In this document: positions 1 to 64,000 of the stretch, one piece after another | Numbering within the stretch: position 1 is the first letter of the stretch | Layout: every line of letters begins with the position of its first letter | Assembly: GCF_001723285.1 (NCBI RefSeq) | Contig: NZ_LPWG01000012.1 | Coordinates: 62,001 to 126,000 of the forward strand | Direction: 5' to 3' | Source: Methyloceanibacter methanicus | GTDB taxonomy: Bacteria; Pseudomonadota; Alphaproteobacteria; Rhizobiales; Methyloligellaceae | DNA length: 64,000 nt | Translations under genes and position numbers: made by a program | Notes under the pieces: generated by a model | What the model was told of the DNA's origin: nothing | The model's input: the letters and a program-made list of their open reading frames with translations, nothing else | Database searches by the model: none

Positions 1-1
1 C

Positions 2-73
2 CCGCTGGCGCTAACCCAGCTTCTCGTGGGCTATCACGCGGTCAAGGCGGCGATGGGCGTCCGCGCCTATTAG
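2..73 (+). CDS. C-terminal end of an unidentified upstream gene (partial)
   Basis: The first frame is open from the window edge and closes at TAG 71-73, giving 23 residues that end in GYHAVKAAMGVRAY. It lies on the same strand as the transketolase operon, 40 bases upstream, so it is probably the tail of the preceding gene. Too little sequence is present to assign a family, and the call rests only on an open frame with a plausible spacing. It could also be chance. Confidence 0.35.
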   Translation, partial: PLALTQLLVGYHAVKAAMGVRAY

Positions 74-113
74 AGGCGGGCGCGTCAGGACAACACGAGG
101 CTAGGGGCCATTG

Positions 114-2111
114 ATGCAGGACCAGGCGTTGGCGGATGTAACTCATAAGGACATGGCAAATGCGATTCGCGCGCTGGCCATGGATGCCGTGCAGAGGGCC
201 AATTCCGGCCATCCCGGGATGCCCATGGGCATGGCCGACGTGGCGACGGTCCTGTTCACGCAGTTTCTCAAATTCGATGCCGCCCATCCGGATTGGCCCG
301 ACCGGGATCGCTTCGTGCTGTCCGCGGGCCATGGCTCGATGCTGCTCTACGCCCTGCTGTACCTGACCGGCTACCCGGAGATGGATATCGGACAGATCGA
401 GCGCTTTCGCCAGCTCGGCTCGGCCACGGCCGGGCACCCCGAATATGGCCATGCCCCCGGTATCGAGACGACCACGGGACCGCTGGGGCAGGGCGTCGGC
501 AACGCCGTCGGCATGGCGCTCGCGGAGCGTTTGCTGAACGCCCGCTACGGCGATGACATCGTCAGCCATTTCACCTATTGCCTCGCCGGCGATGGCTGCC
601 TGATGGAAGGGATCAGCCAGGAGGCGATTTCCCTGGCCGGACATCTGAAGCTCGGCCGGCTCATCGTCCTGTTCGACGACAATCAGATTTCGATCGACGG
701 ATCGACGGACCTCGCCGTCAGCGACGATCAGCTTCAGCGCTTTTCGGCGTCCGGGTGGCATACGGCGGCCGTGGATGGACACGACCCTCAAGCCGTGGCG
801 CTCGCGATCGAGAATGCGCGCAACGTCACCGACCGGCCGTCCCTCATCGCCTGCCGTACTGTGATCGGCTACGGCGCCCCCAATAAGGAAGGCACGTCCT
901 CGACCCACGGCTCGCCTCTGGGCGAGGAGGAGGTTGCAGGCGCCCGGGAGAAGCTGGGCTGGTCCTACCCCCCGTTCGTCGTCCCCGATGAAATTCTCGC
1001 CGCCTGGCGCGAGGCCGGTGCGCAGAACCGGGCTGCCTTCGAGCGCTGGTCCGCGGCGGCCGCCAAGCTGGATGGGACGGCGCGCGACCATCTGGTCGAT
1101 CCCGTGGACGAAAAGGTGTCGGCGGCAATTTCCGAAGCGGTGGCCGGGATCAAGGCCGATTTCGCGGCGGAAGGCGCAAAGCTCGCCACGCGCCAATCGT
1201 CGCAGAAAGTGCTCGAACGCCTCGTTCCGGTCGTGCCGGGCCTGATCGGCGGCTCCGCGGATCTCACCGGCTCGGTCGGCACCCTGACCAAGCAGCACAG
1301 CACCGTGAAAGCAGGCGAGTTCACCGGAAACTACATTCATTACGGCGTCCGCGAGCACGCCATGGGCGCGGCCATGAACGGCATGGCGCTGCATGGCGGA
1401 ATCGTTCCCTATGCGGGGACGTTCCTCGTCTTCTCGGATTACTGCCGCCCGTCGATCCGGCTTTCGGCACTGATGGAACAGCGCGTCATCTATGTGATGA
1501 CCCACGATTCCATTGGCCTCGGCGAGGACGGCCCCACCCATCAGCCGGTCGAGCAATTGGCGGCCCTGCGCGCCGTCCCGGGCCTCAACGTGATGCGACC
1601 GGCGGACTCGATCGAGTGCGCCGAGTGCTGGGACATCGCGCTCAAGTCCAAGACCACGCCCACCATCATGACGCTGACCCGCCAGGGTCTACCGCTGCTG
1701 AGAACGGCACCGACCGGCGACAATCTCTGCGCCAAGGGCGCCTATGCGCTGATCGAGCCCGAGGGCGGCCGCGACGTCACGCTGCTCTCCACGGGATCGG
1801 AAGTGTCGTTGGCGGTGGATGCCGCCAAGGTCCTCGGCGGCGAGGGCATCAAGGCCGCGGTCGTGTCCATGCCCTGTTGGGAACTGTTCGACGCTCAGGA
1901 CGCGGCCTACCGGGATACGGTCCTCGGCTCGGGTCCCCGCGTGGCCGTAGAGGCCGCGGTCGAGTTCGGCTGGCGGAAATGGCTGGGGCCGAACGGCGTC
2001 TTTATTGGGATGCGCGGATTTGGGGCTTCCGGCCCGGCCGGAGAACTCTATAAGCATTTCGGCATCACGCCCGAGGCCGTTGCGGCCGCGGCGCGTGGGC
2101 TCGTCGTTTAA
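114..2111 (+). CDS. tkt: Transketolase
   Basis: Thiamine-diphosphate enzyme that moves two-carbon ketol units between sugar phosphates in the pentose phosphate or Calvin cycle; cytosolic. The 665-residue length is normal. The N-terminal half has the conserved His in [10 protein letters not shown], the [12 protein letters not shown] segment and the ThDP/Mg motif GDGCLMEG followed by DNQISIDG. The middle pyrimidine-binding domain has [11 protein letters not shown] and the substrate-binding segment [15 protein letters not shown] 114 is chosen because AGGGG (103-107) sits six bases before it; a TTG directly upstream at 111 is the alternative. It is the first of five same-strand sugar-phosphate genes and is followed after 29 bases by gap. 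Assignment is secure; whether it serves the Calvin cycle or the pentose phosphate pathway cannot be read from sequence. Confidence 0.97.
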
Positions 2112-2140
2112 ATCATAGTCACGTAAAGGGTAGGGAGGAC

Positions 2141-3154
2141 ATGGCTACACCACGCGTTGCCATTAATGGATTTGGCCGCATCGGCCGTCTGACATTCCGG
2201 GCTTTCATGGAGGCCGGCCGCGACGATCTTGAGTTCGTGGCGATCAACGATCTCGGCTCCGCCGAGATGAACGCATTGCTGCTCGAATACGACACCGTGC
2301 ATGGGAGATTCCCGGGCGAGATCGCCGTCGATGGCCACAATCTCCGCGTCAACGGCAAGGACGTTACGGTTCTCTCGGAACCCGATCCCGAGCAACTGCC
2401 CTGGGCCGAACTCGGCATCGATATCGTCATGGAATGCACCGGGCGCTTCACCAAGCGTGAAGCCGCGGCGCAGCATCTGAAGGCGGGCGCCAAGCGCGTT
2501 CTCGTCTCCGCGCCCTGTTCGGGTGCCGACCTGACCGTCGTTTACGGCGTCAACGACGCCAAGCTGACCAACGCGGATCTGGTCGTGTCCAATGCCTCCT
2601 GCACCACCAACTGCCTCGCGCCGGTGGCCGAAGTGCTGCACAAGACGGTGGGCATCGAACGCGGCTACATGACCACCATCCATGCCTATACGGGCGATCA
2701 GCGTACGGTTGATACACTCCACAAGGATCCCCGCCGCGCCCGCGCGAGCGCCGCGAATCTGATCCCGACATCGACCGGCGCGGCCAAGGCGGTCGGGCTC
2801 GTCTTGCCGGAACTGGAGGGCAAGCTCGACGGTGCGTCCATCCGGGTGCCGGTGCCCAATGTCAGCCTGATCGATCTCACCTTCCAGGCTTCGCGCAAGA
2901 CAAGCGTCGAGGAGATCAACGATGCCCTCGTTGCCGCGGCCTCTCAAGCACCGCTGCTTGGCGTTCTGGGCATCAACGACAAGCCGCTGGTGTCGTCGGA
3001 CTTCAATCACAGCCCGCTCAGCTCCGTCTTCGACGTCACGGGCACGCAGGTCATCGACGGGACGTTCTGCCGCGTCGTCGCTTGGTACGACAACGAGTGG
3101 GGCTTCTCCAACCGGATGAGCGACACCGCAGTCGCGATGGGCCGCCTGCTATGA
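2141..3154 (+). CDS. gap: Type I glyceraldehyde-3-phosphate dehydrogenase
   Basis: Interconverts glyceraldehyde-3-phosphate and 1,3-bisphosphoglycerate. The 337-residue protein begins with the NAD-binding motif [10 protein letters not shown] and carries the catalytic-cysteine motif [12 protein letters not shown], the catalytic-His region TIHAYTGDQ, and the C-terminal [19 protein letters not shown] element lies just before ATG 2141. The stop codon overlaps the pgk start (ATGA, 3151-3154), so the two are translationally coupled. Cofactor preference (NAD or NADP) was not determined. Confidence 0.97.
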
Positions 3155-4407
3155 CCACGGAGAACGGCATGGCGGATATCGACCTCGCCGCCATCAAGAC
3201 CATCGACGGTCTTGATGTGGCGGGGAAGCGCGTCCTGGTCCGTGCCGATCTCAACGTGCCTGTCGAGGCCGGCGTGGTCGCCGACGCGACGCGGATCGAA
3301 CGCGTCCTGCCGACGATCGAGGCTCTCCGGAAAGGCGGCGCCAAGATCGTTCTGATTTCGCACTTCGGACGGCCGAAAGGGGAGCGCTCGCCCGAGACCT
3401 CGCTTCGGCCCGTGGCGGCGAAGCTGAAGGACCTTCTGGGCACGGACGTGTTGTTTCTCGACGATTGCGTGGGGCCGGATGTGGAAGCCGCCGTCGCCGC
3501 GCTGAAGGATGGCGACGTCGCGCTCCTCGAGAACCTGCGCTACCACGCGGGCGAGACGAAGAACGACATCGGTTTCGCCAAACAGCTCGCAGCGCTCGGC
3601 GACCTCTATGTGGACGATGCGTTTTCCTGCGCCCACCGCGCCCATGCCTCGGTCGAGGCGATCGCCCGACTGATGCCGGCCTATGCGGGGATGGCGATGA
3701 TGGCGGAGATCAACGCCCTGAGCGCCGCGCTGGAAGACCCCAAGCGCCCGGTCATGGCCGTGGTCGGCGGGGCCAAGGTTTCCACCAAGATCGAGGTGCT
3801 GACCAACCTTGCCCAGCGCATGGACATGATCGTCGTCGGCGGCGGCATGGCCAATACCTTCCTGTTCGCCGACGGGATCGACGTGGGCAAATCTCTGTGC
3901 GAGCCGGACTTCGTCGCGACCGTCAAGGACATCACCGAGAAGGCCAAGGCATCCGGCTGCGAGATCGTGTTGCCTGTCGACGTGGTGGTCGCGACCAGCC
4001 TCGCGGAGGGTGTCGAGACGTCCGTATGCGGCGTCGGTGACGTTCCCGCCGATACCATGGCGTTGGACCAGGGACCGAAAAGCGTCGCCTTGCTGAAAGA
4101 GAAGCTCGCGGGCGCGAAGACCATTCTTTGGAACGGCCCGCTTGGCGCATTCGAGATCGCACCGTTTGGCGAGGCGACCTTTGCACTGGCGAAGGAGGCC
4201 GCACGGCGGTCGAAAGACGGCACGCTGATTTCGGTGGCGGGCGGCGGCGACACGGTGCGCGCCCTCAACGAGGCCGGCGCGGCGGACGACTTCACCTATA
4301 TCTCGACGGCGGGTGGGGCCTTCCTCGAATGGCTGGCCGGCAAGACACTGCCGGGCATCGCCGTTCTGGCCGGCAACCCCGCGCCCACCCGTTCGGCGGT
4401 CGCATGA
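3151..4407 (+). CDS. pgk: Phosphoglycerate kinase
   Basis: Transfers phosphate between 1,3-bisphosphoglycerate and ADP. The N-terminal substrate domain shows [27 protein letters not shown] and [13 protein letters not shown]; the nucleotide domain shows [14 protein letters not shown] and the C-terminal GGGDTV. From ATG 3151, which overlaps the gap stop, the protein has 418 residues. An in-frame ATG at 3169 has a better Shine-Dalgarno (GGAG 3159-3162) and would give 412 residues, nearer the family norm, so the start is uncertain between these two. The stop overlaps the rpe start (ATGA at 4404-4407). Confidence 0.96.
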
Positions 4408-5083
4408 CGGTCCCGCGCGAGATCATCGTCGCGCCGTCGATCCTTTCGGCGGACTTCGCCAAGCTCGGGCAAGAAGTCGAGGCCATCGACCGCGACGGCT
4501 GCGACTGGGTCCATCTCGACGTGATGGACGGCCACTTCGTGCCGAACATCACCTTCGGTCCCGATGTGGTGGCGGCCTTGCGGCCGCATTCCAAGAAGGT
4601 CTTCGATACCCATCTGATGATCGCGCCCTGCGATCCATATCTCGAAGCCTTCGCCAAGGCCGGCTCGGACATCATCACCGTGCATGCCGAAGCCGGTCCG
4701 CACCTGGACCGTTCGTTGCAGCATATCCGGAGCCTCGGCAAGAAGGCCGGTGTGAGCCTGACGCCCTCGACGCCGGAAAGCGCCATCGAATACGTGCTCG
4801 ACAAGCTCGACCTCGTTCTGGTGATGACCGTGAACCCCGGTTTCGGCGGGCAGACCTTCATCCCCGCGCAGCTCGAGAAGATCCGTGCCATCCGCAAGAT
4901 GATCGGCGAGCGGCCGATCCATCTCGAGGTCGATGGCGGTGTGAACGTCGACACGGCCGGGCTCGTGGCCGAGGCCGGCGCGGACGCCCTTGTGGCGGCT
5001 CCGCCGTGTTCAAGGACGGCGACTACGCGAAGAACATCGCCGCCATTCGCGCGGCGGCCATGGCCGGCTGCGCCGCCGCTTGA
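4404..5083 (+). CDS. rpe: Ribulose-phosphate 3-epimerase, interrupted by a one-base frameshift
   Basis: Interconverts ribulose-5-phosphate and xylulose-5-phosphate. The main frame gives the TIM-barrel sequence from [14 protein letters not shown] through [16 protein letters not shown] (metal-binding [12 protein letters not shown]), [16 protein letters not shown] and LEVDGGVN. Near 4997 the frame jumps: GADALVA continues as [18 protein letters not shown] in the neighbouring frame. The join needs one extra base (GCGGCTCC read for an expected GCGGGCTCC). Read across the shift the protein is about 226 residues, the normal length. Both ends overlap their operon neighbours, so the locus looks functional and the shift is more likely a sequencing error than a real lesion. 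Confidence 0.9.
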
Positions 5084-5772
5084 TGGATCGCTTCCGCACT
5101 TGCCGCGCCGTCGTTTTCGATCTCGACGGCACGCTTGCGGATACGGTCGGCGATATCGCGGACGCGCTCAACCGGACCCTGTCGGACTTCGACCTGCCGC
5201 CTCACCCGGAGGACGCGGTTCGGGGCATGGTCGGCAACGGCCTCGCCAAGCTCCTGGAGCGCGGATTCTCCCGCCACGGTGTGGTCCTCGATGAAACGAC
5301 CCGCGAGCGGGCCTGTCGCCGCCTCTTGGAACACTACGCGGGCCGTCCTTGCGAACGCGCAAGGCTCTACCCTGGCGCGCGCGCCATGCTGGACGCGCTT
5401 GGGGCCGCGCGGATCGATTGCGCCGTGCTCACCAACAAGCACGAGCCGATCGCGCGGGATGTCATCCATGGGCTGGGCATTGCCGGCTCGATCAAGGCGG
5501 TGCGGGGCGCCGATGTCGGCTTTGCCCGCAAGCCCGATCCGGCCGGGCTTCTGGACCTCGTGCGCACGCTCGGCGCGCGCCCGGAGACCACGCTCATGGT
5601 GGGCGACAGCGAAACGGACCTGAAGACCGCGCGGGCGGGCGGGTTAAGAGGTGCCGTGCTGGTGAGCCATGGCTACTCGGCCATTCCCGTCGCCGAGCTA
5701 GGGGCGGATGCGGTCATCAACCATCTTCACGAGTTGGTGGCCGGTCTTGCTCTTGCCCCGGAAGCGGACTAG
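5083..5772 (+). CDS. gph: Phosphoglycolate phosphatase (HAD superfamily)
   Basis: A 229-residue HAD-IA phosphatase. Motif I is [11 protein letters not shown], motif II is VLTNKHEP, motif III/IV is [13 protein letters not shown]. It is assigned as phosphoglycolate phosphatase from length, the Gph-like cap-domain placement and its position after rpe, an order seen in rpe-gph and cbbE-cbbZ clusters. Such enzymes remove 2-phosphoglycolate made by Rubisco oxygenation or by DNA-end repair. The ATG shares its first base with the rpe TGA (5081-5083). Exact substrate is inferred, not seen. Confidence 0.88.
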
Positions 5773-5781
5773 CAAAGTCCG

Positions 5782-6516
5782 ATGGATGTCACCTATTACG
5801 GCGCGCTGCTGGCGGGTTTCTTGAGTTTTCTCAGCCCCTGCGTTCTGCCGCTCGTTCCGCCTTATCTCTGCTTCCTCGGCGGCACCACGTTCGACCAGCT
5901 TACGGGCGAGGACGAGACCCCGGCGCATGTCTACCAGACCGTGGTGCTGTCCTCGATCGCCTTCGTGCTGGGGTTCACGACGGTCTTCGTGATCCTCGGT
6001 GCCACGGCGACTGCGCTCGGCCAGATCGTCGTGACCAACCTGCCGATCCTGTCGAAGATCGCGGGCGTGGTGATCATCATCGCCGGGCTGCATTTTCTTG
6101 GGGTGATCCACATTCCGATCCTCCATCGCGAGGCGCGCTATCACGCCGATACGCGGCCCGCCGGTCTGTTCGGCGCCTATATCATCGGCCTCGCCTTTGC
6201 CTTCGGCTGGACGCCCTGCATCGGCCCCGTGCTCGGCGCGATCCTGGCGGTCGCGGCGGGCGAGTCGACCGTGAGCAAAGGGGTCAGCCTGCTCTTCGTC
6301 TATTCGCTGGGCCTCGGCATACCTTTTATCCTGGCAGCTTTGGCCGTCCGGCCGTTCATGAGGGCCGCGCAGCGTTTCAAGAAGCATTTGGGGGCGGTCG
6401 AGAAGATCCTCGGGGGCTTTCTCGTGTTGACCGGCATCCTGTTCCTGACGGATTCGATGACCTTGATCGCGGGCTGGATTCTTCAAACGTTCCCCGCTCT
6501 GGCGACGATCGGCTGA
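5782..6516 (+). CDS. ccdA: CcdA-family cytochrome c biogenesis / thiol-disulfide transmembrane protein
   Basis: Polytopic membrane protein of 244 residues that carries reducing equivalents from cytoplasmic thioredoxin across the inner membrane for cytochrome c maturation. Six hydrophobic segments are visible. The paired membrane cysteines lie in FLSPCVLPLVPPYL near the N-terminus and GWTPCIGPVLGAIL in the fourth segment, both hallmarks of the CcdA/DsbD core. It starts nine bases after gph, so it may be co-transcribed with the sugar-phosphate operon although it is functionally unrelated. Confidence 0.93.
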   Translation: MDVTYYGALLAGFLSFLSPCVLPLVPPYLCFLGGTTFDQLTGEDETPAHVYQTVVLSSIAFVLGFTTVFVILGATATALGQIVVTNLPILSKIAGVVIIIAGLHFLGVIHIPILHREARYHADTRPAGLFGAYIIGLAFAFGWTPCIGPVLGAILAVAAGESTVSKGVSLLFVYSLGLGIPFILAALAVRPFMRAAQRFKKHLGAVEKILGGFLVLTGILFLTDSMTLIAGWILQTFPALATIG

Positions 6517-6591
6517 CCGTCCCCCGCATTTGCACACCCGGGACGAATTGGGTGCTTGCAGTCGCCCATCCGTGGTCGTTACTGATCTCTC

Positions 6592-7425
6592 ATGAAGAAA
6601 GACAAGACCGCGATCGCGCTCACCGTTGCCGGCTCGGACTCATCGGGTGGGGCGGGTATTCAAGCCGATCTCAAGACCTTCTCCGCGCTCGGCGTCTATG
6701 GCGCGAGCGCCATCACTGCACTGACGGCGCAGAACACGACCGGCGTCGATGAGGTCATGGCGGTACCGCCGGAGTTCGTCCTGGCCCAGATGCGGGCCGT
6801 CGCGTCCGATCTCGATGTGGGGGCCATCAAGATCGGGATGCTCGCGACCGACGAAACGGTCGAGGCGGTGGCGGCGGGCCTCGAGGCCTTTCCGGAGGTG
6901 CCCGTGGTGCTCGACCCCGTCATGGTCTCGACCAGTGGCGCGCTGCTACTCGACGAGACGGCCGTTGGCATCTTGCGCGACCGGCTCGTGCCGCGTGTCA
7001 CGCTCATCACGCCCAATCTGGCGGAAGGGGCGGCGCTGCTCGGCGAACCGCCCGAGAGCCGCGAGCACATGCTGGAAGGCCGCGCGACGCGGCTGCTGGA
7101 GTTGGGGCCGGGTGCGGTGCTTCTGACCGGTGGCGAGTCCATGGCCGAGACGGCGCTTGACATCTATGCGGATGCGAACGGCGTTGAAAGGATCGAAGCG
7201 CCGCGTCACGAGACCCGGAACACCCATGGCACGGGTTGCACGTTGTCTTCGGCGATCGCCGCGGAACTGGCCAAGGGCGAGAGCCTGGAGAAGGCCGTCA
7301 AGCTCGCCAAGATGTATGTCACGGCCGCGATCATCGCCGCGGACGAACTTGACGTGGGGCAGGGCAACGGTCCCGTCCACCACTTCCACGCGCTGTGGCC
7401 CCGGGCTGGGGAAGAACCGCGCTAG
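6592..7425 (+). CDS. thiD: Bifunctional hydroxymethylpyrimidine kinase/phosphomethylpyrimidine kinase
   Basis: Phosphorylates hydroxymethylpyrimidine twice for thiamine biosynthesis. The 277-residue ribokinase-fold protein has the N-terminal AGSDSSGGAGIQADLKTF, the substrate-region TAQNTTGV, the segment VLDPVMVSTSG, and the anion-hole/catalytic motif RNTHGTGCTLSSAIA. It lies 75 bases after ccdA and ends in a stop that overlaps, tail to tail, the stop of the convergent hydrolase gene on the minus strand. Secure at family level. Confidence 0.96.
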   Translation: MKKDKTAIALTVAGSDSSGGAGIQADLKTFSALGVYGASAITALTAQNTTGVDEVMAVPPEFVLAQMRAVASDLDVGAIKIGMLATDETVEAVAAGLEAFPEVPVVLDPVMVSTSGALLLDETAVGILRDRLVPRVTLITPNLAEGAALLGEPPESREHMLEGRATRLLELGPGAVLLTGGESMAETALDIYADANGVERIEAPRHETRNTHGTGCTLSSAIAAELAKGESLEKAVKLAKMYVTAAIIAADELDVGQGNGPVHHFHALWPRAGEEPR

Positions 7426-8267
7426 CTTTCGGCGACGATCGTCGTGCGCTGCTCGCCGAGGCCGGAGATGCGCAAGACGAGCTCATCCCCGGGCTTGAGG
7501 AACACGCGCGGGTTCCGCGCCATGCCGACGCCGGGCGGCGTGCCCGTCACGACGACGTCGCCGGGGAGAAGCGTCATGTATTTGCTGATATAGCTGACGA
7601 GTTCGGCCACCGGGAAGATCATGGTCGACGTATTGCCCGTCTGCATGCGCTCGCCATTGAGGTCCGTGGTGAGGCTCAGACCCTGCGGGTCGGGAATCTC
7701 GTCCGCCGTGACGAGCCACGGACCGAGCGGACCGAACGTGTCGTAGCTCTTGGCCTTGACCCATTCGCCGGGGCCGCCCTTCTGCAGGCTCCGTTCGGAA
7801 ACGTCGTTGCCGATGCAATAGCCCGCCACGTGGTCCAGCGCGTCCTCGACGGACACGCGCTTCGCGGGGCTGCCGATGACGAAGCCGAGCTCCACCTCGT
7901 AGTCCATGCGCTTGAAATCGGCGGGCGCCAAGATCGCATCGTTCGGGCCCGAGATGCACGAGGTCGCCTTCACGAAGACGATGGGGACTTCCGGAATTGG
8001 AAGGCCCGTCTCTTCGGCATGATCGCGGTAGTTGAGGCCGATGCCGAAGAACTTCCGGACCTGGCCGACGGGCGCGCCGAGACGGGGGTTGCCGCCAACG
8101 GCAGGCAGCGAGGCCGGATCGATATCCCGGAGGCGCTGAAGGCCCGCAGGCGTCAGCACGTCGCCGGCGATGTCATCGACGATGCCGGACAGGTCGCGAA
8201 TCGTGCCGTCCGCATCCACAAGGCCGGGCTTCTCCTGCCCAAGGTCACCAAATCGTACGAGTTTCAT
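7422..8267 (-). CDS. Fumarylacetoacetate hydrolase (FAH) family protein
   Basis: A 281-residue FAH-fold hydrolase/decarboxylase. It starts MKLVRFGD, has KFFGIGLNYRDHAEE, then the acidic metal site in MDYEVELGFVIG, GNDVSERSLQ and VVTGTPPGVGM. This subgroup includes 5-oxopent-3-ene-1,2,5-tricarboxylate decarboxylase, ureidoglycolate-lyase-like and acylpyruvate hydrolase enzymes, and the exact substrate cannot be read out. Start ATG (8265-8267) follows a minus-strand GGGGGAGACG ribosome site. It is convergent with thiD and shares stop-codon bases with it. Confidence 0.9.
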   Translation of the reverse strand: MKLVRFGDLGQEKPGLVDADGTIRDLSGIVDDIAGDVLTPAGLQRLRDIDPASLPAVGGNPRLGAPVGQVRKFFGIGLNYRDHAEETGLPIPEVPIVFVKATSCISGPNDAILAPADFKRMDYEVELGFVIGSPAKRVSVEDALDHVAGYCIGNDVSERSLQKGGPGEWVKAKSYDTFGPLGPWLVTADEIPDPQGLSLTTDLNGERMQTGNTSTMIFPVAELVSYISKYMTLLPGDVVVTGTPPGVGMARNPRVFLKPGDELVLRISGLGEQRTTIVAES

Positions 8268-8589
8268 CGTCTCCCCCAGCGAATGTCTGGCGCATGATGC
8301 ACATGGCGGGGAGCCGCGCAACGCCATGGGGAGAATTATGGCCGTGAATTTCTAAAGCCATGCGGGGGCGCATTCGGGCCGCGAATCCGACGCGCTGCGT
8401 CCGCCCGCAAAGTGGTTTGTGACTTGCTCGTTGGGTGCCGTGGCGCATTTGCCACAGCACTGCCTAAAGATTTGGCGCTCGGGCGCCCGCTCGGCGCGCT
8501 ATGGACCGCCCGAAACGCGCGGATTCGCGCGGTCGCCGGTTTGACGATGAACATCTAATACATTGAATTATATGTATAAAATACGCCGC

Positions 8590-8905
8590 TGTGATGGCCG
8601 ATCCGGCGTCTTTTGCATTTCCGCAACACTCCAACAGCGAAGTGCATTCGGGCCCTCTCGCTTTGTTGAAGGACGCCCGCAGCCTGCGATAGCTTTGCAT
8701 CACATCACGGGGGACGGGCTGGGGGGCCTTCTTCTCCGCAAGAAGAAGCAAGCGGTGAACGCCGCGAAAGACGTAAGAATTCGAGCGACGGCTCAGGAAC
8801 AAAATGGGGGGGCGAGTCGAAACCTCATGAAGCTCCAGGCCTTTAGCTTTCGACTCGTTCGCAGGGAAGACCGGCCCGGCTTAGTCCGGGCCGGTTCTTT
8901 TTTGC
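8590..8905 (+). ncRNA. Candidate structured RNA between the FAH and fructosamine-kinase genes
   Basis: The 670-base gap 8268-8939 has no convincing gene but ends in a strong plus-strand terminator. Before it lie a 7-bp hairpin (CTTCTTC 8728-8734 with GAAGAAG 8742-8748) and a perfect 10-bp stem (CGAGTCGAAA 8813-8822 with TTTCGACTCG 8848-8857). An unusually AT-rich patch at 8541-8582, with TTGACG at 8541 and TATAAA at 8575, could hold a promoter, but no pair with good spacing is evident. An 8-codon frame (ATG 8804, AGGA 8795-8798) overlaps a second ATG at 8824 that reads through the terminator, so a leader peptide or attenuator is an alternative. It resembles none of the RNase P, tmRNA, SRP or 6S signatures checked. 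Confidence 0.3.
8870..8904 (+). terminator. Rho-independent terminator
   Basis: ACCGGCCCGG pairs with CCGGGCCGGT around a short CTTAGT loop and is followed by TTCTTTTTT. The U-run is on the plus strand only, so it serves a plus-strand transcript from the otherwise empty gap rather than the flanking minus-strand gene. Confidence 0.8.
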
Positions 8906-8939
8906 GCTCTGCGCATCTGAGAGTCCGTCCCGGTCGCCG

Positions 8940-9818
8940 TCAAAGTCCAAGCGTCTTCAGAGTGCTGTCGACCGCAGCCACGTAGCTGCCGCCGAACAGC
9001 CTCACATGCACCAGCGTCGGGTAGAGATTGTAGATGTCCTTGCGAACCTCGTGGAAGCCGGGTTCGAGCGGCATCATGTCCTCGTAGGCCTCGAAGAACG
9101 CGCGCCCGAACGTGCCGAACATGGTGGTGAACGCCAGTTCGATTTCCGGATGCCCGAAATAGATGGCGGGGTCGATGAACCCGGCTATGCGGTTGCCCTT
9201 GACCAGCACGTTGCCGGTCCAGAGATCGCCATGGAGAAGGCTGGGGAAGGGCGGTTCGGTGAGATAGGCGCCAAGATCGTCCGCGAGCCGCTCGAGCCGG
9301 TCATGGAGCGAGGGGGGCAACGCGCCTTCGTCCCGTGCGGCACGTGCCATATGAAGCAGCCGATGATCGCGGAAGAACGGCACCCAGGCCTCGCCGCGCG
9401 GATTAGGCTGATGCAGCGGGCCGATCAGCGTATCGCGCTCGTAACCGAAATAGGGACGCGGCGTCGCATGGAGCCTTGCGATGAGCGTCGCGGCATCGCG
9501 CTCCACGTCCGGCGTGATCCGGCCACCGTCATTGTCGATGAAGTCCATGACCAGGACATCCGCCGCGGCCGCGTGAACATGCGGGACGGGCAAATCCGAC
9601 AGGCGGGCCAGATCGGCAAGCATGGCGCCCTCGAGCGCCAGGTCGGTGCCGCGTTGCGAATCGCTTTGCCTGGCTTTGACGGCCAGACGGCGTCCATCAC
9701 TGAGAAGAGCCACGGCCCCAGTCAAGCCAAAGCCGACCGAGAGCGGCTCGAGCCGAACGACCTCGGCCCCGAGAATCGTGTCCAAACGTTGGGTTAGCGC
9801 GGCGTTGCGATTTCTCAT
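8940..9818 (-). CDS. Fructosamine kinase / aminoglycoside phosphotransferase-family protein
   Basis: A 292-residue small-molecule kinase of the fructosamine-3-kinase family, which phosphorylates ketoamine adducts on glycated proteins or amines so that they break down. Visible motifs are the nucleotide-binding segment ending LAVKARQ, the catalytic loop LLHGDLWTGNVL and the metal-binding FIDPAIYFGHPEIELAF. It reads away from the LpxH-like gene with about 80 bases between. Whether it acts on ketosamines or another sugar amine is not visible. Confidence 0.85.
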   Translation of the reverse strand: MRNRNAALTQRLDTILGAEVVRLEPLSVGFGLTGAVALLSDGRRLAVKARQSDSQRGTDLALEGAMLADLARLSDLPVPHVHAAAADVLVMDFIDNDGGRITPDVERDAATLIARLHATPRPYFGYERDTLIGPLHQPNPRGEAWVPFFRDHRLLHMARAARDEGALPPSLHDRLERLADDLGAYLTEPPFPSLLHGDLWTGNVLVKGNRIAGFIDPAIYFGHPEIELAFTTMFGTFGRAFFEAYEDMMPLEPGFHEVRKDIYNLYPTLVHVRLFGGSYVAAVDSTLKTLGL

Positions 9819-9899
9819 TCAACTGCGGTTTTTGGTCGTACACAGATCGTGTGGGATGTCACAACGTTGATACAAAACCAGCTTATTCGCCGGTTTAAT

Positions 9900-10730
9900 A
9901 TGCTGGACACTCGGATAGAAGATGAGGGGCAGTCTAACGCTGGCGTGCAGCGTTACCGGGCCCTTTTCATTTCCGACATTCACCTTGGCACCAAGGCTTG
10001 CCAGGCTGAAGCCTTTCTGGACTTTCTGAAAACGCACAAGGCGCCGCGAATCTACCTCGTGGGCGACATCGTAGACTTCTGGCGCATCCGGCGCGGGGTC
10101 TACTGGCCGCAGCCCCATAACGATGTCCTGCAAAAGCTCCTGCGTGAGGTTCGGAAAGGTACCGAGCTCATCTACATCCCGGGCAATCACGACGAGGCCA
10201 TGCGCGAATATTGCGGGTCGCAGTTCGGCGGCGTCGTGATCGAGCGGCAGACGATCCATACGGGCGCGGACGGGCGCCGCTATTTGATCATGCATGGCGA
10301 CGAGTTCGACGTGGTGGTGCGCTATGCCAAATGGCTGGCCTTTCTTGGAGATTGGGGCTATGTCACGGCCCTGTGGTTCAACACCCATCTCAACGTGGTG
10401 CGCCGCTGGTTCGGAATGCCCTATTGGTCGCTTTCGGCCTATCTGAAATACAAGGTCAAGCGGGCTGTGAATTTCATTGGTGAGTTTGAGCACGCTCTGG
10501 CGCAGGAAGCGCGCCGGACGGGCACCCAGGGCGTGATCTGCGGCCATATCCACCATGCCGCTATGCGCCAGCTCGAAGACGTGGTTTATATTAACACGGG
10601 CGATTGGGTCGAGAGCTGCACGGCAGTCGTTGAGACCGAAGAAGGAGACTTCCAGATCATCCGTTGGAATCCTCATACCGGCGTGCGTGAGCCCGAGACT
10701 TCCTCCAAGGAGCTTGAGGCGGCCGCCTAA
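9900..10730 (+). CDS. LpxH-like metallophosphoesterase (UDP-2,3-diacylglucosamine diphosphatase family)
   Basis: Calcineurin-like phosphoesterase of about 276 residues with the two-metal motifs in order: FISDIHLG, GDIVDFWRIR, PGNHDE, IMHGDEFD and CGHIHHA. This is the LpxH family pattern, but alphaproteobacteria generally use LpxI for the lipid A step, so this paralogue may act on another lipid or nucleotide-sugar diphosphate. ATG 9900 is preferred; a GTG at 9849 in the same frame would add 17 residues. Its TAA shares the A with the next gene's ATG, so it forms a tight pair with the glycosyltransferase and both probably work on one glycolipid pathway. Confidence 0.82.
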   Translation: MLDTRIEDEGQSNAGVQRYRALFISDIHLGTKACQAEAFLDFLKTHKAPRIYLVGDIVDFWRIRRGVYWPQPHNDVLQKLLREVRKGTELIYIPGNHDEAMREYCGSQFGGVVIERQTIHTGADGRRYLIMHGDEFDVVVRYAKWLAFLGDWGYVTALWFNTHLNVVRRWFGMPYWSLSAYLKYKVKRAVNFIGEFEHALAQEARRTGTQGVICGHIHHAAMRQLEDVVYINTGDWVESCTAVVETEEGDFQIIRWNPHTGVREPETSSKELEAAA

Positions 10731-11803
10731 TGCACATTCTCGTCGTCACCGACGCCTGGTTTCCCCAGGTCAACGGGGTTGTGCGCACCTACGAGCGGCT
10801 GGCGCAGGAAATTCCCAAATTCGGCGCGGAGATCAGTTTCCTCGTTCCTTCGCAATTCCGCACGCTTCCCTGTCCCACCTATCCGGAAATCCGGCTCGCG
10901 CTGGCGACGCCCGGTATGGTCGACCGCTATATCGAGGGCGTCGGGGCGGATTTCGTGCACATCGCGACGGAAGGGCCGCTCGGTCTTCTGGCGCGGAGCT
11001 ATTGCCGCAAGCACAAGCGTCCCTTCACCACGAGCTATCACACGCGCTTTCCCGAATATATTTCGGCGCGCCTGCCAATCCCTGAGTCCTGGGGTTACAG
11101 CTTCCAGCGCCGCTTCCACAATAGCGGTGCCGGCATGTTCGTGGCCGCGCCCTCGGTGGAAGAGGACCTGGAGGCCAAGGGCTTCCAGCGCATGATGCGC
11201 TGGACGCGTGGCGTCGACGTGGATCTGTTCCGGCCGCGCAACGTGCGGCTCTACGGGCAGGGGCCTGTCTTCATCTATGTGGGCCGTGTGGCCGTCGAGA
11301 AGAATATCGAGGCCTTTCTCAAACTCGATCTGCCGGGCCGCAAAGTGGTCGTCGGCGGTGGCCCTCAGCTTGCCGAACTCAAGCGCGCCTATCCGGACGT
11401 GCTCTTCACGGGCCCCAAGGAAGGCCTAGACTTGGCCGAGGCCTATGCCTCGGGCGATGTGTTCGTGTTCCCTAGCCTGACCGACACGTTCGGCCTTGTC
11501 CTTTTGGAGGCGCTTGCCTGCGGGGTTCCGGTCGCCGCCTATCCCGTCCACGGTCCCAAGGACGTGGTGGACGATCCGGAGGCCGGCGTGCTCGATCCCG
11601 ACCTCAGGACCGCGGCCCTCAAGGCGCTGGACCTCAGCCGCGACGCGGCACGGTCCCATGCCTTGAACTTCAGCTGGGAGAACTCCGCGCAGCAGTTTCT
11701 CGACAATGTGCTCGCGGCCCACAATCTCGGCCTGCCCGAACGGCGCCGGCTCCTGCCGCGCTTGCGGCCGAAAATGCTGATGCGGAAGAAGACGGCCGCT
11801 TAG
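10730..11803 (+). CDS. Glycosyltransferase family 4 protein
   Basis: A 357-residue GT-B glycosyltransferase. The N-terminal domain starts ILVVTDAWFPQVNGVVRTY, typical of the MgtA/PimB-like mannosyl- or glucosyltransferases that modify glycerolipids. The C-terminal donor-binding domain has FIYVGRVAVEKNI and the EX7E-type segment TDTFGLVLLEALACGVPV. It overlaps the upstream phosphoesterase by one base. Substrates are inferred to be an NDP-hexose and a membrane lipid. Confidence 0.88.
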   Translation: MHILVVTDAWFPQVNGVVRTYERLAQEIPKFGAEISFLVPSQFRTLPCPTYPEIRLALATPGMVDRYIEGVGADFVHIATEGPLGLLARSYCRKHKRPFTTSYHTRFPEYISARLPIPESWGYSFQRRFHNSGAGMFVAAPSVEEDLEAKGFQRMMRWTRGVDVDLFRPRNVRLYGQGPVFIYVGRVAVEKNIEAFLKLDLPGRKVVVGGGPQLAELKRAYPDVLFTGPKEGLDLAEAYASGDVFVFPSLTDTFGLVLLEALACGVPVAAYPVHGPKDVVDDPEAGVLDPDLRTAALKALDLSRDAARSHALNFSWENSAQQFLDNVLAAHNLGLPERRRLLPRLRPKMLMRKKTAA

Positions 11804-11811
11804 GCCGACCC

Positions 11812-11846
11812 CAAAAAGATGCGGCCCGGTGGGGGAACCGGGCCGC
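11812..11846 (-). terminator. Intrinsic terminator of small RNA A
   Basis: Perfect 10-bp stem GCGGCCCGGT (11821-11830) with ACCGGGCCGC (11837-11846), six-base loop, followed on the minus strand by ATCTTTTT. It lies 18 bases after the convergent glycosyltransferase stop. Confidence 0.75.
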
Positions 11847-11896
11847 TGCATGGGTCATGCGTCAGTTTAGGGGACGCGTTGGGGGATCTTGCGTCT
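11812..11896 (-). ncRNA. Candidate small RNA A (tandem copy 1)
   Basis: Predicted ~85-nt minus-strand transcript starting near 11896, seven bases past a CTTGAAA/ACCATCT promoter, and ending in an intrinsic terminator. The core has GACGCAAG, CCCCCAA, CGCGTCCCC and AAACTGACGCATGA in order. GACGC can pair with GCGTC on either side, giving two mutually exclusive small hairpins whose loops expose C-rich sequence. It shares this core, its promoter boxes and its terminator architecture with copy B 190 bases upstream on the same strand, while the spacers between these elements have diverged. That pattern of conservation is the main evidence for a real RNA gene. Targets are unknown; C-rich loops could pair with Shine-Dalgarno regions. 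Confidence 0.6.
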
Positions 11897-11902
11897 ACCC
11901 AC

Positions 11903-11931
11903 AGATGGTTCGGGCGCCCCCGGCTTTCAAG
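11903..11931 (-). promoter_or_regulatory. Sigma-32 (RpoH)-like promoter of small RNA A
   Basis: On the minus strand: CTTGAAA (11925-11931), 14 bases, then AACCATCT (11903-11910). The family consensus is CTTGAAA, 11-15 bases, CCCCATNT. The second box matches 6 of 8. The boxes are conserved with copy B although the spacer between them is not. Confidence 0.5.
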
Positions 11932-11995
11932 TGTGCCCCGATCTTTATTTTGACCCGCCACCGAACAAAGACCGCCAAGACAGAAACCGCCGAGC

Positions 11996-12035
11996 CAAAA
12001 GAAAACGGCCCGGTTGGGGGGGAACCGGGGCCGTT
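11996..12035 (-). terminator. Intrinsic terminator of small RNA B
   Basis: Arms at 12004-12015 and 12023-12035 pair with one bulged base; on the minus strand the hairpin is followed by TTTTCTTTT. Confidence 0.72.
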
Positions 12036-12086
12036 CGCATTTTCATGCGTCAGTTTGGGGGACGCGTTTGGGGGAAACTTGCGTCC
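11996..12086 (-). ncRNA. Candidate small RNA B (tandem copy 2)
   Basis: Predicted ~90-nt minus-strand transcript starting near 12086. It holds the same core as copy A: GACGCAAG, then CCCCCAAACGCGTC, CCCCCAAAC and TGACGCATGA, with CCCCCAAAC present twice. It ends in a hairpin (AACGGCCCCGGTT with AACCGGGCCGTT, one bulge) and TTTTCTTTT. It lies about 95 bases after the stop of the CheZ-like gene on the same strand but has its own promoter-like boxes. The arrangement of two homologous RNAs, each with promoter and terminator, resembles known tandem rhizobial sRNAs such as AbcR1/2, but homology to those was not seen. Confidence 0.6.
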
Positions 12087-12092
12087 CGCCAG

Positions 12093-12121
12093 AGATGGGT
12101 AGGCAGCCAAGTGCTTTCAAG
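12093..12121 (-). promoter_or_regulatory. Sigma-32 (RpoH)-like promoter of small RNA B
   Basis: On the minus strand: CTTGAAA (12115-12121), 14 bases, then ACCCATCT (12093-12100), a 7 of 8 match to CCCCATNT at allowed spacing. A housekeeping reading (TTGAAA, 17 bases, CATCTC) has a poor -10, so the heat-shock reading is preferred. Confidence 0.52.
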
Positions 12122-12181
12122 AGCCGGTGCGCATTTTTCCAGCGCACCGCCACAACATATTGAAATGTAATATGGAATGTC

Positions 12182-13162
12182 TCACCCAAAGAGTGAGGCA
12201 CGCTGCGTTGCGCGAAGCTCTTCCAGCGCCAGCGGCCCGGGTCTTTCGAATGGCCGCTGGAATGGCCGCGCACCGTTGGAAAGCGTATCTGCGGCCTCAC
12301 GCACCTCGGCCAGGTCAACGCCTTCGCCGGCAGCGGGTTCTTCGGCCACGTCCTGGGCCGCCGCAGACTCCAGTCCGCCTATGGTCTCTGCGAGGTCTTC
12401 CATCGGCACGAGCCGATTGGTCCGCAGTGTCTTGTGCATGGGGCTTCCCGGTGCCTCGGGGCCGGTCCGCGAGGCAGTCATCTCGAGCGCATCGCTCACA
12501 TCGAGTGCATTTGCCGCATCCAGAAGGTTCTGAGTTTCATGGTCGCTCCAGTCATCGATCAGCGCATCGATGCGGCGCTCCATATCGCGCAACAGGCGCA
12601 TCGCTTCAGCGCTCTTCTGCCCCGCGATCTCCTGGCGCGCGCAGGCCGTGTAGATGGCTACGGCGCTCTCATCCAGCATGTCGCAATGCTCTGGCGCGAC
12701 TCCTTCCTCGCGCAGCGTCCACGATACGTTTTGAATCTCTTCCAAGGCCATCAGCACATCCGACGTGGCATGGGTCGCGGCCTCGACGATCTGCTCGAAG
12801 GCGCAAGGCGCCGCACGCGGGTCGCCGCCGGGGAGGCCTACGAGGCCAAGTCCGCCGATCTCCCGCCGCATTTCGCTGATGGTTTCGCTCATCGCCACGA
12901 GTTCGGAGATGAGGGCCAGGGGGAGGCTCTTCCGCGCCGGTTCGACCGAAACGCCGTCGAGACGCCCGACCGTATCGAGCAGCAATTCAACTTCCGGTGT
13001 GGGGTGCTGGCGCGCATAGTCCGCCAGAAATCGGCGGCCGAGTTCGGTACTCTTGAGCGTAGCCTCGAGCGTAGCGTAGTCACCATCCTCAGCCGCGTCG
13101 GGCTGCGGGCCGCTACGACCTTGGAGTAGGGACTGTGAGGCGCTGTCGGCGCGTTTCAGCAT
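12182..13162 (-). CDS. CheZ-like / uncharacterised chemotaxis-associated protein
   Basis: A 326-residue soluble helical protein. Residues roughly 35-60 contain TELGRRFLADYARQHPTPEV, and the middle has an ATSDVLMALEEIQNVSWTLRE segment followed by CARQEIAGQKSAEA. This is the layout of the diverged CheZ-like proteins of alphaproteobacteria, where the usual DLTGQ of CheZ appears here as EIAGQ. No chemotaxis gene is adjacent and phosphatase activity is not established, so 'CheZ-like' is a tentative family call. The C-terminus is acidic and low in complexity. It reads toward the small RNA pair. Confidence 0.5.
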   Translation of the reverse strand: MLKRADSASQSLLQGRSGPQPDAAEDGDYATLEATLKSTELGRRFLADYARQHPTPEVELLLDTVGRLDGVSVEPARKSLPLALISELVAMSETISEMRREIGGLGLVGLPGGDPRAAPCAFEQIVEAATHATSDVLMALEEIQNVSWTLREEGVAPEHCDMLDESAVAIYTACARQEIAGQKSAEAMRLLRDMERRIDALIDDWSDHETQNLLDAANALDVSDALEMTASRTGPEAPGSPMHKTLRTNRLVPMEDLAETIGGLESAAAQDVAEEPAAGEGVDLAEVREAADTLSNGARPFQRPFERPGPLALEELRATQRASLFG

Positions 13163-13235
13163 GGCGGGAGAAGTCTAGCTGATTCGAAGTTGCACCCGAA
13201 GGTAGCAATCGTCGTAGAGGGAACGGTTAACGACC

Positions 13236-14501
13236 ATGAGCGGCCCTGTGTCACCGCCGACTGCCAGGCAAACCACGCGCCGCTCGCTCGCCTGGCGGCT
13301 TGGGTTTCTCTATGCCGTGCTCTTCCTGATCATCGGTTGCTACCTGCCGTATCTGCCGGTCTGGCTGAAGTGGCGCGGCTTCACGGCCGATCAGATCGCC
13401 ATTCTGCTCGCGACCCCGCTGTTCGGCCGCATTGTCATCGCGCCGTCGATCAGCTTCGTCGCGGACCGGCTGGGAGACCGGCGCTTCGTGCTCGTCCTGT
13501 CCGCCTGGGGGTCGCTCATCGCCTATGGCGCGCTTTGGGTCTCCAGCGGGTTCTGGCAGATGTTCATCGCGATGGTCCTCGTGGCCTTGGCATCGACCAC
13601 GCTGATGCCCTTGACCGAGACGATTGCCATCACTGGCATTCGTCGCGCCAGGCTCGACTACGGACAGGTCCGGCTCTGGGGCTCGCTCAGTTTCATCGCG
13701 GCCAGTCTTGGGGTCGGCGTGGTCATTCAGCAGGCTGGCGCTGGGCTCGTTCTGCCTCTGCTTATGGGCGCGGCGGCTTCTTCGGCACCTATTTCATTCC
13801 GCGCGACTTGGCCGTCACGCACCGCGCCGGATCCGCGGCGGACAGCACGCAGCCGCGGCGCTGCCTCACCGATGCGGTCGCGCTTGTGCCGTGCGCCGCT
13901 GTTTCTCGTGTTTCTCGTCGGGACCAGCTTGATCCACGGCAGCCACGCGATGCTCTATGCCTTCGGTTCGCTCCACTGGCGCGCACAAGGCTTTACCGGG
14001 GGCACGATCGGCGCGCTCTGGTCGATTGGCGTCATCGCGGAGGTTCTGCTCTTCGCCGTGTCCGGCCGCATCATTGGCCGCATCGGGTCCGCGCGCCTGC
14101 TCGTGCTGGCGGGTTTCATGACGGCGCTCCGCTGGAGCTTCATGGCGTTCGACCCGCCGCTCTGGGCCACGGTGATCCTGCAGACGCTGCACGCGATGAG
14201 TTTCGGTGCCGCGCATCTTGCCGCCATCCACTTTCTGACCCATGCCGTGCCGGAGGACCGCTCCGCTACCGCGCAAGGACTCTTTTCAGCCGTGGTCGCG
14301 GGGCTTGTGATGGGAACCGCCACGCTCGCCTGCGGACCCCTCTACGGAAGCCTTGGTGGCGAAGCCTACGCGGTCATGGCTGTCGTGGCCGCAACCGGGA
14401 CCGTCGCGGCCATGGTGCTGCGCCGGCGTTGGGACGGCGGCCTCGTTGTGGGACACGCCAACGCGGAGGTTCATCCCCACAGCGCGGGCGAAGGCGGATA
14501 G
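13236..14501 (+). CDS. MFS transporter (HcaT / 3-phenylpropionate-permease-like), with two compensating frameshifts
   Basis: About 421 residues with twelve hydrophobic segments and the N-terminal pattern CYLPYLPVWLKWRGF, LLATPLFGRIVIAP, typical of the MFS_1-like/HcaT group. Between about 13768 and 13883 the natural reading lies in the neighbouring frame (GGFFGTYFIPRDLAVTH and LTDAVALV), after which the original frame resumes at APLFLVFLVGTSLIHGSHA. One missing and one extra base explain this. Without correction about 38 residues of the central loop and sixth segment are scrambled. The 3' end overlaps the convergent epimerase gene by 31 bases. Substrate is unknown. Confidence 0.82.
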   Translation: MSGPVSPPTARQTTRRSLAWRLGFLYAVLFLIIGCYLPYLPVWLKWRGFTADQIAILLATPLFGRIVIAPSISFVADRLGDRRFVLVLSAWGSLIAYGALWVSSGFWQMFIAMVLVALASTTLMPLTETIAITGIRRARLDYGQVRLWGSLSFIAASLGVGVVIQQAGAGLVLPLLMGAAASSAPISFRATWPSRTAPDPRRTARSRGAASPMRSRLCRAPLFLVFLVGTSLIHGSHAMLYAFGSLHWRAQGFTGGTIGALWSIGVIAEVLLFAVSGRIIGRIGSARLLVLAGFMTALRWSFMAFDPPLWATVILQTLHAMSFGAAHLAAIHFLTHAVPEDRSATAQGLFSAVVAGLVMGTATLACGPLYGSLGGEAYAVMAVVAATGTVAAMVLRRRWDGGLVVGHANAEVHPHSAGEGG

Positions 14502-15490
14502 ACCTTGCCCTCGCCATAGGCGAGCGGGTCGTCCCGGTCGCGCGCGAGCAGGAGCGGGCCGTCAAGGTCCACCCAGTCGGCAGTCTGCGCGACGAGGATT
14601 GCCGGCGCCATGGCAAGCGACGTGGCAACCATGCTGCCGACCATGATCTTGAGGCCGCGCGCGCGGGACGCATCCACCATGCGCAGCGCCTCGGTGAGGC
14701 CGCCGGTCTTGTCGAGTTTGATGTTGACGGCGTCGTAAAGCCCCGCGATCTCGTCGAGCGAGGCGGTGTCATGCGCCGACTCATCGGCGCATATGGGAAC
14801 GTCATGGACGAGTTGGGCGAGCGCGCGGTCTTCGCCGGCCGGAAGCGGTTGCTCCACGAGTTCGATGCCGGTCTCGGCCGCCACGGCCAGGAGGTGCGCG
14901 GCCTCATCCGGGCGCCACGCCTCGTTCGCATCGACGATCAGGCGCGCATCGGGAACAGCCTGACGCACAGCCCGCATGCGGATCGCGTCGTCCGCGCCGC
15001 CCAGTTTGAGTTTCAGCAGCGGATGGGCGGAGGCGTCCTTCGCTTGCGCAGCCATGATCTCCGGCGCACCCAGCGAGATCGTATAGGCTGTGGGGACCGC
15101 CTTCAGCGGCGCGAGGCCTGCAAGTTCGGCGGCAGTGCATCCCGCCTGTTTGGCCGCGAGGTCCCACAAGGCGCAGTCGACGGCATTGCGCGCCGCACCC
15201 GCCGGCAGAACCCGCTCAAGCCGCGTCCGGTCCAGGCCTTGCGCGAGGGACGGGCGCAGGATCTCGATTGCGGCGACCACCCCTTCGACGCTTTCGCCAT
15301 AGCGCGCATAGGGAACGCATTCGCCCCGGCCGGACCAAGTCCCGTCCCCGATCTCCACCAGGACGACGGCCGCTTGCGTTTTCGATCCGCGCGCAATGGT
15401 AAAATGGCCGCGGATGGGCCAGTGTTCCACGCTGACAGAGAGGGTCAGCGGCTGGCCGCCGCCTATGCTCTCGGCGCGTTCACATGCCAT
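14471..15490 (-). CDS. Dipeptide epimerase (L-Ala-D/L-Glu epimerase, enolase superfamily)
   Basis: About 339 residues of the muconate-lactonizing subgroup. Motifs in order are the N-terminal capping region GRGECVPYARYGES, LLKLKLGG (catalytic KxK), LIVDANEAW (metal Asp), VEQPLP (metal Glu), CADESAH (metal Asp) and VNIKLDKTGGLTEA (second catalytic Lys). Such enzymes epimerise L-Ala-D-Glu from murein recycling; a VanX-type D-Ala-D-Ala dipeptidase is also in this window. ATG 15490 is preferred; upstream in-frame starts would add a poorly conserved leader. Confidence 0.88.
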   Translation of the reverse strand: MACERAESIGGGQPLTLSVSVEHWPIRGHFTIARGSKTQAAVVLVEIGDGTWSGRGECVPYARYGESVEGVVAAIEILRPSLAQGLDRTRLERVLPAGAARNAVDCALWDLAAKQAGCTAAELAGLAPLKAVPTAYTISLGAPEIMAAQAKDASAHPLLKLKLGGADDAIRMRAVRQAVPDARLIVDANEAWRPDEAAHLLAVAAETGIELVEQPLPAGEDRALAQLVHDVPICADESAHDTASLDEIAGLYDAVNIKLDKTGGLTEALRMVDASRARGLKIMVGSMVATSLAMAPAILVAQTADWVDLDGPLLLARDRDDPLAYGEGKVYPPSPALWG

Positions 15491-15591
15491 CTCAGCTTTA
15501 TTTCTCCATAGATTTCGGCCAAAACGGTCCATCTGAATTTGCGCCGACTGCCACAAAGAAGCTTAGATTCTGAGCCAGGCCAAGCCCTTAC

Positions 15592-16767
15592 ATGCTAAAG
15601 CGCGACAATCAATTCGTCCTTCAGACCGAAACCGAGGCCCCGGGATTTCGCGTCGAGTTGCGCGGCACCACCTTTCGCCTGGTCGCGACCGGGGCATGGA
15701 CGATCACGGAGGCCACGGTTCTGGATCAGGAACTCCAGCGCCTGAAGGTCCCGATCCCGCCCTCGCCGGACTTCACGGGCGAGATGGACATCTCAGGCAT
15801 CGCCGAGATCGACACGGCGGGCGCGTGGTTGCTGCAGCGGACGGCGGGGGCCTGGCAGCGCGGCGGCTTGAAGACGCGCTATGCGGGCGCCACGGACAGC
15901 TTTCGCATCCTCATCGAGGAAGTCCATCGCCGCGGACAAGCCGAAAAGCCGGACATCGACACGGTCACGCCGTTCAAGCATTTTCTCGAAACGACCAAGA
16001 CCAGCCTGGCGGGTATCTGGCGCGACACGCTCGCGTTGACGTCGTTTCTGGGCGAGGTCTCCGCTGCATCCGTCCGTCTGATCCGGGAGCCCTGGCGATT
16101 TCGCCCGGTGTCGTTCATCCACCATCTCGATCACGCGGGCCTGCGCGCTCTGCCGATCATTTTTCTGATCTGCTTTCTGATCGGTGCGGTGGTCATGCAG
16201 CAGGGCGTGGTTCAGCTCGCTTATTTCGGCGCGGAACCCATGGCGGTGAACATGGTCGCCATTCTCTCGTTGAGAGAAGTCGGCATCTTGCTGACGTCGA
16301 TCATGGTCGCGGGCCGCTCCGGCTCGGCCTTCACGGCCGAGATCGGGTCCATGAAGATGCGCGAAGAGATCGACGCCATGCGGACGCTCGGAATCGATCC
16401 GATGGATACGCTCGTGCTGCCGCGCGTCGCGCTTGGTCGTCGCATTGCCGCTGCTCACCTTCATGGGCGACATGGCCGCGCTTGCCGGCGGCGGCGCCAT
16501 GGCCTGGGTCATGCTGGGGCTCGACCCGCCGATCTATATCGACAAGCTGCAAGAGATCATCAGCTTTCGCCATTTCATGGTCGGCATGATCAAGGCGCCG
16601 TTCGCGGCCGTCGTCATCGCGCTGGTCGGCTGTCTCGAGGCCTGCGCGTTGCAGGCAGTGCCGAGTCCCTCGGGAGCCATGTGACCTCGGCCGTGGTCAA
16701 GGCGATCTTTCTCGTCATCTGCATCGACGGCATCTTTGCCATGTTCCTCGCGGGGATCGGCCAGTGA
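15592..16767 (+). CDS. mlaE: MlaE-family ABC permease with N-terminal STAS domain, with two compensating frameshifts
   Basis: Inner-membrane subunit of an MCE/Mla phospholipid transporter. Residues 1-115 form a STAS-like domain (MDISGIAEIDTAGAWLL), so the MlaB function is fused to the permease. The permease core follows: LPIIFLICFLIGAVVMQQGV, LREVGILLTSIMVAGRSGSA and EIGSMKMREEIDAMRTLGI. From about 16437 to 16655 the true reading moves to the next frame (LPLLTFMGDMAALAGG, AWVMLGLDPPIYIDKLQE, FAAVVIALVGCLEA) and then returns for SLGSHVTSAVVKAIF. One extra and one missing base explain this. The stop overlaps the GTG start of mlaF. Confidence 0.88.
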   Translation: MLKRDNQFVLQTETEAPGFRVELRGTTFRLVATGAWTITEATVLDQELQRLKVPIPPSPDFTGEMDISGIAEIDTAGAWLLQRTAGAWQRGGLKTRYAGATDSFRILIEEVHRRGQAEKPDIDTVTPFKHFLETTKTSLAGIWRDTLALTSFLGEVSAASVRLIREPWRFRPVSFIHHLDHAGLRALPIIFLICFLIGAVVMQQGVVQLAYFGAEPMAVNMVAILSLREVGILLTSIMVAGRSGSAFTAEIGSMKMREEIDAMRTLGIDPMDTLVLPRVALGRRIAAAHLHGRHGRACRRRRHGLGHAGARPADLYRQAARDHQLSPFHGRHDQGAVRGRRHRAGRLSRGLRVAGSAESLGSHVTSAVVKAIFLVICIDGIFAMFLAGIGQ

Positions 16768-17564
16768 TCGTCGAGGATGGCCGTGAAGTCGTGATCCGCG
16801 TGCGCGGGCTCGCCAAGAGCTTCGGCAGCCATCAGATTTGGGAATCCCTCGACCTCGACGTCTATCGCGGCGAGATCCTGGCCATCGTCGGCGGATCGGG
16901 CCAAGGCAAGTCCGTGCTGATGCGCGTGATCACCGGCCTCGTCCAACCGGACGCCGGGATCGTCACGTTGTTCGGTATCGAAGAGCATGCGCTGACCCCC
17001 GAGGCCCGTCTCGCGATCGAACAGCGCTGGGGCATCCTGTTTCAGGACGGCGCCTTGTTTTCATCGCTCACCGTACTGCAGAACATCCAGGTCCCCATGC
17101 GTGAGCACCTGGACCTGCCGCAGTCGATGATGGACGACCTTGCGTTCCTCAAACTGTCCATGGTCGGCTTGCCGCCGGAAGCCGCGCACAAGTTCCCGTC
17201 CGAACTCTCCGGCGGCATGCGCAAGCGCGCAGGCCTGGCGCGCGCGCTCGCGCTAGACCCTGAGATCGTGTTCCTGGACGAGCCCACGGCCGGTCTCGAC
17301 CCGATTGGCGCCACAGAGTTCGATCACCTTATTCGCAAGCTGCAACAGACACTTGGGCTTACGGTCTATATGGTGACCCACGACCTTGATACGATCTTCA
17401 CGGTGTGTGACAGGGTGGCCGTCCTGGCGGACAAGAAGATCGTCCGGACTGGGTCGCCCGCAGAGCTTCAAAGCAAGCCCGATCATCCGTGGATCGAAGA
17501 GTATTTCTGTGGTGAACGCGCGCGCGCCGCGAGTCCCGCCGAAGAGCGGCGGGTGGCCGGCTGA
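16764..17564 (+). CDS. mlaF: ABC transporter ATP-binding protein MlaF
   Basis: The 266-residue ATPase of the Mla-type lipid transporter. Walker A is GGSGQGKSV, the signature is LSGGMRKRAGLARAL, Walker B is IVFLDEPTAGLDP, and the switch His is in VTHDLDTIF. The GTG start (16764) overlaps the mlaE stop as GTGA, implying translational coupling. Confidence 0.94.
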   Translation: MIVEDGREVVIRVRGLAKSFGSHQIWESLDLDVYRGEILAIVGGSGQGKSVLMRVITGLVQPDAGIVTLFGIEEHALTPEARLAIEQRWGILFQDGALFSSLTVLQNIQVPMREHLDLPQSMMDDLAFLKLSMVGLPPEAAHKFPSELSGGMRKRAGLARALALDPEIVFLDEPTAGLDPIGATEFDHLIRKLQQTLGLTVYMVTHDLDTIFTVCDRVAVLADKKIVRTGSPAELQSKPDHPWIEEYFCGERARAASPAEERRVAG

Positions 17565-17594
17565 GCGGCGCGAGGTTCTTTTTAAGAGGGTCCG

Positions 17595-18416
17595 ATGGAA
17601 ACTCGAGCCAACTACCTGATGATCGGCGGCTTTATCCTGGGCGCGCTCGCCTTCATTTTCATCTTCGTCTTCTGGATCACGAATATCGCCGGGGGCGGCA
17701 ACCGCTATCAGATCGTCTTCGATAGTTCGGTCGCGGGACTGACGTCCGGCTCTCGTGTCGGCTTCAACGGCATCAAAGTTGGCGAGGTGCAGTCCTTCCA
17801 GCTCGACCTGAACGATGCGCGGAAAGTCCGCGTGGTGATCAGCGTGAACGACAACGTGCCAATCCGCGAAGACTCCCTCGCGACCATCAAGTCGATGGGT
17901 CTGGCCGGCGGCAGTGGCGTCGAGATCTCGCCCGGTACGCCGGGCTCACCGCTTCTGGTCGCGACGGACGACAATCCGATTCCGACCATCGAGGCCGCGC
18001 CCATGGCCGGTGCGGGCATCTTCGACGCGGCCCCCGCCGCGCTCAACACGGCCAACGCGTTCATCAAACGGCTGGATGCGCTGATCGCCGCGAATGAGCA
18101 GGAGATCAGCAGCACCATGGCGAATGTCAATGAGTTCACCACGATGCTGGAAGGGAAGAACGAAGAGATCGAGCAGGCCATCATCGACCTGCGCGCCGGG
18201 GCGGAAGACTTCAAGGGGATCAGCGCCAAGCTCGACAAGAACCTGGACGAGCTGACGCTCGAAGCGAAGAAAGGCATGCAGGACTTCAGCGCCGCGATGC
18301 AGCAGGCGCGCCGGACCGCCGCCACCTTGGACCGGGTCCTCAAGAAGTTCGAAGCCAACCCGACCAGTTTCCTTCTCGGCGGAGGTTCCCGCGCCGGGCA
18401 GCAGCCGCGACGGTAG
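17595..18416 (+). CDS. mlaD: MCE-domain substrate-binding protein MlaD
   Basis: Membrane-anchored periplasmic lipid-binding subunit, 273 residues. One N-terminal TM helix (residues ~7-29) is followed by an MCE domain containing GLTSGSRVGFNGIKVGEV and MGLAGGSGVEISPG, then a long helical C-terminal region like those that assemble MCE tunnels. It completes mlaE-mlaF-mlaD. No MlaC or auxiliary lipoprotein gene follows; instead a strong terminator closes the unit. Confidence 0.92.
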   Translation: METRANYLMIGGFILGALAFIFIFVFWITNIAGGGNRYQIVFDSSVAGLTSGSRVGFNGIKVGEVQSFQLDLNDARKVRVVISVNDNVPIREDSLATIKSMGLAGGSGVEISPGTPGSPLLVATDDNPIPTIEAAPMAGAGIFDAAPAALNTANAFIKRLDALIAANEQEISSTMANVNEFTTMLEGKNEEIEQAIIDLRAGAEDFKGISAKLDKNLDELTLEAKKGMQDFSAAMQQARRTAATLDRVLKKFEANPTSFLLGGGSRAGQQPRR

Positions 18417-18497
18417 AGCACGCCGGTGCCGGCCCAGCCGGTTCGGGCCTTCGCCAATGCGCTGCCCCCCCCCGGCCACAAGAGACGCCGCAACAAG

Positions 18498-18533
18498 AAA
18501 GGCCCCTCGCTCCGGGACGGAGAAGGGGCCTTT
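18498..18533 (+). terminator. Bidirectional terminator between mlaD and the convergent coiled-coil gene
   Basis: AAAGGCCCCT (18498-18507) pairs with AGGGGCCTTT (18524-18533), with an inner stem CTCCG/CGGAG. TTTGTCTT follows on plus and TTTCTTGTT on minus, so it can end both transcripts. Confidence 0.75.
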
Positions 18534-18594
18534 GTCTTGAGGGAGCCGCGCCGAGTGCGGCGTCGTCTCCGCCGTTCCCGCCGTGGCGGTCGTG

Positions 18595-21500
18595 CTACCG
18601 CAGGCGACCGCTCGCATGGGCGAGCAGGAGATAGACGCGCCCGGTCTCGGACGTCAGGTAGTTCTGAAGCATATTGCCGGCCGGATCGGACTGCTCCGCT
18701 TCGGCGAGCAACCGTTCGAAGTCTGCCACATACCGGTCGACGGTGTTGCGGAACTCGGGGTCCCGGTCGTAGCGGCTGGAGATCTCATCGAACGTCGCCT
18801 GACCTTCATAGGTGTAGATGTGACGTCCAAGGACGCCCCGCTCGCCGGCCCGCATGCGATACCAGACCTCCGTGGCGGTCCTGATATCGATGGAGCGTGC
18901 GAGCTCGTCGATGCGAAGCTGAGCCGCGCCTGACGATGCATAACCGCCTCTCGGTTCGGCTTCCGCGGGAGCCCAGCTCTGACGCCCTTGGTTTTCGGCG
19001 TACTGGGGCGGGTAGCCGCCCGCGGCCTGATCCAGATCCGTCGCTTCATGCGCGCCGGCCACCTGGCGGCCATGAGCATCGAAGCGCGGCATTGGCGGCA
19101 GGCCGTACTCGCCGGTCGGGCGCTGTTCCTCGGCGCGCGGCGCATAGGGTGCCGGCGCGGGCTGCTGGTACGACTCGGGCCCGGGCGTCAACGGCGGGGC
19201 ACCCAGGGGGTCGGCGGCCGGCGGTGCGCTGGCCGGCATGGACCCCATCGGCGGGACCGGAGACGGGGCGGGCGCAAACGATGCGGCCGCGAGGCTGGCA
19301 GCCTGCGAGGACGCTTGAGACACCGCCTGTGCCGCGGCCTGCTGGGCGGCGATGGACGCCGCCTCCGAGGCAGCCTCTGTCGCAGCTTGCCGCGCGGCTT
19401 CCTTGGCCGCCAAGGATGCGGCCTGCGTCAGGTTCGGCGTCATCGCCTCGATTTCGCGAAGCTGGTCGTTGAGCGCCTTGCGGATCGCGGTCGTCGCTTG
19501 CGCGGCCTGCTCGGGCATCGTGTCAAGCCGCGACTGCATGTTCTGGCGCAGCGCGTCGAGATCCACGGCGGTCTTCTGCGCCGACTCCCGCATGCCACGC
19601 GAGGTGTTGTCGAACTGACCGCGGATCTGCTCGAGCTGACGGCCGACCTGCGTGATGACGGTTTCGAAATTGCCCTTGAGGTCGTTGACGGCGCGGACCG
19701 TATGGGCCTGAGCCTCCTCGCGGAGCTTTTCGATCTGGGCCAGCGTCTGCTGGACCTGCCCGCTCGTCTCGCGGCCGAGCGATGTCGTGATCTGCTTGGC
19801 GCGTTCCTCGGCCTGGGTGAGGGCGCTTTCCATGAGGCCTGAGTAGCTCCGCATCATGCCGTCGAGATCCTGCGCCTTGGTATTGACCGTGTGGAGCAGG
19901 GAGATGATGGCCTGGTGGCGGCCCTCCAGGATCGAGTCGATCTTGGCGTTGGAGGAATCGAGCGCTTGGCCGCGGTGAGGATCGCCTGGCCCTGGCTCTC
20001 GAAGCGCTGGGTCAGCCCGTGAATCTGGTCCAACAGGCCGCGCGAGACATCACGCAGCGTACCGGTCTGGCTGGTCAGGATGTTGACGGCCTCGGTGGAC
20101 TGCGCCCCGACCTGCTCGGCGGTCTGCTGCATCATCTGCGAGTTGTTGGCCAGGACCTCGTTGAGCTGCATGGTCTGCGAGGAGAAGACCTGCCCAACCA
20201 TCCGGGTGTGCTCGCCGAGCATCTTGTCCGTCTCGGCGGTGTTCTGGCCGAACGTGGTCTCGATGACCTTCAACCGCTCGGCGAGAGCGTTGATGACGTA
20301 CTGGGCGCGCTCGTTCATGACCTTGTCGAACGATTGAGCCTGTTCGGTGATCGACGCTTCCAGGCTCTTGGCCCGGTCGAGCAGGGTCTGCGTGAAGGTA
20401 TCCGCCTGACCGGTGATCAGCTTGGTGAACGTGTCGGAGCGCTCGGCCAGCGTCTTGTCGAGGGCGATCGCGCCTTGATTGACGGCGGACGTGAACTGCG
20501 CGGTGCGGTCGGCCAGCGTCTTGTCGACGATCGAAGTCTGTTGCTCGACGGCCGCCGCGAGATCGGCGGTCCGGTCGGCCAGCGTCTTGTCGAAGCTGAC
20601 TGCGCCTTGCGCGACGATGCCGGTGAGGGCGTCGGTCCGCTCGGCAATGGTCTCGCCAAGCTTGGCGGTGCCGGCGGCGACTGTGGCGCTGAGGGCCTCG
20701 GTACGGTCCGCCAGCGTCTTTTCGAAGACCACCGCGCTCTCGGCAACCATGTTGGTCAGCCCATCTGTCTTGTCCTGAAGCGTCTTCTCCAAGGTGACGG
20801 CGCTTTCGGCCACGACGTTGGTGAAGGCCGCGGTACGTTCGCTCAGCGACTGATCCAAGGTCACGGCGCTTTCGGCGATGACGGTATTGAGCGTGTCTGT
20901 CCGGTCCGTCAGCATCTTGTCGAGGGTGACGGCGCTCTCCGCGGCCACGTTCGTGAGGGCCTGCGTGTGATCGGTGAGCGTCTTGGACAGCGTGTCGGTC
21001 TTCTCCGCAAGCGTCGACTCGAGCGCAACGGCACCCTGAGCCACGAGGTTCGTGAGCTCGGTCGTCTTCTCGTCGAAGGTCCGCCCCAGCGCGACGGCGC
21101 TCTCGGCCGCCAGATTGGTGAAGGCCTCGGTGTGGTCGCCCAACGTCTTGTCGAGGGTGACTGCGCTCTGCGCGACGACATTGGTGAGCGCCTCGGTGCG
21201 TTCGGTCAGCGTCTTGTCGAGGGTGACCGCGCTCTGCGCGACCACATTGGTGAGCGCCTCGGTGCGTTCGGTCATCGTCTTGTCGAGGACGATCGCGCCT
21301 TCCGCCACGGTGGATTCCAGGCCCTTGATACGCTCGGCCAGCGAGGTCTGGAGCGCTTCGGTCCGGTCCTTCATGGTGTTGTCCAGAAGGGTCGTCTTTT
21401 CCGTCACGGTGGTTTCGAGCGAGGTCAGGTTCTTGGTCGCCGCGTCGATGATCTTGGTCAGGCGGCCCTGTTCCTTCGTCATGCGCTCGATGAGACCCGG

Positions 21501-22616
21501 CACCTGCTCGGAGATCTTCGTCTGTGCCTGCTGCACCTGCTCGGCGGCTTCGTTGGAGCGCGCGACCAGGAGTTCGGTCAACTGCGTGCCACGCTCGGAA
21601 AGTTTCTGGTCGATGGACCCGCTGGCATTGGCGATATCGCGCGAAATCTGCGCGCCGACGCCCTTCAACGCCTCGCTCACGCGCTGGCTGTTGTTGGTGA
21701 GCGCGTCACGCTCCGTTGCCAGCTCGTTGATCAGGTTCCGGACGCGAAGCTCGTTCTCGCCATAGGAGCGTTCGAGCGCCGCGACCTCGTTGTGCACCAT
21801 GGCTTCGAGCTCGGAGGCCCGGCCGATGGCGCGGGAGATGGCATCGTTCATCGCCGCGACTTGGCGGCGGATGGTCTGGCCGACCGAGGCCACGGACTGC
21901 TCGGCAAGCTTGTCCGGCTCGGCCAGGCGTACGGCGACCTCGGTCATCGCGGACGCCATCAGCCGCAATTCCTGGGCGCGCCAAACGAGGAGGGCCAGGA
22001 ACCAGAAGATGACGATCGGCACGAGGATCGCGGCCGTCGACGAAAGAATTGCGCTGGCAGTGCTGCTTGCATCGGAGATCACGCCAAAGGCGAAGAAGCC
22101 GCCCAGGATGAACCAGGCGACGGACGCGGCCAGGGCAATCAGGAATGGGGTGCGCGCGGGCCGCTGTTGCAGTGCGAAAATCAGACCGCCGATGGAGGGA
22201 ATATCGTCGTTCGCAGGCGCCGAGAGGCGCCGCTGCGGCGGCGGGCCGGCCGGCCGTCGCGTACGGGCCAAATGCTTGGGTGAAGGGGCCGGGCTTGCAC
22301 CTTCGGCAGCTTCGCCGCCACTGGCATCCTCTTGCGGTGTCTTGAGGGGCAGCGCCTTGGCCTGAGGCTTGGACGGCTCCTTGAACTCGACCTTGGGCTC
22401 TTCGCGCTTCTGGGGCGCCTCACCGCGCGGCTCTTCGCGCCGCCGCTGTTCGGCCTTGAGCCTGTCGGCCAGCGAAGATCGCCGGGGCAGGGTTGGCGTG
22501 TCGTCGACGTCGCCTTCGGACGACCCTTGCATCATTGCGTCAAGGGGTCCCTTGGCCTTGTCCTTCTCGTCGGATGTTTCCTTTTCCGGAGCCGACTTCG
22601 CTTGTTCCTGCGCCAT
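18595..22616 (-). CDS. Giant membrane-anchored coiled-coil protein (growth-pole-ring / kinesin-like family), frameshifted
   Basis: About 1340 residues when one missing base near 19970 is allowed for; the frame then runs from LTAA through ALDSSNAKIDSILEGR into MMRSYSGLMESALTQAEE. Start ATG 22616 has GAGGA seven bases upstream. The layout is a charged, Pro-rich disordered head (1-135), two TM helices (~157-179 and ~189-213), a long helical region with 22-residue repeats (~400-720), a further coiled coil, an Ala-rich then Pro-rich linker, and a C-terminal folded segment with GVLGRHIYTYEGQATFDEI. Similar proteins in Rhizobiales, including the Agrobacterium growth pole ring protein, organise polar growth. 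That role is inferred from architecture only. Confidence 0.65.
20400..21440 (-). repeat. 66-base tandem repeats coding for 22-residue helical repeats
   Basis: Units follow the pattern L-x-[ED]-[RH]-T-[ED]-A-L-T-N-V-V-A-x-S-A-V-T-L-D-K-T. The element gtcttgtcgagg recurs at 21145, 21211 and 21277, exactly 66 bases apart. About fifteen units can be followed with increasing divergence. The 22-residue period matches the amphipathic repeats of apolipoproteins. Confidence 0.85.
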
Positions 22617-23048
22617 TACGCGTTCCTCGCACCACTTGATACTCAGAGTAGGAGAATTGTATGCCGTCTGACCCAAAGTCCGCTACTGGCGGTGCATTGC
22701 GTCCCGGACGGCCCGCCTCTTGTCCGGTCTATCCTAACCGAAAGGCGCCCAACGCTTTTTCCCCCTCATGTCAACATCGTTAACGAATTCTTAGCAATAA
22801 ACAAAGCTGAATCGATTGCTTGGGTTAACGGCGTATAACCCATTATAAAGAAAGAAAATTCTGTAGGCGAGTCCGACGAATCGCCTATAGTTAAGCGAAG
22901 GCTGATCGTTGGGCGGACGTGACGACTATTGCGCCTAGGACACATGAGTGGCCCAGGAGCAACAGACCGGCAACCGACAGTCCGGCCGCGTGTTCCCGTC
23001 ACGGGCAAGATCCAGTGCCCGAAAAGACAATTCGAACGGAGGAAGGCC
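22617..23048. other. 432-base divergent regulatory gap with AT-rich core
   Basis: No gene is seen. The region 22750-22895 is AT-rich for this genome. TTAA-N7-TTAG (22780-22794) is one base off the CtrA consensus TTAA-N7-TTAA. A 7-bp inverted repeat, TAGGCGA (22864-22870) with TCGCCTA (22881-22887), lies just upstream of the Hpt gene. Either could regulate the divergent coiled-coil and Hpt genes; both are only suggestive. Confidence 0.4.
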
Positions 23049-23462
23049 ATGGCAGGCGAACGGGTGCGACAGGCTGGTTTTTCCGGGGCGCGCGCTGCCG
23101 GCGATGGCGACGATGATGCGCCGGTCGTACCGGTCGATCTGGCACATCTCGCCCGTTACACGCTTGGCGACGTGGCGCTGGAGCGCGAGGTCCTGGAGCT
23201 CTTCTGCACGCAGTCCGTGTCGTATCTGGAGCAGCTCCGGGCGGCGACGTCCCGCAAGGCCTGGAGCGATGCGGCCCATTCCCTCAAAGGCTGCGCCCGG
23301 GCCGTCGGGGCTTGGCGCGCGGCGCGGGCGGCCGAACATATTGAGGCGCTGCGGGAGGATATTCCGCCGGATGTGCGTGCGGCGCAGGTCGATGAACTCG
23401 AAGCCTCCCTCCAAGAGGCGGCGGCATTTGTGGCCAGCCTCGGCGATGGAAGCCGCAAATAA
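23049..23462 (+). CDS. Hpt domain phosphotransfer protein
   Basis: A 137-residue single-domain histidine phosphotransferase. The phospho-His lies in AHSLKGCARAVGA, preceded by a helix (LELFCTQSVSYLEQLR) and followed by the usual helix pair. ATG 23049 follows GGAGGAAGG at 23038-23046; longer upstream frames lack a good ribosome site. It has no catalytic or receiver domain, so it must shuttle phosphate between separate kinases and regulators. It is not ChpT, which is a dimeric pseudo-kinase; a link with CckA 12 kb away is unproven. Confidence 0.85.
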   Translation: MAGERVRQAGFSGARAAGDGDDDAPVVPVDLAHLARYTLGDVALEREVLELFCTQSVSYLEQLRAATSRKAWSDAAHSLKGCARAVGAWRAARAAEHIEALREDIPPDVRAAQVDELEASLQEAAAFVASLGDGSRK

Positions 23463-23633
23463 GTCCCGACGCCTTCTTGTCGCATGGCCCTGGTGTCGTT
23501 AGATCAATTGCCCTATAGAGCACGGGCTGCGGGCGGGATTGTCCAACCCGCGCATGCTGCCGGGGGCGGCCGAGACCGACGCCTGTAGCCCGGATCCCGA
23601 AATCGAACTTTGGTTTTGAAGCCCGCCAGTCCC

Positions 23634-23954
23634 ATGGCCAGGATTACATTCATTCAGCCTGACGGAAGCGAGAACGCGGTCGACGCGGAACCGGGCATGA
23701 CCGTCATGGAAGCGGCGGTGAAGAATTCGGTGCGGGGGATAGCAGCCGAATGTGGCGGCGCCTGCTCCTGCGCCACCTGTCATGTCTATGTGGAAGAGGA
23801 ATGGCGCGAGGCCACGGGCGAGCCCGAGGCCATGGAGGAGGACATGCTCGACTTTGCGTTCGACGTTCGTCCCGAGAGCCGGCTTTCTTGTCAGATCAGG
23901 GTGACCGACGAGCTCGACGGGCTCAGGGTCCGAATTCCAGAAAAACAATTCTGA
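23634..23954 (+). CDS. 2Fe-2S ferredoxin (adrenodoxin/putidaredoxin type)
   Basis: 106 residues starting [11 protein letters not shown]. The cluster ligands are in [10 protein letters not shown], with the fourth Cys in RLSCQIRV, giving the Cx5Cx2C...C layout of vertebrate-type ferredoxins used by cytochromes P450, Rieske oxygenases or Fe-S assembly. It is six bases upstream of a ferredoxin-NADP reductase on the same strand, so the two form an electron-transfer pair. The terminal acceptor is not encoded nearby. Confidence 0.92.
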
Positions 23955-24989
<1,035 letters not shown>

Positions 24990-25019
24990 AACTGCCGCGC
25001 CGATGGGCCGGGACTATCG

Positions 25020-26039
25020 CTAGGCCAGCGACCGGTAGACCGTGACGGCGTGCGGGCTGAGCAGTTTCAGCTTGAGCTCGTCGACCTGCGAGGGCTCGAC
25101 ACGGGCGAGACGCCGCTTGCGTCGACCAGGTCCGCCGCGACGGCGTCGACTAGGATGAGATAAAGCCGCCGCGGCTTCATCCGATAGGCCATCACGAGAT
25201 TGTTCAGAACCTCCGCGAACACCTCGCGTGCGAACGGGATTGAAGAAGAAGTGCACGGACGCACCTTCCGGCGGTCCCACCTGAACCGCATCTTCCAGGA
25301 CGCACTCGACATTCCGGCAGCGCATGTTGGAGCGCGGATATTGCGCGATATTCATCTGCGCGTTGTCGTGCAGTTCGGCGGCGAACTCGACGCCGGCGAC
25401 CGCTGCGAAGGGATGCTCCGCGGCGAGCAGCATGGCGCGCCCCTTGCCGGCGCCGTAATCGACGAAGGTGAACTCCGAAAAGTCTTCTGGAATTTGGTCC
25501 AGGGCCCAGTCAAAGACCTTGCAGGGAATCGGGCGGTAGTCATGCCCGAAGGCCCGGTTGGGACTGGCGATGGTCAGACCGGAAAGGGCCGCGGGCTCTT
25601 TTGTCGGGACAAAGAACAATTGCTCGCGCGGCGCATCGAAGACCCGTTCGTGCAGTCTGTGCAGAAGGGTCTGGTATTCCTCTTTAAGCGACTCGATTCG
25701 CGAACGGCTCGCGGCAGCGGGGGGTGTGGCCTGCGCTTTTGGAGCCTCGCTCCTCTCGGGCTGCGGTGCCGGCCGGGGCGCTGCGGCGGCCTCGGGGCGC
25801 GGCTGCGGCGCGGGGGATGGGGCACGGGGTTGCGGCTGCGCCGGCTTGGCGGCCTTGTTTGCGATCTGAGCCATGCGTTCTGCGAGGCGTCCTCTGATCG
25901 CGAGTCGGTCCGCGTCCATCGCGTCTGTCGTTACCCGTCTGGTGTTGGACAATGCGTCGCCGGCTGCCGCGCTGCGCTCTTGGGACGACGCGGCAGGCTT
26001 GCTCTCCGCAGGCTGTGAGCTGCGGGTTGTCAGCGTCAT
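25020..26039 (-). CDS. SAM-dependent methyltransferase with disordered N-terminus, with two compensating frameshifts
   Basis: About 339 residues. The first ~110 are Ala/Pro-rich and probably unstructured. The catalytic part has DYRPIPCKVFDWAL, the SAM-binding FVDYGAGKGRAMLLAAEH, then GVEFAAELHDNA. Around 25232 the reading must move to the adjacent frame (PFAREVFAEVLNNLV, LYLILVDAVAADLVDA) and return near 25115 for DELKLKLLSPHAVTVY. Start ATG 26039 follows GGAGGGGG. It resembles class I methyltransferases annotated only generally, and its substrate is unknown. Confidence 0.75.
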   Translation of the reverse strand: MTLTTRSSQPAESKPAASSQERSAAAGDALSNTRRVTTDAMDADRLAIRGRLAERMAQIANKAAKPAQPQPRAPSPAPQPRPEAAAAPRPAPQPERSEAPKAQATPPAAASRSRIESLKEEYQTLLHRLHERVFDAPREQLFFVPTKEPAALSGLTIASPNRAFGHDYRPIPCKVFDWALDQIPEDFSEFTFVDYGAGKGRAMLLAAEHPFAAVAGVEFAAELHDNAQMNIAQYPRSNMRCRNVECVLEDAVQVGPPEGASVHFFFNPVRTRGVRGGSEQSRDGLSDEAAAALSHPSRRRRGGPGRRKRRLARVEPSQVDELKLKLLSPHAVTVYRSLA

Positions 26040-26214
26040 CGGCAGTCCCCCTCCTGCGCCAAGATTGGGCAGTGCGGTTTGTGACGCAAGCACTCATCCG
26101 GGACTTAGGTTAACGGTGCCCGTCCAAGTTGCCAAAGAAATATGGTATCCTCTTGATTCGCTGGGGAGACTCCGGCGTGTCGTCAGCATGGACCGAAGCG
26201 GCGGGGGTTGAGGC

Positions 26215-26775
26215 GTGCAGGCAAAAGATTTCCACGATTCCGTGAGACCCGGCCTTATTGCCATGTTGCCGAGGCTCAAACGCTTTGCCGATGTGCTCGG
26301 CGGCGGGCGCGACGCGGGCGGCGGCCTGCTGCGCCGTGCGCTGCAATACATGCTGGCCGAGCAGCATCTCTATCAGCGTGGGACCGCCCTCGATGTCTGG
26401 GCCTTCAGCGAGGTCTACCGTCAGTGGCGCCATGAATTGAGCGGCCAGGCCGATCCGATGGCGCAGGCGAAGATCGACGATGCGGCGTTCGCCGCGCTAT
26501 TCGACATCGACGGCGAGGGCCATCGCGACGAGCCGGTGATCGCGTTTCTTATGGGCCTGCCGCCGCAACAGCGGCTCACGCTGTTGCTGGTCTACGGCGA
26601 GGGTTTCGAACACGAGGATGCCGGGCGGATACTCGACGTTTCGTCCGAAATGATCGCCGCGCGTCTCATCCGTATGAGCGCGTCCCTGTCGGACCGCCTC
26701 AGCGAACGCCCGCCGGCCCAGGCGGCCGCCATTGTCGAAACCCTCTATCCCGAATGGCACAGAGCTTCACCATGA
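26215..26775 (+). CDS. ECF-like RNA polymerase sigma factor
   Basis: 186 residues with a sigma-2-like N-terminal part (AEQHLYQRGTALDVWAFSEV) and a sigma-4-like C-terminal part (LPPQQRLTLLLVYGEGFEHEDAGRIL). The Gly-Glu-Gly-Phe-x-His-Glu-Asp-Ala segment corresponds to the region-4 helix-turn-helix of ECF factors. It starts with GTG 26215 and its stop overlaps the ATG of the next gene, a membrane anti-sigma factor. Sequence is diverged, so its DNA target and signal are unknown. Confidence 0.72.
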   Translation: MQAKDFHDSVRPGLIAMLPRLKRFADVLGGGRDAGGGLLRRALQYMLAEQHLYQRGTALDVWAFSEVYRQWRHELSGQADPMAQAKIDDAAFAALFDIDGEGHRDEPVIAFLMGLPPQQRLTLLLVYGEGFEHEDAGRILDVSSEMIAARLIRMSASLSDRLSERPPAQAAAIVETLYPEWHRASP

Positions 26776-27242
26776 CCGAACTCTCAGACGAACTCTTGGT
26801 GGCGTATGTGGATGGCCAGCTGGCGAGGAAACAGACCCGCGCCATCGACAAGGTTCTCGAGCAGGACGATGTCCTTGAGGCCCGCGTCACCGCCCTCAAA
26901 CATGCCCATGCCAGGCTGGAGGCCGCCTTCGAGGCGATCCTTGCCGGCGAGGAGGCCGAGATCTCCCAGGCAACGGTGCTGCCGCCCGACGATGGCTTTT
27001 GGGTTCCGTGGCGCACCTTCAAGATCGCCGCCGCGTCCGCCGGGATCGTGCTCGCGCTCGCGTTCGCCGCGCTCGGCTACGGCTGGCCCGTCTCTTTGCC
27101 GGGCTTAGGTTCATCCCCGGCCGCTGATATCGGGCCGGTTCCGGGCACCGACGCCGCGCCAAGCACGGGCTCTGCACAAAGAGCCGGCCCGGCGCCTCAA
27201 GTCGAACTCGAGGTGCTACCCGAGCCCCGACCGGGGCCGTAG
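26772..27242 (+). CDS. Membrane-bound anti-sigma factor-like protein
   Basis: 156 residues. A cytoplasmic N-terminus, MTELSDELLVAYVDGQL, has the helical start typical of anti-sigma domains. One TM helix lies at ~85-107, followed by a Pro/Ala-rich periplasmic tail. No zinc-binding HxxxCxxC motif is present. Position directly after the sigma gene with a four-base overlap is the main reason for the assignment. It probably holds the sigma factor inactive at the membrane until a signal is sensed. Confidence 0.7.
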   Translation: MTELSDELLVAYVDGQLARKQTRAIDKVLEQDDVLEARVTALKHAHARLEAAFEAILAGEEAEISQATVLPPDDGFWVPWRTFKIAAASAGIVLALAFAALGYGWPVSLPGLGSSPAADIGPVPGTDAAPSTGSAQRAGPAPQVELEVLPEPRPGP

Positions 27243-27249
27243 CGCGACA

Positions 27250-27756
27250 TCACAGCGTCCGGAAATCGCCTGAAAGATAGCGGTTCAACTCGGGGCGGAT
27301 TTCGTCGACGCGCTCTCGCGTGCAGTAGCCGGCGTCTTGTTTGGCGCCTTCGGCCGTGGACTGCAGCGCGTAGTCGTAGGCCTTCTGAATCTCCTGCATG
27401 CGTTTCGGGTCCGCGCCGTAGGATTGTTCGAACGCGAGATAGCTTGCGCGCAAGCGGGCCGGGTCGAAGACGAATCCGCATCGTGCCGCGCGCGCCGCGG
27501 TCCAGCCGACCCGCGTGGGGCGATCGTTGGGACCAGGCTTCTTCGTGAAGGTGGGAAGGCCGCTAGCCGAACTCCCGCCACCCCAAAGCCCGCTAATCGG
27601 ATTTTCGCCGGCCCCTGTGCCGGCTTTGGTGCCGCCGCCGGACGAACCTGTCGTGCCGCAAGCATTGAGCCCGAAGAGAAGCGGAAGCAATACTGCGGCC
27701 GAAAGGGCTGCGCGCCATAATGTCTTGAAGCCGAATGTCTTGAAGCCGAGTAGCAT
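27250..27756 (-). CDS. Putative lipoprotein of unknown function
   Basis: 168 residues with an N-terminal signal and lipobox LFGLNAC; the following Gly/Thr/Ser-rich stretch is a flexible tether. The folded part contains VGWTAARAARCGFVFDPARLRASYLAFE, recognisable as a conserved but uncharacterised rhizobial family. The N-terminus shows a 15-base direct duplication (GFKTFGFKT), which may be a start-region artefact. It is convergent with the anti-sigma gene. Confidence 0.68.
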   Translation of the reverse strand: MLLGFKTFGFKTLWRAALSAAVLLPLLFGLNACGTTGSSGGGTKAGTGAGENPISGLWGGGSSASGLPTFTKKPGPNDRPTRVGWTAARAARCGFVFDPARLRASYLAFEQSYGADPKRMQEIQKAYDYALQSTAEGAKQDAGYCTRERVDEIRPELNRYLSGDFRTL

Positions 27757-27810
27757 GACGGCGCGATCTTATCGGCCGGGTGAGGGAAGCAGAAGGGGGA
27801 ACGCCGACGC

Positions 27811-27848
27811 CAAAAACAAGGAAAGGCGGAGCTTTGTCGGCCCCGCCT
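27811..27848 (-). terminator. Possible intrinsic terminator of an unassigned minus-strand transcript
   Basis: AGGCGG (27824-27829) pairs with CCGCCT (27843-27848), followed on the minus strand by TTTCCTTGTTTTT. No recognised minus-strand gene lies directly upstream of it. Confidence 0.45.
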
Positions 27849-28491
27849 CCCTGTTGCGTTGTCGAACCACCCGCCCGTTCGGGACGTCTGGTCGGCGCCG
27901 CGAGACCTTTCGGCCCCTTGGCCACGGTTTCGGCCCGACGGTTTCCCACCAAGCCAGCGCCGCGACCTGACCACGGCCCTTGTTTACCGTCGCGTTGCTA
28001 CGACGCGGCTCTCGCTTTGGCCAAGCTTGAGCCAGTCAGCGGTGGGATCAGCGGCGCGAAACACTCTGTCGGTTTCACCTCACGGTACTGGGGCGACACC
28101 GCCAGACCGTAGAATTCCGCGTCTACCTTTCCCGCCGCCTTCAGCCACCCATGGCCTGGATGACCTCGGGCTTGCCTTGCCCTTACGAGCCTTGCGGTCG
28201 TTTCCCGGAGCCCTTGGATTTCTCCAGCGGCCCCTTCCACAACCGGCCAACTCGCAAGATCAAGACTAAACGATTGCTTTCGTGTTGCAGCAGCTCCGTG
28301 CAGCTTTTCCCCGCAATCCACTGCGGTCCAAGGAAAGGCATTGGAATCAAGCCTCTAACAATGCACAGGGAGACAGGTTGCCGCAGTACGGGCGGGTCCC
28401 CGGAAAAACGCACCATTTCCTGCCGCGCCGCCGTTTTTCTGTCCCGGTCGTGACCTTATGCTAGGCTCCGGTAGAGGGATTTTCGAGCGTT
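27849..28491. other. Unassigned ~640-base stretch, possible minus-strand transcript
   Basis: No gene is recognised. A minus-strand frame of 107 codons (27998-28321) includes EFYGLAVSPQYREVKPTECF, which looks protein-like but matches nothing I know; an overlapping minus frame spans 28183-28416. A weak minus-strand promoter (TCGAAA, 17 bases, TAGCAT, about 28460-28490) and the terminator at 27811-27848 would frame one transcript. Conserved features of RNase P RNA and tmRNA were looked for on both strands and not found. It may be a degraded gene or a structured RNA. Confidence 0.3.
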
Positions 28492-29495
28492 ATGCATCGA
28501 CTGGTGTCCAAGGCGTTTGCGTTTGGGGCGGCATCGCGCGCAGCGATGTCGGCCGCTTCGATCGCGTTGGCCGCGTTCGCGTCGAGAGCCAGGACGACAG
28601 CCGCGCCTTTGATCGCCGCGTTGTATGCGAAGACGGTCCTGCGCGCACGTTGGCTCCGGGGGCGGGCCGTACGGCTACCGAGACCTGTTGTCAGGCTCGC
28701 TGTCGCAAGCACGGCCCTCGTCCTGACCCTTGCCGCGCTGGCTCTGCCGGGCAGGAGCGATGGCCGGATTCTCGCCTCGGTGGAGTTGACGCTCGGCACC
28801 GGAGCAGCCGGTACGACGGCCGTAGAAATCCCCGTGGCGTTTCCGGTGCAGGCCGTTGCCGCCGCGGCGCACGAGTCCACAGACGCGGCGACCACCGCGG
28901 GACCCGAAGTGCGGCAACCTGCATCCGAACTGCCAACCAAGGAGCCCAACCTCGCGGGCCTCGCCGAGATCCCCGAGGAGCTGATGGTCGATCAGCCCGA
29001 ACGCAAGCCTGACACCGAGCGGCGCACGGCCTCCTTCGCCGCCTTCTCCGAGGCGCGCGAAAACCTCCCCTGGAGTGCCGCCGAGCCTGTCGTCTCACGC
29101 CCATGGGGCCCGGTCAGCAAGAGAAACCGGCAGGCGCGACGTCCTCTGCTGCCAGACCGCCGGCGCTCAAGGTCTCGGGTGCGGAGATCGGCAAGTGGAT
29201 GAAGGGCAAGGCGACGAAGATCAAGGGCGCCGAACGGACCAAGCCCCTCTACCATTTCGTCGTCTGGGTGGAGCCGCCCACGGCGCTCCAAGGACGTGTG
29301 GCGGGCGTGTCTTACGATTTCAGTTCGCCGGCCGTCCAGCCGCAGTCTCAGGCGTCCAGCGACCAGACCAGCGGCTTCAAGATCAATGCGGCCGGTTTGG
29401 CGTGCGCCGACGAGATCACCGTGACCTTGCGCTTCGACGATGGCCGCGTCGAGAAGACGAATATCGACGGGTGCGAACTGTTCAACAAGGCCTAA
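28492..29495 (+). CDS. Secreted or membrane-anchored protein with possible pYEATS-like C-terminal domain, frameshifted
   Basis: Read across a one-base shift between about 29080 and 29105, this is a protein of about 334 residues. The N-terminus is basic and Ala-rich with a hydrophobic segment (LAVASTALVLTLAALALPG), then a low-complexity linker with PERKPDTERRTASFAAF. After the shift comes a compact domain: KPLYHFVVWVEPPTALQGRV, AGVSYDFSSPA, FKINAAGLACADEITVTLRF. The order VxWV, VxYDF, FxI, VTLRFDDGR resembles prokaryotic YEATS-type beta domains, but this is a weak match made by eye. The domain and the N-terminal part could instead be two genes. Confidence 0.5.
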
Positions 29496-29572
29496 GCGCT
29501 CAGGCCGCGTTACGCATAAATCTGTCGCCGCAGAGAAAACTTCGCCCACCTTCGAGAAAAGCCGTCTAAGAG

Positions 29573-30148
29573 CTATTCGGGCCTTACAAGTTCGTTGGAA
29601 CGCCGATAGTGCACGGCGACAATGCCGTTGGAGAGCGCCTTGGCCGAGATCAGCTTGAGATGTCTTGCGCTCGGCAGGCCGCTCTCATGAAGGGTAGGTC
29701 CGTGGCCGGCGATTCTGGGGTGAACGAGGAACCTGTATTCATCGATCAAGTCCAGCCGATCCAGCTCGGCCGCGAGCTTGCCGCTGCCAAGGAGCACGCC
29801 CGCTGGGGTCGCGTCTTTCAGCTTCTGGACGCCCGATTGCAGGTCACCCTCTATGTGGTGGCTGTTCGTCCACGGGAAGTCCTTTCGCGTCGATGACACC
29901 ACGTATTTCGGCTTGGCTTCCAGATTGACCGCCCATTCGCGCATCGCTGGTGGCGCTTCCGCCTCGCCTCGGGCGACCATCGGCCAGTAGCTCTCCATCA
30001 TTTCGTAAGTGATGCGGCCCCACAGCATCGCACCGCACTCGCCCATGAGGCGGGTGAAGTAGGCGTGTGTTTCGTCGTCGGCGATGCCTTCTTGATGGTC
30101 GATGCAGCCATCTAAGGTGACATTGATGCTGAAGGTTAAGAGTCCCAT
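29573..30148 (-). CDS. Dihydrofolate reductase-family (RibD C-terminal domain) protein
   Basis: 191 residues beginning MGLLTFSINVTLDGCID, with LWGRITYEMMESYWP and VLLGSGKLAAELDRLDLIDEYRF, then HPRIAGHGPTL. These are the standard motifs of the stand-alone RibD-C/DHFR-fold reductases such as YyaP and YwjB, whose substrates are largely unknown. It sits beside an IS remnant and is flanked by gaps, so it may be accessory. Confidence 0.82.
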   Translation of the reverse strand: MGLLTFSINVTLDGCIDHQEGIADDETHAYFTRLMGECGAMLWGRITYEMMESYWPMVARGEAEAPPAMREWAVNLEAKPKYVVSSTRKDFPWTNSHHIEGDLQSGVQKLKDATPAGVLLGSGKLAAELDRLDLIDEYRFLVHPRIAGHGPTLHESGLPSARHLKLISAKALSNGIVAVHYRRSNELVRPE

Positions 30149-30213
30149 GCGACTGGCATAACAGCATCCGATATCCCTGTCGCACGGTTTAGCAGTGGCT
30201 GCTGCGCTCAAGC

Positions 30214-30512
30214 ATGCCGTGGGCTGATTTGCCCGACAGGTACGGGTCTCACGTAACGATTTACAGCCGCTTTAACCGCTGGCGGAAAGCAGGCGTCTGG
30301 GACAGGCTGATGGACGCCATCATTGCTGCGGATGAAGCCAAAGGCCGGAAGCTGCAAACGATCGACGCCACCTCGTTGAACGCTGCATCGACAAGCTCAA
30401 GCCATTCCGCCACTTCGCCACCCGCGCCGACGGAAATGCCTCGGCCTACCTGGCTTTCGCAAAACGCGCCGCGGTCAGATTGTGGTTGAGGTTTAATGAG
30501 TCTGCGGCCTAG
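30214..30512 (+). pseudogene. IS5-family (IS427-like) transposase remnant with internal deletion
   Basis: The first part (about 30217-30387) reads PWADLPDRYG and IYSRFNRWRKAGVWDRLMDA, typical of the first reading frame of IS427-group elements. In another frame 30383-30512 reads KLKPFRHFATRADGN, YLAFAKRAAVRLWLRF and NES, the C-terminal end of the same transposase. The central catalytic portion is missing and the two ends are fused in different frames, so the element is dead. No terminal inverted repeats were identified. Its stop overlaps the end of ycjF. Confidence 0.82.
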
Positions 30513-31507
30513 TTGAATCCCGCCACTTCCGCCACCAATTCGCGAAAACGCGGACGTTGCTGCTCGAGATAGGGCAGCGGACGGCATACGTCGATCGTGG
30601 CGATGCCGATCCGCGTCGTGAGCGCGCCGTTGAAGACGCCTTCGCCGAGCTTGCGGGAGAGCCGCGCCGTGAGCCCGTGGCCCACCAGCTGCTGGATGAC
30701 GTCGTCGCCGAGCGCGATCCCGCCCGTGAGCACGATATGGGTCACCACCATGCGGGCGAGCTTCATCAGCGAGAAGAAACCGGGCCGCGCGCCATACAGC
30801 GTCGCGAGCTTTCGCAGCATCCGCATATTCTGCGCGGCCACGAACATCATATCGACAACGGCATTGGGGCTGATCGCGGTGACGACGGAGACACGCTTTG
30901 CGGACGACGCCACGATGGCGCGCGCGAGCGGATCGAGCGGCGCCACCAGCGTCCGTTCCGACAGGCGCAGGAGTTCCTCCGCGTCCATGATGTCGTGCTC
31001 GTGCTCGGCGAGCCGCTGCATGCCCCAGGCAATGTCCTCGCGTCCGCGATAGAAGCGCTTCAGCCGCCGTGTCACGTCCACCGCAAGCGGCTTGTCGTTT
31101 TGCCGGGCGGCGCTGTCCGCCTCGTGACGGATCTTGCCCAAGCGGCCAAGGCGCATGAGGCCGCCGAGTTCGCGCAGGATGATCATCAGAAGCGCGAACA
31201 GGACGAGGCCGAGCAGAACCACCGCGACCCAGCCAATCCAGTCTTCGCGCGCGATCAGGGCCAGCACGTAGTCGTAGAGCCATAGGGATGCGAGCAGGCC
31301 GATCAGGCCGCCGAGCGCGCTGAGAAAGATGCTGCCCCAACGCAAGCCCCGCTCCAGCGTCGGAAGGCCCGCCGCCTCCGCGTCCGTCTCGGACGTATCG
31401 GGCAACGGCTCCGGCTCCGGGGGCATGACGATTTCGACATCCTCCACCCGGAACGAGGCGGGCTTCCGGCGTGGGGCCTTTTCGGTCTGAGACTGGGGCT
31501 TGGTCAT
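30509..31507 (-). CDS. ycjF: YcjF-family (TIGR01620, DUF697) membrane protein
   Basis: 332 residues with a disordered N-terminus, two TM helices (about residues 58-80 and 92-113) and a DUF697-like C-terminal domain (ISPNAVVDMMFVAAQNMRML, GGIALGDDVIQQLVG). It overlaps the ycjX stop as ATGA on the minus strand. YcjX-YcjF pairs occur beside psp genes in enterics and are stress-associated, but their biochemical role is unclear. No psp gene is present here. Confidence 0.88.
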   Translation of the reverse strand: MTKPQSQTEKAPRRKPASFRVEDVEIVMPPEPEPLPDTSETDAEAAGLPTLERGLRWGSIFLSALGGLIGLLASLWLYDYVLALIAREDWIGWVAVVLLGLVLFALLMIILRELGGLMRLGRLGKIRHEADSAARQNDKPLAVDVTRRLKRFYRGREDIAWGMQRLAEHEHDIMDAEELLRLSERTLVAPLDPLARAIVASSAKRVSVVTAISPNAVVDMMFVAAQNMRMLRKLATLYGARPGFFSLMKLARMVVTHIVLTGGIALGDDVIQQLVGHGLTARLSRKLGEGVFNGALTTRIGIATIDVCRPLPYLEQQRPRFRELVAEVAGFN

Positions 31508-32961
31508 GCGAGACGGTCTCCGATGAGCACCTGCATGGCGCGGTCCAGCCTGATATTCGGGAAGGGCGCGAAGCCGCCCGCCGGCAGCGGCTTCGGATCC
31601 GGCGGCCGGAAGCGCACGAAGCGCACGTCCGCGTCGCCCGTCCTCCAGCCCGACATGGCCTCTTCGGGATTTTCCGGCAGGTCGCCGGGGAAGATCGCGA
31701 AGGCCTCGCTGCCGTCGAACGTGCGGCGGCCGATCTTTTCGCCCTCGAGGGGATAGCCAACGATGCAGGGCAGGGTCTCGCCACCCTTCTTGGCTTCGGC
31801 CTCGCGCGTCGCGCGCACCGCGGCCATCGCCAGCACCTTGACCTCCGAGCCGCCAAAGCGGGCCTTCTCGATCGCGTTGGCGGTGAGAAGAGACAGGATC
31901 GCCTCGAGCCGGTCGTGACTCTCGTGGTGCAAACGATCCGCCTTGGTGGCGGCCAGCACGATGCGATCGATGCGCGGATAGAACAGGCTAGACCACAGGC
32001 TGTTGGACCCGGTCCGGTAGCACTCCAGGATGTCGCGCATGGCCCGTTCCAGATCGGTCATTGCCGCCGGTCCGCCGTTCAGTGCGGAGAGCACGTCGAT
32101 GAGGACGATCTGGCGGTCGAGACGGGCGAAGTGATCGCGGAAGAAGGGGCGGATGACGTGACGCTTATAGGCCTCGTAGCGCCGCTCCATCAGCGACCAG
32201 AGGGTGTCGCGGGCAAACCGCGTTTCGACGTTCGCATCGAGCGGTGCGAAGGTCAGCGCAGGCGACCCCTCAAGATCGCCCGGCATCAGGAAGCGGCCGG
32301 GCGGCGTGGTCGACAGGGCATATTGATCGGCCCGCGCGCGATGCAAATAGGCCTTGAACAGATCGGACAGGATCGCGGCCCGTGCCTCGTCGGGGGGACC
32401 CGCTGGATCCATTTCGCTTAGGGCCTCCTGCCAGGCCTTGGCGGCCGGGTTCCGGTCTGCATCGTAGGCGCGCGCCACCGCGTCCCGCGACCAGTCCTCG
32501 TAGGACAGATCGAGCAGCGGCAGGTCGAGCAGCCATTCGCCCGGATAGTCGACAATGTCGATATGCAGGCGTTCGCGTCCGAGCTGACGCTTCCAGAATT
32601 TCGCCGACTGGTATTCGAGCGTAAGCCGGAGCTGGCTGATGCGGCGGGTGCTCTCGGGCCATTTCGGCGGGCTCGCGGTCAGATCGGCCAAGTGCCTCTC
32701 GTACTCGAAACGCGGCACGATCTCGTCCGGCTGCGGCTCGAGATAGGCCCGTGAAAGACGCCCTTCCGCCGCCGCGTCGAAGAAGGGCAGGCGGCCGCCG
32801 GACATCAAATTGTGCACGAGCGCCGTGATGAAAACGGTCTTGCCGGACCGGGCGAGCCCGGTCACGCCCAGCCGGATCGTCGGCGTGACGAGACCGGAGG
32901 CGTAGTCGCCGAGATTGCGCACAGCATCGCCGGCGGCATCGGTATAGGTGGAAAGTGGCAC
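31504..32961 (-). CDS. ycjX: YcjX-family P-loop GTPase/ATPase
   Basis: 485 residues. The P-loop is GLARSGKTVFITALVHNL near the N-terminus; DIVDYPGEWLLDLPLL is the switch/Walker B region and LAATKADRLH resembles a GTPase specificity motif. This is the YcjX family, a dynamin-like or stress-linked nucleotide-binding group. It is translationally coupled to ycjF, and the conserved pairing supports a joint membrane-associated function. Confidence 0.9.
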   Translation of the reverse strand: MPLSTYTDAAGDAVRNLGDYASGLVTPTIRLGVTGLARSGKTVFITALVHNLMSGGRLPFFDAAAEGRLSRAYLEPQPDEIVPRFEYERHLADLTASPPKWPESTRRISQLRLTLEYQSAKFWKRQLGRERLHIDIVDYPGEWLLDLPLLDLSYEDWSRDAVARAYDADRNPAAKAWQEALSEMDPAGPPDEARAAILSDLFKAYLHRARADQYALSTTPPGRFLMPGDLEGSPALTFAPLDANVETRFARDTLWSLMERRYEAYKRHVIRPFFRDHFARLDRQIVLIDVLSALNGGPAAMTDLERAMRDILECYRTGSNSLWSSLFYPRIDRIVLAATKADRLHHESHDRLEAILSLLTANAIEKARFGGSEVKVLAMAAVRATREAEAKKGGETLPCIVGYPLEGEKIGRRTFDGSEAFAIFPGDLPENPEEAMSGWRTGDADVRFVRFRPPDPKPLPAGGFAPFPNIRLDRAMQVLIGDRLA

Positions 32962-33174
32962 GCTTCGGCTCTGTCCTTTTCCTCGCTACCCACATCCGGC
33001 AAGGCACTTTGTGCCATCGGCCGCAGGATGTAACGCCCCGAACATGTGGTAGCGCGCACGACCGCACTGCACAACAAATGTGCTGACACACGTTACATCG
33101 CGCCTCGCTTGCATGACGACGGTGCACCGGCGCATGCGGCACCAATTTCTGTGCCTGTCAACAGCGAGTGCTGT

Positions 33175-33205
33175 CTTGACTTGGCGACTCGGTTCCGTAA
33201 ATACG
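33175..33205 (+). promoter_or_regulatory. Probable dksA promoter with dyad over the -10
   Basis: TTGACT (33175-33180), 16 bases, TAAATA (33197-33202). The arms CCGTA and TACGG flank the -10 around a two-base loop, suggesting an operator. It lies in the 327-base gap between ycjX and dksA, which is otherwise empty. Confidence 0.45.
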
Positions 33206-33288
33206 GGGCTGTCCGACGGGGGGATGCCGGCAAGGCGAGCGAACGTCGACGGCAGGCACTGAGCCAACAAGAACGGAACACGTTTGGA

Positions 33289-33729
33289 ATGTCTCTGATG
33301 GCGACTGCGAAGACGAGCAAGACTCTCCCCGAAGACTACACCCCGTCGGAGGACGAACCGTTCATGAACGATTCGCAGCGGGCCTATTTCCGCCGCAAGC
33401 TCCTCAACTGGCGTGACGAAATCATGCGTTCCACCAAGGAGACGCTGGAGCATCTGCAAAACGACTCCGAGCAGCATGCCGACATTGCCGATCGGGCGAC
33501 GTCCGAGTCGGAGCGGGCGCTCGAGTTGCGGGCCCGCGACCGTCAGCGCAAGCTGATCTCCAAGATCGACGAGGCGCTGGCGCGCATCGACGACGGGACC
33601 TACGGCTATTGCGAGGAGACGGGCGAGCCCATCAGCCTTAAGCGGCTCGATGCGCGTCCCATCGCCACGTTGAGCGTCGAAGCGCAGGAGCGGCATGAGC
33701 GCCGCGAGCGCGTCTACCGCGACGAGTAA
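33289..33729 (+). CDS. dksA: DksA-family RNA polymerase-binding transcription factor
   Basis: 146 residues. The coiled-coil contains FRRKLLNWRDEIMRSTKETLEHLQ and DIADRATSESERALELRARDR, including the coiled-coil tip acidic residues, then IDDGTYGYCEETGEPISLKRLDARPIATLSVEAQERHER. Only one cysteine of the four zinc ligands of E. coli DksA remains (GYCEET), as in alphaproteobacterial cysteine-poor DksA proteins. It binds the RNA polymerase secondary channel with ppGpp to tune stable-RNA and amino-acid promoters. ATG 33289 is used; ATG 33298 is an alternative. Confidence 0.93.
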   Translation: MSLMATAKTSKTLPEDYTPSEDEPFMNDSQRAYFRRKLLNWRDEIMRSTKETLEHLQNDSEQHADIADRATSESERALELRARDRQRKLISKIDEALARIDDGTYGYCEETGEPISLKRLDARPIATLSVEAQERHERRERVYRDE

Positions 33730-33792
33730 CGTTTTCGGACGGCCGAAAGCGGTTTGGCCACGGTCTCCAGCGACTTCCGCTCGGCATCCACG

Positions 33793-34601
33793 CTACGGTG
33801 TGTGAGGCTCTCCGGAGCCGCTTCCGGGATGCGGCAGGATCGCAAAGTCGAAATAGGTATCCGGGAACGGTTCGGGCTGGAACGTGTAGTGCCAGATCTC
33901 CTTGGGATAGTTCTGGAAGCCATGGCGGCTCATCACATCCAGAAGCAGGTGCCGATTGTGCGCCTCCTCGGGCGTCAGGCCCGTAGTCACCGTGTTGGCT
34001 TTGGGGTCGAAGCAGTCGAAGCCGGTACCCATGTCGAGGCCGTTGTCGGCGGGATCGCCTTCCGTGCATAGCTTCGGGTTGGCGGGATCGGCTTCGGCGG
34101 GCGACGGCGGCGACCCAATCGGCACAAGGGTGACGTCGAGCGTCGCCCCGCGCGAGTGGCCCGATCGCGTCGCGATATAGTTCGGGAACAGGTCGCTCTT
34201 GGAAAGATTGGGATAGTGGGTCGCTTCGCGTTGGGGTCGTCCGGCTCCGCCGACCAGTCGACGAAGGCCGCCACTGCCTGGGCGGGGCGATAGCAGTCAT
34301 AGACCTTGAGCGCGTATCCCCTCGGCTTGAGATCGGCCTGGGCGGCCATCAGCGCCTCGGCCGCTTCGCGGACCAAAATACACTCCGGCGCATCGTAGCC
34401 GGGGACCGGCCGGCCCGTGAAATTGGCGCTCCCCGCATAGCGCATGTCCTGCTGGATCGTGGGGTCCACATCGCGCAGGTAGACGAAGCTGTCGGGCATC
34501 GCGGTCTTTGGCGTGCCTGCAGCACTCGTCGAGGGTCCCATGACGGCGTTGAGGGCGGCCGCGACGAGGAAGGCCGGGCCGAAAAGGTGACGGACACGCA
34601 T
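33793..34601 (-). CDS. ddpX: D-alanyl-D-alanine dipeptidase (VanX/DdpX, M15D), frameshifted
   Basis: About 269 residues with a signal peptide at the N-terminus (FLVAAALNAVMGPSTSAAG). The zinc-peptidase motifs are present once a missing base near 34218 is allowed: YLRDVDPTIQQDMRYAGSAN, YDCYRPAQAVAAF, then in the next frame THYPNLSKSDLFPNY, SGHSRGATLDVTLV (SxHxxGxxxD) and KEIWHYTF (ExxH). It hydrolyses D-Ala-D-Ala in the periplasm, most likely for murein recycling or scavenging; no vancomycin-resistance genes are nearby. A real knock-out is possible but one indel suffices. Confidence 0.85.
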
Positions 34602-34639
34602 CGTGCGAGCTTTTCAGCCGGGTCCGAGGGCGTCAATAC

Positions 34640-34818
34640 GCACAAAAAAACTCCCCGCTTGGGGGCGGGGAGTGGAGAGTGTTTGGGGGACTGACAAGAC
34701 TGGCATGGCCAGTCGGTGTCGGACCATTAGCAGGGAACTGCCGGCGTTCTCACGGTTGGCGAATGAAGCTACCGGCGTCGCCAAATTCGCTGGTCCTCTC
34801 GGACCGCCGTAAGAGCGT
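34640..34818 (-). ncRNA. Candidate C-rich small RNA downstream of fliO
   Basis: The minus strand between fliO and ddpX holds a weak promoter (TTGAGG, 17 bases, TAGCGT, about 34825-34852), hairpins GGTCC-GAGA-GGACC and GACTGGC-CAT-GCCAGTC, an unpaired stretch with CAGTCCCCCAAACAC, and a strong terminator whose loop is also C-rich. CCCCCAAAC is the element repeated in small RNA B, although the rest is unrelated. It could equally be the untranslated tail of the fliO message. Confidence 0.4.
34644..34672 (-). terminator. Rho-independent terminator
   Basis: CTCCCCGC (34651-34658) pairs with GCGGGGAG (34665-34672); seven A's at 34644-34650 give TTTTTTT after the hairpin on the minus strand. It closes the fliO transcript or the small RNA, just upstream of ddpX. 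Confidence 0.85.
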
Positions 34819-34908
34819 GCGTTAACGCTAGCGCAAGTCCGGACCGACCTCAAGGGAAACCCGCCGTTGCAAATATGCAACAGTCAACTCAAAAGGTTGT
34901 TTCCGTCC

Positions 34909-35268
34909 TTAGGGTTGGCCCATTTTCGGGGCGGGCCGGGGCGCGGTTTTTGCGATGACCACGTCGCCATGGGGCGGTTGAAGCTGGGCAGGACGGGCTT
35001 TGACGCCCGTCTCAATGACCAGATCCACGGGGCCCCCGATGATCAGGAGATGCTCGACATCGTCGCGCCGGACGAGGCAGAGCTTCCGGTTCGCGTCGAC
35101 CGGGGTGGTCTCGACCACGGCCAGGCGCTTTTCGCGTCCCTTCCGTGCCGTTTCCGTATCGGCCGCACCGAAAACGGCCTTGAACGCCCAAACCGTAAGC
35201 ACGATCAGGGCGATGACGAAGAGAAGGGCCGCAATGCCGAGAATGGCGGTGCTGAGGTCGAAATCCAT
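34909..35268 (-). CDS. fliO: FliO-like single-pass membrane protein
   Basis: 119 residues: one N-terminal TM helix (ILGIAALLFVIALIVLTVWA), then a basic cytoplasmic domain with KRLAVVETTPVDANRKLCLV, RRDDVEHLLIIGGP and DLVIETGV. The VD-x-RKLxLxRRDxVEHLLxIGGPxDxVVE pattern is that of rhizobial FliO-family proteins that help assemble the flagellar export gate. No other flagellar gene is present, so the function is inferred from domain alone. It is divergent from cckA. Confidence 0.72.
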   Translation of the reverse strand: MDFDLSTAILGIAALLFVIALIVLTVWAFKAVFGAADTETARKGREKRLAVVETTPVDANRKLCLVRRDDVEHLLIIGGPVDLVIETGVKARPAQLQPPHGDVVIAKTAPRPAPKMGQP

Positions 35269-35419
35269 GGCAAACGCTCCCTACGCAAGCCAAACTTTAC
35301 CGCACCTTAGCCGGTTCGCCGCATGTTGAAACCAAAGTCGTTCCAGGGGGCCGGATTAGGACTTGGCCTTTGTGACAATCTCCGGTCAAGTCAATTCGAA
35401 TCGGGTACTTTCTCAGACC

Positions 35420-37984
35420 ATGTCGGATATCGATACGCCGATGCGTTACGCCGAACCTATCACGGACCGCACCAGCCGGGACGGCAGTGTCGGGCTCGTG
35501 GTCCTTCTCGCCCTCGCCCTGGCCGTCGCCGCGGTCGGTCTGGCGATGGTCAGCCGCGAAGTCGCCGAGCCCTTCGTGCTGGCGATCCTGGCGGCGCTCG
35601 CCGTCGTCGGCGTGTTCTGCCTTTTCGCCGGCGCGGTCGGCATCCTCTATTTCGGTCAGCGGCACGAGCGCAACGACCTGACCAAGGCCTTCGTCGACAA
35701 CCTGCCGCATGGGGCCCTGATCGGCGACGCGACAGGCCGCGTGTTCTACGCGAACCGTGCCTATCGCGATCTTCTTGGGTTGGATACCGAGGCGCCCGTG
35801 CCATCGCCCGACCGCGCCTTTGGGGGCAATCCCTATCTGGCCGAGCCGATCTTCCGGCTGGCGCGCGCCGCGCAGCAGGGGCGGGCCCTCAAGGAAGAGT
35901 TTCGCCTGCCGCCGCCCGGCGAGGTCGACGAGGAGTCCGCCATCGAGCCCCGGTGGTTTCGGATTTCTGTCCAGCCCATGCCGCCGGATCCGGGCTCGGG
36001 CCGGAAGGGTCAACTCACCGTTTGGCAAGTCGACGAGGTCACGCAGGATCGCGCGCGCGAGGAAACGAGCTTCGCGAAAGTCCAGGCGGCCATCGACTAT
36101 CTCGACAATGCGCCCGCGGGCTTCTTCACGGCCGATGCGGACGGCCACATCGAGTATCTGAACGCGACCCTGGCGCAATGGCTCAAGCTCGACCTGACCG
36201 AGATCGCCGCGAAGCCGCTGGATCTGTCGCAGATCATGTCAAAAGACAACGCCGCGCTGCTTGCAGGCGCCGGCCGCGGCGACAGCCAGGGCCCTGGCGG
36301 CGGGCAGGGCACCGTCCGGCGTTTCGATATGGACCTTCTGCGGACCGACGGCACCACGCTGCCGGTCCGCGTGCTGCACCGCCTGCCGCGCGGCAACCAG
36401 CTCGCCCTGATCCTCATTCTCAACCGGGGTCCGGGGGAGGCGCAGGAAGCCGGCACGGCCGAGCTTCGCTCCACGCGCATGTTCCAATCCTCCCCGTTTG
36501 GCATCGCGACCGTGGACTCAGACGGTGCCGTCAGCGAAACCAACGCAGCGTTCTCGCGGATGTTCGGTGCCGGTGCCGATGCAGGCGGCGGGAAGACGAA
36601 ACTGGAAACGCTCGTGGACGAGGGCAACCGGGCCGACTTGCGCAAGGCGCTCGACGCGGCCCTCGCGGGCCAGGGCATGATCGAGCCGATCGAGGTGACC
36701 TTCGCCGGCCCCGAACCGCGCACCGGGCGCATCTACCTGAGTTCCATCGCCGATGAGAACGACAAGAGCGAAGCAGCGATCGTCTATGCGCTGGACACGA
36801 CCGAGCAGCACGAACTCGAAGTGCAGTTCGCGCAAAGCCAGAAGATGCAGGCGGTGGGTCAGCTGGCTGGCGGCATCGCGCACGACTTCAACAACATGCT
36901 GACGGCGATCATTGGGTTTTCGGACTTCCTGCTCCTGAACCACCGGCCCACGGACCCGGCCTTCCAGGACATCATGAACATCAAGCAGAACGCGAACCGT
37001 GCCGCCGGGCTGGTTCGGCAGTTGCTCGCGTTCTCGCGCCAGCAGACGCTGCGGCCGCAAGTGCTGCAGCTCGGCGACGTCCTCTCCGAGCTGTCCATCC
37101 TGCTCGACCGGCTGCTTGGCGAAAACGTCGAACTCAGTCTCGATACGGCGGGCGATCTCTGGCCGGTCAAGGCGGACCTGCATCAGTTCGAGCAGGTGAT
37201 CATCAATCTCGCCGTAAATGCGCGCGATGCCATGCCCGAAGGCGGCAAGCTCGCCATCCGGACCGCGAACGTGGCCGAGGCGCAGTCGCGGGAGGTCGGC
37301 GGTAGTGAGATGCCGCCGGGCGAATATGTGATGATCGAGGTCCGCGACACCGGCACCGGCATGACCGAAGAGGTCAAACAGAAGATCTTCGAGCCGTTCT
37401 TCTCCACCAAGGAGATCGGCCGCGGCACGGGGCTCGGCCTCTCCACCGTCTACGGCATCGTCAAGCAAACGGGCGGCTATGTGTATGTCGACAGCGAGGT
37501 CGGCGAAGGCACGGCCATGCGCGTCTTCCTGCCGCGATACGTGGAAGGCACGACCAAGATCGACCAGGAACCGGCCAAGCTGGAGCGCAAGCCCGAAAAG
37601 CCGAAGGATCTCACGGGAAGCGGGACGCTGCTGCTGGTCGAGGACGAGGACGCTGTGCGCAGTTTCGCGGCCCGCGCGCTCGGGACCCGGGGCTACGAAG
37701 TACTCGAAGCCTCGACGGGCGCCGAGGCGCTCGAAGTGCTCGAGGAACACGGCGGCAAGGTCGATCTCGTGGTCAGCGACGTGGTGATGCCGGAAATGGA
37801 CGGCCCCACGCTGCTCAAGGAGCTGCGCAAGAAGCTCCCGGACATCAAGATCGTCTTCATGTCCGGCTACGCGGAAGATGCCTTCAAGCGCAATCTGGAC
37901 GAAAACGAGACCTTCACGTTCCTGCAGAAGCCCTTCGACCTCAAGACGCTCGCGGCAACCGTCAAGTCCGCGCTCGAGGGCTGA
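35420..37984 (+). CDS. cckA: Cell-cycle hybrid histidine kinase CckA
   Basis: 854 residues. Two TM helices (~residues 25-45 and 52-75) precede PAS domains (about 90-470) and a HisKA domain with phospho-His 488 in GGIAHDFNNMLTAIIGFSD. The HATPase_c domain has NLAVNARDAMPEGG and GTGLGLSTVYGI, and a C-terminal receiver has the phospho-Asp at ~787 in VSDVVMPEMDGP. This layout and the H-box are those of CckA, which switches between kinase and phosphatase and feeds ChpT and CtrA. The start is ATG 35420; an upstream in-frame start at 35363 would add 19 unsupported residues. Confidence 0.94.
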   Translation: MSDIDTPMRYAEPITDRTSRDGSVGLVVLLALALAVAAVGLAMVSREVAEPFVLAILAALAVVGVFCLFAGAVGILYFGQRHERNDLTKAFVDNLPHGALIGDATGRVFYANRAYRDLLGLDTEAPVPSPDRAFGGNPYLAEPIFRLARAAQQGRALKEEFRLPPPGEVDEESAIEPRWFRISVQPMPPDPGSGRKGQLTVWQVDEVTQDRAREETSFAKVQAAIDYLDNAPAGFFTADADGHIEYLNATLAQWLKLDLTEIAAKPLDLSQIMSKDNAALLAGAGRGDSQGPGGGQGTVRRFDMDLLRTDGTTLPVRVLHRLPRGNQLALILILNRGPGEAQEAGTAELRSTRMFQSSPFGIATVDSDGAVSETNAAFSRMFGAGADAGGGKTKLETLVDEGNRADLRKALDAALAGQGMIEPIEVTFAGPEPRTGRIYLSSIADENDKSEAAIVYALDTTEQHELEVQFAQSQKMQAVGQLAGGIAHDFNNMLTAIIGFSDFLLLNHRPTDPAFQDIMNIKQNANRAAGLVRQLLAFSRQQTLRPQVLQLGDVLSELSILLDRLLGENVELSLDTAGDLWPVKADLHQFEQVIINLAVNARDAMPEGGKLAIRTANVAEAQSREVGGSEMPPGEYVMIEVRDTGTGMTEEVKQKIFEPFFSTKEIGRGTGLGLSTVYGIVKQTGGYVYVDSEVGEGTAMRVFLPRYVEGTTKIDQEPAKLERKPEKPKDLTGSGTLLLVEDEDAVRSFAARALGTRGYEVLEASTGAEALEVLEEHGGKVDLVVSDVVMPEMDGPTLLKELRKKLPDIKIVFMSGYAEDAFKRNLDENETFTFLQKPFDLKTLAATVKSALEG

Positions 37985-38100
37985 CCGGCTCTTACGCCTC
38001 CGGCAGCACCGGGAATGGCCGGCATTCCGAACGGGGGGCTTCCCTTGCGCGCCAATCGCGTCTAGGACGCCCTGATCACCGCAACCGGGAGAGAGTACGC

Positions 38101-39372
38101 GTGCCAGACTACGAGGTCATGCCGTCCGACGACGACGGCGACAAGCGCCGCAAGCGCCACAAGAAGAAGAAGATGGGGCTCACCGTCGAGCGCTATGGTG
38201 GCCGGTTGCTCTATATGTGGTTCGGCATGCGTTTCCTGACGCTGATGCGGCTGTTCTGGCGCGGCCGCTTCTCCTTCACGTTGAACTGCATCCCGGACAC
38301 GCTGGCCCTGTTCCTGTTCGTACCCTGGAACACGCCGCTCACGTGGATTTCGGAGGCGCTGTACAAGAAGAAGGCGGAGAGCCTGCCCCTCGACAAGCCG
38401 CCGGTCTTCGTCGTCGGCCATTGGCGCAGCGGCACCACGCTGATGCACGATCTCTTCTCCGAAGATCCGAACCTCGCCTTCCCGACGACCTATGAGTGCT
38501 TTGTGCCGCACCACTTCCTGCTGACGGAAGGCACGCTCGACCACCTCGCCAAGGGGCTCTTGCCCAAACGCCGGCCGCAGGACGACGTGCCGGTGGGCTT
38601 CGACCGGCCCCAGGAGGAAGAGTTCGCGATGCTGATGCTGGGACAGGGGTCGCCCCTGGTCACGATGGCGTGGCCGCGGCTTGGCCCCGCAGATACGGAC
38701 TTTATCGATTTCGAAGGCGTGCCCGAGGCGGAGGTCCGCCGCTGGGCGGACGCCTATATGTGGTTCTACCGGCGGCTGATGTTGAGGCACGGCAAGACCT
38801 TGGTCATGAAGACGCCGCCCAATACCGCGCGGATCAAGCTTCTGACGAAACTGTTTCCCGATGCGCGCTGGGTGCATATCTCGCGCAGTCCGCTGAAAGT
38901 GTTTCCATCAACCGTCAAGCTGTGGCGTGCGCTCTATTCGGCGCAAGGGCTGCACAACCCGCCGCATTGCGACGCCTGGCTCGACGACTACGTCTTGGAC
39001 CTCATGGAGCGTGTCACCACGGTCTACGAGCGTGACAAGCACCTGATCCCGAGCGAGAACCTGTACGAGATCCGCTACGAGGACCTCGTGAAGAACCCCA
39101 TCGATTCCATGCGGGCCATCTACGAGAAGCTCCGTATCGAGGGATTTGACGAAGCGGAAGGGCCGATGCGCGCGTTCCTCGCCGAGCGCTCGGATCACAA
39201 GGTCTCCAGCTACAAGATGCCGAAGGACCTCACGCAGAAGATCGCCGAGCGTCTGAAGCCCTTCATCGACGCGCATGGCTATCGTGAGGCCGTGGACGCC
39301 GCTCTCGCCGAGCCGGACCTGCAATCGGAATCGTCATCGGACCCGAAGGTTCCGGAAGAAACGCTGTCCTAG
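38101..39372 (+). CDS. Sulfotransferase family protein
   Basis: 423 residues. The PAPS-binding loop VVGHWRSGTTLMHDLFSEDP and the 3'-phosphate region WVHISRSPLKVFPST identify a PAPS-dependent sulfotransferase. The N-terminus is strongly basic (RRKRHKKKK) with a short hydrophobic stretch. GTG 38101 is used because GGGAGAGAG lies six bases upstream. It converges on a TIGR03032-family gene five bases away; the acceptor, possibly a cell-surface glycan or lipid, is unknown. Confidence 0.9.
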   Translation: MPDYEVMPSDDDGDKRRKRHKKKKMGLTVERYGGRLLYMWFGMRFLTLMRLFWRGRFSFTLNCIPDTLALFLFVPWNTPLTWISEALYKKKAESLPLDKPPVFVVGHWRSGTTLMHDLFSEDPNLAFPTTYECFVPHHFLLTEGTLDHLAKGLLPKRRPQDDVPVGFDRPQEEEFAMLMLGQGSPLVTMAWPRLGPADTDFIDFEGVPEAEVRRWADAYMWFYRRLMLRHGKTLVMKTPPNTARIKLLTKLFPDARWVHISRSPLKVFPSTVKLWRALYSAQGLHNPPHCDAWLDDYVLDLMERVTTVYERDKHLIPSENLYEIRYEDLVKNPIDSMRAIYEKLRIEGFDEAEGPMRAFLAERSDHKVSSYKMPKDLTQKIAERLKPFIDAHGYREAVDAALAEPDLQSESSSDPKVPEETLS

Positions 39373-39377
39373 CGCAC

Positions 39378-40529
39378 TCAGAACGAGGCGGACTCGTCCA
39401 TCTCGTCGTGGGTGATGAGCCCCAGCACCTCGTTCGATGCGAAGCCGAGGGACATGGGCCGCAACACGCCCGGTATCACGGCCACATCGTAAAGTTCGCC
39501 AATGGCCCCATCGATGCGGAACCAGTGCGCGACCGCGCCCGTCTCCAAGTCGATCACTTGTACCCCGCACCAGGGCTCCGAATCCGCATCCGCGAGTTTC
39601 TTGTCGAGGGCGAGCCCTTCGAAGCGCTCGTAGCGCGGCTTGGAGAGGCCGACAAAGGCGTGACGGCCGTGGAAGCCGAGACCGCGCACGAAGCCTGGGC
39701 AGAACGCGACCACGTGGAGCGTGGCGTCGGCGGCCTTGGGCGCAGGTTCGACCCAGCACAGTTCGCCCCTTCCCGAGTTCAGGACATAGAGCTTGCCGCA
39801 GTACATGCGCGGCGAGTGCGGCATGGACAGTCCGCCGATCACGATCTCGCCGGTCGCCACGTCGATCACGATACCGCCGTCATAGCGCCGGTCGCGCCAG
39901 CCGTCGATCGTGTCGGACTTGCTGACCGCGGTGACGTAGCGCGGGACGCCATCCTCCATGGCCAGACCGTTCAGATGACACCGGTCCTCCTCGACGATCT
40001 TCGAGATGAAGGGCGGCTTCCAAAGCGGTGTGAAGCTGTGGCGCGCCGAAGGCGTGGCGAGGCAGTTGAACAGCGTGTTCACGAACACGATCCGACCGTC
40101 CTTCAGCAGGCCCACATCGTGCGCATCCAACTCTCCGGTTACGAAGAGCTCCCGTGGCACGTAGCAGGCATCGTACAGATTGTTGATCTGCTGATCGGGA
40201 CCCAGAACGTTCTTGAAGCGGATGATCTGAAATAGCGTTGCCAGTAGAAGCGTGTCCTTGTCTGGAACCGCGATCCCCATGGCTTTGCGGAAGAAGCGCT
40301 CGTCGACGAGCAGGCCGCCGTCGGTGTTCTGGCCCAACAGGTAGAACTTGCCCGACTGGTAGGACGAAATGCCGAGGCCGATCCCGTTGCTGCCGAGAAA
40401 CGAGGACAGACCCGGCGACATCGAGTATTTGACCGGCGGCTGCTCCTGCGCCGTCTGATCTGCCGGCGTGCCGTCCTGCCCGGGCGCCTCGCCGCCGCGT
40501 GCCTCCGCCTGCTCCGCAGTTCCGGTCAT
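39378..40529 (-). CDS. TIGR03032 / DUF4915 family protein
   Basis: 383 residues with an acidic, Gln-rich N-terminus and then a beta-propeller-like repeat protein: YDACYVPRELFVTGELDAHD, FVNTLFNCLAT, EEDRCHLNGLAMEDG, MPHSPRMYCGKLYVLNSGRGEL, PGFVRGLGFHGRHAFVGLSKPR. These are the conserved segments of TIGR03032, a family of unknown function found near sulfotransferase or tetratricopeptide genes. It overlaps nothing but shares an intergenic gap of five bases with the convergent sulfotransferase. Confidence 0.85.
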   Translation of the reverse strand: MTGTAEQAEARGGEAPGQDGTPADQTAQEQPPVKYSMSPGLSSFLGSNGIGLGISSYQSGKFYLLGQNTDGGLLVDERFFRKAMGIAVPDKDTLLLATLFQIIRFKNVLGPDQQINNLYDACYVPRELFVTGELDAHDVGLLKDGRIVFVNTLFNCLATPSARHSFTPLWKPPFISKIVEEDRCHLNGLAMEDGVPRYVTAVSKSDTIDGWRDRRYDGGIVIDVATGEIVIGGLSMPHSPRMYCGKLYVLNSGRGELCWVEPAPKAADATLHVVAFCPGFVRGLGFHGRHAFVGLSKPRYERFEGLALDKKLADADSEPWCGVQVIDLETGAVAHWFRIDGAIGELYDVAVIPGVLRPMSLGFASNEVLGLITHDEMDESASF

Positions 40530-40631
40530 GCTCGTCCTTCCTCGACCGTTGACGGGCTTGTTCTAGCGCGCCGCCGCGAACTTACCTAGTGCGGCCGATT
40601 CTGCAACATAACGCGCAATGTCTGATTTTGC

Positions 40632-40700
40632 CGTGCCGATACGACGCCGTGCCGCGGTGCGCGAACGAGTGCGGTAAGTACTCGTTAGGACATCGGCACG
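40632..40700. repeat. Nested inverted repeat upstream of the autotransporter
   Basis: Outer arms CGTGCCGAT (40632-40640) and ATCGGCACG (40692-40700) enclose inner arms AACGAGT (40664-40670) and ACTCGTT (40680-40686). It occupies the 340-base divergent gap 40530-40869, which has no gene. It could be an operator or a leader structure. Confidence 0.5.
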
Positions 40701-40869
40701 CCACCGGCGCTTGGAAGCACGTTCTGTTTCGATGTGGCACGGGTCTGCGTGAACCGTTCAGAGTGATTCCACCGAGCGCTCGTCTTCCCGGCGCCCCTCC
40801 GTATGGTCGAAGAGCGGACATCCGGCGATCGACATAGACAGAAACGCCGGCGAGGGGCCCAAGGGGGAA

Positions 40870-43800
40870 ATGATGCGCAACCGGTCAGCACGGAGGTCCG
40901 TGCTGCTGTCGTTGCTCGCGGCTGCGGTCGCGTGCACGGGCGGCAGCCAGGACGCCTATGCCGATTGCACCGGCACCGCCCCCGACTCGAATGCTCGGGC
41001 AGCGGTAGCACCGCACAGTCCATCAAGGCCGACAACGCCGATGTGAAGACGCGTCCGGGCTTCGGAGTCTCGGCGACCAACAAGAATGCGTTGTCTATCT
41101 CCGGCGCCGGACAGATCACCTACACCGACAAGAACGGTTCCTCGCTCACGTCGACGTCGCGGGACGCTCTGAACGTCGTTTCGACGGGCGACGACGGCGC
41201 GACGGACGGGAGTGTCACGATCGATGTCGACGGCCCTTTGACCGGCGGGAGCACGGGCATCTCGGCCAACAACAAGGGGGCCGGCGCTCTGACGATCAAG
41301 GCGGGCGGCACCGTCGAGAGTACGTCCGGCAACGGCATTCAAGCCGTAAACAAGAACACGCAGTCCAAAGGCCTCACGATCGCGACCGGGGGCACGGTCA
41401 CGGCCAAGCGCACGGCAATCAGCGCCACCAACTACGGTTCCGGGCTGTTGAGCATCGATGCGGACGGGAATCTTGTGGGCGCGAGCGGAATCAGCGCGAT
41501 CAACCGGGGTGCCGGTGCCGTGACGATCGACGCGAGCGGCAAGATCACCGCCAGCGAGGGCAACGCGATTGCGGTCACGAACTATGGGACCAATCTTTCC
41601 GTCCTCACCGGCAATACCGTGACTGCGGCGAAAACGGCGATCAGTGCGACCAACTACGGCACGGGTAAGCTGACGGTCCACACGGCCGCCGACGCAGTGG
41701 TGCGACCGGCATCAGCGCGTCGAACAACGGATCCGACGCGCTGAGCATCGAGGCGCGGGGTACGGTCACGGCGACGGGCGGCAAGGGCATTTACGCGATC
41801 AACAGGAGCGCCAACTCGACGACCCTGTCGATCGTGACGAAGGAGGCCGTATCGGCTACGCAAACGGCGATCACGGCCATTCACTACGGCACGGGCCCTC
41901 TCACCATCGATGCCGATGGCGATGTCAGCGGTGAGACGGGCATCAGCGCCAACAACAACGGCGCAGGGGCGTTGAGCATCGATACGAGCGGAAAGGTCAC
42001 CGGCACCACGCAAAACGGCATCAGCGCCACGAACTCCGGAACCGATCTGACCGTCAGCGCCGGCGATACGGTCAGGGCCGCGAAAACGGCGATCAGCGCT
42101 ACGAACGACGGCACGGGCAAGCTGACCGTCAACACTGCGGGAGATGTCACCGGCGGCACCGGTGCCGGTATCGCGGCTTCGAATAAGAGTACGGGCAGCA
42201 CGGACCTGTCAATCACAACGGCCGCCGGAACGACCGTGAGCGGAACTACGGGTATTTCCGCCAGCAACGCCGGGACAGGAATCTTGAGTCTCGGCATCGA
42301 TGGCGATGCCGAGGGCACCAAGACGTATGGCGTCTCGGCGACGAACAGCGGCGAAACGACGACGATCACCTCGGGGAGCGCGTCGACAATTCGCGGTGCC
42401 ACCACGGGCGTGCGGGCCCTCCATGCGGGGACGGGGTCGCTGACATTGCATCTCGACGGAGACGTGCAGGGCCTCAACGGCCAGGGCATCTATGCCAGGA
42501 CCGACGGCACGGAAGCGCTCAACCTGACCACCGGCGGAAACGTCACCGGCACTCAGGACGGCATCTATGCCTATCACCGCAACGGTGGGTCCATCGACGT
42601 CACCGTCGGGACGGACAGCGTCGTGACGAGCTCGGGCACCAACCGCGGCGATTACGCGATCCAAACGACGGGCGGATCGACGACGTTGACCGTCGCGGGT
42701 ACCCTTAACCCCGGCGCGGGCGGTGCCGTGGCCTTCGATAGCAGCAGTTCCAATGCGTTTAACGACCGGCTCGTGCTTTACTCGACGGCCGTCATCAACG
42801 GCACCGTCTTGGCGGGGCCGGGAACGGACACGCTGCCTTCGGCGGCAACGGCAACGGCACGTTCGACCTTGACGAGATCGACACGGGCGACAAGACGAGG
42901 AAATACCAGAGCTTCGAAAACTTCGAGGTCAATAGCGGTGTCTGGAGCTTTTCAGGCTCGACGTCGTATTCCTTTACCGTCAATGGCGGCGTGCTCAAGG
43001 GGACCGGCACCTTCGCCGATCTTGTCCTGAACGGCGGCGTCATCGCACTCGGAAACTCGATCGGCACGATGGTCGTGAACGGCGACTTCACGCTCCGCAG
43101 CGGCGCCGTCTTCGAGGTGGAAGTCGACGCAGCCGGGAACTCGGACAAGGTCATCGCGTACGGGGCCGTCAACCTGACCGGATCCACCTTGCGCGTGTTG
43201 GCTCAAAACGGGAGTTACAATCCGTATACGGACTACACGATCATCGAAAAGAGGAGCGCAGGCGCGGTGACAGGCAGGTTCGCCCGCGTCACCAGCAACT
43301 ATGCCTTCCTGACGCCGACGGTCGTCTATGATGGCGGCGACGGCAACGATGTCACGCTGACACTGCGGCGCACCGTGGTACCGAAGACGGGCACGACATC
43401 AAGTACCGGCACGACATCAAGCACGAGCACGACATCAAGCACGAGCTCGAGGACAAGTGCCGGCACGACATCAAGCACGAGCTCGACATCAGGCGCCGGC
43501 ACGACATCAAGCACGAGTGCGACGACAAGCACCAGCACGACAACGAGCTCGAGCACCAGCGGAAGCGGCGGCGGTACGGGCGGCACCGGCTCGAGCGGCA
43601 GCGCCGGGAGCGGCGCCACGGGCGACGGGGAATCGACCTATGTCAGCTTCTGCTCCGTGGCGGAGAGCAAGAACCAGTGCAACGTGGCCGAGGCCCTGGA
43701 TCCGTTGCCCTTCTCCAATTCGCTTTACCTCGCCGTCCTGACCCAGACCGTCGACGGCGCACGGCAAGCCTTCAACGCTCTGTCGGGCGAGGTCCACGCA

Positions 43801-44826
43801 ACGGTCATGGGGACACTGGTGGACGACAGCCGCTATGCGCGCGATGCCGTCATGGGCCGGCTCATACAGGCGAGCCATCGAAGCTCGGCGCTCGGGTCCA
43901 GCGGGCCGCTTGTGGCGAGCTATGACAATCAGGCGATGCTGCTGGGCGGCAGCTCGCTCTATGACGGCAACGGGTTTGCCGATCCGGCGCCGCAGCCGCT
44001 GGCGTTCTGGACGCAAGCCTTCGGCGCGTGGGGCGACTTCGGCGGCAACGGCAACGCCGGCGCCGCCAACCGCAATCTCGGCGGCTTCATCTCGGGCATG
44101 GATGCAGGCGTCGGCGGATCCTGGCGCGTCGGCCTCGCCACCGGTGCTTCCTTCTCCGATGTGAGCGTGGACGATCGCTACAGCAGCGCCAACGTGGAGA
44201 CCTACCATCTTGGCGGCTATGTTGGCGGCATGGCGGGCGCCTTCGCACTTCGCGGCGGCGGCATGTGGGCCTGGAGCGACATCGAGACGTCCCGCGTGGT
44301 GGCGTTCCCCAACTTCTACGAACGCGAGAAGGCGGATTACGCCGCCGACACGGGGCAGCTCTTCGGCGAGATCGCTTATCCCACGCAGATGGGCGTCCTC
44401 GATGTCGAGCCCTTTGCCGGTCTCGCCTATGTTTCCGTCGACTCCGGGAGCTTCCGCGAGCGCGGCGGCGCGCGGGCGGCCTTGCGCGGCGGAGACGCAT
44501 CCCAGGACGTGGGCTACACCACCTTGGGTGTGCGGGCGGCGAGGGGCATGATGTGGGGGTCGATGCACGTGACACCGCATGTGGAAGCCGCCTGGCTTCA
44601 TGCCTTCAACGATGTGACGCCGAATGCCTCGCTGACCTTTGCGGCGGCCGGGGCGGGTTTCCACGTGACCGGTGTACCGCTCGCCGAAGACAGTGCGTTG
44701 CTCGATGCCGGCCTCGACCTCGACGTGAGCGATCGCCTCACCGCAGGCGTGTCCTACGCCGGTCAGTACGCGGACAGCGTCTCCGACAATGCCGTCAAGG
44801 GGCGCCTGACCTGGCGTTTCAACTAG
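40870..44826 (+). CDS. Large type V autotransporter with repeat passenger, frameshifted three times
   Basis: About 1320 residues once missing bases near 40992, 41692 and 42840 are allowed. A signal peptide (RRSVLLSLLAAAVACTGGS, then DAYADCTG) starts at ATG 40870. The passenger is a beta-helix of ~22-residue repeats with GISATNxGxGxLTI motifs. It ends in a conserved pre-barrel segment (GGVLKGTGTFADLVLNGG, GNSIGTMVVNGDF). A Ser/Thr-only linker of about 60 residues (43385-43570) leads to an outer-membrane beta-barrel (WTQAFGAWGDFGGNG to the end), closing in the outer-membrane signature WRFN. It probably displays an adhesin. The stepwise frame losses all look like one-base deletions. Confidence 0.85.
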
Positions 44827-44852
44827 GCGCGCCGCGGCGCACGGACCCGGGC

Positions 44853-44887
44853 AAGAAAAAATGCGCTGCCCGGGAGGGCAGCGCATT
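44853..44887 (-). terminator. Intrinsic terminator of the HU gene
   Basis: AATGCGCTGCCC (44860-44871) pairs with GGGCAGCGCATT (44876-44887), followed by TTTTTTC on the minus strand. It may also limit transcription of the convergent autotransporter. Confidence 0.85.
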
Positions 44888-44917
44888 CCGTCGAACCAAT
44901 TGCGTTTGACCGGTACG

Positions 44918-45208
44918 CTAGACCGCGTCCTTGGCGGCCTTGACCGGACGCGCCTTGATCACCTTGCGGGCCGGCTTGGCCTTGAACACCGTCGGCTCCT
45001 TGGTGAAAGGGTTGATGCCCTTGCGGGCGCGGACGGCGGGTTTCTTGACCACCACGAACTTGGCGAAGCCCGGCAGCATGAACTCGCCGGTCTTCTTCAT
45101 TTCCTTGTAGCCGACCGTCGCCAGTGTCTCGAGAACGTCCTTCACGTCCTTCTTCGTCATGTCGAGCTGGTCGGCAATCGTTTGGATGAGTGCGGTCTTT
45201 GTCATCAT
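44918..45208 (-). CDS. hup: HU-family DNA-binding protein
   Basis: 96 residues. The dimer core (MTKTALIQTIADQLDMTKKDVKDVLETLATVGY) is followed by the DNA-binding arm (VVVKKPAVRARKGINPFTKEPTVFKAKPARKV). Pro in the arm tip (INPFTKEP) is the HU/IHF intercalating position. It bends and compacts DNA. The C-terminal tail is Lys/Ala-rich (KPARKVIKARPVKAAKDAV), a short histone-like extension beyond the standard 90 residues. A minus-strand AGGAG about eleven bases before the start supports MMTKT. Confidence 0.92.
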   Translation of the reverse strand: MMTKTALIQTIADQLDMTKKDVKDVLETLATVGYKEMKKTGEFMLPGFAKFVVVKKPAVRARKGINPFTKEPTVFKAKPARKVIKARPVKAAKDAV

Positions 45209-45398
45209 TTGAGTAGCGCTCCTGAGAGTAGGACGTGGCTGTAAAAAAGCGCAGTTCTCACGAACCGTCTTCGCCGTCCGAGCCTGCACCGGCTCTTCAT
45301 ACCCTTTGAGGGATGGCCGATTCGCGCCGCTTTGTCTGCATTTAAGGAAAGGATGCTGTTGGTATCTCGACCCGCGAATTGCAGGGCCAAACGCGTTT

Positions 45399-46529
45399 TC
45401 ACGTCCTGTCCGGCGTGTCTTTCGCGCGGCGTTCCGCCGCCGCCGGGGTCGCATGGGCCGTCTGGGCGCGTGCGGCGATGTCCCAGACCGCGAGGAACAG
45501 GGCCGCGACCAGGGGGCCCACTACGAGGCCGTTGAGGCCGAGAAGGGCGATGCCGCCCAAAGTCGAGATCAAGACGACATAGTCGGGCAGGGCGGTGTCC
45601 TTCCCGACGAGATAGGGGCGCAGCAGATTGTCCACGAGTCCGATAACGCCGGCCCCGAACGCCATGAGTACGAGGCCCTTGGCGATCGCGCCGGTGGCGA
45701 TGAGATAGACGGCGACCGGAAACCAGACGATCGACGCGCCCACCGCCGGCAACAGCGACAGGAAGGCCATGACCACGCCCCAAAGCACCGGCGCGTGGAT
45801 TCCGAGCGCCCAGAAGATCAGCCCGCCGAGAAATCCCTGCACGATCGCCACCAGGATCGTGCCTTTGACCATGGCGCGCACGACGACGGCGATCTTCTCG
45901 AACAGCGCGTCCTTGTATTCGCCCTCGAGCGGCACCGCGTTGGCGATCTTCCGCGAGAGCTTGCCGCCATCGCGCAGCAGGAAGAACAGGAGGTAAAGCA
46001 TGATCGCGACGCCCAGGAGGAGATTGGCCGTCCCTTGCCCGACCAGGACCGCCTGGGTGGCGAAGAACTTGCTGCCTTCGGCCAGGAGCGCGATGACGCG
46101 CGCTTGAATGTCGGCGACGTCCGTAACGCCGAACCGGGCCAGGAAGTCGGTCGCCCAGCTCGGCAGGGCATCGAGAAAGCGCTGCAGAAACGTCCCGAGA
46201 TTGAGATTCCCCGACTGGATGTTTTCATAGAGCGTCGTCGCCTCGCTGACGATCGAGGCGCCGGTCAGCGCCACGGGGATCAGCACGATCCCGACAATGC
46301 ACAGCAGCGTGAGAAAGGCGTTGAGGTTCGTTTGGCCGGGCAGGTGCCCGTTGAACCAGCGCTGCACCGGCGAGAACACCATGGCGAGGATTACGGCCCA
46401 CAGGATGGCGCTGTAAAAGGGCAGCAGGATCCAGGCAAAGGCCAGCGAGACCGCAACCAGCAGGCCGATGAAGACCTTGTCGTGCAGGGCACCTTTGTCG
46501 GGATCGCTGCGCATGCGCGGGGGCTCCAT
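45399..46529 (-). CDS. AI-2E family transporter (PerM-like permease)
   Basis: 376 residues with about eight hydrophobic segments. The family region LYLLFFLLRDGGKLSRKIA and IVQGFLGGLIFWALGIHAPVLWGVVMAFLSLLPAVGAS marks the AI-2E/UPF0118 family, whose members export small molecules or act as Na+/H+ antiporters; AI-2 export by this one is not shown. The N-terminus may start at 46529 or at ATG 46514. The immediate upstream DNA has three 14-base tandem repeats. Confidence 0.88.
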   Translation of the reverse strand: MEPPRMRSDPDKGALHDKVFIGLLVAVSLAFAWILLPFYSAILWAVILAMVFSPVQRWFNGHLPGQTNLNAFLTLLCIVGIVLIPVALTGASIVSEATTLYENIQSGNLNLGTFLQRFLDALPSWATDFLARFGVTDVADIQARVIALLAEGSKFFATQAVLVGQGTANLLLGVAIMLYLLFFLLRDGGKLSRKIANAVPLEGEYKDALFEKIAVVVRAMVKGTILVAIVQGFLGGLIFWALGIHAPVLWGVVMAFLSLLPAVGASIVWFPVAVYLIATGAIAKGLVLMAFGAGVIGLVDNLLRPYLVGKDTALPDYVVLISTLGGIALLGLNGLVVGPLVAALFLAVWDIAARAQTAHATPAAAERRAKDTPDRT

Positions 46530-46539
46530 CCTGGGTCTT

Positions 46540-46581
46540 GGGGCTTCGGTCTCGGGGCTTCGGTCTCGGGGCTTCGGTCTC
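46540..46581. repeat. 14-base tandem repeat (3 copies)
   Basis: GGGGCTTCGGTCTC occurs at 46540, 46554 and 46568. It lies between the divergent permease and recA genes, outside any gene. Confidence 0.85.
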
Positions 46582-46693
46582 GGGCCTGGCGTTCGGCTCG
46601 ATCATAGTGATTCAGGCGCGCGCACGAAGCGCTTTTCCGGAACGTCTGGGGGCCGCCCGCGAAAACCTCTCGACTGCGCCAACCGACCGGAAA

Positions 46694-46708
46694 GAACATC
46701 TTGCGAAC
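46694..46708 (+). promoter_or_regulatory. SOS box (LexA site) of recA
   Basis: GAAC (46694-46697), seven bases, GAAC (46705-46708) matches the alphaproteobacterial LexA direct repeat GAAC-N7-GAAC exactly. It overlaps the start of the predicted recA promoter. Confidence 0.8.
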
Positions 46709-46729
46709 ATAGAACAAAGCAGGTACATT
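46701..46729 (+). promoter_or_regulatory. Predicted recA promoter
   Basis: TTGCGA (46701-46706), 17 bases, TACATT (46724-46729). The upstream SOS half-sites overlap the -35, as expected for LexA repression. Confidence 0.55.
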
Positions 46730-46846
46730 GCATTATCGAGGACGTCCCCGGCGCTTGAGGGCCCTTCCGGATGTGGACGAGGGCCGCCGGGTCTACGCAC
46801 CGCCATTTACGCAAGCCCCAGGGCTGTGAAATAAGGAGATTCGTCG

Positions 46847-48001
46847 ATGTCGAACGCCGCGCTGCGCCTTGTTGAGGCTGGAGGGGAAATGGACAGAGAG
46901 AAGGCGCTGGAAGCTGCGATCTCCCAGATCGAGCGGGCCTGCGGCAAGGGCTCCATCATGCGGCTCGGCCAGAACGAGACCGCCGTGGAGGTGGAGGCGA
47001 TTCCGACCGGCTCCCTGGGGCTCGATATCGCGCTCGGGATCGGCGGTCTGCCGCGCGGCCGGGTCGTGGAGATTTACGGGCCGGAATCCTCCGGCAAGAC
47101 GACGCTTGCCCTTCACGTCGTGGCGGAAGCCCAGAAGAAGGGCGGCGTGTGCGCCTTTGTCGATGCGGAACATGCGCTCGATACGGTCTATGCCCGGAAG
47201 CTGGGCGTGGATCTCGAGAACGTTCTGATCTCACAGCCCGACACGGGCGAGCAGGCGCTTGAGATCGCCGATACGCTGGTCCGGTCGGGCGCATCGACGC
47301 TGGTCGTGGATTCGGTGGCGGCGCTGACGCCCAAGGCCGAGCTGGAAGGCGAGATGGGCGATTCCCTGCCGGGCCTCCAGGCCCGTCTCATGAGCCAGGC
47401 CTTGCGGAAGCTGACCGGCTCGATCTCCAAATCCCGCTGCATGGTCATCTTCATCAATCAGATCCGCATGAAGATCGGCGTGATGTTCGGCTCGCCCGAG
47501 ACCACGAGTGGCGGCAATGCCTTGAAGTTCTACGCGTCGGTGCGGCTCGACATTCGCCGGATCGGTGCGATCAAGGAGCGGGACGAGGTTGTCGGCAATC
47601 AGACCCGCGTCAAGGTCGTCAAGAACAAGGTCGCACCGCCCTTCAAGCAGGTCGAGTTCGACATCATGTATGGCGAAGGCGTCTCCAAGATGGGCGAGTT
47701 GATCGATCTCGGCGTGAAGGCCGGTATCGTCGAAAAGTCCGGGTCCTGGTTCTCCTTCGACAGCGAGCGGATCGGCCAGGGCCGCGAGAATGCGAAGACC
47801 TTCCTCAAGGAGCATCCGGACATGGCCCAGCGGATCGAGCTGGCCATCCGGCAGAATGCCGGCCTTCTGGGCGATCAGCTCTTGGAGGGCGGCGACATGG
47901 AGGGCGGTGCCGGGGATGATGATCTCCCGCCTGTAGAGCCAGACGAGGATGAAACCGTGACGCCGATCTCCGGTGGCGGCCGCAAGAGCAAACGCGGGTA
48001 A
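46847..48001 (+). CDS. recA: Recombinase RecA
   Basis: 384 residues. Walker A is [10 protein letters not shown], the Glu/ATPase region has FVDAEHALD, Walker B is [16 protein letters not shown], loop L1/L2 includes [12 protein letters not shown] and [24 protein letters not shown]. The C-terminus is acidic ([10 protein letters not shown]). AAGGAG lies before ATG 46847. It forms the nucleoprotein filament for strand exchange and triggers LexA cleavage; the SOS box upstream fits that role. alaS follows downstream as in many alphaproteobacteria. Confidence 0.97.
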
Positions 48002-48405
48002 GCTTGGGCTAGGGCCCGAGCGCCTATCGTGGCATCCCATTGCCCATTGCCCATTGCCCGTTGCTCGCTGGGGAGCGGCGTCGGTTTCGCGGTTTTCCGA
48101 ACGTGGTCTGGTGTGCGGGCGCCTCATGGTTTTGTGGATCGTGGGGCGTTCCGCCGTGCGGTGAGCGCTGGACAGCGCCTGAGTGAGACCGTATGTCTGC
48201 CCCGGCTTCCTCCCTGTTTCCGTCTGTGTCGAAACGGGGATCGGAGGTGCGGCCGGGACTGCCGAATCGGGTAGGGTCCGGGACGCTGCTTGGTTCCTGA
48301 GCCGTCGCATGGGTGCGGACATTGAAGGGCGGGCTCCGTAGATCGTAGGGAGCCGCCGGAGCGGATGCTACCAAATCGGCTGCTGGCAAATTGGGTGCTG
48401 CGAGA
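48002..48405 (+). other. Intergenic gap between recA and alaS with a heptamer repeat
   Basis: About 400 bases with no gene. CCATTGC is repeated at 48037, 48044 and 48051, followed by CCGTTGC (48058-48064). No clear promoter was found for alaS. Confidence 0.6.
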
Positions 48406-51235
48406 GTGAGCGCTAGGAAAGCCAAAAATGGCACGGCCCAAAATGGCTCGGCCAAGACAGGCATGCCCAAGACAGGCACGCCCAAGACAGGCACGCCGGC
48501 GCGCAAGGTGCCGGTGCTGGACGTACCCACGCGGGCGAACGAACTGCGTGCCGCCTTTCTTCAGTACTTCGCCGATGCGGACCATGTGGTGGAGCCTTCG
48601 GCGCCTTTGGTTCCGCGGCATGATCCGACCTTGATGTTCACCAATGCCGGCATGGTGCCGTTCAAGAACGTGTTCACCGGCCAGGAGAAGCCGCCAGCGT
48701 TGCGGGCGGCTTCGTCGCAGAAATGCGTGCGTGCCGGCGGCAAGCACAACGATCTCGACAATGTGGGCTACACCGCGCGGCACCACACGTTTTTCGAGAT
48801 GCTCGGCAATTTTTCGTTCGGCGATTATTTCAAGGAGCGGGCGATCTCGCTGGCCTGGTCGTTCTTGACCGGCACGCTGGGTCTTCCGCCGGAGAAGCTC
48901 CTCGTCACCGTGTATGTGGATGACGACGAGGCCGCGGATCTCTGGAAAAAGGTCTCCGGATTTGGCGACGACAAGATCTTGCGGATCGCGGGATCGGACA
49001 ATTTCTGGTCCATGGGTGATACGGGACCGTGCGGGCCCTGTTCGGAGATCTTCTACGACCACGGGCCCCATCTGCCGGGCGGGCCGCCCGGCAGTCCCGA
49101 TCAGGACGGCGACCGCTTCGTCGAGATCTGGAATCTCGTCTTCATGCAATACGACCAACGCGAAGACGGCACCCGGGTCGAGCTGCCGCACCCGTCGATC
49201 GACACGGGCATGGGGCTCGAGCGCATCGCGGCGGTCATGCAAGGCACCCACGACAATTACGAAATCGATCTGTTCAAAACGCTGATCGCGGCGTCCGTCG
49301 ATCTCACCGGCGTGCCGGACGATGGGGACGAGGCGCCGAGCCATCGCATCATCGCCGACCATCTGCGCGCGTCGTCGTTTCTGATTGCCGACGGTGTGCT
49401 GCCCTCGAATGAGGGCCGCGGCTATGTGCTGCGCCGGATCATGCGGCGGGCCATGCGCCACGCGCATCTTCTGGGTGCGAAGGAGCCGCTGCTGTACCGG
49501 CTCGTGCCGACGCTCGTTGGCGAGATGGGCCGCGCTTTTCCGGAACTGCAGCGCGGCGAGGCGTTGATCGGCGAGACCTTGAAGCTCGAGGAAACCCGTT
49601 TTCGCGAGACCCTCGACCGGGGTTTGCGTCTGCTGGACGAGGCGGTCGAAGGTCTTTCGTCCGGCGATACGCTTTTGGGCGAGATCGCGTTCAAGCTCTA
49701 CGACACCTACGGCTTTCCCTACGACCTGACGGAGGACGCGCTGAAAGCCAAGGGCATCGGCGTGGACGGGGCGGGCTTTGCCGCGGCCATGGAGCGTCAG
49801 CGGGCCGAAGCCCGGAAGTCCTGGGCCGGGTCCGGCGAGGCGGCGACGGATGGTCTGTGGTACGAGCTCAAGGAAGAGTTGGGGGCCACGGAGTTCCTGG
49901 GCTACGAGACCGAGACCGCGTCGGGCGAAATCGTGGCGCTCGTCAAGGAGGGTGCCCGGGTCGAAAAGCTGGAAGCGGGCGACCGCGGCATCGTCATCGT
50001 CAATCAAACGCCGTTCTATGCGGAGTCCGGCGGCCAGGTCGGCGACCGGGGCACGCTCACGATCGGCGACGACACGGTCTTCGCCGTCGCCGACACGCAG
50101 AAGAAGCTGCATGGCCTGTTTCTCCATGACGGCGTCGTGGAGCAGGGCAAGCTGCTGCGGGGGCAGACGGTGACCCTGTCGGTGGATCGGGCGCGCCGCA
50201 CAGCCACCCGTGCGCATCATTCGGCCACCCATCTTCTGCACGAAGCCTTGCGGCAGATCCTCGGGACCCATGTGGCGCAGAAGGCTCGCTGGTGGAGCCC
50301 GGGCGTTTGCGGTTCGACTTTTCTCATCCCAAACCCAAGCGCGGAGGAGATCAAGGCCGTCGAAGACATGGCGAACGCCATGATCCTTCAGAACAGCCCG
50401 GTGGAAACGCATCTGATGACGCCGGACGAGGCGATTGGGCGCGGCGCGCTTGCGCTGTTCGGAGAGAAATACGGCGAGGAAGTGCGTGTCGTCTCCATGG
50501 GCGTGACGCCGGAAAGCGAGAAGGCGGATCACGCGTACTCGATCGAGCTTTGCGGCGGGACCCATGTTCGCCGCACGGGCGATATCGGTCTTCTGAAGAT
50601 CGTGGGCGAGAGTGCCGTGGCGGCGGGCGTCCGCCGCGTCGAGGCCCTGACCGGCGATGCGGCGCGCACCTATCTCGCCACGCAAGACATGCGGGTCAGA
50701 GAGGCGGCCGAGATGCTCAAAGTCGCCCCGGACGAGATGCTCGACCGGCTGGCCGCCATCGTCGAGGAGCGCCGCAAGCTCGACCGTGAAGTGGCGGACA
50801 TGCGGAAGAAGGTGGCGCTCGGCGGCGGCGGATCGCAAGGCGAGGAGACCAACATCATCTCCGTCGGGGGAACTTCGTACCTTGCGCTGCGCGTCTCCGG
50901 ACTGCCCAACAACGATCTGAAGGCTTTGGCCGACGACGCCAAAGCAAGGTCCGGCGTGGTCGCCATCGCGAATACGGCCCCGGACGGAAAAGGCGGACTT
51001 GTCGTGGGGGTCACTGGGGACCTGACCTCCCGCTTCAACGCGGTCGACCTCGTGCGTTGTGGGCGCCGTGGCGCTAGGCGGCAAGGGCGGCGGCGGGCGC
51101 CCCGATCTTGCCCAGGCCGGCGGCCCCGACGGCGCCAAGGCCGACGCCGCGCTCGATGCGATCGCGGCCAGCCTCGAAGCCGGGTCCGATGGCGCGGCGC
51201 CGCCGTCGGCGTCCGGGCACGCCGGACAAGCGTAA
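48406..51235 (+). CDS. alaS: Alanyl-tRNA synthetase, with three frameshifts
   Basis: About 943 residues. The class II core has [37 protein letters not shown] and [16 protein letters not shown]; the editing domain has ATHLLHEAL and the zinc/editing motif ELCGGTHV; a C-terminal DHHA1-type domain follows. Local shifts occur at about 50282 and 50338 (true reading [18 protein letters not shown]) and near 51055, after which the tail reads [21 protein letters not shown]. The stop is TAA at 51233-51235. The start is unsure: GTG 48406, TTG 48391 and ATG 48463 are all in frame. The N-terminus is a five-unit pentapeptide repeat. Confidence 0.93.
48424..48498 (+). repeat. 15-base tandem repeat coding for a pentapeptide repeat in AlaS
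   Basis: Five units code for [20 protein letters not shown] and KTGTP. The last three are nearly identical at the DNA level. This extends AlaS by about 30 residues before the usual start of the family. Confidence 0.8.
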
Positions 51236-51238
51236 ACC

Positions 51239-52414
51239 ATGGCCATGACCGCTTGGCGCCGTTGGCGCCGAAAGGTCCACGAAATTCTGGAACTGGGCAG
51301 CGATGCCCATCCGGCCGCCTACGTCGTCAACGGCTTCATCGTCGTCTTGATCGTGTTGAACGCAATCGCCTTCGCCGCGGAAACCGTCGGCGATCTGGCG
51401 GTGCGCTACGGCCCGTGGTTCCGCGCCTCAACGGTGTTCTCCGTGCTCGTCTTCACCGTCGAATACGCACTGCGGGTTTGGAGCGCGGTCGAGATTCCGG
51501 TTCTGTCGCGGATGCCGCCAGCGCGCGCGCGGGCCATCTTCGCCACGCGTCCCATCATGATCATCGACCTGCTGGCTTTTGCCCCCTGGTATGTGCAGTG
51601 GCTGATCCCCGTCGATCTGCGGGTGCTCAGACTGCTGCGCGTCGTGCGGCTTTTCAAGCTCGCGCGCTTTTCGCCCGCCTTGCAGACGTTGTTGCGCGTG
51701 TTCCAGGACGAGTACCGCGCCTTGTTGGGTGCGCTGCTTGTCATGCTGATCCTATTGCTGTTCGCCTCCACCGGGGTCTACTTCCTGGAGCGGGACGCAC
51801 AGCCCGATGCATTCGGATCGATTCCCGCGGCGTCCTGGTGGGCGCTCTCGACCCTCACCACGGTGGGCTACGGCGACGTCGTTCCGGTCACGCCCTGGGG
51901 CAAGGTCCTGGGCGGCGTGGTGATGGTGCTTGGCGTCGGCATGTTCGCGCTGCCCGTCGCCATTATCGCCACGGGGTTCAGCCAGGAGTCCATGCGCCAT
52001 CAGTTCGTGGCGACCTGGTCCATGGTGGCGCGCGTGCCAGTCTTTGCGAATATGAGCCGCGTGGAAATCGCCGACATCACCAAGCTGCTCGAGACGCGGA
52101 GCGTCGATCCCGGCGTTCCCATCGTGCGGGCGGGGGACGCCGGCGACGGCATGTACATTCTGGCAAGTGGCGAGGCCTTGCTCGCCCTCGGCGACGATCG
52201 CACGCTCACGCTGCGCGAAGGCGATCTCTTCGGCCAGATGGCGCTGCTGGAACGCCGGCGCCACGAGCACGACGTGATCGCCACGACTCATTGCAGGGTC
52301 TACATGCTGGATGGCCGGGCGCTGGGTCGGCTGTCGCGGCGCTATCCCGATCTCCGGGAGCGCCTCAGCCTCGCGGCGGCCTCGCAAAATGCCGTGGGCG
52401 AAACGGCCACCTGA
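51239..52414 (+). CDS. Cyclic-nucleotide-gated potassium channel (MlotiK1-like)
   Basis: 391 residues. Six TM helices include a voltage-sensor-like S4 ([18 protein letters not shown]). The pore helix and filter are [18 protein letters not shown]. The C-terminal half is a cyclic-nucleotide-binding domain ([45 protein letters not shown]) with the phosphate-binding cassette. The family includes the Mesorhizobium channel MlotiK1. It starts three bases after the alaS stop; a functional link is unlikely. Confidence 0.93.
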
Positions 52415-52451
52415 GCGCTGAAACGGCCCCGGTTCTCACGGCATGGCCAAG

Positions 52452-53681
52452 CTAGGCGGCCGCGACGTTCCCGGACATGGCCGCCTGCATGTTCTCGTCG
52501 ATCTTGTCGATGAAGCCCTCGGTCGACAGCCAGGCCTGATCGGCGCCGACGAGTAGGGCTAGGTCCTTGGTCATGTAGCCCGACTCGATGGTCGCGACCC
52601 CGACCGTTTCGATCGTGTTGGCGAAGCGGGCGAGCGCCTCGTTGTTGTCGAGCTTGGCCCGATGCTTCAGAGCGCCGGCCCAGGCGAAGATCGAGGCCAT
52701 GGAATTGGTCGAGGTGGCGCGGCCCTCCTGGTGCTGGCGGAAATGGCGCGTCACCGTACCGTGTGCGGCTTCGGCCAGCACGGTGCTGCCGTCCGGGGTC
52801 ATGAGCACGGAACGCATCAGGCCGAGCGACCCAAAGCCCTGGGCGACCGTGTCGGACTGGACGTCGCCATCGTAGTTCTTGCACGCCCACACATAGCCGC
52901 CGGACCATTTCAGCGCGGCGGCAACCATGTCGTCGATCAGCCGGTGCTCGTAGGTGAGGCCTGCTTCGGCGAACGCGTCCTTGAATTCGGTCTCGAAGAT
53001 TTCCGCGAACAGATCCTTGAAGCGGCCGTCATAGGCCTTGAGGATCGTGTTCTTGGTCGACAGGTACACCGGCATGTTGCGCGCCAGGCCGTAATTCATC
53101 GAGGCGCGCGCGAAGTCGCGGATCGAGCTGTCGAGATTGAACATGCCGAGCGCCACGCCCGAGCCGTCGAAGGTATGCACCTCGCGCTCGATCGTCTCGC
53201 CGTCTTCGCCTTCGAACCGGATGGTCAGCTTGCCTTTCCCCGGCACCCGGAAGTCCTGGGCCCGGTAGATGTCTCCATAGGCATGACGCCCGATCACGAT
53301 GGGCTTGGTCCAACCCGGCACAAGGCGCGGCACGTTCTGGCAGATGATGGGTTCACGGAAGATCACGCCGCCAAGTATGTTGCGGATCGTGCCGTTGGGC
53401 GAGCGGTACATCCTCTTGAGCCCGAATTCCGCCACACGGGCTTCGTCCGGCGTGATGGTCGCGCATTTCACGCCGACGCCGAATTCCTGGATCGCGTGGG
53501 CGGCGTCGACCGTCACCTGATCGTCCGTGGCGTCGCGATGTTCGATACCGAGATCGAACGGTACAAGCTCGATGTCGAGATAGGGCTCGATGAGCTTTTC
53601 CTTGATCATGTCCCAAATAACGCGGGTCATCTCATCGCCAAGCAAATCGGCGATCGGGTTCTGAACCTTGATCTTGTCCAC
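52452..53681 (-). CDS. icd: NADP-dependent isocitrate dehydrogenase
   Basis: 409 residues of the eukaryotic-like/IDH type II class: [22 protein letters not shown] at the N-terminus, [20 protein letters not shown] (substrate Ser and Arg), [40 protein letters not shown] (metal Asp) and [16 protein letters not shown]. Oxidises isocitrate to 2-oxoglutarate and reduces NADP+ in the TCA cycle. GTG 53681 with GGAG upstream is preferred over a longer, poorly conserved N-terminal extension. Confidence 0.95.
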
Positions 53682-53774
53682 GCAGCTATCTCCAAGAAAG
53701 GGGGAGTGTCCGGGCCCGAAGGCTTTACGCCGCCACCCATTGCGGGCCGCGGCTCCCTGTAGCATCGTCCGGCC

Positions 53775-54596
53775 ATGATGGAAACAGATGAGCAAACCGG
53801 CAAGTTGACGAAAGCGCACGCCTGCTTGATGGCTCCGGCGATCGTGCTGGTGGAGCCGCAACTGGGCGAGAATATCGGCTTTGCCGCCCGGGCCATGGGC
53901 AATTTCGGGTTAGGCGATTTGCGGCTGGTCGCGCCGCGCGACGGCTGGCCCAATGAGAAGGCGTGTGCGGCGGCCGCGGTCGCCGAGCCGATCGCGAGCG
54001 GGGCGAAGGTGTTCGAGACCGTCGCGGCCGCGCTGGCCGATTGCAACTACGTCGTGGCCGCTACGGCCCGGCCGCGCGAGATGGTGAAGCCGGTCTTCAG
54101 TCCCGAAACGGCGGCGGTGGGTCTGCGCAAGCGCGCGCAGTCGGGCGAGCGGTGTGCGGTGATGTTCGGAGGCGAACGCAACGGTCTCGACAACGACTCG
54201 ATCGCCTTGGCCGATGCCATCCTGACGGCGCCGGTGGATCCAGGTTGCGCCTCTCTCAGCCTGCCCCAGGCCGTGCTGTTGTTCTCCTATGAGTGGATGA
54301 AAGGCGGCAATCCGGAAGGCTTGGGACGCATCACGTCTTTCGATGGGCCCGCCCGGGAGGGCCTCGCGACTCCCGGCACTGGACCGGCCACGCGCGCATC
54401 GCTGTTCGGTCTTTTCGACCATATGGAAGGGGCGCTCGACGCGGCCGGATTTTTGCGTCCGCCTGAAAAACGCCCGGCCATGGTCCGCTCGATACGGAAC
54501 ATGTTCCACCGTATGGCGTGCACCGAACAAGATGTCCGCACATGGCGCGGGATCATCGCGGCTCTGACGCGGCATTCAGCGGCATCAAAGGGTTAG
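53775..54596 (+). CDS. trmJ: tRNA (cytidine/uridine-2'-O-)-methyltransferase TrmJ
   Basis: 273 residues of the SPOUT class. The N-terminal [21 protein letters not shown] (motif 1), the middle [18 protein letters not shown] (motif 2) and [14 protein letters not shown] (motif 3 knot) are the TrmJ/TrmH signatures; the C-terminal extension fits TrmJ, which methylates position 32 of tRNA. It is divergent from icd with about 90 bases between. Confidence 0.92.
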
Positions 54597-54691
54597 CTGT
54601 GCCGATTGCGGCCACAGTTACGCCCCGTTTCTCCTGTTGCGATGGGTGTCAACAGTGGTAGCTTCCGCGAGACTAAGGAGAGGGGCGTCCA

Positions 54692-55369
54692 ATGATAAAA
54701 GCGTGGGTGAAGTTGGGTGGAGTTTTAGGCATTGTGCTCGTGCCGCTGATTGGAACGCCCGCCGAAGCCGCAGATCAAGCCACGGATCGTCGCTCGAGCA
54801 TGACGACCGTCGCTGCCGAGGAACTCAATCAGCGCAGCAAGCAGCCCGCTACGGGCCAGAACGGCGGCCTGAGCGAACGTGGCGTGCGCAACATGGTGTA
54901 CTACGCCTTCTCCCTCATCCCCGACGAGGTCAAGGGCCCCGACGGCAAGATGGTTCCGGTCGACAAGGCCGACCCCAATAAATTCGTGATTCCCGAGGAC
55001 GACGCGCGCCGTGTCATTCGGGCGGCCACCCGGTCCGCCTATGCCGATGTGTGCGGCCTTCCGAACCTTGCCCAGGCGAATTACGAGGCGATGCTGACGA
55101 AGGAAAAGGCCCAGCAGAGCTGGAGCCGGGAGCAACTCTTGATGATCGAGGCGCTGCATCTGTTTGCGGTCTCGTTCTTCACCGGCAATGCGTCTTTCTC
55201 GACAGAGCCCGATTCGGACTCCGCCGAGGGTGAAGGTGCGGCGGCCCAGGCATCCGGCGAGCCCTCCGAGGTTCATAAGGCGCCCCCGCCGCCGAAATGC
55301 CCGCCGGAACAGCGGCAGAGGGTCGAGAGCGCCATCAATGCCTATGTGGCGTCCGCCGGGGCCCAATAA
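54692..55369 (+). CDS. Conserved hypothetical exported protein
   Basis: 225 residues beginning with a signal peptide cut near GTPAEAADQA. The mature part has FSLIPDEVKGPDGKMVPVDK, a helical middle with RVIRAATRSAYADVCGLPNLAQANYEAMLTK and SREQLLMIEALHLFAVSFFTGN, and a Pro-rich, Lys-rich C-terminus with KAPPPPKCPPEQRQR. A strong AAGGAGAGG lies before ATG 54692. No known domain is recognised. It sits between trmJ and rpsD; periplasmic or outer-membrane location is inferred from the signal. Confidence 0.7.
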   Translation: MIKAWVKLGGVLGIVLVPLIGTPAEAADQATDRRSSMTTVAAEELNQRSKQPATGQNGGLSERGVRNMVYYAFSLIPDEVKGPDGKMVPVDKADPNKFVIPEDDARRVIRAATRSAYADVCGLPNLAQANYEAMLTKEKAQQSWSREQLLMIEALHLFAVSFFTGNASFSTEPDSDSAEGEGAAAQASGEPSEVHKAPPPPKCPPEQRQRVESAINAYVASAGAQ

Positions 55370-55404
55370 TCGGGCACCCGCCAACAAGGATCGCGATAGC
55401 GGAA

Positions 55405-55432
55405 TTGACATTTTCCAGGCATTCCGTGTAAC
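55405..55432 (+). promoter_or_regulatory. Predicted rpsD promoter
   Basis: TTGACA (55405-55410), 16 bases, TGTAAC (55427-55432), in the 215-base gap before rpsD. Confidence 0.5.
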
Positions 55433-55467
55433 AGAACGCCTTGGCCCGGCCGTTTCGGGCTGGGTGC

Positions 55468-55493
55468 GGACCGCTGGACGACTTTGGCGGTCC
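55468..55493 (+). other. Hairpin in the rpsD leader
   Basis: GGACCGC (55468-55474) pairs with GCGGTCC (55487-55493) within the predicted rpsD leader. S4 is an RNA-binding repressor in other bacteria, so feedback control here is conceivable but unproven. Confidence 0.35.
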
Positions 55494-55584
55494 CCGATCA
55501 ACCACCATCAATGGGTTTTTGCGGCAGACGCGGGGACAATCGACCGCCCGTGGAAAGCCTGATTTGGCTTTGGAGTCTTGACGA

Positions 55585-56202
55585 ATGACGAAACGCATTC
55601 ACGCCAAGCATAAGATCGACCGCCGGCTTGGCGAGAATATCTGGGGACGCCCGAAGAGCCCCCAGAACAAGCGCGAGTACGGACCTGGCGAACATGGCCA
55701 GCGCCGCCGCGGTAAGCTCTCGGACTATGGCCAGCAGCTTCGCGCCAAGCAGAAGCTGAAGGGCTATTACGGGAACATCACAGAGAAGCAGTTCAAGGCT
55801 ATCTATCACGAGGCGTCGCGCCTGAAGGGCGATACCTCCGAGCGCCTTATCGGGCTGCTGGAGCGCCGCCTGGATGCGGTCGTATACCGGGCGAAGTTCG
55901 TGCCGACGGTCTTCGCCGCGCGCCAGTTCATTTCGCACGGTCATGTGAAGGTGAACGGCCGCCGGGTTACGATCCCGTCCTACCGCTGCAAGGAAGGCGA
56001 TGTGATCGAGGTGCGGGACAAGTCGAAGGATCTCGGTCTGGTGCTCGAGGCCGCGCAGAGCGGCGAGCGCGACGTACCGGATTACGTCGATGTGGATCAC
56101 GGCAAGATGGTCGCCACGTTCACGCGCGTGCCGGGGCTGTCCGACGTTCCCTATCCGGTGATGATGGAACCGAACCTCGTCATCGAATTCTATTCGCGCT
56201 AA
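55585..56202 (+). CDS. rpsD: 30S ribosomal protein S4
   Basis: 205 residues. The N-terminus ([19 protein letters not shown]) and S4 RNA-binding domain ([40 protein letters not shown]) match S4 throughout, ending FYSR. It is a primary 16S rRNA-binding protein of the small subunit body. It stands alone, not in the alpha operon, as in other alphaproteobacteria. Confidence 0.97.
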
Positions 56203-56225
56203 GCGAACCAGGCATCTGAAACGAT

Positions 56226-56261
56226 TTACGGCCTGCACCGGTTTCCGGTGGCAGGCCGTAA
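56226..56261. terminator. Hairpin terminator between rpsD and DUF2182 gene
   Basis: TTACGGCCTGC (56226-56236) pairs with GCAGGCCGTAA (56251-56261), with an inner ACCGG/CCGGT stem. The U-runs are weak on both strands, but its position between convergent genes fits a shared terminator. Confidence 0.6.
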
Positions 56262-56268
56262 TTACGAG

Positions 56269-57063
56269 TCAGGCTGTTGCGATGAGCGCGCCCCCCGCAC
56301 CAATCAGAACGACGGCGAGGACTTTCGCGAGCTTAGGCCCGAAAGGGGCGAGTTTTTCGATCGCCACGAAGAGCGACAGGCCTGCGATCCAAACGAGATT
56401 CATGACCCCGCCCACGAAGAGCAAGAGCATCAGGACGGCACAGCAGCCCACGCAATAGGCGCCGTGTTCAAGCCCCATGCGCCAGGCGCCCATAGGTCCA
56501 GCACGCCAATGGTTGGCGAGATAGGCCGCAGGGCTCCGGCAATGCTCCAGGCACGCTGCCTTGAGCGGAGTGAGTTGATAGACTCCGGCGGCAATGAGGA
56601 GCGCTCCCGACAGGAGCGCACTGCGAGAACTCATCATCATCGTCATGAGCCCGGCACGCTCCAACGCAAATTGAACCGCGACGGCCAAGATGCTGAAAAG
56701 AATCCACAAGCTCAGATAGCCGCCAGCGAACGAGGCGATTGAAAGCGGTGCCTCGGCACTTGCGGCTTGCTGGTCCGCACGCCGGACCACCCTCGCGTAG
56801 AGCAGCACCATCGGGGCCGCCGACGGCAACATCATCGCCACCATCATCACCGCCCACATCACGAAAGCGATCAGCCAGTAATGGGGTGTCCACGGCCAGC
56901 TCTCTCCGGCCGGAAGCGACATCGGCAACCACCAGCCGCTCATGGCCACCACGCTCATACCCGTCCCGGCGCCGGCCAGTAGCGCGAGCCAAGCCAGGAG
57001 GATCAGGACGATCAGCGCGGCAGTGACGACCGCGCTCTCCCGCCGGAGAAGGGCTTCGAGCAT
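56269..57063 (-). CDS. DUF2182 membrane protein (predicted metal-binding)
   Basis: 264 residues with about seven hydrophobic segments. VMWAVMMVAMMLPSAAPM is the family's Met-rich helix, and TPLKAACLEHCRSPAAYL together with GLEHGAYCVGCCAVLMLLLF carry the conserved Cys/His residues suggested to bind metal. It lies 17 bases downstream of the DUF1326 gene on the same strand, a conserved pairing in bacteria. The function is unknown; a role in copper or other metal handling is guessed from the Met/Cys/His pattern. Confidence 0.88.
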   Translation of the reverse strand: MLEALLRRESAVVTAALIVLILLAWLALLAGAGTGMSVVAMSGWWLPMSLPAGESWPWTPHYWLIAFVMWAVMMVAMMLPSAAPMVLLYARVVRRADQQAASAEAPLSIASFAGGYLSLWILFSILAVAVQFALERAGLMTMMMSSRSALLSGALLIAAGVYQLTPLKAACLEHCRSPAAYLANHWRAGPMGAWRMGLEHGAYCVGCCAVLMLLLFVGGVMNLVWIAGLSLFVAIEKLAPFGPKLAKVLAVVLIGAGGALIATA

Positions 57064-57080
57064 TTCCGCAAGTGTCCGCT

Positions 57081-57713
57081 TCAGGCGTGTACAATGCCTG
57101 AATTGTTCAGATGCAGGCGCGCGAACTGGCCATAGCTGTTCTCCAGCGCGAGCGGGATTGGACCCTGCGATCTCGAAGAGCCGCTACCCATCTCGGCCAG
57201 GGAATATTCGAAGCCGTTCGGCAGGTCGATCCTCGCCCGCAGTTCCGCGCCGGTCACCGGATTGCGGATCGGCTCGCCATGCATCTCGACCATCCCATCG
57301 ACGCGCACCGTACCCGTCCGGGCGTCGACATCGATGTCGATATGGATAGGCTTGACCTCAGGCGGCAGCACTTCGGCGAACGTGGCCGCGAAGACGTTCC
57401 AGATCGTTTTGCCCGGTTCGGTATGTTCGCCGGACAGGATGGACAGGAGAGCGCTTCGCTGTTCCTCGGTCGCACGCTCATCGACAATGAGGAAGGCGCG
57501 GCCGTTTCCTTCGTGGATGGCCTTGGGCCAGGTGAACATCCCGATCACATTGAGGCCGCCGAGGTCGATATTGCCGAAGTGGCCTTCGTCGAAGCGGTAG
57601 GCGCCAATCGCCTGGCAATCGCCATGGGTCGGCAGTGCATTGAACTGGCAGGGACACCCGTAGTCGCAATTGCAATTGATGAACTCGACGCCTTTCAACT
57701 CCCAGTCGATCAT
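57081..57713 (-). CDS. DUF1326 domain protein
   Basis: 210 residues. The N-terminal GVEFINCNCDYGCPCQFNALP holds a CNC-x3-CPC cysteine cluster, followed by a beta-rich domain with DEGHFGNIDLGGLNVIGMFTW and GNGRAFLIVDERATEEQ. DUF1326 has no established function; the cysteine cluster suggests metal or redox chemistry. It precedes DUF2182 with a 17-base gap, so they are probably one operon. No signal peptide is visible. Confidence 0.9.
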   Translation of the reverse strand: MIDWELKGVEFINCNCDYGCPCQFNALPTHGDCQAIGAYRFDEGHFGNIDLGGLNVIGMFTWPKAIHEGNGRAFLIVDERATEEQRSALLSILSGEHTEPGKTIWNVFAATFAEVLPPEVKPIHIDIDVDARTGTVRVDGMVEMHGEPIRNPVTGAELRARIDLPNGFEYSLAEMGSGSSRSQGPIPLALENSYGQFARLHLNNSGIVHA

Positions 57714-57798
57714 TGCGATGTGCTCCGTGGCTCAAGAGTAGTCAGACCTGATTGGAGCATAATCCGTGTCCGGACCAGATCAACCCATGCCAAGAGTG

Positions 57799-57826
57799 AA
57801 AAGGCCCGGACCAAGAGGTCCGGGCC
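57799..57826 (-). terminator. Intrinsic terminator of the grxD unit
   Basis: GGCCCGGACC (57803-57812) pairs with GGTCCGGGCC (57817-57826); TTTT follows on the minus strand. Confidence 0.78.
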
Positions 57827-57858
57827 GGGATGATTATCCTAGAAAACCGTCTGCGAGA

Positions 57859-58209
57859 CTAGGCCGTCTGCGTCTCCGCGTTGCTGGCGATGCCCTTCTC
57901 CTTCAGCATGTCCTGCAACTCGCCTGCCTGGAACATCTCGCGGACGATGTCGCACCCACCCACGAATTCGCCCTTCACATAGAGCTGTGGAATGGTCGGC
58001 CAGTTGGAGAAGGCCTTCACGCCTTCGCGCACGCCCATATCCTCCAGGACGTTGATATCTTCGTATTCCACGCCGAGATGGTTGAGGATTTGCGCGACTT
58101 GCATGGAGAAGCCGCATTGGGGCGTCGACTTCGTGCCTTTCATGAACAGCACGATGTCGTTGCCGGAGATCTGCTTGCTGATCCAGTCTTTGACGTCTTG
58201 GTCACTCAT
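57859..58209 (-). CDS. grxD: Monothiol glutaredoxin (Grx4/GrxD family)
   Basis: 116 residues with [21 protein letters not shown], the CGFS active site, then [20 protein letters not shown], the glutathione-binding TP and GG segments. These proteins bind a 2Fe-2S cluster with glutathione and act in Fe-S delivery together with BolA. bolA lies immediately upstream in the same orientation with a 23-base gap, supporting that partnership. Confidence 0.95.
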
Positions 58210-58232
58210 GGCTGCTGTCCTTTTCCGAACGA

Positions 58233-58469
58233 TTACTGCTGGGGGGCGGATGTCTTCAGAGCGAGCGCGTGCAGCACGTCGCCCATGTTGCCTTTCAGGG
58301 CGTCATAGACCATTTGATGCTGCTGCACGCGGGACTTTCCGCGAAATTCCTCTGCCACGACAGATGCCGCGTAGTGGTCGCCGTCACCGGCCAGGTCTTC
58401 GATCTCGATCTTTGCGTCGGGGAAGCGCTCGAGAATCAGGCGCTCGATATCCGTGGCGGCCATCGCCAT
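58233..58469 (-). CDS. bolA: BolA-family protein
   Basis: 78 residues: [51 protein letters not shown] shows the BolA fold with the conserved HQMVY and the glutaredoxin-interaction region. It probably forms a cluster-bridged complex with GrxD, whose gene follows it. The SD site is GGAGAGA-like on the minus strand. Confidence 0.93.
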
Positions 58470-58520
58470 TGTCGTCTCTCCTGTCTTAGGTCCACACCAA
58501 TTTAGCGCCGGACCCTGATC

Positions 58521-60728
<2,208 letters not shown>

Positions 60729-60742
60729 TTCGGCGGCGCCGC

Positions 60743-61450
60743 TCAATGGAGAGCCTCCACGAGTGAGGAGAACATGTGGATGCCGTCGGTGCCGGACAGA
60801 GCCGGATCGATCAGCCGTTCGGGATGCGGCATCATCCCCAGCACGGTGCCGGTCTCGTTGAAGATGCCCGCAATATTGCCCGACGAGCCGTTTGGGTTCG
60901 CCGCCTCCGTGACCGCTCCGTCCGCCTCGCAATAGCGGAAGGCGATGCGGTTCTCGTTTTCCAGCAGATACAGCGTCCCGGCGTCCGCGAAATAGCATCC
61001 GTCCTTGTGGGCGATCGGAAATCGCACCACCTGGTCCTGCTTGTAGTGGCTGGTGAACGGCGTGTCGTCGCGCTCCACCCGCAGCAGCACGTCCTTGCAG
61101 ATGAAGCGCAAGGTCGCGTTTCGCATCAAGACGCCGGGCAGGAGCCCCGCCTCGGTGAGGACCTGGAAGCCGTTGCAAATGCCGAGCACCGGCGTGCCCG
61201 CTTTGGCGCGGCGCACCACTTCGCGCATGATCGGCGAGTGCGCCGCCATGGCGCCGGAGCGCAAATAGTCGCCATAGGAAAAGCCGCCGGGAAGCAGGAT
61301 CAGATCGCTGTCGGGCAGCTCGGAGTCGCCGTGCCACACCATCGTCGGTGCGGCGCCCTTATCGCCCATGGCCGTCATGGCACCTTGCAAGGCGACAGCG
61401 GCATCGCGGTCGCAATTCGATCCCGGAAAAACGATCACGCTTGCTTTCAT
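60743..61450 (-). CDS. purQ: Phosphoribosylformylglycinamidine synthase, glutaminase subunit PurQ
   Basis: 235 residues. Class I amidotransferase with the catalytic Cys in [14 protein letters not shown], the His-Glu pair in [11 protein letters not shown], and the N-terminal [17 protein letters not shown]. It supplies ammonia to PurL. Confidence 0.95.
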
Positions 61451-61510
61451 GAGTCTCGAAGGGCCTCGCTTCGCTTGGAGAAGGTCTCTCTTGCGCGTAA
61501 GGCGCGCGGG

Positions 61511-61756
61511 TTACGCCGCCTCGAGCTCATAGGCATAGTTCTCGATGATGGTGTTTGCGAGAAGCTGCTTGCACATGCGTTCGATTTCTTCGCGGGCGCG
61601 GGCCGGATCGCTTTCCGCCACTTCGACCTCGATGAACTTTCCCTGACGAACGCCTTCGACGCCGCCAAAGCCGAGCGCGTGCAGCGCACCTTCGATGGCT
61701 TTGCCTTGCGGGTCGAGCACGCCGGGTTTCAGCGTGATGGTGATGCGAGCCTTCAT
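61511..61756 (-). CDS. purS: Phosphoribosylformylglycinamidine synthase subunit PurS
   Basis: 81 residues: KARITITLKPGVLDPQGKAIEGALHALGF and VRQGKFIEVEVAESD match PurS, the small subunit that joins PurL and PurQ in organisms with short PurL. It sits between purC and purQ on the same strand. Confidence 0.93.
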   Translation of the reverse strand: MKARITITLKPGVLDPQGKAIEGALHALGFGGVEGVRQGKFIEVEVAESDPARAREEIERMCKQLLANTIIENYAYELEAA

Positions 61757-61793
61757 GGCTTCCTTCGCGTTTTCGGCGCGCGCTTCGCGACGC

Positions 61794-62564
61794 CTATTTG
61801 GATTGCACCAGGACGGGGCCGCTCCGGCCGGGCGTCGGGTTCTCGGTGTGCAGCCCCAGACGGCGCGCCACCTCCTGATAGGCCTCGACCAGCCCGCCCA
61901 TGTCGCGGCGGAAGCGATCCTTGTCGAGCTTGTCTTGCGTGTCGATGTCCCAGAGGCGGCAGCAATCCGGGGAAATCTCGTCGGCAAGCACGATGCGCAT
62001 CTGGTCGCCTTCCCACAAACGGCCGAACTCGATCTTGAAGTCGACCAAGCGGATGCCGACGCCGAGGAACAGGCCCGTCAGGAAGTCGTTGATGCGCAGC
62101 GCGAGCGACATGATGTCGTCGAGCTCGGGCGGTGAGGCCCAGCCGAAGGCCGTGATGTGCTCTTCGGAGACCATCGGGTCGTCCAGTTCGTCGGCCTTGT
62201 AGTAGAACTCCACGATCGAGCGGGGCAGGGTGGTCCCTTCTTCGAGACCGAGGCGCTTCGACAGCGAGCCCGCGGCGACGTTGCGGATCACCACTTCGAG
62301 CGGAATGATTTCCACCTCGCGGATGAGCTGCTCGCGCATATTGAGGCGCTTCATGAAATGGGTGGGCACGCCGATCTCGTTCAGCCGCTCGAAGATATAT
62401 TCCGAGATGCGGTTGTTGAGGACGCCCTTGCCCTCGATGCGGTCGTGCTTCTTGTTGTTGAACGCGGTTGCGTCGTCCTTGAAATGCTGGACGAGGGTGC
62501 CGGGCTCTGGCCCTTCGTAGAGGATCTTGGCCTTGCCTTCGTAGACGCGCCGGCGACGGTTCAT
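61794..62564 (-). CDS. purC: Phosphoribosylaminoimidazole-succinocarboxamide synthase (SAICAR synthase)
   Basis: 256 residues. [67 protein letters not shown] and [14 protein letters not shown] are the PurC motifs for CAIR, aspartate and ATP binding. GAGGA lies seven bases before the ATG at 62564. First gene of the purC-purS-purQ-purL run. Confidence 0.96.
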
Positions 62565-62674
62565 GTTGGGTTCCTCTTTGAGCTGCTCATGACTGTCAAA
62601 CGCCAAGCGCGCGGGAGACGGGAACCCCCTGCCGCGCGCCAAGTCAGAATCGCCATCGCTGGAATCGATATAGA

Positions 62675-62691
62675 AATCTCGTGTCGAGATT
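62675..62691 (-). promoter_or_regulatory. Perfect 17-bp palindrome upstream of purC
   Basis: AATCTCG-TGT-CGAGATT sits next to a minus-strand TATATC (62667-62672), where the spacer of a purC promoter would be. It may be an operator. It lies in the divergent gap 62565-62868, which holds no gene. Confidence 0.45.
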
Positions 62692-62761
62692 AGCGTATGG
62701 GGGAAGGGGGTACAACGGGCCGAGAGGCCGCGCAATGCCTTTCGGCGCCTCACGGGATTTG

Positions 62762-62790
62762 TTGATTTGCGCCGGTTTCTTGGCTATCAC
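62762..62790 (+). promoter_or_regulatory. Predicted promoter of the DUF1476 gene
   Basis: TTGATT (62762-62767), 17 bases, TATCAC (62785-62790). Confidence 0.4.
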
Positions 62791-62868
62791 CCGCCCTTGA
62801 AAGCCGGGTTTCCCCCCATAATTTAAAGACGGCGCTCCGCGATTGGCGGGGCTTTGGAGGTCGCGCCG

Positions 62869-63198
62869 ATGACGAGCTTTAACGATCGCGAAAAGAGTTA
62901 CGAGAAGAAATTCGCCCTCGACGAGGAGTTGCAGTTCAAGTCCACGGCCCGCCGGAACAAGCTCCTGGGCCTTTGGGCCGCTGAAAAAATGGGGCTTTCC
63001 GGGGACGATGCCCAGACCTATGCCCGCGAAGTGGTGAAAGCGGACCTGGAGGAGCCGGGCGAAGAGGACGTTTTCCGCAAGATCCGCGCCGATTTCGACG
63101 GCAAGAGCGTCGACCAGTCGGACCATCAGATCCGCCGCGCCATGGCGGACTTCATGACCGAGGCGGTGCGTCAAATCGAAGCCGAAGCCAAGGCCTAG
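62869..63198 (+). CDS. DUF1476 protein (ATP synthase zeta-type inhibitor)
   Basis: 109 residues: FNDREKSYEKKFALDEELQFKSTARRNKLLGLWAAEKMG, then AEEDV-like acidic helices. This is the alphaproteobacterial zeta subunit family that inhibits F1-ATPase by inserting its N-terminal helix. GGAGG at 62856-62860 is eight bases before ATG 62869. In the same direction as the aldolase gene 42 bases later. Confidence 0.9.
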   Translation: MTSFNDREKSYEKKFALDEELQFKSTARRNKLLGLWAAEKMGLSGDDAQTYAREVVKADLEEPGEEDVFRKIRADFDGKSVDQSDHQIRRAMADFMTEAVRQIEAEAKA

Positions 63199-63240
63199 CG
63201 GCCTTTCGGTCCGAAACGCCTCCGAAAGGCCGGGAGACAC

Positions 63241-63999
63241 ATGGCCAAGGACCTCTTCCGCAGCGCCGCCAGGAAGCGGCAGACGCTTTTCAACGCCTGG
63301 TCGATGCTGAACGACCCGCTTGCGGTCGAACTGATCGGCGAGGCGGGCTGGGACTGCGTCACAATCGACCAGCAGCACGGGGCGGGCGGGAACGAGACCC
63401 TGCTGTCCTGCCTCACGGCCGCGAAGGCCGCGGGCCTGCCGGCCATCGTGCGCGTGGCCAACAACGATCCCGGTCTTGTGGGCCGGGCCCTAGATGCGGG
63501 CGCGCAAGGGATCATGTGCCCGCTCATCAATGGCGTGGACGAGGCGGAAGCCTTTGTTCGGGCCGTGAAATATCCCCCAAGAGGCATTCGCAGCTGGGGG
63601 CCGTACCGGGCCAAGATCGGCGTGCCCGGCGATTACTTCAAGACCGCCAACCGCTTCACCATCGCCTGTCCGCAGATCGAGACCAAAGGCGCGCTTCGAG
63701 AGCTCGACGCCATCCTCGGGCTCAAGGGCGTGGACATGGTGTGTCTCGGCCCGAACGACCTGTCGGTGGCGCTGACCGGCAAACTCGACATCTGGGCCAA
63801 GGAGATCCAGGAGGCCATGGCCGAGGTTCTGGCCAAGTCCCGCGAGCACGGCGTCATGACGCTGATCTTCTGCAACGACATCGACTTCGCCAAGCCCCGC
63901 ATCAAGGAAGGCTGGGACGTGGTGGCCATCGGCACCGACGCCGGCTGGCTGACATCCGCCGCGGCGGGTACGCTGGCAGCGGTTTCGCCAGGAAGGTGA
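63241..63999 (+). CDS. HpcH/HpaI aldolase/citrate lyase family protein
   Basis: 252 residues of the class II pyruvate aldolase fold: FNAWSMLNDPLAVELIGEAGWDCVTIDQQHG (catalytic His region), AIVRVANNDPGLVGRALDAGAQGIMCPLIN (metal-binding) and GVDMVCLGPNDLSVAL. It cleaves or forms hydroxy-2-oxo acids; substrate is not visible. Stop is at the last bases of the window (TGA 63997-63999), so the gene is complete. Confidence 0.88.
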   Translation: MAKDLFRSAARKRQTLFNAWSMLNDPLAVELIGEAGWDCVTIDQQHGAGGNETLLSCLTAAKAAGLPAIVRVANNDPGLVGRALDAGAQGIMCPLINGVDEAEAFVRAVKYPPRGIRSWGPYRAKIGVPGDYFKTANRFTIACPQIETKGALRELDAILGLKGVDMVCLGPNDLSVALTGKLDIWAKEIQEAMAEVLAKSREHGVMTLIFCNDIDFAKPRIKEGWDVVAIGTDAGWLTSAAAGTLAAVSPGR

Positions 64000-64000
64000 A

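Follow-up and report, generated by a model that had tools for sequence, protein, structure and literature searches.

Tandem C-rich RNA genes with heat-shock-like promoters in Methyloceanibacter methanicus represent a conserved small RNA family

Does the short interval between two protein genes of Methyloceanibacter methanicus hold a pair of regulatory RNA genes and, if so, what would switch them on and what would they act upon? The question arises at positions 11812–12121 of the DNA analysed here (the window; 64,000 nucleotides of contig NZ_LPWG01000012.1, positions 62,001 to 126,000 of the forward strand), where the original prediction placed tandem, individually promoted, C-rich small RNA genes with heat-shock-like promoters. 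The minus strand of this interval carries two predicted RNA genes of approximately 85–91 nt each at an offset of 190 bases, each composed of its own −35/−10 pair, a conserved core and an intrinsic terminator; together they occupy the interval 3′ of a 326-aa gene up to a glycosyltransferase gene. The features of the locus are as follows:

12182–13162, minus strand: 326-aa gene, on the same strand as the RNA genes and upstream of both
12093–12121, minus strand: unit A promoter, with CTTGAAA at 12115–12121, 14 nt, then box ACCCATCT at 12093–12100 (from the whole-genome pattern search and the 43-copy table)
11996–12087, minus strand: unit A RNA gene, start at about 12086–12087 as deduced from the −10 box, end at about 11997
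12047–12085, minus strand: unit A core, with GACGC at 12081–12085, a C run, GCGTC at 12061–12065, CCCCAAACT and GACGC at 12047–12051
12003–12036, minus strand: unit A intrinsic terminator, with a C7 loop, then a U-rich tail
11903–11931, minus strand: unit B promoter, with CTTGAAA at 11925–11931, 14 nt, then box AACCATCT at 11903–11910
11813–11897, minus strand: unit B RNA gene, start at about 11896–11897 as deduced from the −10 box, end at about 11813
11859–11895, minus strand: unit B core, with GACGC at 11891–11895, CCCCC, GCGTC at 11873–11877, CCCTAAACT and GACGC at 11859–11863
11814–11846, minus strand: unit B intrinsic terminator, with its stem at 11821–11846, a C5 loop and a U-run at 11814–11818
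10730–11803, plus strand: glycosyltransferase gene (GT4-like), convergent with the RNA genes

The repeated arrangement held up in detail: the two CTTGAAA copies (12115–12121 and 11925–11931) lie exactly 190 bases apart, both cores read GACGCAAG, a C run, GCGTCCC(C) and YAAACTGACGCATGA, and each unit closes with a GC-rich hairpin, C-rich in its loop, and a U-run. The core pattern was matched twice in the whole 3.14-Mb genome, both times within 11812–12121, and its reversed control not at all. Unit A scored 94.2 and 96.5 bits and unit B 99.6 and 100.2 bits with covariance models R1 and R2, respectively, and none of 200 shuffles equalled either RNA in folding stability (z-scores of −3.5 and −4.2). 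The observation exceeds what chance would give, and its gene layout, conservation, two-sided helix changes and promoter layout are computed results. For the upstream 326-aa protein, neither Pfam nor NCBIfam gave a family at E ≤ 1e-3.

Among 41 genomes (the host's own, 16 others of its genus and 24 from elsewhere), a BLAST-type search recovered the RNA in 14, all of them of the genus, and covariance model R1 recovered it at 86 bits or more in 15 of the 17 genus genomes; the draft assemblies G007 and G015 gave weak matches only, resembling other RNAs. On reading the weaker matches, the total within the taxonomic family came to 28 of 30 genomes, with diverged members in G018 and G023 (genus g3), G021 (g6), G020 (g5, where the RNA is again a tandem pair), G019 (g4) and eight g2 genomes. 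Many other weak R1 and R2 matches were rejected, being either terminators of similar appearance or different RNAs with C loops. For the order, model R3, built on 38 members, matched 29 of 397 sampled genomes and 9 of 141 genera at E ≤ 1e-3, and 27 of the 29 were counted as real (7 genera; 20 genomes from family f1, five from f12 and a single genome from each of f10 and f17). Two were set aside: G395, with a C-rich hairpin and no CTTGA box upstream, and G282, with neither. The single match among 385 genomes sampled from the class was the host genome itself; the order and class samples were scored with stricter filters, and remote members may therefore be missed. Among 80 named genomes, R3, applied to 32, had its sole match at E ≤ 0.01 in Methyloligella sp. 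GL2 (the g3 member G018; NZ_CP054476.1), and R1, applied to loci from the 80, gave seven matches up to E = 1, with only that of GL2 below 0.05. The core is kept outside its own genome, across four families by the covariance-model search, and its retention within genus and family, together with the two-sided helix changes described below, bears out the earlier claim that the RNA genes are under selection. The RNA family, which occurs in methylotroph-related bacteria, is real, widely conserved and without a catalogue entry. Known in kind and new in sequence and wiring, it is an addition to the described RNAs that four groups of family rank within a single alphaproteobacterial order have kept.

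The selection originally proposed had been read from elements that were kept while the spacers between them diverged, and this pattern recurs across 21 aligned copies from 14 genomes, the host's included, in which CTTGA, CCAT.T, GACGC, CCCC, GCGTCCCC, AAA and TGACGCAT are invariant. Ten genus genomes carry one copy, three (the host among them) carry two and two carry three, counts that include drafts and may be underestimates. A tree of the genus copies joins the second copy of the host genome to that of G003 (support 0.98) and places the single G004 copy with the first copies of G005 and G014 (0.86–0.89); because copies group with their counterparts across species, a duplication predates these species. 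Full independence of the copies is opposed by copies 2 and 3, which cluster within their species in G014 (0.93) and, with low support, in G005 (0.41), and by the first copies of the host genome and G003, which do not group. A conserved peptide beginning at the ATG of GCATGA was rejected, that ATG being missing (GCATAA) in 3 of the 21 copies. Unit B is the sole one of the 21 genus copies to carry a U in the CCCCCAAACU stretch (window 11869, minus strand) and may be drifting.

A further proposal was that GACGC and GCGTC could pair in two exclusive ways. Helix 1 joins the first GACGC to GCGUC, and helix 2 joins the same GCGUC to the GACGC of the third segment, the two being mutually exclusive. 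Both exist in the window copies and could form in 24 of the 38 copies aligned, namely those with the upstream GACGC, which comprise all copies of the host genus (g1) and of g3 (Methyloligella); in the 14 copies from elsewhere the upstream GACGC is found in none and the alternative is absent, so this part of the proposal stands for two genera and not for the rest. In the window copies, upstream helix 1 has a predicted P of ~1.0 against 0.0 for helix 2, and forming helix 2 in place of helix 1 costs 4.1 (unit B) and 7.4 (unit A) kcal/mol. A heat switch operated by the two helices was ruled out for the window copies, helix 1 keeping a P of 0.95–1.0 from 30 to 55 °C. Of the 21 copies of g1, 17 are predicted to fold preferentially into helix 1 and four into helix 2, and the fold predicted for g2, g5, g6 and f12 combines helix 2 with a short 5′ hairpin (for example, GGGGAC...GUUCCCC).

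Counted per sequence, so that related genomes count repeatedly, and in an alignment fitted to the helix-2 model, helix 2 plus the terminator had 99.2% of cells paired in 37 distinct aligned copies, with two-sided changes in 9 of 14 pairs (45 cells), whereas slid-partner controls of the whole structure had 26–44% of cells paired and 0–1 two-sided pairs. The terminator stem showed two-sided changes in 7 of its 9 pairs; helix 2 alone was 99.5% paired, and two of its five pairs showed such changes (U-A to C-G and C-G to U-A). Nine helix-2 cells changed on both sides against 1.3 by shuffling, and no shuffle reached this cell number or the covariation score; of the 500 shuffles, 134 had at least as many two-sided pairs (2) and 392 at least as many pair types. 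Independent change events in helix 2 are few, because five related g2 genomes account for eight of the nine changed cells (the ninth is from f10). Helix 1 was rejected as a family-wide structure, with 81.6% of cells paired, no two-sided changes and breaks in up to 12 of 37 copies. The first C run of the body has at least four C in 38 of 38 copies, and the second, in the predicted helix-2 loop, has at least three in all 38 and at least four in 35; a terminator run of at least four C is found in 25 of 38 only, and both body runs are common to all.

CCCCATNT is the heat-shock −10 consensus of Escherichia coli. Measured against it with N counted, the boxes 14 nt from CTTGAAA agree at 7 of 8 (ACCCATCT) and 6 of 8 (AACCATCT) positions, the values first given for them. 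The pattern CTTGAAAN{13,16}CCATNT has three matches in the 3.14-Mb genome, two of them at 11812–12121, and its reversed control has none. In a table of 43 copies (spacings of 11–16 allowed; the order-level matches G395 and G282 left out), every copy places CTTGA 13–14 nt before a CCCCAT-T-like box (4–7 of 7 matches), a layout that, at the same 13–14 spacing and at least 4 of 7 matches, is shown by 1,375 of 200,000 random 68-nt stretches from 400 kb of the host genome; the −35 element reads CTTGAC or CTTGAT in 11 of the 43. The window copies have the form CTTGAAA-N16-CCATCT and one of the two host groES loci the form CTTGAAA-N16-CTAAAT. CTTGAAA-N16-CTANAT stands at 10 of the 29 groES loci scanned (from 36 matches found in 17 genomes), each from a different genome; the other 19 are without it, as is the second host groES locus. 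In their −10 box, the RNAs depart from this groES-type CTANAT.

The window RNAs match the RpoH-regulon layout (−35 CTTGAA, ~16 nt, −10 CCTATAT or CCCCATNT-like). The genome has one rpoH above the curated cut-off, and a second, weaker rpoH match sits in a 699-aa frame and is probably RpoD. Because the −35 element and spacing equal those of a groES promoter of the host itself, because the S. meliloti RpoH1 consensus is reported as CTTGAA-N16-CCTATAT (PMC8844928), because the f10 copy reads CTTGAAA...CCTACAT and because the genome has its own rpoH, RpoH is likely the sigma factor for both RNA genes on sequence grounds; with the layout kept in all tabulated copies, the description of the promoters as heat-shock-like was well chosen. 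With two mismatches allowed, the promoter pattern gave 169 matches in the host genome against 72 for the reversed control, an excess that was rejected as a regulon list, the matches being far too numerous. The third exact match (C12:188366–188394, plus strand; locus L106, 1501–1529) falls in a short gap between two genes: it follows one for Fe-S assembly and stands 7 nt ahead of the ATG of one for Fe-S biosynthesis (PF01521), and it may mark a further member of the RNAs' regulon. An A-tract or A/T-rich stretch lies upstream of many −35 boxes (window ~12122–12145 and relatives) and is perhaps an upstream promoter element.

The statement that the RNA belongs to no recognized family agrees with the catalogue: there were 0 Rfam (Rfam 15) matches at gathering for the window and 20 member loci, and neither an ar14/NfeR1 nor an AbcR family (AbcR1 and AbcR2 are also named ar15) was among the Rfam matches, whether at gathering or at E ≤ 10. 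The window RNAs align to the C-rich hairpins of Rhizobiales-2 RNA (RF01723) and 6C RNA (RF01066), in both cases below threshold (19.7 and 21.6 bits versus 40 and 47; E of 5.9 and 1.5), and score 16.1 bits with the CcsR1 model (RF02791) versus a gathering value of 65.3. Searches of the open-access literature found no description of these RNAs and nothing on a Methyloceanibacter small RNA or sRNA.

Four known systems invite comparison, each as described in the reports cited. The CcsR1–4 (cuckoo) RNAs of Rhodobacter sphaeroides, which are under RpoHI/RpoHII control, are likewise tandem homologous sRNAs with a C-rich motif (PMC10253847, PMC8307010), but they are made as part of the transcript of the DUF1127 gene ccaF1 and released from it by RNase E, whereas the window RNAs have their own promoters and terminators. 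No DUF1127 gene of a CIN1 locus is present at the window locus, and CCTCCTCCC, sought as the cuckoo anti-Shine–Dalgarno motif CCUCCUCCC in hairpin loops, occurs in 0 of 43 copies; the RNAs, which would resemble CcsR in working, are not filed as cuckoo/CcsR members. The Sinorhizobium ar14/NfeR1 and SmelA075–SmelA099 RNAs are also multicopy, with hairpin loops bearing C-rich anti-Shine–Dalgarno motifs that in NfeR1 pair with mRNAs (PMC10746234, PMC7143759, PMC3927594). They differ in having three or four hairpins with CCUCCUCCC, where the window RNAs have one conserved body helix plus a terminator, and NfeR1 has a sigma-70 promoter under LsrB and NtrC (PMC10746234). AbcR, first offered as a parallel in organization, is a fair one: AbcR1 and AbcR2 are adjacent homologous sRNAs with separate promoters and C-rich stretches that pair with mRNAs, AbcR1 being mainly LsrB-dependent and AbcR2 RpoH1-dependent through a promoter of the same layout; unlike the window RNAs, they measure 114–121 nt, carry two distinct anti-Shine–Dalgarno motifs and lie between an ArsR-type gene and lsrB (PMC8844928). 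GsrN of Caulobacter, an sRNA of the general stress response, uses a loop of six C to pair with G-rich sites in mRNAs, but it belongs to the EcfG/SigT regulon, activates katG and is reported to have BLAST homologues only in Caulobacteraceae (PMC5869019).

The suggestion that the C-rich loops could bind Shine–Dalgarno sequences fared unevenly in 464 kb of the host's DNA, where a home-made gene caller gave 305 genes, a surely incomplete set. Of 304 start regions, 12.8% contain GGGG and 5.6% contain AGGGG, versus 5.9–7.6% and 1.3–2.0%, respectively, across four control regions; GGGGG precedes 3.6% of starts versus 0.3–3.0% in controls, barely above one upstream control (3.0%). Duplex energies for the first C loop of unit A favoured start regions (P = 1e-5 versus gene interiors, 1.4e-3 versus upstream regions). 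Those of both terminator loops differed from interiors and not from upstream regions (P = 0.16 and 0.17), and those of the unit B first loop and the second C stretch differed from neither control (P = 0.07–0.40). CCUCCUCCC outperformed the RNAs' own C segments in the duplex-energy test. Outside the RNA genes, 17 genomes contain 14 sites for the seed complement CAGTTTGGGGG versus 6 for its reversed control, and 7 of the 11 examined are orthologous, lying in the host genome 3′ of glnA (glutamine synthetase). At those sites the glnA transcript carries the C run itself and not its complement; because seven of the 11 sites are in this orientation, no conserved mRNA target is in hand from the CAGTTTGGGGG sites of the 17 genomes. 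The evidence for targets is weak.

Our preferred reading, to which we give a probability of roughly two in three, is that the two paralogous RNAs are RpoH-driven and act in trans through their C runs on G-rich mRNA sites. Judged from anatomy and analogy, trans-acting regulation is most likely. Each gene would be transcribed from its own RpoH (sigma-32-type) promoter, and output should therefore rise in heat and other RpoH-inducing stresses. The terminator loop of each RNA would expose a C run, the body would add two more, and these would pair in trans with G-rich stretches near mRNA translation starts, repressing or otherwise tuning a set of mRNAs, while tandem copies would raise or diversify the dose. 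In the genus, the 5′ and 3′ GACGC would compete for the central GCGUC, so the RNA could present its first or its second C run in a loop. If RpoH-driven, the RNAs would extend the heat-shock response of this group, whose nearest named member among the genomes searched is Methyloligella sp. GL2, to the post-transcriptional level, much as CcsR and AbcR2 do while standing outside their families, and could serve to test whether C-run loops of differing sequence do the same job. The natural one-, two- and three-copy arrays in close species offer a way to measure the value of tandem dosage.

The RNAs may instead be real and stress-induced and use their C runs to bind a protein, or to sponge G-rich leaders or other RNAs, with no seed silencing. 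The same C run in body and terminator loops does look like repeated binding sites, CCCCC(AAAC) loops are common to several other candidate RNAs of these genomes, and the CAGTTTGGGGG search left no conserved mRNA target to set against this; the body C runs persist, however, where the terminator run does not, and in GsrN and NfeR1 loops of this type are described as pairing with mRNAs (PMC5869019, PMC10746234), which leaves a protein or sponge function rather unlikely. Improbable, too, is that sigma-70 or another sigma factor reads the promoters in place of RpoH: the alphaproteobacterial sigma-70 −35 CTTGAC is close to CTTGAA (PMC8844928), and it or CTTGAT stands in the 11 copies noted above, but the −10-like CCATCT, CCCCAAAT and CCCCATAT are unlike CTATAT, and the −35 element and spacing are those of the groES type.

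Neighbouring genes bear on two simpler accounts. By tblastn at E ≤ 1e-3 across 35 loci with members, most with flanks of ~1.5 kb, the glycosyltransferase gene was found at 19 (all 15 genus loci, the two g3 loci, g5 and f10, where it is 60.6% identical), convergent with the RNA at the g3, g5 and f10 loci checked, and the 326-aa protein at 18 (14 of the 15 genus loci, the two g3 loci, one locus of g4 and, as a short match where the flank ends, one of g2). Neither neighbour was found at the f12, f17 and g6 loci or at seven of eight g2 loci, where, with flanks mostly of ~1.5 kb, a neighbour may therefore lie outside or the locus may differ. That a glycosyltransferase gene adjoins every genus locus is what a mere terminator or 3′-UTR module between the convergent genes would lead one to expect, but each tabulated copy has its own −35/−10 pair, copy number ranges from 1 to 3, and f12 keeps promoter and core with neither neighbour within the flanks searched; we consider such a module very improbable. 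Similar tandem units with hairpins might also mark a palindromic repeat or small mobile element sitting here by chance, an idea made scarcely credible by a core found just twice in the genome, by the same neighbours across several genera and by copies that group with counterparts in other species.

Beyond the preferred reading of RpoH-driven, trans-acting RNAs, we entertain, as less likely than not, a broader idea, that unrelated sRNAs share the loop motif CCCCC-AAA(C), each under different control (RpoH promoters for the window RNAs, sigma-70-like promoters, the glnA 3′ region), and that a lineage-specific C-run seed replaces the rhizobial and Rhodobacter CCUCCUCCC seed; in the genus, the heat-shock members could also swap helices to change the C run shown.

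Several other C-rich elements were seen in these genomes. A second candidate C-loop RNA family lies outside the window at G000:C12:414916–414993 (plus strand; L201) and also at L203 and L190; its three successive hairpins all have C-rich loops, an arrangement like that of the three-hairpin NfeR1, and L201 and L203 have no Rfam match at gathering. A third (L197 in G003, L200 in G005, L194 in G008 and L199 in G012) combines a C-rich-loop hairpin (UUUCCCUCC in three) with a terminator whose loop is C-rich, and some members have TATAAT-like boxes upstream. A further candidate, L202 (host genome C4:136931–137012), L195 and L185, has a CCGUCCCCCAA(A)GACGG hairpin and a strong terminator with a UCUCCUUU loop. 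The 3′ region of the glutamine synthetase gene holds a conserved C-rich stretch (L277, ~1490–1540; host genome C12:200231) that reads GGUUC...CCAGGCUCCCCCAAACUGAACC in the host, with the same CCCCCAAACUG as the window RNAs, and has orthologues at L267, L270, L286, L288, L289 and L290. CCCCC followed by AAAC occurs eight times in the 464 kb (two of them in unit A), and followed by AACA, ACAA or CAAA 0–1 times each. The repeated element CTTGTCAGTCCCCCAAACA stands in three places in the 464 kb, at window 34649–34700 (minus strand), C11:771 and C11:147629 (plus strand), and in the window precedes a terminator with a CCCCCAAG loop. In g2, a structured element, GGGGGGGCGAGCC...GGCUCG... plus a terminator (G044, G043, G041 and G017, at L204–L207, and G022, at L193), lies ~1 kb from the RNA family member on the opposite strand.
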